Source: an uncultured Prochlorococcus sp.
GTDB taxonomy: Bacteria; Cyanobacteriota; Cyanobacteriia; PCC-6307; Cyanobiaceae
Length of the DNA stretch: 44,592 nucleotides
Direction: 5' to 3'
Assembly (NCBI GenBank): GCA_902538515.1
Contig: CACBFH010000006.1
Coordinates: 1 to 44,592 of the forward strand
The notes under the pieces are model-generated. The model had not been told where the DNA came from and ran no database searches. It saw nothing but the letters and a program-made list of their open reading frames with translations. The position numbers were made by a program, and so were the translations under genes. Every line of letters begins with the position of its first letter. Position 1 is the first letter of the stretch. This document shows positions 1 to 44,592 of this stretch, piece after piece.

Positions 1-273
1 ATGTTTCCATAATCTCACTCCATATCCATTATTTCGGAATTCTTTTTTAACGATAAATAAACCTATAAAACCATACGAGGAATTATATTTTATGCACGCA
101 ATAGAACCTATAGGATTATTGTCTAGACAAGCGACCCATAACCCTTGTTTATCTGTATTTCTATAAATTGATACGTCATCCATTCCAGGAGAAAATCCTT
201 CTAACCTTGCCCAGTTTGTAACTTCTGGTATTTCCTTTATAGATATCAATCTAATTGAAAATTTTTTCCTCAT
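1..273 (-). CDS. GNAT-family N-acetyltransferase, 5' part only
   Basis: The minus strand reads open for 91 codons from an ATG at 271-273 to the window edge, so only the N-terminal part is visible. The product has a GNAT-like layout: an N-terminal strand-helix, a beta segment (WVACLDNNPIGSIA), and a strand leading into 'RNNGYGVRLW', which resembles the acetyl-CoA pyrophosphate loop (Q/RxxGxG/A). It would transfer an acyl group to an amine, but the substrate cannot be told. It is divergent from the aldehyde dehydrogenase, sharing a roughly 150-bp intergenic region. The family call is by motif only. Confidence 0.7.
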   Translation of the reverse strand, partial: MRKKFSIRLISIKEIPEVTNWARLEGFSPGMDDVSIYRNTDKQGLWVACLDNNPIGSIACIKYNSSYGFIGLFIVKKEFRNNGYGVRLWKH

Positions 274-429
274 AGAATTATACTAACCAAGAAATTTTTG
301 AATTTTTAAAGGCAATATTAATAAATCTGATTATTTCTCATAAATAATTCACTTTGATTTAATTGGCATAAAACCCTAGTTATTTACAATTTGTCCTCTG
401 ATATATTTAATACTATTCAAAGGTATAAA

Positions 430-1821
430 ATGAAAATTTCTGATGAATTTCATTTAGAAGACATTAATAAATTAAAAGATACAGTTCTCACTGGTAAAAC
501 TGAAAATATAAAATGGCGGATCCAACATATCAATATAGTTTCTAAACTTTTGGACGAAAATAAAAAAGAGATAATAAAATCACTTTTTGTTGATCTAGGT
601 AAATCTGAAATTGAAGGGCTTTCAGAAATCCTTTTAGTGAAAGAAGAAATTTCACTCATAAAAAAGAAACTCAATTCTTGGATGCGACCAAAAAAGATTG
701 ATACACCTTTTTATCTATTTCCATCATCTTCCAAAGTTATTTACGAACCTCTTGGTTGTGTCTTAATTCTTGGTCCTTATAATTATCCATTACTTTATGT
801 TTTAAAGCCATTGGTAAATATTTTCTCAGCAGGAAATACTGCAGTTATAAAACCATCAGAAAAATGCCCTGCGACCTCAAAACTTATTAAAAAACTTACC
901 ATCAAATATTTCCGTAAAGATGTACTAATGACAGTAGAGGGTGATTATAAGCAATCCATAAAATTAATTGAACAAAATTTTGACCACATATTTTTTACAG
1001 GAAGTACTGAAACTGGAAAATCTATAATGAAATTAGCTTCAAAAAACTTAACCCCACTAACTCTTGAGTTAAGCGGAACAAATCCTGTAATTATTTTCAA
1101 GAATGCAAATTTAGAAGTGGCTGCTAAAAGAATTGTTTGGGGCAAATTTTTTAATTCTGGTCAATCCTGCATTGCTCCGAATCATATCTTTGTAGATAAA
1201 GAAATTGAAAATCTTTTTATAGAAAAATTAAAGAAATGCATTATAAGTTTTTACGGAGATAATCCAATAATTTCCGAAAACTTATCAAAACTAGAGAAAA
1301 AACAATTTACATCAAGCTTAGAAATTCTCAAACAATATAAAAAAGAAAAAAGAATTTTATTTGGGGGAACTTTTAGTAAAAAAAAGTTGAAAATATCTCC
1401 TACAATTTTGAGTACTAAATTAAATGAAACAGATATTTTGCAGAGAGAACTTTTCAGTTCACTACTTCCAGTAATTGGAATAAATGATAAGGAATCAGCT
1501 TTAAAACAGATTAGTCAAACATCAAAACCATTAGCAATCTACTTATTTGGAGGCAATAAGAAAATCCATAATCATATTTCAAAAGTCACCAGCTCAGGAA
1601 CAATTTGTATAAATGATGTGATGTTACCAGTCCTTATTCCAAATTTACCTTTTGGAGGTGTTGGACAAAGTGGAATTGGAAAATTTCATGGAGAAGAAGG
1701 GTTTCGAAATTTTTCAAATCAAAAATCTATTACTTTTAAAGGTTTTTTATTTGATTCAAATCTGCGATATCCACCCTACCAAAGAGTGAAAAAATTTTTA
1801 AAGTTTTTTTTTCAGGTTTAA
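430..1821 (+). CDS. NAD(P)-dependent aldehyde dehydrogenase (ALDH3-like)
   Basis: Oxidises an aldehyde to a carboxylic acid with NAD(P). The sequence shows the N-terminal cofactor-binding core, the coenzyme loop FFTGSTETGK, the general-base glutamate in LELSG (about residue 213) and the nucleophilic cysteine in SGQSC (about residue 247), then the C-terminal LPFGGVGQSG motif. About 463 residues and the lack of an N-terminal extension suit the class 3 / fatty-aldehyde type. I chose the ATG at 430 because AAAGG lies seven bases before it; a TTG at 391 would add 13 residues but has no visible ribosome site. A hydrophobic, basic C-terminus could associate with membranes. A role in fatty-aldehyde clearance is inferred from the family. 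Confidence 0.88.
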   Translation: MKISDEFHLEDINKLKDTVLTGKTENIKWRIQHINIVSKLLDENKKEIIKSLFVDLGKSEIEGLSEILLVKEEISLIKKKLNSWMRPKKIDTPFYLFPSSSKVIYEPLGCVLILGPYNYPLLYVLKPLVNIFSAGNTAVIKPSEKCPATSKLIKKLTIKYFRKDVLMTVEGDYKQSIKLIEQNFDHIFFTGSTETGKSIMKLASKNLTPLTLELSGTNPVIIFKNANLEVAAKRIVWGKFFNSGQSCIAPNHIFVDKEIENLFIEKLKKCIISFYGDNPIISENLSKLEKKQFTSSLEILKQYKKEKRILFGGTFSKKKLKISPTILSTKLNETDILQRELFSSLLPVIGINDKESALKQISQTSKPLAIYLFGGNKKIHNHISKVTSSGTICINDVMLPVLIPNLPFGGVGQSGIGKFHGEEGFRNFSNQKSITFKGFLFDSNLRYPPYQRVKKFLKFFFQV

Positions 1822-1893
1822 ATTACTTAAATTATTTTCAAAAACCTAGCGATTTTAAATTTAAAGATTATCTTTAAATAAATAGTGAGTTTT

Positions 1894-2667
1894 ATGAAAT
1901 TTGCATTTTTAGTTATTGCCATACTTATTAATTTTTTTAATTACTCATTGATAAAATCAGAAGAAAAGATATATTCAGCAACAGACAAAATTGAGAATAT
2001 TGTTAGAAAAGAATCAATTACTGAAAAAACTGAAATAAAAAAAATTCATATTGTAAAAAGTGGAGATACAATATCAGGTATTTCAAAATTATATTCAATA
2101 AGTAAAGATTTAATTATTAAATTGAATAACTTAAAAGATGAAAATTATATCTTTGTTGGCCAAAATCTTATTATCTCCGAATCTACTGAAAATCTTACAA
2201 AACAATCAGATTTAATGAATAATTATCATATTGTTCAAACTGGTGAAAATCTTACTGAGATATCAAACAAATATAATTTAAAAGTAATCGACCTTATAGA
2301 GATTAATAATCTCAACAATCCTGATTCAATAAAAGTTGGGCAAAAGCTCATAATAAGAAAAAAGAAAACAATCAATACTAATTCAGAAAATTATGAAACA
2401 ACTGAAAATAAAAAAAATAATGACTTACTTGAGTTGGATAAAAAAATTTATGGTCCTATAACTATTCAAAATAAATCTTATAAAGATATTAAAGGTAGAA
2501 AAGTTTTAAACGCACTAAATCAAGAAAATAAAAAACTGATTCTTTCAATCAATTGTTATAAAAATGAATTAGATGTTAGGATTCCTGGCAGAAAATGGAT
2601 GGGAAGTAAGCCTGCTAAAGAAGAATTCGAAAATAATTTAATAAATGATTTTTGTCAAAACTTTTAA
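1894..2667 (+). CDS. Secreted protein with two LysM domains
   Basis: A signal-peptide-like hydrophobic N-terminus (residues 1-22 from the ATG at 1894) is followed by a polar linker and two LysM modules at about residues 51-95 (starting HIVKSGDT) and 111-155 (starting HIVQTGEN). LysM domains bind N-acetylglucosamine chains in peptidoglycan, so the protein probably sits in the periplasm on the cell wall. The C-terminal ~100 residues contain no catalytic domain I recognise; two cysteines (in SINCYKN and NDFCQN) could form a disulphide. A GTG at 1885 would add three residues. It lies 71 bp before psaE, without clear functional linkage. Confidence 0.8.
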   Translation: MKFAFLVIAILINFFNYSLIKSEEKIYSATDKIENIVRKESITEKTEIKKIHIVKSGDTISGISKLYSISKDLIIKLNNLKDENYIFVGQNLIISESTENLTKQSDLMNNYHIVQTGENLTEISNKYNLKVIDLIEINNLNNPDSIKVGQKLIIRKKKTINTNSENYETTENKKNNDLLELDKKIYGPITIQNKSYKDIKGRKVLNALNQENKKLILSINCYKNELDVRIPGRKWMGSKPAKEEFENNLINDFCQNF

Positions 2668-2738
2668 TTAATATGTGTGAATAATTTGTCTAAGAATATT
2701 AATGATGGGTTATTCTACAAAAAGTTAAATTAATAGTA

Positions 2739-2948
2739 ATGGCAATTTCAAGAGGAGATCTGGTAAGAGTAAAGAGACCAGAATCATATTGGTACAATGA
2801 AATAGGTAAAGTTGCTTCAGTTGATACCTCAGGCATTAAATATAACTGTGTAGTCAGATTCGATAAAGTGAATTACGCTGGGATAAGCGGAACTGAGGGT
2901 GGAGCAAATACAAATAATTTCGCTGAAAGTGAATTAGAGAAAGCTTAA
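2739..2948 (+). CDS. psaE: Photosystem I reaction centre subunit IV (PsaE)
   Basis: A 69-residue protein matching PsaE over its full length, with the typical opening [17 protein letters not shown] and the closing NNFAESEL. PsaE is a small SH3-like beta barrel on the stromal (cytoplasmic) face of photosystem I that helps dock ferredoxin and flavodoxin and supports cyclic electron flow. No signal peptide or membrane segment is present, as expected. It ends four bases before the mutM start, so the two are probably co-transcribed, a pairing of photosynthesis and DNA repair that may simply reflect genome compaction. Confidence 0.97.
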
Positions 2949-2952
2949 ATAA

Positions 2953-3831
2953 TTGCCTGAATTACCTGAAGTAGAGACTGTTCGCAGAGGTTTAGAACAA
3001 AAACTTAATAACTTTATTATTAAAAAAGTAGAAGTCTGTAGGTATTCAACTGTTGCATTCCCAACAAACAAAGAAGAATTCATTCAAGGACTTCAGAACA
3101 CACTTATTCATAAATGGGATAGAAGAGGAAAATATTTAATAGCTCAATTAAAAGAAGTTCAAAATGAGAATACTCAAATTCCTCTAGAAAATTCAAAAAA
3201 TAACGGATTTCTTGTAGTTCATTTGAGAATGACTGGTTACTTCAAATTCGTTGATAACTTTAATCCGCCCTGTAAACATACAAGAATAAGATTTTTCGAT
3301 AAACAAAATAATGAGCTCAGGTACATTGATGTAAGAAGTTTTGGCCAAATGTGGTGGATTAAGCAAGGGTTATCACCAAATAAAATAATCAAAGGATTAG
3401 GCTCATTAGGACCAGAACCATTTTCTGAAGACTTTGATACAAAATACCTTAAGAAAGTTATTTCTAAAAGAAAAAAATCTATAAAAGCTATTTTATTAGA
3501 TCAAACAATAGTGGCAGGTATAGGTAATATTTATGCTGATGAGAGTTTATACTCGGCCGGCATCTCACCTTTTAGGGAAGCTCGAACAATAAAGAAGTAT
3601 GAATTAATAAAGCTCAAAGAATCAATCGTGACTGTATTAAAAAAAAGTATAGGTTCTGGGGGAACAACATTCAGTGATTTTAGAGATTTAGAAGGAGAAA
3701 ATGGGAATTTTGGTTTACAGACAAATGTTTACAGGAGAACTGGTAAAGAATGTCGTAAATGTGGCAATTTAATTGAAAGGCAAAAAATTACTGGAAGAAG
3801 TACACATTGGTGTCCTAAATGCCAACAATAA
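2953..3831 (+). CDS. mutM: Formamidopyrimidine-DNA glycosylase (Fpg/MutM)
   Basis: Removes oxidised purines such as 8-oxoguanine from DNA and nicks the abasic site. The start is TTG, fixed by the invariant N-terminus [12 protein letters not shown]: the proline after Met is the catalytic nucleophile and the next glutamate is essential. The helix-two-turn-helix segment contains GIGNIYADE, and the C-terminus has a zinc finger with four cysteines (CRKC and CPKC). At 292 residues it is slightly longer than the E. coli enzyme because of an insertion near residues 70-90 ([14 protein letters not shown]). Its stop codon touches a hairpin terminator shared with the convergent rRNA operon. Oxidative base repair makes sense in an oxygenic phototroph. 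Confidence 0.96.
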
Positions 3832-3867
3832 AAAAGGGCTTAATCGAGAAGAATAAACCCTTTTAAA
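3831..3867. terminator. Bidirectional terminator between mutM (+) and rRNA operon (-)
   Basis: An inverted repeat pairs AAAAGGGCTT-type and AAACCCTTTT-type arms around a ~14-base loop. On the minus strand the stem is followed by a T run just after 5S rRNA; on the plus strand it begins at the last base of the mutM stop and ends in TTTT. Both transcripts could end here. Confidence 0.75.
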
Positions 3868-3874
3868 TATTTTT

Positions 3875-3992
3875 ACCTGGCATTGAGCTATTTTCTCAAG
3901 GGGCTACCCCCTAAATATTTTCGCCGCTGATGCGTTTCACAACCGAGTTCGAGATGGATCGGAGTGGTTCCACATCGCCATGAACACCAGGA
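3875..3992 (-). rRNA. rrf: 5S ribosomal RNA
   Basis: The minus strand begins TCCTGGTGTTCATGGCG and ends AATGCCAGGT, whose ends pair as the 5S helix I; the conserved CGAACTCGG loop B/C region is present. About 118 nt. It is the last gene of the rRNA operon, about 65 bases after 23S. Confidence 0.93.
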
Positions 3993-4055
3993 TAGTGTGA
4001 ACCTTGAGAACTGCATAGAAAATTATATAAATTAAAAACAATAAATTAAGTTTAT

Positions 4056-6933
<2,878 letters not shown>

Positions 6934-7189
6934 TAACTTCAATATATTGAAGCATCAGCTTAATAGAATTGTTATTAATGCTTTCGCACAAATAATAAAT
7001 CTGCATCATTAAAGATGCTTATTGTCTTTAAAAATAATCTATGCAGTTGTCAAGGTTCTCTGAAAACAATGAAATTAATTCAATGAGTCCAGCATCTTAA
7101 TGATTTCATTAGGAAGCTAGATTCTTTCAGAATTTGATCAAAACTCAAAACATTTCCTTTCTACGGATTATGGAAGAGGTGGTAATCAG

Positions 7190-7262
7190 TGGAGGTAAGC
7201 GGACTCGAACCGCTGACATCCTGCTTGCAAAGCAGGCGCTCTACCAACTGAGCTATACCCCC
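7190..7262 (-). tRNA. tRNA-Ala (anticodon TGC)
   Basis: The 73-nt minus-strand sequence starts GGGGGTATAGCTCAG, has anticodon loop TTTGCAA with TGC, a T arm GGTTCGAGTCC, and closes the acceptor stem with TACCTCC plus discriminator A. It is the second tRNA in the 16S-23S spacer. CCA is not encoded. Confidence 0.96.
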
Positions 7263-7273
7263 AACATAGAGTA

Positions 7274-7347
<74 letters not shown>

Positions 7348-7471
7348 AGGAAAAATTATGGGTGTGACCTAGAAAAACTTAGGAAATGAAATCCTTAATA
7401 AATTAAGAATGTGAGATACCGATCGACCTAAGGTGACAAAATAATATTAAACATTTTGTTGTCTCCCTGTT

Positions 7472-8954
<1,483 letters not shown>

Positions 8955-9565
8955 GTTCAAATCCTTTTGTAGATAAATCTACTCAATATGAATTGCATTC
9001 TCCAAATAAAAATAAGATTGACTTAATTTATTTAGGTTCAGCCTCCTTAAATAGTTAAGGATTACTTTGAGTGCACATTAAAAATATTTCTAAAGTGACT
9101 TTCCAAGATCTCAGATCCGTTGGTTTTCAAAAAACTAAAAGTTAGCAATTGAAAACAATTTATATATTCTTGACGGGACCTCACACCTTTATTGCAAATA
9201 CATCTCGAAATTACCAAATCTAAATTTGATAAAATTTTGACGCAATAAAAGCATCAGTTCCTAAGTTTTTAAATTTTCTAGGTGCCAAGTTAAACAAGAA
9301 TTGATTAACTCAATCGGAGGGAAAACCCTCCTTCTGGCTGGAAAAACTGACCGAAATCAAATCTCCAAATAATTCATCCATTTACCTGAAATCAGATTTT
9401 AGATAATTGGATTGAATAATGCAAAAAGAATTTTTTTGCCCAGAAGAAAATACTAAACCATCCAACTGTAATTGTGCAACCTTTTATACAAAAATTTTTT
9501 ATTAATTTTTTAATTGTTCAAAGTCTGATTAAACAACTAGGCTTAAATAGAGGGATATAAATGAA
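8955..9565. other. Intergenic region: rRNA operon leader and hairpin, no supported gene
   Basis: About 610 bases between the divergent 16S gene and the GH100 gene. The half next to 16S should hold the rRNA promoter, leader and antitermination signals, but I could not assign a -10/-35 pair with confidence. A perfect GGAGGG-AAAA-CCCTCC hairpin lies at 9316-9331 with no T tail. A 28-codon ORF (9419-9505) is too short to support. The stretch is AT-rich close to the GH100 start. Confidence 0.6.
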
Positions 9566-11005
9566 ATGGCAGAAAGATTTAGTCAAAAAAATTTAAGAGT
9601 AAGGCCAAGTTCTGAAGAAGAAAAAATTGTAACAAATGCAAAAAAACACTTTGAAAAGACTTTAGTTGAAATATCTGGCGAGCTAGTTGGGAGTGTTGCT
9701 GCACTAGAACACCCCACAAAAAATACAAAGTTAAATTACGGGGAAATATTTTTAAGAGACAACGTTCCCGTAATGATTTACCTCATCACCCAAAAAAGGT
9801 ATGAAATTGTTAAAAAGTTTCTAAATGTATGCCTTGAATTACAAAGCACTAATTACCAAACACGTGGCGTATTTCCTACTAGTTTCGTTGAAGAAAATGG
9901 AAAGCTAATTGGAGACTATGGTCAGAGATCGATAGGGAGAATTACTTCAGCTGATGCAAGTTTATGGTGGCCAATATTATGTTGGTATTACGTCAACAAA
10001 AGTGGAGATTATACCTTCGGGAAAAGTCAAAGTGTTCAAAGAGGTATTCAGCTTTTACTAGATCTAGTACTTCATCCAACATTTGAAGGTACCCCCGTAC
10101 TTTTTGTCCCAGATTGCGCATTTATGATTGATAGACCTATGGATGTATGGGGAGCACCTTTGGAAGTTGAAGTTTTACTTCATGGATGTTTAAAGAGTTG
10201 TATTAACTTAATGGAATTAAGTCGATCAGATCATGTAAGTAGACTTTTAGATCAAAGACTTATTCTTACAAACCAATGGGTTAAGGATCTAGGAAGTTTT
10301 CTCTTAAAACATTATTGGGTTACCAGTCAAACGATGCAAATTTTAAGAAGAAGGCCAACTGAGCAATACGGAGACGATCAACACTTCAATGAATTTAATG
10401 TTCAACCTCAAGTTGTTCCGTCATGGCTTCAAGATTGGTTAGAGAATAGGGGCGGTTATTTAATAGGAAATATAAGAACAGGAAGACCTGATTTTCGATT
10501 TTATAGTTTAGGAAATTCTTTAGCGTGTATTTTTGGAGTATTACCCCCTGCAGAACAAAGAGCCTTATTTAGATTAGTTTTACATAACAGACAACATTTG
10601 ATGGCTCAAATGCCTATGAGGATTTGCCATCCTCATATGGATGTAGAAGAATGGCAAAATAAAACTGGATCTGATCCAAAGAATTGGCCTTGGAGTTACC
10701 ATAATGGGGGTCATTGGCCAAGCTTACTTTGGTATTTTGGTGCTGCTGTTCTTTTACATCAAAAAAATTATGCTTCAAATGATGTAATTCTTATGCAAGA
10801 AATGAAATCTCTAATAGAAGAGTCATATTGGTGTCAACTAAATCAGTTACCCAAGCAAGAATGGGCAGAATATTTTGATGGACCTACAGGTACTTGGGTT
10901 GGCCAACAATCAAGAACTTACCAAACTTGGACAATTGTGGGTTTTTTATTAATGAATCACTTCCTAAGAGGAGAGGATAATGACCTAGATATGTTTAAAC
11001 TTTAG
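9566..11005 (+). CDS. Alkaline/neutral invertase-like glycoside hydrolase (GH100)
   Basis: GH100 enzymes hydrolyse sucrose to glucose and fructose in the cytoplasm. At 479 residues, with no signal peptide, it fits the cyanobacterial InvA type. Visible family motifs are NYGEIFLRDNVPVMIY, SADASLWWPILCWYY, FMIDRPMDVWGAPLEVE, TGSDPKNWPWSYHNGGHWP and EWAEYFDGPTGTWVG-QSRTYQTWT. Asp189 in MIDRPMD lies at nearly the same position as the catalytic Asp188 I recall for Anabaena InvA, and Glu435 in AEYFDG is my candidate for the second carboxylate; both assignments are inferred. AGAGGG lies 11 bases before the ATG. Prochlorococcus makes glucosylglycerate and sucrose as compatible solutes, so sucrose turnover is a plausible role. 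It is convergent with petD. Confidence 0.88.
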   Translation: MAERFSQKNLRVRPSSEEEKIVTNAKKHFEKTLVEISGELVGSVAALEHPTKNTKLNYGEIFLRDNVPVMIYLITQKRYEIVKKFLNVCLELQSTNYQTRGVFPTSFVEENGKLIGDYGQRSIGRITSADASLWWPILCWYYVNKSGDYTFGKSQSVQRGIQLLLDLVLHPTFEGTPVLFVPDCAFMIDRPMDVWGAPLEVEVLLHGCLKSCINLMELSRSDHVSRLLDQRLILTNQWVKDLGSFLLKHYWVTSQTMQILRRRPTEQYGDDQHFNEFNVQPQVVPSWLQDWLENRGGYLIGNIRTGRPDFRFYSLGNSLACIFGVLPPAEQRALFRLVLHNRQHLMAQMPMRICHPHMDVEEWQNKTGSDPKNWPWSYHNGGHWPSLLWYFGAAVLLHQKNYASNDVILMQEMKSLIEESYWCQLNQLPKQEWAEYFDGPTGTWVGQQSRTYQTWTIVGFLLMNHFLRGEDNDLDMFKL

Positions 11006-11026
11006 GATTAAAATAAGCCTAAAGTT
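10998..11026. terminator. Hairpin spanning the facing stop codons of the GH100 gene and petD
   Basis: A perfect 9-bp inverted repeat, AACTTTAGG (10998-11006) and CCTAAAGTT (11018-11026), with an 11-base loop. It contains the GH100 stop (TAG 11003-11005), and the petD stop (11008-11010) lies in the loop. No strong T run follows, so it may act as a 3'-end stabiliser rather than a classical terminator. Confidence 0.5.
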
Positions 11027-11490
11027 AGTGATTTATCGATAGGCAAACAAGCTCCAATACCAAGATAGATTGTTAAGAAAGTTCCGAATAGGAAAACAGA
11101 CATTGCTATTGGTCTTCTAAATGGATTAGAAAACTTATTAACGTTTTCAATAAAGGGTAAAATCATTAATCCAAGTGGAATTAATGTTTGAAGAGCAATT
11201 CCCAAGAGTTTATTAGGAACCACCCTAAGTATTTGGAAGACTGGATAGAGGTACCATTCCGGAAGTATTTCTAAGGGTGTTGCAAATGGATTAGCTTTAT
11301 CTCCTAACATTGCAGGATCAAGCACTGCAAGTCCAACTACACATGCAATAGTACCTAATATAACTACTGGGAATATATAAAGTAAATCGTTCGGCCAAGC
11401 TGGTTCACCATAATAATTATGACCCATACCTTTGGCTAATTTTGCTCTTAATTTTGGATCAGATAGATCTGGCTTTTTTAATGTAGACAT
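11008..11490 (-). CDS. petD: Cytochrome b6-f complex subunit IV
   Basis: A 160-residue protein matching PetD, opening [20 protein letters not shown] and carrying [20 protein letters not shown] and the quinol-site [13 protein letters not shown] (with the conserved PEWY). Three transmembrane segments are visible at about residues 35-57, 95-115 and 128-148. With PetB it forms the Qo site of the b6f complex in the thylakoid membrane, moving electrons from plastoquinol to plastocyanin. It follows petB by about 32 bases on the same strand, the conserved petBD operon. Confidence 0.97.
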
Positions 11491-11522
11491 TTGGATCTAG
11501 ACAATAATTAAAGTATAGAGGT

Positions 11523-12179
11523 TTATAAAGGACCGGAAATACCCTGTTTACGAATCATTAGAAAATGCATCAACATAAACACAGCTAATGACCATGGCAA
11601 AACGAAAGTGTGAAGACTATAGAATCTTGTAAGAGTGGATTGCCCAACACTTTCGCCACCCCTAAGTAGTTCAACCATAAAATCACCAATTACAGGAATA
11701 GCTGCAGGCACACCTGAAACAATCTTAACTGCCCAATAGCCAACTTGATCCCAAGGCAATGAATAACCTGTTACACCGAAAGCAACTGTTATAACTGCCA
11801 TTACAACACCTGTAACCCAGGTCAATTCTCGAGGTCTTTTGAAACCACCTGTAAGGTAAACTCTAAAAACATGAAGAATTAACATCAAAACCATCATAGA
11901 TGCACTCCATCTATGAACGGACCTTATTAACCATCCAAAACTTACATCGGTCATTAAGTAACTTACAGAACTATAAGCTTGCGTAACTGTAGGCTTATAG
12001 TAAAAAGTCATTGCAAAACCTGTTGCAAATTGAATTAAGAAGCATACTAGGGTTATGCCTCCTAAACAATAAAAAATATTTACGTGAGGGGGTACGTACT
12101 TGGAAGTTACGTCGTCAGTTATGTCTTGAATTTCAAGCCTTTCTTGAAACCAGTCATAAACGGATGAAGAATCTGCCAT
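11523..12179 (-). CDS. petB: Cytochrome b6
   Basis: A 218-residue, four-helix membrane protein. It carries the paired histidines that ligate the two b hemes (in [10 protein letters not shown] and [20 protein letters not shown] and [11 protein letters not shown]) and the cysteine in [11 protein letters not shown] (about residue 38) that corresponds to Cys35, the covalent anchor of heme c(n). The Qo loop [20 protein letters not shown] is intact. Three extra N-terminal residues explain 218 instead of 215. It is the first gene of petBD; its promoter should lie in the short 70-bp gap shared with the divergent ctpA. Confidence 0.98.
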
Positions 12180-12249
12180 CCAAAAAAAATTAGCTTTGAT
12201 ATAAAGAGCTTACTTAAAATTCTTATACTTGGTGTTAACACTTAACCCA

Positions 12250-13533
12250 ATGAATTCATCTTTTAACAAACTTTTAACATTCAAAATATTGATCATTGTA
12301 CTAATTATCAGTATTTTTTCTGCCAATTTTTTATTCATTCAAAGGGTGGATGCTCTTAGTGATAGCAGGCAATTAGTACTTGATGCTTGGACCTTAGTAA
12401 ATGAAGGTTTTTATGACCCAGAAAAGTTTGATGAGATCCAATGGAAGAGAATTCGACAAAAAACATTACAGAAACAAATTGAAACAAGTGAGGAGGCTTA
12501 TTCCGCGATTGAAGACATGTTAAGACCTCTAGACGATCCTTACACAAGAATTTTACGCCCCAAAGATTATGAACTCCTGAAATCAAGTAATTTTGGCAGT
12601 GAGATTAATGGTGTTGGTCTCCAATTGGGTGAAGATGATGATAAAGTAGTTGTTATCTCTACTCTTGGTGGGTCACCAGCAGAAGAAGCTGGAATAGTTA
12701 GCGGAGACTATATAGAAAAAGTTGATGGAATTTCATCTGAAGTATTAGGGCTTGCAAATACTGCTTCAAAGTTAAGAGGCGAAGCAGGAACTAAAGTTTT
12801 GGTTCAAATATCTTCGACATCTGGAGAAATTAGGGAAGTCGATTTAGAAAGGAGATCAGTAGATCTTAGACCAGTAAGAACAAAAAGACTAAGAGATGAT
12901 TCACATACAATAGGATACTTGAGGATCACTCAATTTAGCGAGAGTGTACCCAAAAAAGTTGAAGAGGCTCTTCAAGAGTTAAAAGAGAAAGAGGTTGAGG
13001 GGTTGATCTTGGATCTTAGGAATAATTCAGGAGGACTAGTAAGCTCAGGAATAGCAGTTGCAGATACATTATTAAGTGCAAAACCTGTTGTAGAGACAAA
13101 AAATAGAAATGGAATCAAAGATGCAATAATTTCTCAAAAAGAGACATCTTTTGACGGACCAATGGTGACTCTGGTTAATAAAGGTACTGCGAGTGCTAGT
13201 GAAATACTTGCTGGATCTTTACAAGATAATGAAAGATCAATTCTTATGGGAGAAAAAACTTATGGAAAAGGTTTAATTCAATCCCTAAAAAGTTTGGGAG
13301 AGGATAGTGGTATTGCCATCACAGTTGCTAGTTATTTAACTCCCAAAGGTAATAATATTCAAGGTCAAGGTATGACGCCTGATAAATTACTTGATCTTCC
13401 AGATGCGAGTGAATATGGAAGTGCTGATGATAAGTGGGTAAGGAATGCAGAATTGTTTCTAGAGTCACTCCTAGAAAAAGAAAAAGATTCAGTTCAAACT
13501 ATTGAATTAAGCAGTGAAGAAATTAAGTCTTGA
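12250..13533 (+). CDS. ctpA: Carboxyl-terminal processing protease (S41 family)
   Basis: CtpA-type proteases act in the lumen or periplasm; the classical member trims the C-terminus of the D1 protein so that the manganese cluster can assemble. The protein has an N-terminal hydrophobic export segment ending near VDALSDS, a PDZ domain (about residues 97-180, with GVGLQLG and GSPAEEAGI), and an S41 core with the Ser-Lys dyad: Ser315 in GTASASE and Lys340 in TYGKG, 25 residues apart as in D1 protease. I chose ATG 12250; a TTG at 12229 would add seven residues. Cyanobacteria often have more than one Ctp, so D1 as substrate is likely but not proven. Confidence 0.9.
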   Translation: MNSSFNKLLTFKILIIVLIISIFSANFLFIQRVDALSDSRQLVLDAWTLVNEGFYDPEKFDEIQWKRIRQKTLQKQIETSEEAYSAIEDMLRPLDDPYTRILRPKDYELLKSSNFGSEINGVGLQLGEDDDKVVVISTLGGSPAEEAGIVSGDYIEKVDGISSEVLGLANTASKLRGEAGTKVLVQISSTSGEIREVDLERRSVDLRPVRTKRLRDDSHTIGYLRITQFSESVPKKVEEALQELKEKEVEGLILDLRNNSGGLVSSGIAVADTLLSAKPVVETKNRNGIKDAIISQKETSFDGPMVTLVNKGTASASEILAGSLQDNERSILMGEKTYGKGLIQSLKSLGEDSGIAITVASYLTPKGNNIQGQGMTPDKLLDLPDASEYGSADDKWVRNAELFLESLLEKEKDSVQTIELSSEEIKS

Positions 13534-13570
13534 AATGCCTAAGGATTGAAAGTAATAAATTTAAATAATT

Positions 13571-14827
13571 ATGAGTATTAAAAGAATTTTTCATGATCCA
13601 ATTCACAAAGAAATAGTATTTAATGCAGGAAAGCCAGAAGAATTAATGATCATGGAATTAATTGATACAGTTGCTTTTCAAAGACTAAGAAGAATAAAAC
13701 AATTAGGGGCGGCATCATTACTTTTTCATGGTGCAGAATCGAGTAGATTTACTCACTCAATTGGTGTATTTTGTATAGCTAGAAAGATTTATCAGAGATT
13801 AATTGAAAGTAAATCTTCATTTTGTGAAAATAAATTTGTTCTTTATGGGGCAGCTCTATTACATGATTTAGGTCATGGCCCTTTAAGTCATACTAGTGAA
13901 ACAATATTCAAGCATGATCACGAACAATGGTCTGAAAACTTAGTTAGAAATTATTCTCCAATAAATTCAATCCTCAAGAAGTATGACAACGAATTGCCAA
14001 GAAAAATTGGTGAATTATTTCAATCAAAACGTCTATTTTCAAACCCTTTAAAAACATTGATAAGTAGTGAGATAGATTGCGATCGTCTCGATTATCTTTT
14101 ACGCGATAGTTACAACACAGGTACTAATTATGGATTAGTAGATTTAGAGAGAATTATTACAGCTCTTACTTTTTCACCTGATGGGAATATCGGAATCAAA
14201 CCAAAAGGAGTGATCGCTATTGAGCATTTTCTTATACTAAGAAACTTGATGTACAGAACAATCTACAATCACAGGATAAATGAAATATCAACATGGATTC
14301 TAGAAAAAATTTTACACACAATAAAACATAATTATGAAAAGAAAATTTGGTTAGATAATTCCCTATACAAGTGGATTTTTTCACCTTCAAAGGTAGATTT
14401 TGATGATTTCATAAAAACTGATGATGTAACCTTCTATTATCATTTGATTAGATGGAAAGATGAATCTTTTGAACCACTTTCTACACTATGCAAAATGTTT
14501 ATTGATAGAGATTTATTAAAGGCATCAGACATAAGTTTTTTAAGCAAGATAGATAGACTAAAAATCCTTGCATTTGCCAGAAAATTATGTGAAAAGATTG
14601 GCTATAATTCAGAAATATTCTGCGGAATTAAGGAGAGGTCTTTTAAAGGTTTTGAATCAAACAATGCGCTAAAAATATGGGACGGTGCTTATCAAAGCGC
14701 ATTAGAAAATAGTTCTGCATTAATAAAAACTTTAATGAGAACTGAGGAAAGCTCTTTTATTATTTATCCAGGTATGATCAAAAATGAAATTAAAAATGAA
14801 ATTTCATCAATAAAAAACAATTCCTAG
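13571..14827 (+). CDS. HD-domain phosphohydrolase (dNTPase/SAMHD1-like)
   Basis: The 418-residue protein has the metal-binding HD signature: a first histidine in SRFTHSIGVF, the paired H98-D99 in HDLGHGPLSHT, and a distal aspartate in SSEIDCDRLDYLLRDSY. This layout is that of dGTPase/SAMHD1-like nucleotide triphosphohydrolases, which hydrolyse dNTPs; the exact substrate cannot be read from sequence. Soluble, with no export signal. It starts 38 bases after ctpA and ends about 11 bases before minC, so it is probably transcribed with the min genes. Whether it has any link to cell division is unknown. Confidence 0.85.
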   Translation: MSIKRIFHDPIHKEIVFNAGKPEELMIMELIDTVAFQRLRRIKQLGAASLLFHGAESSRFTHSIGVFCIARKIYQRLIESKSSFCENKFVLYGAALLHDLGHGPLSHTSETIFKHDHEQWSENLVRNYSPINSILKKYDNELPRKIGELFQSKRLFSNPLKTLISSEIDCDRLDYLLRDSYNTGTNYGLVDLERIITALTFSPDGNIGIKPKGVIAIEHFLILRNLMYRTIYNHRINEISTWILEKILHTIKHNYEKKIWLDNSLYKWIFSPSKVDFDDFIKTDDVTFYYHLIRWKDESFEPLSTLCKMFIDRDLLKASDISFLSKIDRLKILAFARKLCEKIGYNSEIFCGIKERSFKGFESNNALKIWDGAYQSALENSSALIKTLMRTEESSFIIYPGMIKNEIKNEISSIKNNS

Positions 14828-14837
14828 ATTTAATTCA

Positions 14838-15500
14838 ATGGAAATAGTTTTAGAAAACACTAAAAGTAAATATTTAGAAATTTTTTCTTTATCAGATTTA
14901 GATAATGTTCATGAAATCTTCAAAAGATTTGCCTCCATAGAGGGACCCTTAGAAGCAAAAATTTTCGCAGTCAATGAGTCAATAAGTTCTCATAAATTAT
15001 TAAAATTAAAATATCATTTTGATAAAACTAATATTTATTGTTTATGCATTTACTCAAATAATAGAGATACTATACTAAGTGGAAAGTCCTTAAAAATAGA
15101 TTCAGTTTTTATTAATGAGCAAGGGATTAAAAATAAGTTACTATTGTTCAATTCAAAAAAGAAAGGCGATATTCTTCACAGCGGAACAGTGAGATCCGGT
15201 GAAAGAATATCTTCAAATGGAAACCTATGTATTATTGGAGACGTTAATCCAGGAGCAATAGTTTCCGCTAAGAAAAATATTTACGTTTGGGGAAAATTAC
15301 TAGGAGTAGCATTCGCAGGAAAAAGTGGCAATAAAAATACCTCTATTGCATCACTTTATCTAAACCCTCTACAGTTAAGAATTGCAAATGTGATAGCTAT
15401 AGGGCCAAAGGATAAACCCAAAAATTATTATCCAGAAATTGCGGTAATAGATAAACAAATGATAATTATCAAACCACATCTAATGGAAAGTAAAAATTAA
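14838..15500 (+). CDS. minC: Septum site-determining protein MinC
   Basis: MinC blocks FtsZ ring formation away from mid-cell. The 220-residue protein has a variable N-terminal domain (about 1-105), where FtsZ is bound, and a C-terminal beta-helix (about 110-205) with the repeats HSGTVRSGERISSNGNLCII, GDVNPGAIVSAKKNIYVWG and LLGVAFAG, which dimerises and binds MinD. It is followed by minD and minE. The N-terminal part is weakly conserved and AT-rich, as commonly seen in this lineage. Confidence 0.93.
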   Translation: MEIVLENTKSKYLEIFSLSDLDNVHEIFKRFASIEGPLEAKIFAVNESISSHKLLKLKYHFDKTNIYCLCIYSNNRDTILSGKSLKIDSVFINEQGIKNKLLLFNSKKKGDILHSGTVRSGERISSNGNLCIIGDVNPGAIVSAKKNIYVWGKLLGVAFAGKSGNKNTSIASLYLNPLQLRIANVIAIGPKDKPKNYYPEIAVIDKQMIIIKPHLMESKN

Positions 15501-15611
15501 TCAATCATTTGCAATAAATTAATTCAAACTAGATAAATTTAAGAATTACTTAATATTTAAAATATTCAACTTTCTGCAAGTGGCTTTATTATTTGGAAAA
15601 TCTTTAAAATA

Positions 15612-16427
15612 TTGGGGAAAAATACTCGCACGATCTTAATTTGTTCAGGTAAAGGAGGGGTTGGCAAAACAACTTTAACCGCAAACCTAGGGATAGCACT
15701 TGCTAATAGCGGAGCAACAACTGCTGTGTTAGATGCTGATTTTGGCTTGAGAAATTTAGATCTTCTTCTTGGATTAGAAAACCGCATTATTTATACTGCT
15801 CAAGATGTTCTTGACAAGAATTGTCGTCTTGACCAAGCATTGGTTAGACATAAAAAAGAACCTAATCTTGCCCTTCTACCTGCTGGAGATCCAAGGATGT
15901 TGGATTGGATGAAGCCCGAAGATATGAAAAAAATTAGTGAGCTACTTAGTGAGAACTTTGATTTCGTCTTAGTAGATTGTCCTGCTGGTGTAGAAGATGG
16001 CTTTAAAAATGCTCTTGCAGCCTGTAAAGAAGCTATTGTTGTTACTAATCCAGAATTATCCGCAGTGCGGGATGCCGACAGAGTGATAGGGATTCTTAAT
16101 ACCTCAGATATTGAGCCTATCCAACTTGTAATCAATAGAGTTCGCCCTAACATGATGGCTAGTCAAGAAATGTTATCTATCGAAGATGTTCAAGGGATAC
16201 TTTCTTTGCCTTTGTTAGGTATTGTTCTAGAAGATGAACAGGTAATAATAAGTACAAATAGAGGAGAGCCACTAACACTTACAGATGGTAGATCTCCTGC
16301 AAAAAAATGTTATTTGAATGTTTCTCAAAGACTTACAAATAAAGATATACCAATTATAGATCCAAAAAAAGAAGGCAAAAGTCTAAAAGATAAATTCATG
16401 AGATTAATGCAAACAAAGGTTTTTTAA
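15612..16427 (+). CDS. minD: Septum site-determining ATPase MinD
   Basis: A membrane-cycling ATPase that recruits MinC and is displaced by MinE. It shows the deviant Walker [10 protein letters not shown] (about residues 13-21, with signature lysine Lys14 and Lys19), switch regions [14 protein letters not shown] and [10 protein letters not shown], and a C-terminal amphipathic helix ([14 protein letters not shown]) for membrane binding. The start is TTG at 15612; no ATG or GTG lies in frame upstream close enough to be better. A 111-base gap separates it from minC; the minE start follows one base after its stop. Confidence 0.95.
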
Positions 16428-16428
16428 A

Positions 16429-16764
16429 ATGATGACTCTCAGAGATCTTATAAATAAATTACTAGGCAGAGAAACGTCTAGTGCAAATACAGCTAGAGAA
16501 AGATTACAACTTGTACTTGCTCATGACAGAGTTGATATGAGTTCCTTAACAACCGATCTTTTAGATAAAATGAGGAAAGAAATCCTTGATGTTGTTGCTA
16601 AATATGTTGAGATTGATTTTGAAGAGGTAGCAGTAAGTTTAGAGACTGAGGATAGAATGACTGCATTAGTTGCCAATTTACCAATCAAAAGAACTATTTC
16701 AGGAGAAATAAAATTTAAAAAAACTGATAAAATTGATAAAGCTGATAAAGATATTAAAAAGTAA
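16429..16764 (+). CDS. minE: Cell division topological specificity factor MinE
   Basis: MinE stimulates MinD ATPase and drives pole-to-pole or gradient patterning. The 111-residue protein has an N-terminal amphipathic segment ([10 protein letters not shown]), the anti-MinCD region with [13 protein letters not shown], and a topological-specificity beta domain to about residue 90. A lysine/aspartate-rich tail ([15 protein letters not shown]) is an extension of low complexity. The start could be either of two adjacent ATGs. Last gene of minCDE, 65 bases before tRNA-Thr. Confidence 0.94.
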
Positions 16765-16829
16765 TAAATTTAAAAAATGCTAAAAAAATACTGATTATTG
16801 ACCCTCCCTAATTGTAAGATGTAGAGATT

Positions 16830-16901
16830 GCCGGCTTAGCTCAGCGGTAGAGCAGCGCTTTTGTAAAGCGAAGGTCATCAGTTCAAATCTGTTAGCCGGC
16901 A
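16830..16901 (+). tRNA. tRNA-Thr (anticodon TGT)
   Basis: The 72-nt sequence starts GCCGGCTTAGCTCAG, has anticodon loop TTTGTAA (TGT), T arm AGTTCAAATCT, and closes with AGCCGGC plus discriminator A. All four stems pair. CCA is not encoded. I looked for a repeat of its 3' end nearby and found none. Confidence 0.96.
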
Positions 16902-16912
16902 TTTTGATTAAT

Positions 16913-17080
16913 TTAATTCTGTTCAATATTCCTTGCCGAAAATAAAAAGATTAAACCTATCAGAAAAATGACAGGAAACAATCTTATTTCGAGAACATAC
17001 TCTAAAAAAGATGTAAGGGGTTCAAATATCCAATAAGTTAAAAATTGAATTAGTAAGACAAAAAATAATAATAAAAACAT
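16913..17080 (-). CDS. Small membrane protein, 55 residues, function unknown
   Basis: From ATG (complement of 17078-17080) to TAA (16913-16915) the minus strand encodes 55 residues with two hydrophobic stretches: residues 1-20 (MFLLLFFVLLIQFLTYWIF) and 35-48 (PVIFLIGLIFLFSA). The ATG overlaps the stop codon of the upstream Sua5-family gene in the sequence TAATG, so it is probably translated by coupling. I do not recognise a family. Tight coupling and clean membrane topology make it more likely real than chance, but short hydrophobic ORFs do arise in AT-rich DNA. Confidence 0.6.
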   Translation of the reverse strand: MFLLLFFVLLIQFLTYWIFEPLTSFLEYVLEIRLFPVIFLIGLIFLFSARNIEQN

Positions 17081-17661
17081 TAATACAATTCCGTAACTAA
17101 TACTTCCCCTTTTCTAATCAGTCTCCAATCTCCACTTTTCTTCCAAAATATTATAGTACTAGCTTTTCCACTACTTTTTCCCCAGGGAATAGGGCCTAAA
17201 ATTTTTAAAGAAGGAAAGTCCAGATCAATACCTTCAGCTGTAATTGATCCTTTAAAACCTGAAATATTTGCACTTGAAGTTAACAATGGGCCTGAGACTC
17301 TCAAAAGAGATTGTGCCATATATGAATTTGGAATTCTCAACCCAATGGTATGATCATTGCTAGTGAGATTTACAGTCTGCTTTTCTGAAGCAGGAATAAC
17401 AATTGTGAGGGCTCCAGGCCAATATTTTGAAGCTATATTTTCGTAATCTACTTTTGCTGATTCGTGAACATAATCAATTAAATGTTTATGTTCTGATCCC
17501 ATAAGAATTAAGGGTTTGTCTCTATCTCTTTTTTTAAAATCATAAATAACTCTTGAGAATTTTGGTAAACATCCAATTGCAGGCAAAGTATCTGTTGGGA
17601 AAATTATAGGCAAACCACTTTTAAGAGTCTTCAAAGCAGTTTTGCAGTCTACTAAATTCAT
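17080..17661 (-). CDS. L-threonylcarbamoyladenylate synthase family (Sua5/YrdC/YciO)
   Basis: A 193-residue single-domain YrdC-fold protein. Family members make threonylcarbamoyl-AMP from threonine, bicarbonate and ATP for t6A37 modification of tRNAs reading ANN codons. Visible motifs are the N-terminal IIFPTDTLPAIGC, FKKRDRDKPL with the KxR nucleotide-binding pattern, WPGALTIVIP, and LTSSANISGF near the C-terminal third. The C-terminal Sua5 domain is absent, so this is the short YrdC-like form. It starts 23 bases after prmC on the same strand and overlaps the next small gene by one base. Confidence 0.88.
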   Translation of the reverse strand: MNLVDCKTALKTLKSGLPIIFPTDTLPAIGCLPKFSRVIYDFKKRDRDKPLILMGSEHKHLIDYVHESAKVDYENIASKYWPGALTIVIPASEKQTVNLTSNDHTIGLRIPNSYMAQSLLRVSGPLLTSSANISGFKGSITAEGIDLDFPSLKILGPIPWGKSSGKASTIIFWKKSGDWRLIRKGEVLVTELY

Positions 17662-17684
17662 TTAGATTATGAACCTAAGATAAT

Positions 17685-18554
17685 CTATTTATATCTTCCA
17701 ATAGTAAATCTACCAATACCTGAAAGATCTTTCACAATTTCTATTGATGTAAATTTATTTTCAATAAGTAATTGTTTTACTTTTTCACTTTGATCAAAAT
17801 GATTCTCTAAAATTAGCCACCCATTCTCTTTTAAATAAAATGGTGCTTTTTGTATTATTTCCCTAATATGTTTTAAACCATCTTTACCTCCTAATAAAGC
17901 AACTTTAGGTTCGAAATTTTTAACTTCTTTAGGTAATTTTTCATAAGTATCTCTAGGAATATATGGCGGATTTGAAATAGCGAGGTCTATTTTTCCTTTA
18001 AAACTTTCAAGAGGTGACCACCAATTTCCACAATAAAATTGTAAATTAGATCGTTTAGATGAATTTAAATAATTTTTTGTTGCTATTTCTAATGCATCTT
18101 GATCTATGTCAGTTGCTACCCCCTCGCTTGATGGATAAGCCAATGCCAAAGCAATACTAATTGCTCCTGATCCAGTTCCTAATTCAGCAAAAAATAATTT
18201 TTCTGATTTCCTTCGAAATATATTGAATACAATATCAACTATGAGCTCTGTTTCAGGTCTGGGAATTAGTACTTTGTTTGTAACTTTTAATTTTAAATCT
18301 CTCCAAAAAGTTATTCCACAGAGATATTGAATTGGGTAAGATTTCAATAAATATTCATCCCAAATAGATTCTAAAAATTCTAAATTTTTTTTTAAATATA
18401 AGTTTTTCTCAGGATTTATACCTATGAAGTTAAGATCACTAGTCGGAATACCACCTATACAGTCAAGTAAAATAGCAAAAGACTGTTGATCTCCTCCTTT
18501 AGAAAGTTGCTTTTTTTTCCAAAATAAAAAATCTTCTACAGAAACGCAAAGCAT
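17685..18554 (-). CDS. prmC: Peptide chain release factor N5-glutamine methyltransferase
   Basis: PrmC (HemK) methylates the glutamine of the GGQ motif in release factors RF1 and RF2 using S-adenosylmethionine. The protein has a helical N-terminal domain (about 1-95) for release-factor binding and a Rossmann methyltransferase domain with the SAM loop ELGTGSGAISIAL and the catalytic NPPY (in SNPPYIPRDTY), the signature of N-methylation of a planar amide. 289 residues is normal. It lies just after psbM on the minus strand, with 11 bases between. Confidence 0.94.
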   Translation of the reverse strand: MLCVSVEDFLFWKKKQLSKGGDQQSFAILLDCIGGIPTSDLNFIGINPEKNLYLKKNLEFLESIWDEYLLKSYPIQYLCGITFWRDLKLKVTNKVLIPRPETELIVDIVFNIFRRKSEKLFFAELGTGSGAISIALALAYPSSEGVATDIDQDALEIATKNYLNSSKRSNLQFYCGNWWSPLESFKGKIDLAISNPPYIPRDTYEKLPKEVKNFEPKVALLGGKDGLKHIREIIQKAPFYLKENGWLILENHFDQSEKVKQLLIENKFTSIEIVKDLSGIGRFTIGRYK

Positions 18555-18565
18555 TTATTAAAGTG

Positions 18566-18718
18566 TTAGCGTTTTGGCCCAAGCCTACCTTTACTAGAGT
18601 CAGAGTAGAAGCTTGATTTTTCTCCATCTTGTGTAGAAATAAATAAACCTATGAGGAATATTGTTGGCACTCCTACAAATAAAAGACTAGCTACGAATCC
18701 AAAGTTAGTTGTTTCCAT
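18566..18718 (-). CDS. psbM: Photosystem II reaction centre protein M
   Basis: The minus strand encodes 50 residues from ATG (18716-18718) to TAA (18566-18568). The first ~30 match PsbM: METTNFGFVASLLFVGVP followed by a single membrane helix (TIFLIGLFI). PsbM lies at the dimer interface of photosystem II in the thylakoid membrane. A hydrophilic C-terminal tail of about 17 residues (GEKSSFYSDSSKGRLGPKR) is longer than the 34-39 residues usual in other cyanobacteria. About 100 bases of AT-rich DNA upstream should hold its promoter. Confidence 0.93.
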   Translation of the reverse strand: METTNFGFVASLLFVGVPTIFLIGLFISTQDGEKSSFYSDSSKGRLGPKR

Positions 18719-18822
18719 TTAATTGTTAGTTCTATATTTATTAATAAGACTATAAACGTATAACTTGGATTAAAGTGGAAAAATAAACAAATTTTATAAA
18801 CTGATTAACAGTCTTAAACAAT

Positions 18823-19185
18823 TTAGCGAGGTAATTTTTTATTTTCACTAATTTTTTTTAGTTCTTCCAAATTTGAGGGAGGGGATTGTGGTTTTGTTAA
18901 AATTACTGCAGATGATTTTATCAATGTTTGGCATGCAAGGCGCCAATTTTCTGGCCTATTTTTGAGTTTTTCTTCTTCAACAGTTGTAAGAGGACTCAAA
19001 GAATTTTTGTTCCCACCTTCAACTGAAACAAAGCAAGTACTGCATTGTCCTGCCCCTCCACAATTTCCTAAAATACCTTTCAATCCATAAAGTTGTAAGT
19101 TCTCTTTCATTACTAGTTCCCTTAAATTTTCACCAGGATTACATTGAACCTCTAAATCCTCTCGAATAAATCTGATAGTTGCCAT
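18823..19185 (-). CDS. 2Fe-2S ferredoxin-like protein
   Basis: A 120-residue protein with a plant/adrenodoxin-type [2Fe-2S] domain. Cysteines at about 42, 48, 51 and 85 (C-x5-C-x2-C in NCGGAGQCSTC and the distal LACQ) fit cluster ligation. It lacks the acidic surface and the extended loop of photosynthetic PetF, so it is one of the divergent ferredoxins of Prochlorococcus rather than the main photosystem I acceptor. The C-terminal 20 residues are polar and basic. Its partner is unknown. It is divergent from psbB, with about 220 bases between. Confidence 0.87.
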   Translation of the reverse strand: MATIRFIREDLEVQCNPGENLRELVMKENLQLYGLKGILGNCGGAGQCSTCFVSVEGGNKNSLSPLTTVEEEKLKNRPENWRLACQTLIKSSAVILTKPQSPPSNLEELKKISENKKLPR

Positions 19186-19356
19186 TTTTTTTGATTATTT
19201 TCCTTATTTTGGCGGTTTAGTTTGAGAATTGTGACCAAAATATTAACAATTTTTTGCCTAAAAATCCTTGTAAATCTAGTTATACGAGTAGATTTGCCCA
19301 ATTTTTGCAAGAAAATTAATTTATTTACAAAAATCACTCAAAGACTAAAAAACCCT

Positions 19357-19362
19357 TACTAT
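19357..19362 (+). promoter_or_regulatory. Candidate -10 element for psbB
   Basis: TACTAT lies 47 bases before the psbB start, which leaves room for a short leader. No good -35 hexamer is found 16-18 bases upstream, which is common in this lineage. Position and sequence are suggestive only. Confidence 0.3.
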
Positions 19363-19408
19363 CGTGATGTTTAGCTGTTTACTCAGCATAGTTACTAGAA
19401 ATTAACCG

Positions 19409-20932
19409 ATGGGATTGCCTTGGTATCGAGTTCACACAGTAGTTATTAATGACCCAGGTCGACTACTGGCTGTGCATCTTATGCATACTGCATTATTAGC
19501 CGGCTGGGCCGGTTCTATGGCTCTTTATGAATTAGCCATTTTTGACCCTTCTGATGCTGTTCTCAATCCGATGTGGAGACAGGGAATGTACGTTATGCCT
19601 TTTATGGCAAGACTAGGGATCACAAGTAGTTGGAACGGATGGGATATAACTGGTGCTACAGGGGTAGATCCTGGATTTTGGAGTTTTGAAGGGGTTGCAG
19701 CAGCACACATAGTATTTAGTGGATTATTGATGTTGGCTTCTATCTGGCACTGGACATATTGGGATTTAGATTTATGGGAAGATTCAAGAACTGGTGAGCC
19801 TGCTCTTGATTTACCTAGAATATTTGGAATTCACCTTCTTCTTGCTGGACTTACATGTTTTGGTTTTGGAGCTTTTCATTGTGCAAACGTTGGGATTTGG
19901 GTTTCGGATCCTTATGGTTTAACTGGTCATGTAGAGCCAGTAGCTCCCTCTTGGGGGGTAGAAGGATTTAATCCTTTTAATCCTGGTGGGATTGTTGCTA
20001 ATCATATTGCAGCTGGACTAATGGGAATCATTGGAGGCATTTTCCACATAACCAATAGACCTGGTGAAAGACTTTATAGAGCATTAAAGCTTGGAAGTCT
20101 TGAGGGAGTTCTTGCTAGTGCTCTAGCTGCTGTTCTTTTTGTATCTTTCGTTGTTTCTGGAACAATGTGGTACGGTTCAGCAACAACTCCAGTCGAGTTA
20201 TTTGGTCCTACTAGATATCAGTGGGATTCAGGCTATTTCAAAACTGAAATCAATAGAAGGGTTCAGGCTGCAATTGATAATGGTGCCAGTAAAGAAGAGG
20301 CATATGAATCAATTCCAGAAAAATTAGCCTTCTACGATTATGTTGGTAATAGTCCTGCGAAAGGAGGATTATTCAGAGTTGGAGCACTTGTAAATGGTGA
20401 TGGTTTACCAACTGGTTGGCAAGGTCACATTGCTTTTCAAGACAAAGAGGGTAATGAGTTAGAAGTTAGAAGAATTCCTAACTTCTTTGAAAACTTTCCT
20501 GTCATTCTTGAAGACAAAGAAGGTAATGTAAGGGCAGATATCCCATTCAGAAGAGCTGAAGCAAAGTATTCATTTGAGCAAACTGGCATTACGGCAACTA
20601 TCTATGGAGGCGACCTAAATGGGCAGACATTTACTGACCCTGCTGTAGTTAAAAGACTTGCTAGAAAGGCACAACTTGGAGAAGCATTCAAGTTTGACAG
20701 AGAGACTTATAAATCTGACGGTGTATTTCGAAGTTCCCCAAGAGCATGGTTTACATACGCACATTTATGTTTCGGATTGCTATTCTTGTTCGGCCACTGG
20801 TGGCATGCTTCAAGAACTCTTTATAGAAATTCCTTTGCTGGTATTGACGCTGAAATTGGTGACCAAGTTGAATTTGGTTTATTCAAGAAACTTGGTGATG
20901 AAACCACAAGAAGAATCCCAGGAAGGGTTTAA
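19409..20932 (+). CDS. psbB: Photosystem II CP47 chlorophyll apoprotein
   Basis: CP47 is the core antenna that passes excitation to the PSII reaction centre. The 507-residue protein matches the family throughout: [20 protein letters not shown] at the start, six membrane helices with chlorophyll-binding histidines (for example [43 protein letters not shown]), a large lumenal loop between helices V and VI (about residues 260-450), and GRV at the C-terminus. It is followed 23 bases later by psbT, the usual psbB-psbT pair. Several open frames within it on both strands are shadows. Confidence 0.98.
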
Positions 20933-20955
20933 ATTACACTTTATTTCTTAATCTT

Positions 20956-21054
20956 ATGGAAGCTTTTGCCTACGTTCTCATTCTAACTCTTGCAGTTGTA
21001 ACATTATTCTTTGCTGTCGCTTTTAGAGATCCACCTAAATTTGATAGAAAATGA
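20956..21054 (+). CDS. psbT: Photosystem II reaction centre protein T
   Basis: A 32-residue single-helix protein ([19 protein letters not shown] then [11 protein letters not shown]), typical PsbT. It stabilises the PSII dimer and the QA/QB side. It lies directly after psbB and is followed eight bases later by a terminator hairpin. Confidence 0.97.
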
Positions 21055-21062
21055 ATTTTTTT

Positions 21063-21088
21063 AAAAACCTCTCAAAAGAGGTTTTTTT
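21063..21088 (+). terminator. Rho-independent terminator after psbT
   Basis: AAAACCTCT and AGAGGTTTT arms pair around a short CAA-type loop and run into seven Ts. This ends the psbB-psbT transcript before nrdR. Confidence 0.9.
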
Positions 21089-21148
21089 ACTTTTCATAAT
21101 TAAAATTTTACTCTACTATTAGAGTTGAAGTTCACCTTATTTCACTAC

Positions 21149-21628
21149 ATGCAGTGTCCAACCTGTCAAAATACAGATAGCAGAGTTTTGGAATCAAGAT
21201 CTGCTGATAGTGGTAAAAGTGTTCGAAGAAGGAGAGAGTGCTTAAATTGCAGCTTTAGATTTACAACATATGAAAGAGTTGAAACAATGCCAGTTTCAGT
21301 TATTAAAAAAGATGGGAGCAGGGAATTATTTGATAAACAAAAATTATTTACTGGCATATCTAGAGCTTGCAAAAAGACTTCCTTTACTAGTGAAGCAATT
21401 ATTAATTTCGTAGATGGAATTGAATCACAAATCGTTCAAGATTCTAATAAAGATATTAAATCCTCACAAATTGGGGAATTAATACTTAAAAGCCTTAGGA
21501 AAGAGAATGAAGTTGCTTATATAAGATACGCTTCGGTTTACAGAAAATTTAATGGAGTAAAAGATTTTATTTCTACTCTTGAATCTCTAAAAGCAAGTTC
21601 AAAAAACCAATTAGCTTCAATTTCATAA
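21149..21628 (+). CDS. nrdR: Transcriptional repressor NrdR
   Basis: NrdR represses ribonucleotide reductase genes in response to ATP/dATP. The start is the ATG at 21149, since the family begins MxCPxC; a TTG at 21125 would add eight unrelated residues. The zinc ribbon has Cys3, Cys6, Cys31 and Cys34 (CPTC and CLNC), and an ATP-cone domain follows at about residues 46-136 ([16 protein letters not shown], then [13 protein letters not shown]). Length 159 is normal. It sits between psbT and rpsA on the same strand. Confidence 0.95.
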
Positions 21629-21647
21629 AATTACGCATCTTAAAGTG

Positions 21648-21727
21648 TAGAATACATATCACAAATACCTTTGTTACTAGTATGCAGGCTAGTAACATTC
21701 CTTTCTAACTACCTTAGGTAGTCTGCG
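21648..21727 (+). promoter_or_regulatory. rpsA 5' leader with two perfect hairpins
   Basis: Directly before rpsA are two inverted repeats: GTTACTAG (21673-21680) with CTAGTAAC (21689-21696), an 8-bp stem and 8-base loop; and ACTACC (21708-21713) with GGTAGT (21717-21722), a 6-bp stem and 3-base loop ending five bases before the ATG. A TAGAAT sequence at 21648 preceded by TG could be the -10. No free Shine-Dalgarno is visible. S1 is autoregulated at its leader in E. coli, so a similar role is plausible but inferred. Confidence 0.55.
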
Positions 21728-22828
21728 ATGCAACAAATGAACGAAAATTCTTCTCAAACAATTAAAGAAATTTCTGAGGATAAACAAAATAAAGACTTGT
21801 CTAAATTAGATATCGATTCTGCATCTCAAAATGTTGAAGATTTATCATTCGAAAAGAACGATATCCCTTCAGCAGATTCTTCCATTAGCAGGACAAATGC
21901 TGACTTTGATAACGCAGGGTTCACACAAGAAGAATTTGCATCACTCTTGGGTAAGTACGACTATAACTTTAAGCCTGGCGATCTAGTGAAAGGTACTGTT
22001 TTTGCTCTAGAACCCAAAGGAGCCATGATAGATATAGGAGCAAAAACGGCTGCTTTTATGCCTGTTCAGGAGGTTTCAATTAATAGAGTCGAAGGACTAA
22101 ATGATGTTTTGCAACCTTCAGAAAGCAGAGAATTTTTCATAATGAGTGAAGAAAATGAAGATGGCCAATTAGCCCTCTCCATTAGAAGAATTGAATATCA
22201 AAGAGCATGGGAAAGGGTAAGACAACTCCAAAAAGAGGATGCCACTATATATTCTGAGGTTTTTGCAACTAACAGAGGCGGGGCTCTTGTGAGGGTAGAA
22301 GGCTTGAGAGGTTTTATACCGGGCTCTCATATCAGTGCTCGAAAAATTAAAGATGACTTAGAAGGAGAATATTTACCTTTGAAATTTCTTGAAGTTGATG
22401 AAGAGAGAAACAGATTAGTACTAAGTCATAGAAGAGCTTTGGTTGAGAAAAAAATGAATAGACTGGAAGTAGGAGAAGTAGTTGTAGGTAATGTTAAAGG
22501 TATTAAACCCTATGGAGCCTTTATCGATATTGGGGGGGTAAGCGGCCTTTTGCATATTTCTGAGATCAGTCATGAACATATTGAGACTCCCCATAATGTA
22601 TTAAATGTTAATGATCAAATGAAAGTTATGATCATAGACCTAGATTCGGAAAGAGGAAGAATTTCTTTATCTACAAAAGCACTTGAACCTGAACCAGGAG
22701 ATATGCTAACTGACCCTCAAAAAGTTTTTAGTAAAGCTGAAGAAATGGCTGCAAAATACAAGCAAATGTTATTTGAACAAACTGACGATAATGAAGAAAT
22801 CTCTTCCGCTTCAGCTGAAACAGTCTAA
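21728..22828 (+). CDS. rpsA: 30S ribosomal protein S1
   Basis: A 366-residue S1 protein with three S1/OB-fold repeats at about residues 78-148 (FKPGDLVKGTVFAL, then GAMIDIG), 165-233 (GGALVRVEGLRGFIPGSHI) and 250-320 (LEVGEVVVGNVKGIKPYGAFIDIG, the best-conserved copy). S1 helps mRNAs, especially those with weak Shine-Dalgarno sites, bind the small subunit. Three repeats rather than six is the cyanobacterial and plastid form. The N-terminal ~70 residues and the C-terminal ~25 are polar and acidic. A second in-frame ATG at 21737 is possible. The leader holds two hairpins. Confidence 0.95.
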   Translation: MQQMNENSSQTIKEISEDKQNKDLSKLDIDSASQNVEDLSFEKNDIPSADSSISRTNADFDNAGFTQEEFASLLGKYDYNFKPGDLVKGTVFALEPKGAMIDIGAKTAAFMPVQEVSINRVEGLNDVLQPSESREFFIMSEENEDGQLALSIRRIEYQRAWERVRQLQKEDATIYSEVFATNRGGALVRVEGLRGFIPGSHISARKIKDDLEGEYLPLKFLEVDEERNRLVLSHRRALVEKKMNRLEVGEVVVGNVKGIKPYGAFIDIGGVSGLLHISEISHEHIETPHNVLNVNDQMKVMIIDLDSERGRISLSTKALEPEPGDMLTDPQKVFSKAEEMAAKYKQMLFEQTDDNEEISSASAETV

Positions 22829-22966
22829 ATTTACTTTTTCCCGATAAATAAGAATTATCAAAACCTTAATTTCGATTTTGAAACAAGTTTTTTAAAATTT
22901 ACAATCATTGATTAGTTGCTAGAGTCTAATTTAGGATGGGACTCGATATTTTAAAATTATACTTAA

Positions 22967-24208
22967 ATGAGTGATTTCATCTTCACTTCTGAATCAGTAA
23001 CTGAAGGTCACCCTGACAAAATATGTGATCAAATAAGTGATGCTGTATTAGATGCCCTATTAACAGAAGATCCTGAAAGTAGAGTTGCATGCGAAACTGT
23101 GGTTAATACTGGTCTATGTTTACTTACTGGCGAAATAACTTCAAAAGCAAAAGTTGATTATATAAAACTTGTTAGGAATGTGATCAAAGAAATAGGATAT
23201 GAAGGATCTAAAGCAGGTGGTTTTGACGCAAATAGTTGTGCTGTTTTAGTAGCCCTTGATGAGCAATCACCGGATATTTCACAAGGAGTAAACGATGCAG
23301 ATGATGTTAACGATGACTTGGAAGATAATACCGGAGCTGGCGACCAAGGCATAATGTTTGGCTATGCATGCGATGAAACACCTGAATTGATGCCCTTACC
23401 GATTAGCTTGGCGCATAGATTAGCTATTCAACTTGCCAAAGTAAGACATGAAGAAGTACTTAATTATCTCCTTCCCGATGGTAAAACACAAGTAAGTATT
23501 AATTACGAAAAAGGGGCCCCAGTTTCGATCAATACCATTTTAATTTCAACTCAACATAATCCTGAGATCGATGGGATCACAAATGAAGAAGAAATTCGTC
23601 AGAGAATAAAAAAAGATTTATGGACCAAAGTTGTAATTCCTGCTACTGAAGATTTAAAAATCAAACCAGACATTGACAATACAAGATTTTTAGTAAACCC
23701 AACTGGGAAGTTTGTCGTAGGAGGACCTCAAGGAGATGCCGGACTTACTGGCAGGAAAATTATTGTAGATACCTACGGTGGATATGCAAGACATGGAGGT
23801 GGGGCATTCTCGGGCAAAGATCCCACAAAAGTAGATAGATCCGCTGCTTATGCAGCACGTTATGTAGCTAAAAGTATAGTACAGGCAAAATTGGCAAAAA
23901 AGGTCGAAGTTCAATTAAGTTATGCAATTGGAGTTGCAAAACCTATTTCCATTCTCGTTGAAACCTTTGATACTGGAATTCTCTCACAATCTAATTTGAC
24001 TGAGCTGATTAAAAAGTACTTTGATTTAAGACCTTCAGCAATAATAAAAGAATTTAACTTAAGAAATCTACCGAAAAAAATGGGTGGAAAATTTTTTAGA
24101 AATACTGCATCCTACGGACATTTTGGCAGAAGAGATCTTGAACTCCCTTGGGAAAATGTAGATGAAAAAGCAGCTCAATTAGCAGAGGCATCTAAAGTAT
24201 TTTTATAA
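22967..24208 (+). CDS. metK: S-adenosylmethionine synthetase
   Basis: Makes S-adenosylmethionine from methionine and ATP. All family signatures are present: [19 protein letters not shown] at the N-terminus, [12 protein letters not shown] (ATP site), and [19 protein letters not shown]. 413 residues is the usual length. The 138-base upstream gap has no riboswitch I can recognise. It ends 12 bases before the FGGY kinase, so the two may be co-transcribed. Confidence 0.97.
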
Positions 24209-24220
24209 AATATTGAGTTG

Positions 24221-25450
24221 ATGCCTGATATTTTTTTTGGAGGGTTAGATTTTGGAACCAGCGGTGCAAGAATATCTATAATAAATATTCACAAGGAATT
24301 AATATATTCGAATTCAGTTCCTTATCAATACAGCTTTGAAAATCCAAATTCGTGGATTGAGTCTTGTTCAAAACTATTAGACAGTTTACCTATCGAAGTA
24401 AAAAGTTACCTTAACAAACTTGCTATATCTGGCACCTCAGGAACTTTGACAGCATGCAATATGAAAGGGGAGCCTTTAGGAGAAGCAATACCCTACAACA
24501 AAGCATGTAATGAACATAAGATCCTTCTTGAATCTTTAACTTTTGAAGAAGAGCATTTACGAACCCCATACAGTAGTCTTGCTAAAGCATTAAAACTAAT
24601 CGATAAATATGGGACAAATATACTTTTAAGACATCAATCTGATTGGATCACTGGTTGGTTTTTAAAAGATTGGACTCATGGAGAGGAAGGTAATAATCTG
24701 AAACTTGGTTGGGATCTAAAAAAAGAATCATGGCCAAAAAGCTATCTCAATACTTCATGGCAAAAGTGTCTGCCTCAAATAATAAAAAGTGGAAAAATGA
24801 TTGGGCAAGTAAATTTTGATTTAGCAGAGAGATTTAACCTGAATAAGAAATTAATATTAATCTCAGGTACCACAGACTCGAATGCAAGTTTAATAGCTAC
24901 AGGTTTAGGTAAAGAAGATGGTCTCACAGTTTTAGGTACAACTATTGTGGTAAAAAAAATTATTGATAATCCCATAAAAGAGAAAGGAATTACATGCCAT
25001 AGAGTAAACGGCGATTGGATATGTGGAGGAGCATCAAACGCTGGATGCGGTATCTTGTCTAAATTCTTTTCTGATTTGGAAATCGAGGAACTAAGTCGAC
25101 AAATTAATCCATTGAAAAATACTTCTTTAAATCTTTTACCTCTTAATAGCAAAGGAGAGAGATTTCCTGTTAATAATTTAAATTTAGAGCCGATACTTAG
25201 CCCTAGACCAGTAAGCGATTCACTCTACTTACATGCATTATTCGAGGGTCTAGCAAAGATCGAATTGAAAGGGTGGGAAAAACTTAGCGAATTAACAGGT
25301 TCTCTTCCAAAAAAAATTATTACTCTTGGCGGAGGTTCAAAAAACCCACAATGGAGAAAAATAAGAGAAAAAATTATCACTATACCAATAGTTTCATGTA
25401 AAAAAACTACTTCTTTTGGTACTGCCTTAATAGCGATTAATGCAAAATAA
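24221..25450 (+). CDS. FGGY-family carbohydrate kinase (xylulo/ribulokinase-like)
   Basis: A sugar kinase of the FGGY fold, with the phosphate-1 loop GGLDFGTSGARISI at the N-terminus, ISGTSGTL in the first domain, a second ATPase loop SGTTDSNASLIATG, and the C-terminal ITLGGGSKNPQWRKI adenosine motif. At 409 residues it is shorter than bacterial xylulokinase (about 480-500). Cyanobacterial and plant members of this short group act on D-ribulose or D-xylulose, but the substrate here is not determined by sequence. The start may be this ATG or the TTG just before it. The gene follows metK closely. Confidence 0.85.
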   Translation: MPDIFFGGLDFGTSGARISIINIHKELIYSNSVPYQYSFENPNSWIESCSKLLDSLPIEVKSYLNKLAISGTSGTLTACNMKGEPLGEAIPYNKACNEHKILLESLTFEEEHLRTPYSSLAKALKLIDKYGTNILLRHQSDWITGWFLKDWTHGEEGNNLKLGWDLKKESWPKSYLNTSWQKCLPQIIKSGKMIGQVNFDLAERFNLNKKLILISGTTDSNASLIATGLGKEDGLTVLGTTIVVKKIIDNPIKEKGITCHRVNGDWICGGASNAGCGILSKFFSDLEIEELSRQINPLKNTSLNLLPLNSKGERFPVNNLNLEPILSPRPVSDSLYLHALFEGLAKIELKGWEKLSELTGSLPKKIITLGGGSKNPQWRKIREKIITIPIVSCKKTTSFGTALIAINAK

Positions 25451-25536
25451 TAGTTTTTAGAAATTAATGAAGATATAAAATTTTTAATGAAAAGGGTTTC
25501 ACAAACTACACGTCGTAACTTAGAGTATATGGGTTA

Positions 25537-25609
25537 GCCGGGATAGCTCAGTTGGTAGAGCAGGCGACTGAAAATCGCCGTGTCCCCAGTTCAAATCTGG
25601 GTCCTGGCA
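25537..25609 (+). tRNA. tRNA-Phe (anticodon GAA)
   Basis: The 73-nt sequence starts GCCGGGATAGCTCAG, has anticodon loop CTGAAAA (GAA), T arm AGTTCAAATCT, and closes with TCCTGGC plus discriminator A (one G-T pair in the acceptor stem). Its last 24 bases and the following seven are repeated 1,042 bp downstream, which marks it as the integration target of a mobile element. Confidence 0.96.
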
Positions 25610-25616
25610 CCTTTAA
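25586..25616 (+). repeat. Direct repeat 1 (attachment-site-like, 3' end of tRNA-Phe)
   Basis: Runs from the T stem of tRNA-Phe into the flank. It matches 26628-26658 at 30 of 31 positions; the only difference is C25608 versus A26650. Repeats of a tRNA 3' end are the usual outcome of tyrosine-recombinase integration that leaves the tRNA functional. Confidence 0.85.
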
Positions 25617-25632
25617 TAAAAGGGTTAAATGC

Positions 25633-25655
25633 GCATCTGAAAAGGTGCTTTTTTA
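25633..25655 (+). terminator. Terminator after tRNA-Phe
   Basis: GCATCT pairs with AGGTGC (one G-T pair) around a GAAA loop, followed by six Ts. It lies inside the two direct repeats, so it would have been brought in with the inserted DNA. Confidence 0.7.
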
Positions 25656-25703
25656 ATGCCTAAAATTAGTTCTGACAGTACTTTTCAGGATATCTAAAAA
25701 ACA

Positions 25704-25731
25704 CTCAGAGAGCAAAAAAGGGCTCTCTGAG
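25704..25731. repeat. Perfect 10-bp palindrome inside the inserted segment
   Basis: CTCAGAGAGC (25704-25713) and GCTCTCTGAG (25722-25731) are exact reverse complements with an 8-base loop of six As and GG. No T run follows on the plus strand, so it is not a plain terminator there; 11 bases later the first tandem motif begins. Confidence 0.7.
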
Positions 25732-25742
25732 AGGCACATATT

Positions 25743-25766
25743 TGGAATGTAAGTGGAATGTTAGTT
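25743..25766 (+). repeat. Tandem motif copy 1 (TGGAATGTNAG x2), candidate recombinase arm site
   Basis: Two head-to-tail units of TGGAATGT(A/T)AGT, ending TT. The 24-base block matches 26530-26553 at 23 of 24 positions in the same orientation. It lies about 127 bases inside direct repeat 1. Direct-repeated short sites just inside attachment cores are what arm-type integrase sites look like; the role is inferred. Confidence 0.6.
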
Positions 25767-25874
25767 GAGCAATAAAAATCATAAAAATAATGGAGCACCA
25801 GCACTTTGATTAATTGATTTTGAAAACTATCTATTTGACATATGATTTAAAGAAGAAATAATTATTTTTAATTT

Positions 25875-26401
25875 ATGTCTTCAGATAAAAAACCATTATC
25901 TAAAAAAAGAGAGGTTATCTTCTAGCAATTTTAGGAGGAAGTTTTGGTGGTCCATTTGGGTGGATTACATCTCCACTAGTCTTGTATGTTTTAAATAAAA
26001 AAGTTAAATCTAAAGATGGATCTCAACCAAATATTTTTAAATTATGGGGTTTGTTAGGACTAATTGGAGCACCCATAAGTTTATGCCTTGTTCTACTTCT
26101 ACCTATTCCTGAAGAAACTAAAAAAGCAGAATCAAATAAAGATTTTTTTGTTACTAAAGAAATGTATGGAGAGAAATGGCCTTTTACTGTTGATGAAGGT
26201 GCTGTCTTCTGTAAAGGAAATTCAATTTATTTTGGACATAAAGGAAAGTTCTATGCTCTTAATGGAACAGCAAAAGCACAATTTGGATATCCTTTCCCAA
26301 ATGCTATTTGGAAAGCAGACCCTAGACCAGAAATGGCAAAATATGGTCTCAAAATTCCAACTACAGCAATAGATGAAAAAGCCAGAAGTCAATGTAAGTA
26401 A
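25875..26401 (+). pseudogene. Frameshifted membrane protein with DUF2511-like C-terminus
   Basis: An ATG at 25875 reads MSSDKKPLSKKREVIF and stops at TAG 25923. The rest of the gene continues in another frame without interruption to 26401. Adding one A to the seven-A run at 25902-25908 joins both parts into about 175 residues: KKKRGYLLAILGG, a first hydrophobic segment to about residue 40, a second (LWGLLGLIGAPISLCLVLLL), and a soluble domain with YGEKWPFTVDEGAVFC, YALNGTA and a last cysteine. The last part resembles DUF2511 (E. coli YebY) as I remember it. The bases could be a real one-base loss, a sequencing error, or a slippage site. It is the only coding content between the two tRNA-derived repeats. 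Confidence 0.65.
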
Positions 26402-26474
26402 ATTTATTAAAAAGTAGGGAGCCTGGTTATTATTTCATTTCTTACTTATTGGCTATTTAATTTAGACATTGAAT

Positions 26475-26483
26475 AACATTCCA
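26475..26483 (-). repeat. Inverted fragment of the tandem motif
   Basis: AACATTCCA is the reverse complement of TGGAATGTT, the core of the tandem motif, and lies 47 bases before copy 2. A 9-base match can occur by chance in AT-rich DNA, but its location beside the other copies is notable. Confidence 0.4.
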
Positions 26484-26529
26484 ATTTCTTTTTTAGGATA
26501 TAAAGAAAACCTCTTATAAGAATTTGTTG

Positions 26530-26553
26530 TGGAATGTTAGTGGAATGTTAGTT
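26530..26553 (+). repeat. Tandem motif copy 2 (TGGAATGTTAG x2), candidate recombinase arm site
   Basis: Two head-to-tail units of TGGAATGTTAGT ending TT, 23 of 24 bases as in copy 1 at 25743. It lies about 75 bases inside direct repeat 2, so each end of the insert carries one block. Role inferred from position. Confidence 0.6.
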
Positions 26554-26627
26554 AAAAAAATAAGTCCAAATATGGGTCTTTTTGGTATTAAAATGATACT
26601 AAAAATCAAATATTTTCAATATAGCCT

Positions 26628-26658
26628 CCAGTTCAAATCTGGGTCCTGGAACCTTTAA
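26628..26658 (+). repeat. Direct repeat 2 (partial tRNA-Phe 3' end)
   Basis: A copy of the tRNA-Phe T arm and acceptor 3' strand plus seven flanking bases, with nothing tRNA-like before it, so it is not a tRNA gene. It marks the distal end of the inserted segment. Confidence 0.85.
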
Positions 26659-26681
26659 AACCCAGTCTGAGAAAGGGTTTT
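26657..26681 (+). terminator. Terminator next to direct repeat 2, probably the ancestral tRNA-Phe terminator
   Basis: AAAACCC (26657-26663) and GGGTTTT (26675-26681) form a perfect 7-bp stem with an 11-base loop. It immediately follows the distal repeat, as expected if it once followed tRNA-Phe before the insertion. Confidence 0.65.
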
Positions 26682-26743
26682 ATAATTTCTAGACATTCAT
26701 AAAATTGATTTTTCTTTTATTTTATTTTTTCAATTAAAAATTT

Positions 26744-27163
26744 CTAGTTTTCCACTCTGCAGACTTGACCAATAACACCCAAAATTAATTTATCTCCATT
26801 TGGATCTTGCCAATCAGCGAAATCATTGAAATTACTATTTGCTTCATCTACAGAGACATCAACGTCTCTAAATGATTTTTCAAAACAATTTATATCCATT
26901 GTATAGAGAATATCCTTAGTAATTTCACTTTTTGTTTTGGGAATAAATTTACTCAATACTCTCACAGAACCATCCTCATTCCTCTTAATACTTTGTCTAT
27001 CCCATAACTGTTCTCCATATTCACTTTTAGGGACTCCAACCCATTCATGAGGCAAAGCATTTAATTGTTTTATTGAAATACACATGAAAAAAATTATCGA
27101 AAGGAGTAAACCAATGCAATTTCTAATAAATATTAAATTAACTGTATTCTTAGAATCCACCAT
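26744..27163 (-). CDS. Exported hypothetical protein
   Basis: A 139-residue protein from the ATG at 27161-27163 (an upstream in-frame start at 27181 would add six residues). An N-terminal hydrophobic segment (IFIRNCIGLLLSIIFFMCISI) ending before ALPHEW suggests export. The mature part has a conserved-looking pattern, WVGVPKSEYGEQLWDRQSI, VRVLSKFIP, YTMDINCFEKSFRDV and a final cysteine in VCRVEN. This loosely resembles the surface-adhesin protein E type beta domain, in which a tyrosine-rich strand leads to a cysteine, but I am not confident. It is just outside the tRNA-Phe insert, divergent from the TVP38-type gene. Confidence 0.6.
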   Translation of the reverse strand: MVDSKNTVNLIFIRNCIGLLLSIIFFMCISIKQLNALPHEWVGVPKSEYGEQLWDRQSIKRNEDGSVRVLSKFIPKTKSEITKDILYTMDINCFEKSFRDVDVSVDEANSNFNDFADWQDPNGDKLILGVIGQVCRVEN

Positions 27164-27298
27164 AATACTTCTGAAATACAAAAATCATTTATCGAGAGTA
27201 AATTTAAGATTAAAAATTTTTATTGAATAGTATTTCTATTATAGATACAATCAAATATTAAATTAAGAATTTACTTTCAATAAATTTCCTAGAAAATA

Positions 27299-27934
27299 AT
27301 GAATAAAATACAGAAATTTCTCTCAATAGTTTTTTTTATCGCAATATTTATTGTGTTGATTTATTTAATCCAAAATTATGGGATTGAACCACTTAGGAAC
27401 AAAATAGAAAGTATGGGAATTTGGGCTCCTTTTGGAATTTTCATACTAAGAGGAATAAGTATTATTTTGCCGGCACTTCCAAGTTCAGCTTATTCTCTTC
27501 TAGCCGGTTCATTATTAGGATTTCAAAAAGGTTACATTACAATAATCTTTTCCGATATCGTTTTTTGCCAAGCTGCTTTCTTTATTGCGAGAAATTATGG
27601 GCGAGTTCCTGTAACAAATTTAGTAGGCCTAAAAGCGATGAAAAAAATTGAAAGTTTTAATCAAAACCAACTAGAAGAAAATTTCTTTCTCATGACAGGA
27701 CTGCTAATGACAGGCCTTTTTGATTTTCTAAGCTACGCAATTGGTATCGGAGGAACTCGTTGGAGAATATTTACTCCAGCATTATTAATAAGTCTTCTAA
27801 TAAGCGATTCTATATTAGTAGCTGTAGGAGCTGGTGTTAGTCAGGGAGCAGGATTACTTCTAGGAGTAGCTCTTTTGGGAATGTTTGCATTAGCTACTAT
27901 TTCAGGATTAGCAAAAAATAAAATGCCTAAATAA
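27299..27934 (+). CDS. TVP38/TMEM64 (VTT-domain) membrane protein
   Basis: A 211-residue integral membrane protein of the VTT/SNARE-associated family (DedA relatives). An N-terminal helix (about 8-27) precedes the re-entrant region with FILRGISIILPALPSSAYSL and AGSLLGFQKGYI, then YGRVPVTNLVG, and two or three C-terminal helices. The proline-containing LPALPSS stretch and the phenylalanine/arginine positions in FILRG fit the family. Members work in membrane lipid or solute transport; bacterial roles are poorly defined. Upstream of it about 110 bases hold nothing I can identify. Confidence 0.82.
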   Translation: MNKIQKFLSIVFFIAIFIVLIYLIQNYGIEPLRNKIESMGIWAPFGIFILRGISIILPALPSSAYSLLAGSLLGFQKGYITIIFSDIVFCQAAFFIARNYGRVPVTNLVGLKAMKKIESFNQNQLEENFFLMTGLLMTGLFDFLSYAIGIGGTRWRIFTPALLISLLISDSILVAVGAGVSQGAGLLLGVALLGMFALATISGLAKNKMPK

Positions 27935-28051
27935 AAGCATAGTAAAAATTCTTTATTCAAATAAGAAATATATGACATTTTTGCAAACAACAAATATATG
28001 AATAAGAATTCATGTAAGAATAGAAATCGATTAATTTTTAAAAGTTCTTAG

Positions 28052-28231
28052 ATGACTCCATTTAGACCAACTTCATATGAACGCCCTGGAGAACAAATAT
28101 CAACCACTCCTTCTGGATTAAAAGTAACTTCCGCAAAGAGATTAATGGTTGATTCAATGGTAAGAATGATTCAAAAAGCAGAAAATCATTCCGTAGAAGA
28201 TAAACTTGACGAAGAAACTAATAACAATTAA
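28052..28231 (+). CDS. Short hypothetical protein, 59 residues
   Basis: From ATG 28052 to TAA 28229-28231, encoding [17 protein letters not shown] then [19 protein letters not shown] and a polar acidic tail ending in three asparagines. No membrane segment. I do not recognise the family. The 26-base overlap with the TTG start of the cpeS-like gene suggests that both are translated from one mRNA. The protein-like composition (prolines, an amphipathic helix [13 protein letters not shown]) argues against a chance ORF. Confidence 0.6.
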
Positions 28232-28757
28232 TCAATTCATCGACAAAAGTATAGGGGAGTGGAAATCCATAAGAAGTACTCATACTTTAGCCTTTCAAGA
28301 GTTTGAAAACTCAATTAGTAAAATATATATAAAACATATCAACTCAAAAAATAAAAAGGTTATTAAAATTTTTAAAAATTATAAACTAAGTTTAAATCTA
28401 GAGAGCATAGCAATTTCTATAAAATGGCAAGCTATCAGTGATTGGGAAGATGATGATATGAGTAAGAGTGAGGAGACTATTTTGATATTTTTACCAAAGG
28501 ATGAAAATTCAGGAATTGTTTTACGAAATAAAGGTTATACAGAATCCTTTATTTCATCATCCAATTATTTTGTTGATGAAGAAAATAACTTACACATTAA
28601 AACTTTTTACAAATCAAAATTTTCCGAAGAAAGAATTTCCTTTTTATCCACTCACATTAGATCAAGATTTTCTATCATTAGAAATCTTGAAAATAACTCA
28701 TTAATTCAGACGTCCCATACTTCTGAAATAAGAAATTTAGCTAGTCTAAAAGATTAA
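28206..28757 (+). CDS. cpeS: CpeS-type phycobiliprotein chromophore lyase
   Basis: CpeS lyases attach bilins to the Cys82-type site of phycobiliprotein beta (and some alpha) subunits. The 183-residue protein has the expected start pattern, [19 protein letters not shown], a central [18 protein letters not shown], and the end motif [18 protein letters not shown] with [18 protein letters not shown], which fits the lipocalin-like fold. The TTG start at 28206 is the only usable one before the conserved region. It is convergent with the degenerate cpeB, with a 17-base overlap of the ends. In this lineage only one bilin site seems to remain, and that matches a single S-type lyase. Confidence 0.85.
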
Positions 28758-29253
28758 TTATCCTTTCAAATTGAAACTCTGTTTCAGAAATTAAATTAGG
28801 AAGAAAGCCTTTGTTGCCTTGCATATTATTAACTGTAGAGTTTAAATCAGAGATTGTTGCATCTCTCATTAATTCAAAAACTCTTCTTGCATTTCTTAAA
28901 GGTACCCCAAGAGCAAGATAAGTATTTTTAAGATCCTTCAAACAACTTTTTTCTAAAACTGATTCGTCATTAGAAATTAAAAGATAAGAAACAATTCTAA
29001 GGATTATTTCTCCATCTCTTAAACAAACGGACATCTTGCTAGTTGTATTTAAAGATATTTTTGAATTAACTGAATCTTGATTTTCACAAATCATTGCTGT
29101 TACAGCGTCTGCTGCAATTGCATGTGAATTACGTGTTATTGAAGTTATTGCATCTAATCTTGAGTTTGCACTGTTTATAAATTCTTTTATATTACTTAAA
29201 TCATTTAATTTCTTGTCAGTGGATAATAGTTGATTTTTCTTTGAAATTGACAT
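28741..29253 (-). CDS. cpeB: Degenerate phycoerythrin beta subunit
   Basis: A 170-residue protein that aligns with phycoerythrin beta along its length: KKFI-type [44 protein letters not shown] and [11 protein letters not shown]. Cys77 (in SVCLRDGE) equals the bilin site Cys82. Cys56 (in MICEN) equals Cys61, but the partner Cys50 of the doubly linked bilin is replaced (NSHAIAADA), and the ~158 site is lost (GFLPNLI). No alpha subunit or linker gene lies here. High-light Prochlorococcus keeps such a relic; a light-sensing rather than antenna role has been proposed. Confidence 0.9.
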
Positions 29254-29431
29254 TCCTTAAGTAAAAATTTAAAGATCGATCTTAAGAATAAGACAAAGCT
29301 AGTAAAAACAATACAATTTCAAAATTAACGCAACGCTTCTTAATTAATAACTTCATTCCAAAGTGATAGTTGAAATAATTCAAATAAAAAAATTTTTTCC
29401 GCTAATATAAAACTACAATTTCAGTAAAGTT

Positions 29432-29638
29432 TTGGATCAACAAGAATTAAAATTATCAAAGAAACTTATTTCCTCGTATAAGGAGAGATTGGAAAAAGAA
29501 ATTCTAGACAGAAGTATGAAATTAAAGATGCCTCAAAATAAATTTGAAGAAATACTTAATAACAATAATGAACTTATAAATTTAAAAAAAGCGTTAGAAG
29601 ATCTAGAAAAGGAATCTGAATCGCATACTAAAGTCTGA
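29432..29638 (+). CDS. Short hypothetical helical protein, 68 residues
   Basis: TTG at 29432 opens a 68-residue, almost wholly helical, strongly charged protein (LSKKLISSYKERLEKEILDR, then LINLKKALEDLEKESE), probably a coiled coil. No known family recognised. It lies 23 bases before the helicase gene on the same strand, so it may be its operon partner. Low complexity in AT-rich DNA makes it possible that this ORF is chance. Confidence 0.5.
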   Translation: MDQQELKLSKKLISSYKERLEKEILDRSMKLKMPQNKFEEILNNNNELINLKKALEDLEKESESHTKV

Positions 29639-29660
29639 TTTTTGAAAAACCCTTCCAAAA

Positions 29661-32069
29661 GTGCCTCAAACCAACAATTTCCTTTTTAAGTCTTTAAACA
29701 ATGAACAACTTCAAGCAGTAAAACATGTTTATGGACCACTTTTAGTTGTAGCAGGTGCAGGTAGCGGAAAAACCAAGGCTCTTACTCACAGAATTGCAAA
29801 CCTTATTGAAGGTAACTCTATAGATCCCTATAACATTCTCGCAGTCACTTTTACAAACAAAGCTGCTAAAGAAATGAAAGCAAGATTAGAGGTTCTTCTA
29901 GCCCAAGAATTAGCTTTAAATCAATTTGGTCAGCCTTGGACAACTCTCAAAGAAATTGATCAAAATCAATTAAGAACAAACGTTCACCAAGAAAGGCTTC
30001 AGAACCTTTGGATCGGTACTTTCCATTCTTTATTTTCAAGACTTCTGAGATACGATATTGAAAAATATACTGATCCAGAAGGTCTAAAATGGACAAGGCG
30101 ATTTTCAATTTACGATGAAACAGATTCTCAAACATTAGTAAAAGAAATTATCAGTCAAGATATGAATCTTGACCCAAAAAGATATGATCCCAAAAAGATT
30201 AAAAGATTAATAAGTAATGCTAAAAATCAATGCTTAACTTCTAATGATCTTTTAGAAAAAGCAGATAATAATTTTGATAAAACAGTTGCAGAAGCTTACA
30301 AGAGATATAGAATTTCGCTCTCAAAAAATAATTCTTTAGACTTTGATGATCTTCTACTTTTGCCTGTTTTCTTATTGAGGCAAAATGATATAGTCAGAGA
30401 TTACTGGCACAAAAGATTTAAACATATTTTAGTTGACGAATATCAAGATACAAATAGAACACAATATGAACTTATAAAATTAATTACTGCTGGAAATACT
30501 GAACCAAAAAAATTCTTCAACTGGGAAGATCGCTCAATTTTTGTAGTTGGGGATGCTGATCAAAGTATTTATAGTTTCAGAGCAGCTGACTTCAGAATTC
30601 TAATTGGTTTTCAAGAAGATTTTAAAACTTCATTTAACGACGATACAAAATCATCTTTAATTAAATTAGAAGAAAATTATAGGTCATCTTCCAATATCCT
30701 TGATGCTGCAAACTCACTAATTGAAAACAACTCCGAGAGAATTGACAAAGTTTTAAAGGCTACTAAAGAAAAAGGGGAACTTTTAAAGTTACTCAGCTGT
30801 GATGATGAAATTTCCGAGGCAGAAGCAATTACCAATAAAATTAAATCACTAAGCAATAATAATCAGAAACCAATTTGGAAGAATTTTGCAATTTTATATC
30901 GAACCAGAGCTCAGTCAAGAGTATTAGAAGAATCTCTTGTAAGGTGGCGCATTCCTTATACAATTTTCGGAGGATTACGTTTTTATGATAGAAGAGAAAT
31001 TAAAGATGCAATAGCATATTTGAAAGTTCTGGTTAATTCTTCTGATAACGTTAGTCTTTTACGAATCATAAATGTTCCTAGAAGAGGAATTGGTAAGACT
31101 ACTATTCAAAAACTTAATGAATTATCTAATAGATTAAATATCCCATTATGGGAGGTTCTTAATGATAAGCAAACTCTTGAAGAAACAATAGGCCGATCTT
31201 CCAAAGGAATTAATAAATTTACTGAAATTATGAATGATCTACTGTGTTATTTAGAAAATTCAGGCCCTGCTCAACTACTACAACTTATATTAGAAAAAAG
31301 TGGTTATTTAAGTGACTTGCTCTCTAGTGGGACTGAAGAATCTGAAGATAGAAGAAATAACTTACAAGAACTAATTAATGCAGCTACTCAATATGAAGAA
31401 GAAACAGAAAGTGGAGATGTTGAGGGATTTCTTTCTACAGCAGCCTTAACAACTGATAATGATACGAAGAAAAATAATCCCAACTCTGTAACTCTCATGA
31501 CTCTGCACAATAGTAAAGGTTTAGAATTCCAAAATGTTTTTATCACTGGGCTAGAACAAGGTCTCTTCCCTAGCCATAGATCAATAGATACTCCCTCACT
31601 TCTTGAAGAAGAAAGAAGATTATGCTATGTAGGTATTACTAGAGCTAAAGAAAGAGTTTTCTTAAGTCATGCCAGAGAAAGAAGATTATGGGGTGGAATG
31701 CGTGAAGCAACAATTCCTTCAATATTTCTCTCAGAAATACCTGAAGATTTAATGGATGGCGAATTACCACAAACTGGTGGTGCTTCAATTAAAAGAGATT
31801 GGCATCTTGATCGTTTAACTAGAGTCGATCGAAACAATCCAAATGAATTTGTTAACAAACCAATAAATGCAGTAAGGAAATTATATTCAGGTCCCAGTAA
31901 AGGGAAAAGCTGGATAGTTGGAGATAAGCTAATTCACTCAAAATTTGGGAAAGGTGAAATCATACATATTTTTGGGAGTGGGGAAAAAATATCTTTAGCA
32001 GTAAAATTTGGTGATAGAGGAAGTAAAATTCTAGATCCCAGATTAGCTCCAATTCGTTATGTAAGTTAA
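29661..32069 (+). CDS. UvrD/PcrA-type DNA helicase (superfamily 1)
   Basis: An 802-residue 3'-5' DNA helicase. The ordered motifs are visible: Walker A VAGAGSGKTKALTHR (about residues 30-45), motif Ia AVTFTNKAAKEMK, Walker B HILVDEYQDTN, motif III GDADQSIYSFRAAD, motif IV LEENYRSS, motif V TLHNSKGLEF and motif VI RRLCYVGITRAKERV. The start is GTG at 29661. The C-terminus carries the basic PcrA-like tail with the tudor-like domain (VGDKLIHSKFGKGEIIHIF). Roles in mismatch and excision repair and in replication fork restart are known for the family. UvrD, PcrA and Rep cannot be separated from sequence alone, though the C-terminal tail favours PcrA. Confidence 0.93.
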   Translation: MPQTNNFLFKSLNNEQLQAVKHVYGPLLVVAGAGSGKTKALTHRIANLIEGNSIDPYNILAVTFTNKAAKEMKARLEVLLAQELALNQFGQPWTTLKEIDQNQLRTNVHQERLQNLWIGTFHSLFSRLLRYDIEKYTDPEGLKWTRRFSIYDETDSQTLVKEIISQDMNLDPKRYDPKKIKRLISNAKNQCLTSNDLLEKADNNFDKTVAEAYKRYRISLSKNNSLDFDDLLLLPVFLLRQNDIVRDYWHKRFKHILVDEYQDTNRTQYELIKLITAGNTEPKKFFNWEDRSIFVVGDADQSIYSFRAADFRILIGFQEDFKTSFNDDTKSSLIKLEENYRSSSNILDAANSLIENNSERIDKVLKATKEKGELLKLLSCDDEISEAEAITNKIKSLSNNNQKPIWKNFAILYRTRAQSRVLEESLVRWRIPYTIFGGLRFYDRREIKDAIAYLKVLVNSSDNVSLLRIINVPRRGIGKTTIQKLNELSNRLNIPLWEVLNDKQTLEETIGRSSKGINKFTEIMNDLLCYLENSGPAQLLQLILEKSGYLSDLLSSGTEESEDRRNNLQELINAATQYEEETESGDVEGFLSTAALTTDNDTKKNNPNSVTLMTLHNSKGLEFQNVFITGLEQGLFPSHRSIDTPSLLEEERRLCYVGITRAKERVFLSHARERRLWGGMREATIPSIFLSEIPEDLMDGELPQTGGASIKRDWHLDRLTRVDRNNPNEFVNKPINAVRKLYSGPSKGKSWIVGDKLIHSKFGKGEIIHIFGSGEKISLAVKFGDRGSKILDPRLAPIRYVS

Positions 32070-32074
32070 AACTC

Positions 32075-33322
32075 ATGAACGATATCTCTGATTACATCCA
32101 AGGAGAATTAATCAAAACTCCATTTAATCTATATAACCTAATTGCTAAGTACATAGAATCTAATAACAATACTAAAGTAGCTTTTGTCGGCGGTTATTTA
32201 AGAGATTTATTAATTAGTAAATTCCACAAAAAATCGTTTTCTAAACCTGTAGATATTGATCTTGTTATTGAAGGCTCCTCTATTTCTCTGGCAAAATTTA
32301 TAAAAAAAAATATTGTAAATGTAGATTTATGTTTAATCAAGGAATTTAATTTATACAACACTGTAGAAATAAATATTAATGACTATAAAATAGATATTGC
32401 TTCTGCAAGAAAAGAAATTTATTCTTCTCCAGGCTTAAATCCCAAAGTAAATAAAAGTACTATTGAGGAGGATCTTAAGAGGAGAGATTTCACTATAAAT
32501 TCAATAGCCTTCGAGGTCTCGACAAGGAAAATATATGATCTTTATGGAGGAATTTCTGATATAAAAAGTAAAAGATTGAACTTACTTCACAGTAATAGCA
32601 TTTCAGATGATCCAAGTAGATTAATTAGATGTGCAAAATATGCTTCAAGGTTAGATTTCAATATTTCAAATAATTCCCTCAAACAATCTCAAGAAACAGT
32701 CAGACAATGGCCATGGAAAAGTTCAGAAACTCATCAGAAAATGATTTACCCTCCTGCACTAGGCATACGAATAAGGATGGAACTAGCCGAAATATGCAAA
32801 AACGATAATTTGACTAATGTAATTTCGATAATTCATAAATGGAAAATTATCTCAATCTTAAATAAAAATATTAAAGTCGATAAAAGGTTTTTGAGAGGTC
32901 TAAATTGGATTATGAAGTTAAATGGAAATCATATGCTTTACTTATTAAAAGATTCAGAAGATTTAGAAACAGCATGTCAAAGATTTTTGGTAAATAATAG
33001 TGAGATAAAAATATTAGAAGATTATTTAAATATCAAAAAGATATTAAATACCAACCAAAAAAATTTTAATCATTTTTCTCCATCAAGTTGGACAGAATTT
33101 ATTGAGGAAAGAAACCTTAATGACGAGACAGTCAAATTATTAATTTGTGATGCAGGACCATACTGGCGTAAATTGTTTAAGTGGTTATTTATTTACAAAT
33201 TCATAAAATCAAACAAAGATGGAGAAACATTAAAAAAAGAAGGATGGGATCCAGGGAAGGAAATGGGAAAGGAAATCAAAAGATTAAGATATTTGGAAAT
33301 TGATAAATTAAATAAAAATTAA
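32075..33322 (+). CDS. tRNA nucleotidyltransferase / poly(A) polymerase family (CCA-adding)
   Basis: A 415-residue class II nucleotidyltransferase. The head domain has AFVGGYLRDLLI, VDIDLVIEG (catalytic DxD), the EEDLKRRDFTINSIAF motif and the DDPSRLIRCAKYASRLDF motif; the remaining residues form the helical body and tail. Family members add CCA to tRNA 3' ends (needed here, since none of the tRNAs seen encode CCA) or add A tails. It starts five bases after the helicase stop and ends directly against the convergent selD-fusion gene, with zero bases between. Confidence 0.88.
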   Translation: MNDISDYIQGELIKTPFNLYNLIAKYIESNNNTKVAFVGGYLRDLLISKFHKKSFSKPVDIDLVIEGSSISLAKFIKKNIVNVDLCLIKEFNLYNTVEININDYKIDIASARKEIYSSPGLNPKVNKSTIEEDLKRRDFTINSIAFEVSTRKIYDLYGGISDIKSKRLNLLHSNSISDDPSRLIRCAKYASRLDFNISNNSLKQSQETVRQWPWKSSETHQKMIYPPALGIRIRMELAEICKNDNLTNVISIIHKWKIISILNKNIKVDKRFLRGLNWIMKLNGNHMLYLLKDSEDLETACQRFLVNNSEIKILEDYLNIKKILNTNQKNFNHFSPSSWTEFIEERNLNDETVKLLICDAGPYWRKLFKWLFIYKFIKSNKDGETLKKEGWDPGKEMGKEIKRLRYLEIDKLNKN

Positions 33323-35494
33323 TTACATTTTTACAACTTCTCCAACCTTGTACCATTTATCCTTTAGAACATTTTCATATTTACGATTGCAACTAATCAA
33401 CAAGGGGCCACATGTTTGAGGATCCAATAGTAGGGATATTTTCTCGTTAAAAGTCTCTTGATCTAATGAATTTTCGTTTAAAAAATTAATTATTCTTTTT
33501 TGCTTATTTCCTTTATAAATTTTGTCAAAAATTTCTTTATTAGATTCGAAGAAAGTACTTTTAATATCCTTCCTTATTAAATCAAATACTCCAGGATAAG
33601 CTTTAAACGCAAATAAATCTAATAAAACTTTTAGTGGCTCAAGATTATTTTTTTGCCTATATAAATTAGTTGATACAACCATCTCTTTAAGATGTCCAAT
33701 AAATCCATATCCAGTAATATCAGTCGCAGCATTGACTAATGATTCTTTAAATTGATTTTGAAAAAGATTAATTTCATCAATCAAATATTGCTGACTCTTA
33801 ACTAAATTATTAATTATTTCAGAAGAGTTATCTAGCATATTAATATTTTGCATTTGACCGGCAAAGTAAATCCCAACGCCCAGAGGTCTAGACATCATGA
33901 GAATATCTCCATTATTCATTCCAGATTTAAGCCATGGTTTTACTCCATTTTTTAAAATACCTTGAACTGTTAAAGAAATATCTATTCCTAATGAATAAGG
34001 TTTATTTACTAAACTTCTTGCCTCGAAAGTATGGCCTCCAAGTAATTCTCCTCCATGATCCTCAACTGTTGATTTAATACCTTGAAGTGATTGAGAAAAG
34101 AGGTAACTCTGAAATTCCCTTTCAACTTTTGGTAATGAAATTAAAGCCTGCGCGGATGCAAGTTTTGCTCCGCATGCCCACAAATCTGAGCAAGCATGCA
34201 AAGTAGTAATTTTTGCATTAAGCCAAGGATCACTTACCAAAGCAGGAAATCCATCTACACTTTGCAAGATAATATCTTGACCATTTTGATATATCTCAAC
34301 TGAATCTTCAGGTGAAGAGGCAAAAGAATTTAAATTAGAATTTATTAATGATTTATTCAAAATAAACTGAGGAATTTTAGCTGCACATCCTCTGCAATCA
34401 TTCAATGAAATATTTTTTTCACTACTTTTCATAATTACCCTTTTTGATCTGAATTTTTTAATAAAGTTGAGATCAATTTTATGCTTTAAAATCCAAAAAA
34501 TGAAAGAAGGGCCGAAAACAAAATTGTGATAAATAGCAAAAGCCTTTGGATGATGGCTTGGAAATATATTTACTATTTGCAAGCCGATCTTTTGAGGAAA
34601 CCACTTTTTTAATGATCTCCCTTCTATATCTTTTTTTAAATTTTGTATTAATGTATTTACAACTTTTACTGCAAAAACTCCCGATGCTGGTCTTTTTGCT
34701 GAACCTACAACTGCGCAATCACCGACAGCAAAGATTCCAGAGAAACTTTTTATCTGCAAATTCTGATTTGTAATTATTCTGCCATAAGAATCCGAATCTA
34801 ATAATTTTTTTTGTGCCAATAACGGAGATGTATTTCCAGTACATAAAAGAATCTTGCCATAATCAAAATTAAGTTTTTCAACTAAATCAATATTGGAATT
34901 ACTTAAACTTTTTAGAATTGTATTATTAATTTTTCTTGAATCACACAACAGTTTTAAAGGTCTATCTCTCCATCTTTTTCTCAGAGCATATGATACTTCA
35001 ATTGCAGCAAGGCCACTCCCAACAATTACAAATGGAAGTTCATTAGCTGAATCCAAAATGTCCTCTTTTAGTATTGTGTCATAAGCCCTTAAAAAAGGTT
35101 TAATTGTAAAAGCATTTCGATTTTTAACTTGTGATTCAAATTCTTTTGGAATTATTGTTTGACTTCCATAATTAAGAACCAATTTCGAATAATTAACTGA
35201 AGGTCTATTACTTAAAACAATTTTCTTTAAATTGAAATCAATATCCTTTACTTCTTCCTCTATAAAAGATACTTTTGCATTTTTTGCTAAAGATTTTATA
35301 TCAATTAAACTCTCTTCTAAAGTGATAGATTTTGAAATCACCGATGGGAATATAGCCGAATAAACCAAATGAGAATCTCTAGATATAATTGAAACAGGAA
35401 TTTCTGGCATTAATTTCGGAAACATTAACCATTTCTTCAATAAAGAAACATTTGAGTGTCCTCCTCCAATTAGTACCAGATGATTAAAAGTCAT
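33323..35494 (-). CDS. selD: Fusion of NDH-2-like FAD/NAD oxidoreductase and selenophosphate synthase (SelD)
   Basis: The 723-residue protein has two parts. Residues 1 to about 345 form a pyridine-nucleotide oxidoreductase with FAD loop VLIGGGHSNVSLL, a second dinucleotide fold FVIVGSGLAAIEVSYAL and GIFAVGDCAVVG. Residues about 360-723 form a SelD domain beginning DCRGCAAKIP, in which Cys370 and Lys373 line up with E. coli Cys17 and Lys20 (the second cysteine of GCGC is Ala here), and it continues with SVDGFPALVSDPWLNAKITTLHACSD. SelD makes selenophosphate from selenide and ATP. The fusion is known in some cyanobacteria. The role is probably selenouridine in tRNA rather than selenoproteins; no selenoprotein gene is visible here. 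Confidence 0.9.
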   Translation of the reverse strand: MTFNHLVLIGGGHSNVSLLKKWLMFPKLMPEIPVSIISRDSHLVYSAIFPSVISKSITLEESLIDIKSLAKNAKVSFIEEEVKDIDFNLKKIVLSNRPSVNYSKLVLNYGSQTIIPKEFESQVKNRNAFTIKPFLRAYDTILKEDILDSANELPFVIVGSGLAAIEVSYALRKRWRDRPLKLLCDSRKINNTILKSLSNSNIDLVEKLNFDYGKILLCTGNTSPLLAQKKLLDSDSYGRIITNQNLQIKSFSGIFAVGDCAVVGSAKRPASGVFAVKVVNTLIQNLKKDIEGRSLKKWFPQKIGLQIVNIFPSHHPKAFAIYHNFVFGPSFIFWILKHKIDLNFIKKFRSKRVIMKSSEKNISLNDCRGCAAKIPQFILNKSLINSNLNSFASSPEDSVEIYQNGQDIILQSVDGFPALVSDPWLNAKITTLHACSDLWACGAKLASAQALISLPKVEREFQSYLFSQSLQGIKSTVEDHGGELLGGHTFEARSLVNKPYSLGIDISLTVQGILKNGVKPWLKSGMNNGDILMMSRPLGVGIYFAGQMQNINMLDNSSEIINNLVKSQQYLIDEINLFQNQFKESLVNAATDITGYGFIGHLKEMVVSTNLYRQKNNLEPLKVLLDLFAFKAYPGVFDLIRKDIKSTFFESNKEIFDKIYKGNKQKRIINFLNENSLDQETFNEKISLLLDPQTCGPLLISCNRKYENVLKDKWYKVGEVVKM

Positions 35495-35504
35495 TTACAT
35501 CACT

Positions 35505-36398
35505 ATGAATAAAGAACATTTATTACCAATTGAAAAATCAAGATTAGGAGTGATTGGTGGAAGTGGATTTTATTCAATGGATCAAATAGAGTACTCAAGA
35601 GAACTAGATATCAATACTCCCTATGGTAAACCTTCTGATTCAATAAAAGTATATAATCTCGGAAACCTAGAGATAGCTTTTATTCCTAGACATGGTAGAA
35701 CACATAGTTTAAATCCTTCTGAAATCCCTTACAAAGCTAATATTTGGGCTCTTAGATCAATAGGAGTAAGATGGATTATTGCTCCATCAGCAGTTGGTTC
35801 ATTACAAGAACAGATAAGGCCACTTGATATAGTGGTTCCAGATCAATTTATAGACAGGACAAAAAATAGACCTTCAACCTTCTTTAACGAGGGAGCTGTT
35901 GCTCACGTAACTATGGGGGATCCCTTCTGCACAAATTTATCCCGTATATTAAGTGAAATCGGAGAAAAAAATATTCCTGGCGGTAGACAATTGCATAGAG
36001 GGGGTACCTATCTAGCAATGGAAGGTCCTGCTTTCTCAACCAGAGCAGAATCTAATTTGTATAGGAGTTGGGGATGTTCAATAATTGGAATGACGAACCA
36101 CACAGAAGCAAGATTAGCTAAAGAAGCTGAAATAGCTTACTCCTCCTTATCTATGGTTACTGATTATGATTGCTGGCATCAAACTCATCAAGAAGTTTCT
36201 GTAGAGATGGTTTTAGATAATCTTAGATCAAATACTGAAGTTGCTAATAAAATAATATTTGAAGTAGCTAAATTAATTGACATAGAAAGACCAAAAAGTA
36301 AGTCTCATTTTTCATTGAAGGATGGATTGATAACTCAAAAAGAAAATATCCCAAGCTTAACAAAAGAAAAACTAAGGATATTTACTGATTCTTATTAG
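35505..36398 (+). CDS. mtnP: S-methyl-5'-thioadenosine phosphorylase (MTAP)
   Basis: Cleaves methylthioadenosine to adenine and methylthioribose-1-phosphate for methionine salvage. The 297-residue protein shows LGVIGGSGFYSM, the phosphate-binding FIPRHGRTHSLNPSEIPYKANIWAL, RGGTYLAMEGPAFSTRAES and VTDYDCWH; the paired Asp residues in the last motif choose adenine over hypoxanthine and guanine, so this is MTAP rather than a purine nucleoside phosphorylase. It starts ten bases after the selD gene's divergent start, and ends 43 bases from the convergent psbJ. Polyamine synthesis with SAM would feed it. Confidence 0.92.
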   Translation: MNKEHLLPIEKSRLGVIGGSGFYSMDQIEYSRELDINTPYGKPSDSIKVYNLGNLEIAFIPRHGRTHSLNPSEIPYKANIWALRSIGVRWIIAPSAVGSLQEQIRPLDIVVPDQFIDRTKNRPSTFFNEGAVAHVTMGDPFCTNLSRILSEIGEKNIPGGRQLHRGGTYLAMEGPAFSTRAESNLYRSWGCSIIGMTNHTEARLAKEAEIAYSSLSMVTDYDCWHQTHQEVSVEMVLDNLRSNTEVANKIIFEVAKLIDIERPKSKSHFSLKDGLITQKENIPSLTKEKLRIFTDSY

Positions 36399-36441
36399 GC
36401 TTAATTGATGTAAGTGATTATCAGGTCAAGGTAAGAATTTG

Positions 36442-36639
36442 TTAGCCTCCAGCTCCAACTCCTTGGTATGAACCATAGAAGAATATACCTAAAACAAAAA
36501 TAACTGCTATTCCACCTGCTGTAGCAACAAGCCATAGAGGAAGAGTTCCCTCAGTCCATCTTCTTTCCCATGCAACTGCTGGTCTACCGTCGGGAAGTCT
36601 ATCGGGAATTCTTCCATCAGGTCCTTTTAATTTACTCAT
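36442..36639 (-). CDS. psbJ: Photosystem II protein J
   Basis: A 65-residue protein matching PsbJ, with a cytoplasmic N-terminal stretch ([20 protein letters not shown]), one membrane helix ([21 protein letters not shown]) and a C-terminal [10 protein letters not shown]. It aids electron flow at the QB side of PSII. Last gene of the psbEFLJ operon. Confidence 0.96.
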
Positions 36640-36648
36640 AGTTTTAAT

Positions 36649-36768
36649 TTAATTGAAAAAGTAACTGGAAAATAAAATTCCCAATACAAAGACTGATAGT
36701 AAGCCTAAGTATAGGCTTGTACGATTAAGTTCAACTGGAACTTTGTTAGGATTTTCGTTTACTTGCAT
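36649..36768 (-). CDS. psbL: Photosystem II protein L
   Basis: A 39-residue protein, [20 protein letters not shown] then one helix ending SSYFFN, typical PsbL. It prevents back-flow of electrons from QA to the manganese cluster and stabilises the dimer. A longer open frame in the same register starts upstream, but it reads through the psbF end, so the ATG at 36766-36768 is the start. Confidence 0.96.
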
Positions 36769-36779
36769 GATTGTTAAAT

Positions 36780-36926
36780 TTATCGGGCAACGAATTGCAT
36801 TGCAGCAATGGAACCCAAAAAGAATACTGATGGAATAGCTAAAGCATGAACTGCTAGCCAACGAACAGTAAATATGGGATAAACGCGGACTTCCGCAGCC
36901 TGCATTGGAGCTTGAGAATTAGACAT
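36780..36926 (-). CDS. psbF: Cytochrome b559 beta subunit
   Basis: The minus strand encodes 48 residues with the heme-ligating histidine in [20 protein letters not shown], the classic PsbF helix, ending QFVAR. One heme is shared with PsbE. It lies 11 bases before psbL and about two bases after psbE in reading order, in the conserved E-F-L-J order. Protein length agrees with the family. Confidence 0.96.
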
Positions 36927-36928
36927 AG

Positions 36929-37177
36929 TTATTTTGTTCTTAAATCAAGTTGAGACTTAGCATCAAATCTTTGCGTTACAACAGGAGCTTTTGCTTCAGA
37001 TGCCTGAAAATAACTATCCGGACGAGGAGTACCGAAAGCATCGTAAGCCAAACCTGTGTATACGAATAAGAAGCCTGCTATAAAAATAGCTGGTAATGTT
37101 ACTGCATGAATAATCCAGTACCTAATACTGGTGATTATTTCAAAGAATGGGCGTTCACCCGTTGAACCTGCGGCCAT
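36929..37177 (-). CDS. psbE: Cytochrome b559 alpha subunit
   Basis: An 82-residue protein, opening [20 protein letters not shown] with the heme histidine in [19 protein letters not shown], then a lumenal tail ending DLRTK. It has the start chosen by family convention at 37175-37177; an in-frame ATG six bases earlier (37183) is possible. First gene of psbEFLJ, which lies downstream of rubA and ycf48 in the usual cyanobacterial order. About 140 bases of AT-rich DNA separate it from ycf48. Confidence 0.96.
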
Positions 37178-37314
37178 AATCACAAATGTTTACCATATGA
37201 TCTTACAGTGTAAAATCGTAAGTTCGCGAAGAAAATTACAGCTTGGTTACAGACAGTTGTTAAATTCATCCAAAATTAAGATTTTTTTTATTATTTTCTT
37301 AAGTTATTACAAAT

Positions 37315-38328
37315 TTAGCCATCCCATTTAAGAATGTAACCGCGCTCGCCAAGTATAAATCCTTTTTGATTATCTAAAGACTCCTTATCAAGAAAAACTA
37401 TTTTTATATAGTTAGTAGGCAATGCAGAAGCAATAGGGTCTGAATTCCAAGTTTCACCTTGATCTTTACTAACTATTAGAGTGCCATTACCACCGCCAGC
37501 CCATATGTCACCATTTGGGTCCCACCCCATATCTAAATAGTTGTAACCATTAAGAATAGGGATTATAGGCTTTGACCAATTTTCTAGATTATTAGAATCT
37601 TCATTAAATCTAATTTCCGCACCTCTTGAAAGCATCCATAAACTTCCTTCTGGATTGAAACCAATGCTTTGGACTCTCTTACTACTTGCTCTTTGGTGAG
37701 CAATCCAAGTATTGCTATCACTATCAAGAGTAGAGAAGAAATTTCCAAGACTGCTTACGCTCACATAATCACCGCTAGATGTTCTTCTTAAATCTCTTAT
37801 ACCTCCCTGTTCCGAAGGGTCTGACACTTTTGCCTCCCATGTTTCACCGCTATTGGAGGTTTCATAAATAGCTGCTGAGGTCGTCGCCAATTGAGCAACT
37901 CCTTCATCAATAGTAGTAACTAAAAAAGGCTGGCCTGGTAACTTCCCAAGTGAAAGCCTAGTCCAATTTTTACCTTCATCGAAAGTATGCATTACCAGAG
38001 AGGGTTGCCCTATTAACCAACCTTCAGAACCCTTGAAATCAATATCGAGAAGGCGAAAGTTCTCTTCAGCAGAAATATCTAATGATCTTTTTTCCCATGT
38101 TTCACCACCATCAGTAGATTCCATAATCAATCTGTTTGAGCCTACTAAAAACCCATGATTATCATCTATAAAATCAACATCTAAAGCATTAGCCTGATCT
38201 TCAAACTGAATTGTTTTCCAAGGGCTGCTTTCATTAATCTTGACACCTGTTGATGAACAACTGCTTAAAACAAAACAGAGAACTACAGATAAAAGAAGAT
38301 TAGGAATACTGGTAAAAAAATCTTTCAT
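37315..38328 (-). CDS. ycf48: Photosystem II assembly factor Ycf48
   Basis: A 337-residue lipoprotein: signal helix with lipobox VLSSCSS (Cys24 lipidated), then a beta-propeller built of repeated ...[12 protein letters not shown]..., ...[11 protein letters not shown]..., ...[11 protein letters not shown]... and SKDQGETWN motifs (BNR-like Asp-box repeats). Ycf48 (HCF136 in plants) binds the D1 precursor in the lumen in early PSII assembly. It is located between rubA and psbEFLJ, which fits joint assembly of the cytochrome b559/D2 module and the D1 module. Confidence 0.95.
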
Positions 38329-38337
38329 TTATTTATA

Positions 38338-38766
38338 TTAATGCAAAGAGTACAAAGAAAGGAACATAGCAGCAGCGAACGCCAACCCTCCAAAAATCAA
38401 TATATTTTTTTGTCCAGGAGGTAAACTGTTAAATCCAAATCCATAAACTAAATTCTCTTCGAATCCACTAGGTTTTGCTTTAGATCCAATATCCTTATAG
38501 AAGTTTTTACCGGCTCGACAAACAGGGCAAGCAAAAGTATTCCCATCCAACTCTGAAAAAGGCGTATTTTTAGGTATGTTTAATTTTTTATTTCCTTCAG
38601 AAGGATCATAGATGTATCCACAACTTCTACATTCGAATCTATTTTGTTCTAAATTAAGTATGGGTTGTTCAACATTTACTCCTGTGGAGTTTTCAGAAAG
38701 GTTTTCTTTCTTAAAGTCTTCAACTATTTTGTTTTCCTCAGAGGCTGGTTGAATGTTTTCACTCAC
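38338..38766 (-). CDS. rubA: Membrane-anchored rubredoxin (RubA)
   Basis: A 142-residue protein. The N-terminal 40 residues are polar and low complexity. The rubredoxin fold then gives ECRSCGYIYD (Cys46, Cys49) and FACPVCRAGK (Cys80, Cys83), which ligate one iron. A C-terminal membrane helix (about 119-139, ILIFGGLAFAAAMFLSLY) anchors it to the thylakoid. RubA is needed for early photosystem assembly in cyanobacteria. It ends nine bases before ycf48 begins, so the two are probably co-transcribed. Confidence 0.95.
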   Translation of the reverse strand: MSENIQPASEENKIVEDFKKENLSENSTGVNVEQPILNLEQNRFECRSCGYIYDPSEGNKKLNIPKNTPFSELDGNTFACPVCRAGKNFYKDIGSKAKPSGFEENLVYGFGFNSLPPGQKNILIFGGLAFAAAMFLSLYSLH

Positions 38767-38842
38767 GGTTTATTATTATTCTTTAAGAACTTTAAAAGAT
38801 TTTGCTTAATTAAGCGACTTTTATTCAAAATTAATTTTTAAG

Positions 38843-39205
38843 ATGTTTTTATTAACTGGCTATGAATATTTTTTAGGTTTCCTTCTCATTGCAGCAGCAG
38901 TCCCAATATTAGCTTTAGTTACTAATCTTATCGTTGCCCCAAAAGGCAGAACAGGGGAAAGAAAACTTACATATGAATCTGGAATGGAGCCTATAGGAGG
39001 AGCATGGATCCAATTTAATATTCGTTATTACATGTTTGCCTTGGTTTTCGTTATATTTGATGTGGAGACAGTATTCCTTTATCCTTGGGCTGTTGCTTTC
39101 AATAGATTAGGCTTATTAGCTTTTATTGAGGCTTTAATTTTCATTTCAATACTTGTAATTGCCCTGGCATACGCATGGAGAAAAGGTGCTTTAGAATGGA
39201 GTTAA
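38843..39205 (+). CDS. ndhC: NDH-1 subunit 3 (NdhC)
   Basis: A 120-residue membrane protein of complex I: three helices, with the conserved loop [20 protein letters not shown] between the first two and [15 protein letters not shown] in the second helix. Forms part of the membrane arm near the quinone site. It starts the ndhC-ndhK-ndhJ operon, five bases before ndhK. NDH-1 uses ferredoxin for cyclic electron flow and respiration in cyanobacteria. Confidence 0.97.
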
Positions 39206-39209
39206 AAAG

Positions 39210-39944
39210 TTGAATCCACAATTATCCCCAAAAGCAATAAGAGAAATCCGAGAAGGAACCTGCAATCCTCTTGGTGCGCCCCAAGTTACTACAGATTTAA
39301 GCGAAAACATTATATTGACAAGTTTAGACGATCTTCATAATTGGGCTAGACTAAGCAGTCTATGGCCTCTCTTGTATGGAACAGCTTGTTGTTTTATAGA
39401 ATTTGCCGCCTTAATTGGATCTAGATTTGATTTTGATAGATTTGGGTTAGTCCCTAGAAGCTCGCCGAGGCAAGCAGATTTGCTAATAGTTGCAGGAACA
39501 GTAACTATGAAGATGGCTCCTGCACTAGTAAGACTCTATGAGCAGATGCCTGAGCCAAAATATGTTATTGCCATGGGAGCTTGTACAATCACAGGAGGGA
39601 TGTTTAGCGCAGACTCTACCACTGCTGTAAGAGGTGTTGATAAATTAATACCTGTTGATTTATATCTTCCAGGATGCCCACCAAGACCAGAAGCAATTTT
39701 TGATGCTGTAATCAAATTAAGAAAAAAAGTTGGCAATGAATCAATTTTAGAGCGCACAAAAACAGAGCAAACTCACAGATACATAACATTTGATCACGAA
39801 ATGAATCTTGTTTTCTCAAAAAATACGGGTGAATATCTAAACAAAACCTCAGCTAAAGTCATTCCCTCCTCACAAAAAGAAAAAATAACTGAACTACCTG
39901 AAACCGCCGAAAAAGCTAAAATTATTGATACTGAAGAAGATTAA
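39210..39944 (+). CDS. ndhK: NDH-1 subunit K (NdhK, N2 cluster)
   Basis: A 244-residue iron-sulphur protein. The N2 [4Fe-4S] cluster ligands are in [11 protein letters not shown] (two adjacent cysteines), GACT and GCPPRPE. The start is TTG at 39210, shortly after the ndhC stop. A C-terminal extension after about residue 195 is lysine/glutamate rich. It overlaps the start of ndhJ by one base (TAATG). Confidence 0.96.
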
Positions 39945-40474
39945 TGGAAAAAGACGGTTTAGCCAAATCCTCAGATACTTCAATAGAAAAAGAAGGCTTC
40001 ATAAGCCAATCCTTTTCCAAAGATGGAATTCCAAATCAATCATTACCTGATGATCACATTGGAATTGAAAATATATCTGTGGAACCTAACAAATTATATG
40101 AAGCAGTATCTGCCTTAAGAAATTACGGTTTCAACTATCTCCAATGTCAAGGAGGATATGATGAGGGTCCAGGCAAAAGTCTTGTTAGTTTCTACCATTT
40201 TATAACTGTTGATGATTTACACAAAATAGAAAAGATTAGGGAAGTTAGGTTAAAAGTTTTTCTAAAAAGAGATTCTGATTTATCAATCCCTAGTCTGTAT
40301 GAAATTTTTAAAGGCAGTGATTGGCAAGAAAGAGAGACTTATGACATGTATGGAATAAATTTTGTAGATCATCCAAATCCCAAAAGACTCTTAATGCCTG
40401 AAGACTGGAGGGGATGGCCATTACGAAAAGACTATATTCAGCCTGACTTCTATGAACTTCAAGATGCTTTTTAG
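39944..40474 (+). CDS. ndhJ: NDH-1 subunit J (NdhJ)
   Basis: A 176-residue hydrophilic subunit with the 30-kDa family signature [17 protein letters not shown] and [18 protein letters not shown] at the C-terminus. A polar N-terminal tail of about 45 residues precedes the core. It is the third gene of ndhCKJ; its last four bases overlap the end of the convergent YvcK-like gene. Confidence 0.96.
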
Positions 40475-41907
40475 TTTAATTTTTTCAACTTGCGATATAT
40501 AAACATAACTGCTCTTGCTAGTCTTCTAGAATCATGTCTAAGTGTTGGAGTTATTCTTTTTGAATATAGTGGTGCCTGCAAAACATAATACCCCTCAGAT
40601 AATAATTTTTCTCTATTACATTTAACGGGTTCTGCTCCTTTACTTTCGTAATAGTCTACTAGTGGAGATTTTTCAAATTGGATCTGGGATAAAATTGCAT
40701 TAAATATTCTAGTATTAACTCCAAAATTTGATAGTTGCTTTTCTATTGATTTGACATGTTGATATACATCAAGCCCATCTGTTTCTCCAGGCTGAGTCAT
40801 CAAATTACTTATGTATATTTTTGGAGCTTTATTTTGCAATAAAGCATCTACTATTTCTGGTACTAAAAGATTAGGCAATAGAGAAGTGTATAGACTACCT
40901 GGGCCAAGAACAATTAAATCAGCTTCTTTTATAGATTCAAGAGCACTTGGAAGAGCTGAAGGATTTTCTGGTAAATAACCAATCCTCGAAATTGATTTTT
41001 TAGATTTACTTATATTGCTTTCACCAAAAATTTTTTCACCATCTTCTAATTCGGCCCATAACATAACATCAATATTTGTTGCAGGCAAAACTTGACCTTG
41101 TACCGCCAAAACCTTACTAGAGGCTTGAACTGCTTTTTCTAAACTGCCTGTAATTGTTGTTAAAGCTGACAAGAAGAGATTTCCAAAACTATGACCTTCC
41201 AGACCACTTCCCCCTGAAAATCTATACTGAAATAATCTAGTTAAAGTAGGTTCTTCGTTTGATAAGGCTGCCAAACAATTTCTAATATCTCCTGGAGGTT
41301 GCACACCTAATTGTTTTCTGAGAATTCCACTACTTCCTCCATCATCGGATACAGTTACGATTGCTGTAATATTACTACTATAATTTTTTAAGCCCTTTAA
41401 TAAAGTAGATAAGCCTGTACCGCCCCCAATTGCAACAATATTTGGGCCTCTGTTTAATTTACTTTTAACTCTTAATGCATCAACTAAAAATGTATCTTTT
41501 TCTGGAACAAGGGCTTTTTGAATAGAATTAATACTTCTATTTTGTCCAATCCCTATTAATAATATTCCAATAACAAAGATTAATGGTCCCATCAATGAGA
41601 CAGGCAAAATACTAGTTAAACCTATGATTACAGAAAAAAAGATTTCAATAAGCCAATAGAGCGGTCTTAAATTAGTCCAAATTGCCACGCCTAATAATGT
41701 TGTTAAAAAACCTATTGCAGATGTAAACATCCATCTTTTTATTACCAATCCTGGCAAAAGCCAACTCAAAATTCTTAAGATTTTGTTTAACAAGACAAAA
41801 TTAGTCTTTTTAAAGCTTTTATAGTACCTTCTTACCCTTTTTTTACGCTTATTCATTAAAAAACCTCTTAAATTATTTTTCGCAAATTTAAAACTATGTA
41901 AAATCAT
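40471..41907 (-). CDS. YvcK/CofD-like (gluconeogenesis factor family) membrane protein
   Basis: A 478-residue protein with a basic N-terminus and two or three hydrophobic segments (about residues 40-120), then a YvcK/CofD-type domain beginning [19 protein letters not shown], with [13 protein letters not shown] and [13 protein letters not shown], and [14 protein letters not shown] later. B. subtilis YvcK binds UDP-GlcNAc and is required on gluconeogenic carbon sources; the cyanobacterial role is not known. The membrane-anchored N-terminal extension is typical of cyanobacterial forms. An alternative ATG at 41856 would remove 17 residues. It shares a roughly 80-bp upstream gap with the divergent ABC gene. 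Confidence 0.88.
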
Positions 41908-41986
41908 TATAAATCAAATTCATACATCCTTTTTTTATTTCTAAAAATAGGCAAAATAAATTGTATGGATATTTTTTATATAAGTT

Positions 41987-42772
41987 TTGAAAAAATCAAA
42001 GCATGCAGTTGAAACGAAAAACCTCTCAATAAGCTGGGGGGAAGTTAATGTTCTTAATCAAATAAATTTTGAACTTAATGATGGAGAAAAATTAGCTATT
42101 GTTGGCCCCTCAGGTTCTGGTAAATCAACCATATTAAAAATATTAGCAGGACTAATTTTACCTACTAAAGGAGAATTAAGAATATTTGGTGAGAAGCAAA
42201 CATATTTGAGATTAGATCAAAATAATCCTCCTGATGTAAGACTAGTTTTTCAGAACCCGGCTTTATTAGGATCTCTAACTATTGAAGAAAATGTAGGTTT
42301 TCTCCTCAAGAGAAATAAAAATCTATCGAAAAAGTCAATTCATGAAATAGTGCGTGAATGCTTAGCTGAGGTAGGATTATTTAATGTTGAGAATAAACTG
42401 CCAAATGAATTAAGTGGAGGCATGCAAAAAAGAGTAAGTTTTGCGAGAGCATTAATTACTGATCAAACTCTTAATGCAAAGTCTAAACCTTTATTACTTT
42501 TTGATGAACCAACTGCCGGCCTTGATCCCATTGCCTCATCAAGAATTGAAGATTTAATTAATAAGACAAATCATAAAGCTAGCGGATCATCTATTGTGGT
42601 TAGCCATGTTCTTAGTACTATAGAAAGAACTTCAGATAAAGTTTTAATGCTTTATGGAGGCAAATTCAGATGGGCAGGCTCGATTGATGAATTTAAAATG
42701 AGTAAAGATCCCTATGTATTTCAATTTAGAAATGGAAAACTGGATGGTCCAATGCAACCGAAAGACATTTAA
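41987..42772 (+). CDS. ABC transporter ATP-binding protein (MlaF/TGD3-like)
   Basis: A 261-residue ATPase with Walker A GPSGSGKSTIL, Q-loop VFQNPALLGSLT, signature LSGGMQKRVSFARAL, Walker B LLLFDEPTAGLDP and H-loop VVSHVLSTIE. Best match is the MCE-associated MlaF class, supported by the MlaD-like gene five bases after it. Together they would move phospholipids or other lipids across the envelope or thylakoid. The start is TTG at 41987. The permease (MlaE) is not in this window. Confidence 0.88.
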   Translation: MKKSKHAVETKNLSISWGEVNVLNQINFELNDGEKLAIVGPSGSGKSTILKILAGLILPTKGELRIFGEKQTYLRLDQNNPPDVRLVFQNPALLGSLTIEENVGFLLKRNKNLSKKSIHEIVRECLAEVGLFNVENKLPNELSGGMQKRVSFARALITDQTLNAKSKPLLLFDEPTAGLDPIASSRIEDLINKTNHKASGSSIVVSHVLSTIERTSDKVLMLYGGKFRWAGSIDEFKMSKDPYVFQFRNGKLDGPMQPKDI

Positions 42773-42777
42773 AAATT

Positions 42778-43623
42778 ATGCGTAGAAGCTTACGAGATTC
42801 AATAGTTGGTTTTTCCTTATTAGGAGGAATTTTAATATTTACATTTTTTTCTTTTTGGCTAAGAGGAGTGCGATTATCTTCAAAAAATTGGCACATCTTT
42901 GCTGAATTCAATAACGCAAGCGGTTTATCAAAAAAATCTCCAGTTACTTACAGGGGAATCTTAGTTGGATCGATTGAAGATATCTTGTTCACGAATGAAT
43001 CAATTAAAGCAAAAATAGTTTTAAATAATCCTGAAATTATTCTTCCAAGGCCTGCATTTGCTAGGGTAGTTACAAATTCTTTCCTTGGAGGAGATGTTCA
43101 AGTTGCTTTAGAAACTAGTGACAAGACAATTCCTAAAAACATTGCAAAACCTATATCAGAAAAATGCGATACCAAATTAATTATTTGTAAGGGAGACACT
43201 ATCACAGGAAAACAATTATCTAGCCTCTCAAATATAACTAATAAAATAAGTCAACTTTTGAAAGACACAAATCAAGAAAACTTAATTCAAAACATCGTTA
43301 ACTCAATTGACCAATTTGACAGAACACAAGAAAATCTTGATGAATTAATTTATTTATCGAAACAAGAACTACAAAGAGTTGAACCTCTAATAACAGAAAT
43401 TAAAATTGCTGCCAAACATTTAAATAACATTTTGTCTACTATTGATAATAAAGAAACTCTTAATGACATTAAATTGACAATTAATGCTGCTGGGTCTATC
43501 TCAACCAAATTAGATGATATGAGCGATGATTTTGAAAAATTAACACAAGATAAAGAACTAACTAAATCTATAAGAGATTTAACCATTGGACTTTCAAAAT
43601 TCCTTAACGAAATTTATCCATAA
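42778..43623 (+). CDS. MCE/MlaD-family lipid-binding protein (TGD2-like)
   Basis: A 281-residue protein with one N-terminal membrane helix (about residues 10-29, GFSLLGGILIFTFFSFW) and an MCE domain (about 35-115) with SGLSKKSPVTYRGILVGSI and RVVTNSFLGGDVQVAL. After it come about 150 residues of long helical, probably coiled-coil sequence (LSNITNKISQLLKDTNQEN onward), which in MCE proteins forms a tunnel or needle. It is the substrate-binding partner of the upstream ATPase in a lipid transporter. It ends eight bases before the convergent chlD end. Confidence 0.9.
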   Translation: MRRSLRDSIVGFSLLGGILIFTFFSFWLRGVRLSSKNWHIFAEFNNASGLSKKSPVTYRGILVGSIEDILFTNESIKAKIVLNNPEIILPRPAFARVVTNSFLGGDVQVALETSDKTIPKNIAKPISEKCDTKLIICKGDTITGKQLSSLSNITNKISQLLKDTNQENLIQNIVNSIDQFDRTQENLDELIYLSKQELQRVEPLITEIKIAAKHLNNILSTIDNKETLNDIKLTINAAGSISTKLDDMSDDFEKLTQDKELTKSIRDLTIGLSKFLNEIYP

Positions 43624-43630
43624 GAAATAT

Positions 43631-44592
43631 TTAGAATTCATTAATAGCATTTAAAGCCATAGCTGCAATTGCTTTATCTGTAGCTTTTGGCAATTGGACG
43701 TATTTCCCTTGAGCAGCCTCTGCCAACTCTTTACCAAATCCACTTGCTATAAATTTTCTCTCTGTATCAATTACCAAAAGTTTTATACCGAGCATGGGAT
43801 ATTTTGCAGCGATATCTAGAACCTCCTGTTTTAAATTGACATTTTCATTATCTTTTCCCTCAACATCATTTTGTCCTAAAGATAATCCTAATGGAACATT
43901 ACCTCTTCCATCGGTAATTCCAACAACAATAACTTGACCTATATCTCCAGTAGATAGAGCATTTTTTGCTACTTTTGCTGATTGAGTTAGTCCATGAGCT
44001 AAAGGCGATCCACCTCCGCAAGGCATTGTTTCTAGCCTTCTTTTTGCAGCTGTTATTGATCTTGTTGGAGGTAAAAGAACTTCTGCCTGATTACCTCTAA
44101 AGGGAATTAGGGCAACTTCATCTCTATTTTCATAAGCCTCGGTCAAAAGTCTGATAACTGCACCTTTAGCACTTTGCATTCTATTAAGAGCCATAGAACC
44201 ACTAGCATCAACAAGAAAAATGACTAAAGCACCCGCCTTTTTTTGAAGAAGCTTAGCCCTAAAATCATTTTCTTCAATAACTATTGATTTATTAGGGTTC
44301 CTTAATCTTCTGGATTTTTGATAAGGAGCTGCAGCCCGCAAAGTCGCATCTACCGCAATTCTTTTTACCTTACCTCTTGGAATTATGGGTTTCACATACC
44401 TTCCTCTACTATCACTGAATATCACTGATCTACTTCCACTATTTCCAGCTTTTGCTTTAGCCGATGAAAAAAGCAATAAATCAGGATCTACAATACATGC
44501 CTCAGGATCTAATATGAATTCTTCAGGTATTTCGGGAGTAGATTCTTCTTCTCCATCAGAATTATCTTCTTCTTGTTCTTGGTCTTGCTCAT
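43631..44592 (-). CDS. chlD: Magnesium chelatase subunit D, 3' part
   Basis: The reading frame is open through the window edge, so only the C-terminal 320 residues are seen. Visible are an acidic linker (EQEQEEDN and [12 protein letters not shown]), [21 protein letters not shown], and the vWA (I-domain) with the MIDAS motif VDASGSMA and the later [10 protein letters not shown]. ChlD with ChlI and ChlH inserts Mg2+ into protoporphyrin IX, the first committed step of (divinyl-)chlorophyll synthesis. The missing N-terminal part would hold the AAA+ domain. A TTG at 44476 is internal and should not be taken as a start. Confidence 0.95.

Follow-up and report, generated by a model that had tools for sequence, protein, structure and literature searches.

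A probable family of small integrase-less elements inserted at tRNA-Phe in Prochlorococcus

A 1,042-bp segment beside the tRNA-Phe gene of an uncultured Prochlorococcus probably belongs to a family of non-autonomous elements that insert at this tRNA in the genus, with the enzyme supplied in trans, a reading to which we give a probability of roughly 0.7. It was drawn from a contig stretch of 44,592 nucleotides, referred to here as the window, and from comparison with other genomes, in which insertions and empty sites, a common arm plan, matching left and right arm classes, changing cargo and cross-host similarity of ends and cargo can be read directly. In the proposed mechanism, each element keeps a recombination site, consisting of a tRNA-derived core and tandem arms near each end, around interchangeable cargo. 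Integration at the 3' end of the tRNA would rebuild the tRNA and supply it with a new terminator, and the enzyme would come in trans from those rare elements of the att family that bear an integrase. The arms would bind the integrase, the hairpins may insulate the rebuilt tRNA, and the window copy may still be movable.

Structure of the element in the window

The integration target is a tRNA-Phe gene with anticodon GAA (25,537–25,611, + strand; ARAGORN, Rfam tRNA score 67.5 bits), the 3' end of which would have been rebuilt by the element. This 3' end, together with flanking bases, forms the proximal core (attL, 25,586–25,616, + strand) of a 31-nt direct repeat with its distal core (attR) at 26,628–26,658 on the same strand. 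By the ARAGORN boundary, the core comprises the final 26 bases of tRNA-Phe and five outside it; by the Rfam boundary, seven lie outside. The two copies are identical at 30 of 31 positions and start 1,042 bp apart, in agreement with the repeat, single mismatch and spacing given in the initial annotation of this DNA, and such a repeat is expected by chance at about 2e-17 per position pair. As that annotation also noted, the proximal core is followed by its own terminator inside the insert, a terminator-like hairpin with a T-run (25,633–25,648, + strand; z −2.3 for the fold of 25,604–25,660) that the element would supply to the rebuilt tRNA. A second terminator-like hairpin (about 26,656–26,682, + strand) stands after the distal core and is probably the displaced host terminator. 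The proposal that it once directly followed the tRNA finds support in comparable sequence right behind the core in ten empty sites; its folding energy is ordinary against shuffles (z −1.0).

Between the cores, the insert has conserved ends which assign it to class A of the arm classes described below. The left end (25,612–25,777, + strand) is 86–95% identical to class-A elements of the main group (blastn against the fetched loci and an alignment of 10 left ends), and the right end (26,525–26,660, + strand) is 83–90% identical to main-group class-A elements, with 70% in G264 (blastn). Inside each end, an 11-bp arm unit, TGGAATGTNAG, occurs in two tandem copies. The left arm-like pair (25,743–25,765, + strand) lies 132 bp from the tRNA 3' end and the right pair (26,530–26,552, + strand) 98 bp before the distal core; taken as 24-nt repeats (25,743–25,766 and 26,530–26,553), they are identical at 23 of 24 positions. 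A single inverted arm-like copy (26,474–26,483, − strand) on the inner side of the right end is present in most rows of the right-end alignment, and by eye no inverted copy was seen in the left end of the window's insert. The left end also contains a 10-bp hairpin (25,704–25,731), terminator-like on the − strand, which has a fold z of −6.1 and is recognisable in the alignment of class-A left ends. A palindrome between the right arm and the core (26,579–26,605; fold z −2.5), seen by eye in classes A, C and D, is perhaps a second protein site.

Going by these alignments, the window copy is a mosaic, with class-A ends and an interior like other loci of two genomes. The mosaic, like the arm pairs and the hairpin at 25,704–25,731, does not appear in the initial annotation. 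The first 166 bp and last 136 bp of the insert match class-A ends, while insert bases 213–803, the cargo module (25,824–26,414, + strand), match G264:C3 with 91.4% nucleotide identity, and bases 278–792 (25,889–26,403) match G053:C29 with 88.6% (blastn). A search for the interior elsewhere had been put forward with the initial annotation, and it is at these two loci that the module was recovered; the tRNA-Phe core was not found in the cargo regions fetched from either. G264 is distant from the window, with an upstream flank 65–67% identical and a downstream flank 77% identical. At the G053:C29 locus (L195, 7,024–9,314), a frame with prohead protease (PF04586) and capsid (PF05065) domains is immediately followed by a gene closely homologous to the cargo gene, a neighbourhood that suggests cargo exchange with capsid-bearing satellites.

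Only one gene-like frame is present within the insert (25,982–26,401, + strand), the remaining part of a DUF2511-type cargo gene (PF10709, E 1.2e-6; phrog_2950, E 4e-11). The gene is broken: its N-terminal portion is not in frame with the rest, and two other genomes have longer homologues, of 175 and 177 aa. The earlier description of a single damaged gene and no integrase stands: none of the integrase family found here lies inside the insert, and no listed frame is integrase-like.

Empty and occupied sites across the genus

We read 141 tRNA-Phe sites, the window included, out of 246 genomes that matched the tRNA-Phe query, some of them weakly. Most of these sites were empty (n = 105), with the match to the next host gene starting 49–98 bp past the tRNA end. 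A second core was present at 25 sites, seven were longer without a recognised second core, and four ran off the contig. Seventeen of the sites had been chosen, namely 13 for the arm motif (7 + 6), three for an integrase (L152, L153 and L198) and the window itself, and the other 124 were taken from among the matches listed, well-assembled contigs first. Those 124, picked regardless of arms or integrase, comprised 105 empty sites, 13 with a second core, five longer sites without one and one contig end. Two loci were left out of the count, the second piece of the MIT 9107 site, which has no tRNA on its contig (L018), and a duplicate of G126 (L158). L191 and L192 each have one arm-like pair, and a second core was not recognised in either.

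Among the sites compared by their flanks, the two closest to the window, G228 and G099 (90–93% nucleotide identity), are both empty, and the third closest, G121, holds a class-A element with different cargo. Empty sites in relatives had been set beforehand as a test of the initial proposal of site-specific integration at the tRNA. The proportion of empty sites and the absence of the segment from the nearest compared relatives mean that the integration reading is not refuted, and the different cargo found between shared ends is further support for it.

Arm classes and conserved ends

Twenty-six inserts were compared: those at the 25 second-core sites and element 1 of MIT 9107, where the contig breaks off within a further element. 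A 19-base arm pattern was found exactly in nine of the 266 genomes of the genus searched (reversed control, 0), and a 23-base class-A arm pattern, allowing up to three mismatches, in 16 of 266, one of which (G109) is of the related class D; the reversed control of this pattern again matched none of the 266. When a collection of 84,980 species, each represented by one genome, was scanned for the exact arm pattern, seven stretches were recovered, all labelled Prochlorococcus or, in one case, uncultured Synechococcaceae.

The position of the arms is also conserved. In classes A, C and D, a shared 20-mer starts at +129 to +146 from the tRNA and at −94 to −117 from the distal core, a near-constant spacing despite different cargo. 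In the five inserts of classes B and E where the 20-mer is itself the arm, it starts 41–46 bp after the tRNA and 75–86 bp before the core. The arm sequences fall into seven classes (A, B, B2, C, D, E and F), and the left and right arms are of identical class in all 21 inserts classed at both ends (9 A, 3 B, 2 B2, 3 C, 1 D, 2 E and 1 F), with class units that were picked by eye on these same inserts and with five of the 26 inserts not classed at one or both ends. Within the class-A ends, arm columns are more conserved than the mean of the remaining end columns, both on the left (0.971 versus 0.876) and on the right (0.931 versus 0.736).

Some ends are far more similar than the host flanks beside them. 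The window copy and G116 share 94.7% identity at the left end and 84.0% at the right end, compared with 74.9% in the upstream flank, and G039 and G116 are 96% identical at both ends with a flank identity of 76.6%. The ends of G116, being far closer than its flanks, look to have been transferred between hosts. Across nine elements (36 pairs), however, identity of the ends rises with that of the flanks (Spearman 0.57 and 0.72), which makes part of the pattern look vertical; the correlation is due in part to the distant pair G264 and G263.

Variable cargo, shells and tandem elements

Cargo varies between these inserts. The same small repeat protein is encoded in six class-A inserts, a point against the main reading, but at least five kinds of cargo occur between the conserved ends of class-A elements as a whole, in which no trace of the integrase family described below was seen. 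Other inserts encode small proteins that appear by eye to be secreted or lipoprotein-like, TPR proteins, a carbamoyltransferase, a superinfection-immunity-like protein and restriction-type genes. The superinfection-immunity domain (PF14373, E 1.9e-7) occurs in the tRNA-Phe insert of G049 (L108). An 8-kb insert in G215:C1 (L198) is a possible defence island, with genes for a DNA methyltransferase, an HSP90-like ATPase and a helicase that has an Mrr-type nuclease domain, alongside a fragment of an integrase gene. A PADLOC search for defence functions gave no match for seven of the eight proteins tried. Further genes lie outside the elements proper, including a 1,188-aa protein, by eye an autotransporter-like repeat protein, beyond the distal core of G264 (L017, 1320–4886 downstream of the tRNA), and a glycosyltransferase family 11 gene (PF01531) between the distal core and the host gene of G116 (L021, 1114–1893 downstream of the tRNA).

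At the other extreme are near-empty shells, one of 252 bp in G063, in which the left end is fused to the right end at the arms, and one of 146 bp in G134. Tandem elements at the same tRNA were observed in MIT 9107 (G021; L190 and L018), G183 (L152) and G034 (L151), each composed of an integrase-bearing or B2-class element and then the end of another element.

Shells and tandems are among the features that would be expected if the inserts were decayed remnants, that is, internal deletion derivatives which lost the integrase, kept attL and attR and move at most in cis. The closest known kind, as described in PMC7563491 and PMC5704250, is the CIMEs and microCIMEs of streptococci, ICE and IME derivatives that retain attL and attR and have no integrase. 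CIMEs of 1.2–13 kb carry cargo and microCIMEs of 130–220 bp have no genes, and CIMEs are defined there as products of the decay of mobilizable or conjugative elements, moving in cis (PMC7563491, PMC5704250). Like those described there, the window copy keeps both 31-nt cores without an integrase, tandems with autonomous elements occur, and the two shells are close to microCIMEs in size. Only two inserts look like deletion derivatives: the first element of MIT 9107 (L190) retains both ends of the integrase element of G135 (85% identity over 128 positions and 80% over 198) and has the same arm class, and the G215 insert retains its integrase fragment. The decay reading fits both of these, and it may fit the window copy, with its broken cargo gene and missing left inverted arm. 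These two traits and the mismatch in its core count against the reading in trans for this copy.

As an account of the family, we nevertheless regard decay as unlikely. It sits poorly with the variety of class-A cargo between conserved ends, with arm classes that match left and right, with arm columns more conserved than the rest of the ends and with ends far closer than the host flanks. Furthermore, 22 of the second-core inserts have no integrase homology, and in 18 of these the host gene begins no more than 123 bp past the distal core, hence they stand alone with no adjoining full element. Set against the descriptions of CIMEs, the stand-alone copies, class-matched arms and changed cargo in Prochlorococcus suggest use in trans, and conjugation genes were not recognised. 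The initial annotation had offered a decayed remnant or a small satellite mobilised in trans; evidence at the level of the family favours the latter, although for the window copy the alternatives are not fully separated.

Integrase-bearing relatives

Mobilisation in trans would need a helper, and a candidate was found in elements at the same tRNA. The 5.3-kb insert of G183 encodes an intact putative integrase of 513 aa (L152, 15,218–16,759, − strand) beside a serine recombinase (PF00239), and relatives of the integrase occur in L105, L151 and L153–L157. Profile matches to this family were detected in nine of 266 genomes. At tRNA-Phe, the gene is broken in G135, split by the contig end in G138 and a fragment in G215. 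It is intact in G034, where the tRNA is absent from the contig and both cores and the downstream genes are present, and three other relatives have tRNA-Cys within the fetched stretch. The larger elements with a recombinase that the initial annotation had suggested looking for at this tRNA are represented by G183, G135, G138 and G034, with an enzyme that is only a putative tyrosine recombinase. A conjugation gene was not recognised in G183, the intact integrase-bearing relative.

Tyrosine recombinases follow the pattern R..(LR)H..Y, and R305, R413, H414 and Y451, invariant in six sequences of the family, are residues which we take to be catalytic. No recombinase match was obtained in Pfam, PHROGs or PDB, and in three hhalign trials against Pfam-positive recombinases the matches were weak though co-linear (probability 11.6, 0.9 and 56.4%). 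An ATP-grasp_4 match of one of the six members (E 0.0017) was taken as spurious. We therefore describe the family as a putative divergent tyrosine recombinase. Homology to it is present in three of the 26 inserts and absent from 23, the window copy included; this family was the only one searched for inside all 26, other recombinases being sought by viewing the listed frames and with Pfam on part of them.

Some integrase-bearing and integrase-less elements share their recombination-site architecture. Arm class C includes the integrase-bearing G183 and the integrase-less G103 and G250, and the similarity of G183 to G103 extends to both ends (left, 76% over 238 positions; right, 73% over 153). 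With the window copy, G183 shares the left end (72% over 195). The arms of class A are so far without a partner of this kind, as the search of the 266 genomes gave no element that combines an integrase with class-A arms, and the window's own genome (74% complete) has no match to the integrase profile at 1e-5.

An enzyme other than the integrases of tRNA-Phe elements could instead act as helper, either a recombinase encoded in the chromosome, about 389 aa long, or an integrase borne by phages or vesicles. Some PF00589 match is present in 229 of 266 genomes, frames of about 389 aa are common among the PF00589 matches listed, and the one PF00589 protein of the window's own genome, encoded by a 386-aa frame, is of the same type by length only; the absence of a class-A integrase from the 266 genomes also speaks for such a source. 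Several arm classes nonetheless argue for several arm-binding enzymes, and two integrase elements match integrase-less ones in both arm class and ends. For a phage source in particular, the exact arm, core and left-end patterns had no match in IMG/VR, the relatives of cargo and integrase none in IMG/VR or phages, and the DNA of the window element none in phages or plasmids. We consider this alternative improbable, and a phage or plasmid origin visible in these collections is not supported.

A further alternative, without site-specific integration, is that the tRNA 3' end was long ago duplicated in tandem and the spacer then drifted. This would explain the direct repeat itself and nothing else, and is rejected as scarcely credible, contradicted by the empty sites and by the mosaic of different cargo between shared ends, as well as by the arm repeats and the integrase-bearing elements at the same core.

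Relation to known elements and implications

In Prochlorococcus itself, tRNA-bordered cargo elements are known as tycheposons, which PMC10872708 describes as elements of 4–200 kb that involve seven tRNA types and encode a tyrosine recombinase. The likeness lies in the genus, the tRNA border, the cargo and the presence of integrase-bearing elements at tRNA-Phe too. The window element differs from that quoted description in measuring only 1,042 bp from core to core and in having no recombinase, and the present integrase diverges too far to be matched by Pfam. The kinship with tycheposons suggested in the initial annotation is therefore plausible as regards a tRNA-bordered cargo element in this genus, but not in size or recombinase content. 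MITEs and CALINs, as described in PMC11389934, likewise lack autonomy and carry the sites that a helper enzyme recognises; here, by contrast, the proposed helper is a tRNA integrase acting site-specifically, and the hitcher carries cargo within an arm-core-arm site. PICMIs resemble the present family as small marine helper-dependent elements, and differ, according to PMC10803314, in encoding three core proteins for excision and replication. Among the papers listed by our literature search, none was seen to deal with arm-matched integrase-less tRNA elements in Prochlorococcus, and the original description of tycheposons may include integrase-less forms.

More tentatively, at somewhat under even odds, the inserts may represent attP-only cassettes of a few hundred bases to a few kb, each an arm-core-arm site around any cargo gene, with one tRNA as a shared dock for several integrases of distinct arm specificity. 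Such cassettes would be a tRNA counterpart of integron cassettes, in which the ends stay constant while the cargo is replaced and traded with capsid-bearing satellites.

The movement of single genes between streamlined ocean bacteria is poorly explained. If the proposed reading is true, a landing site with a gene or two would let single genes be transferred cheaply, and elements of this kind would escape surveys based on integrases. The paired integrase-bearing and integrase-less elements make the idea of mobilisation in trans directly testable.
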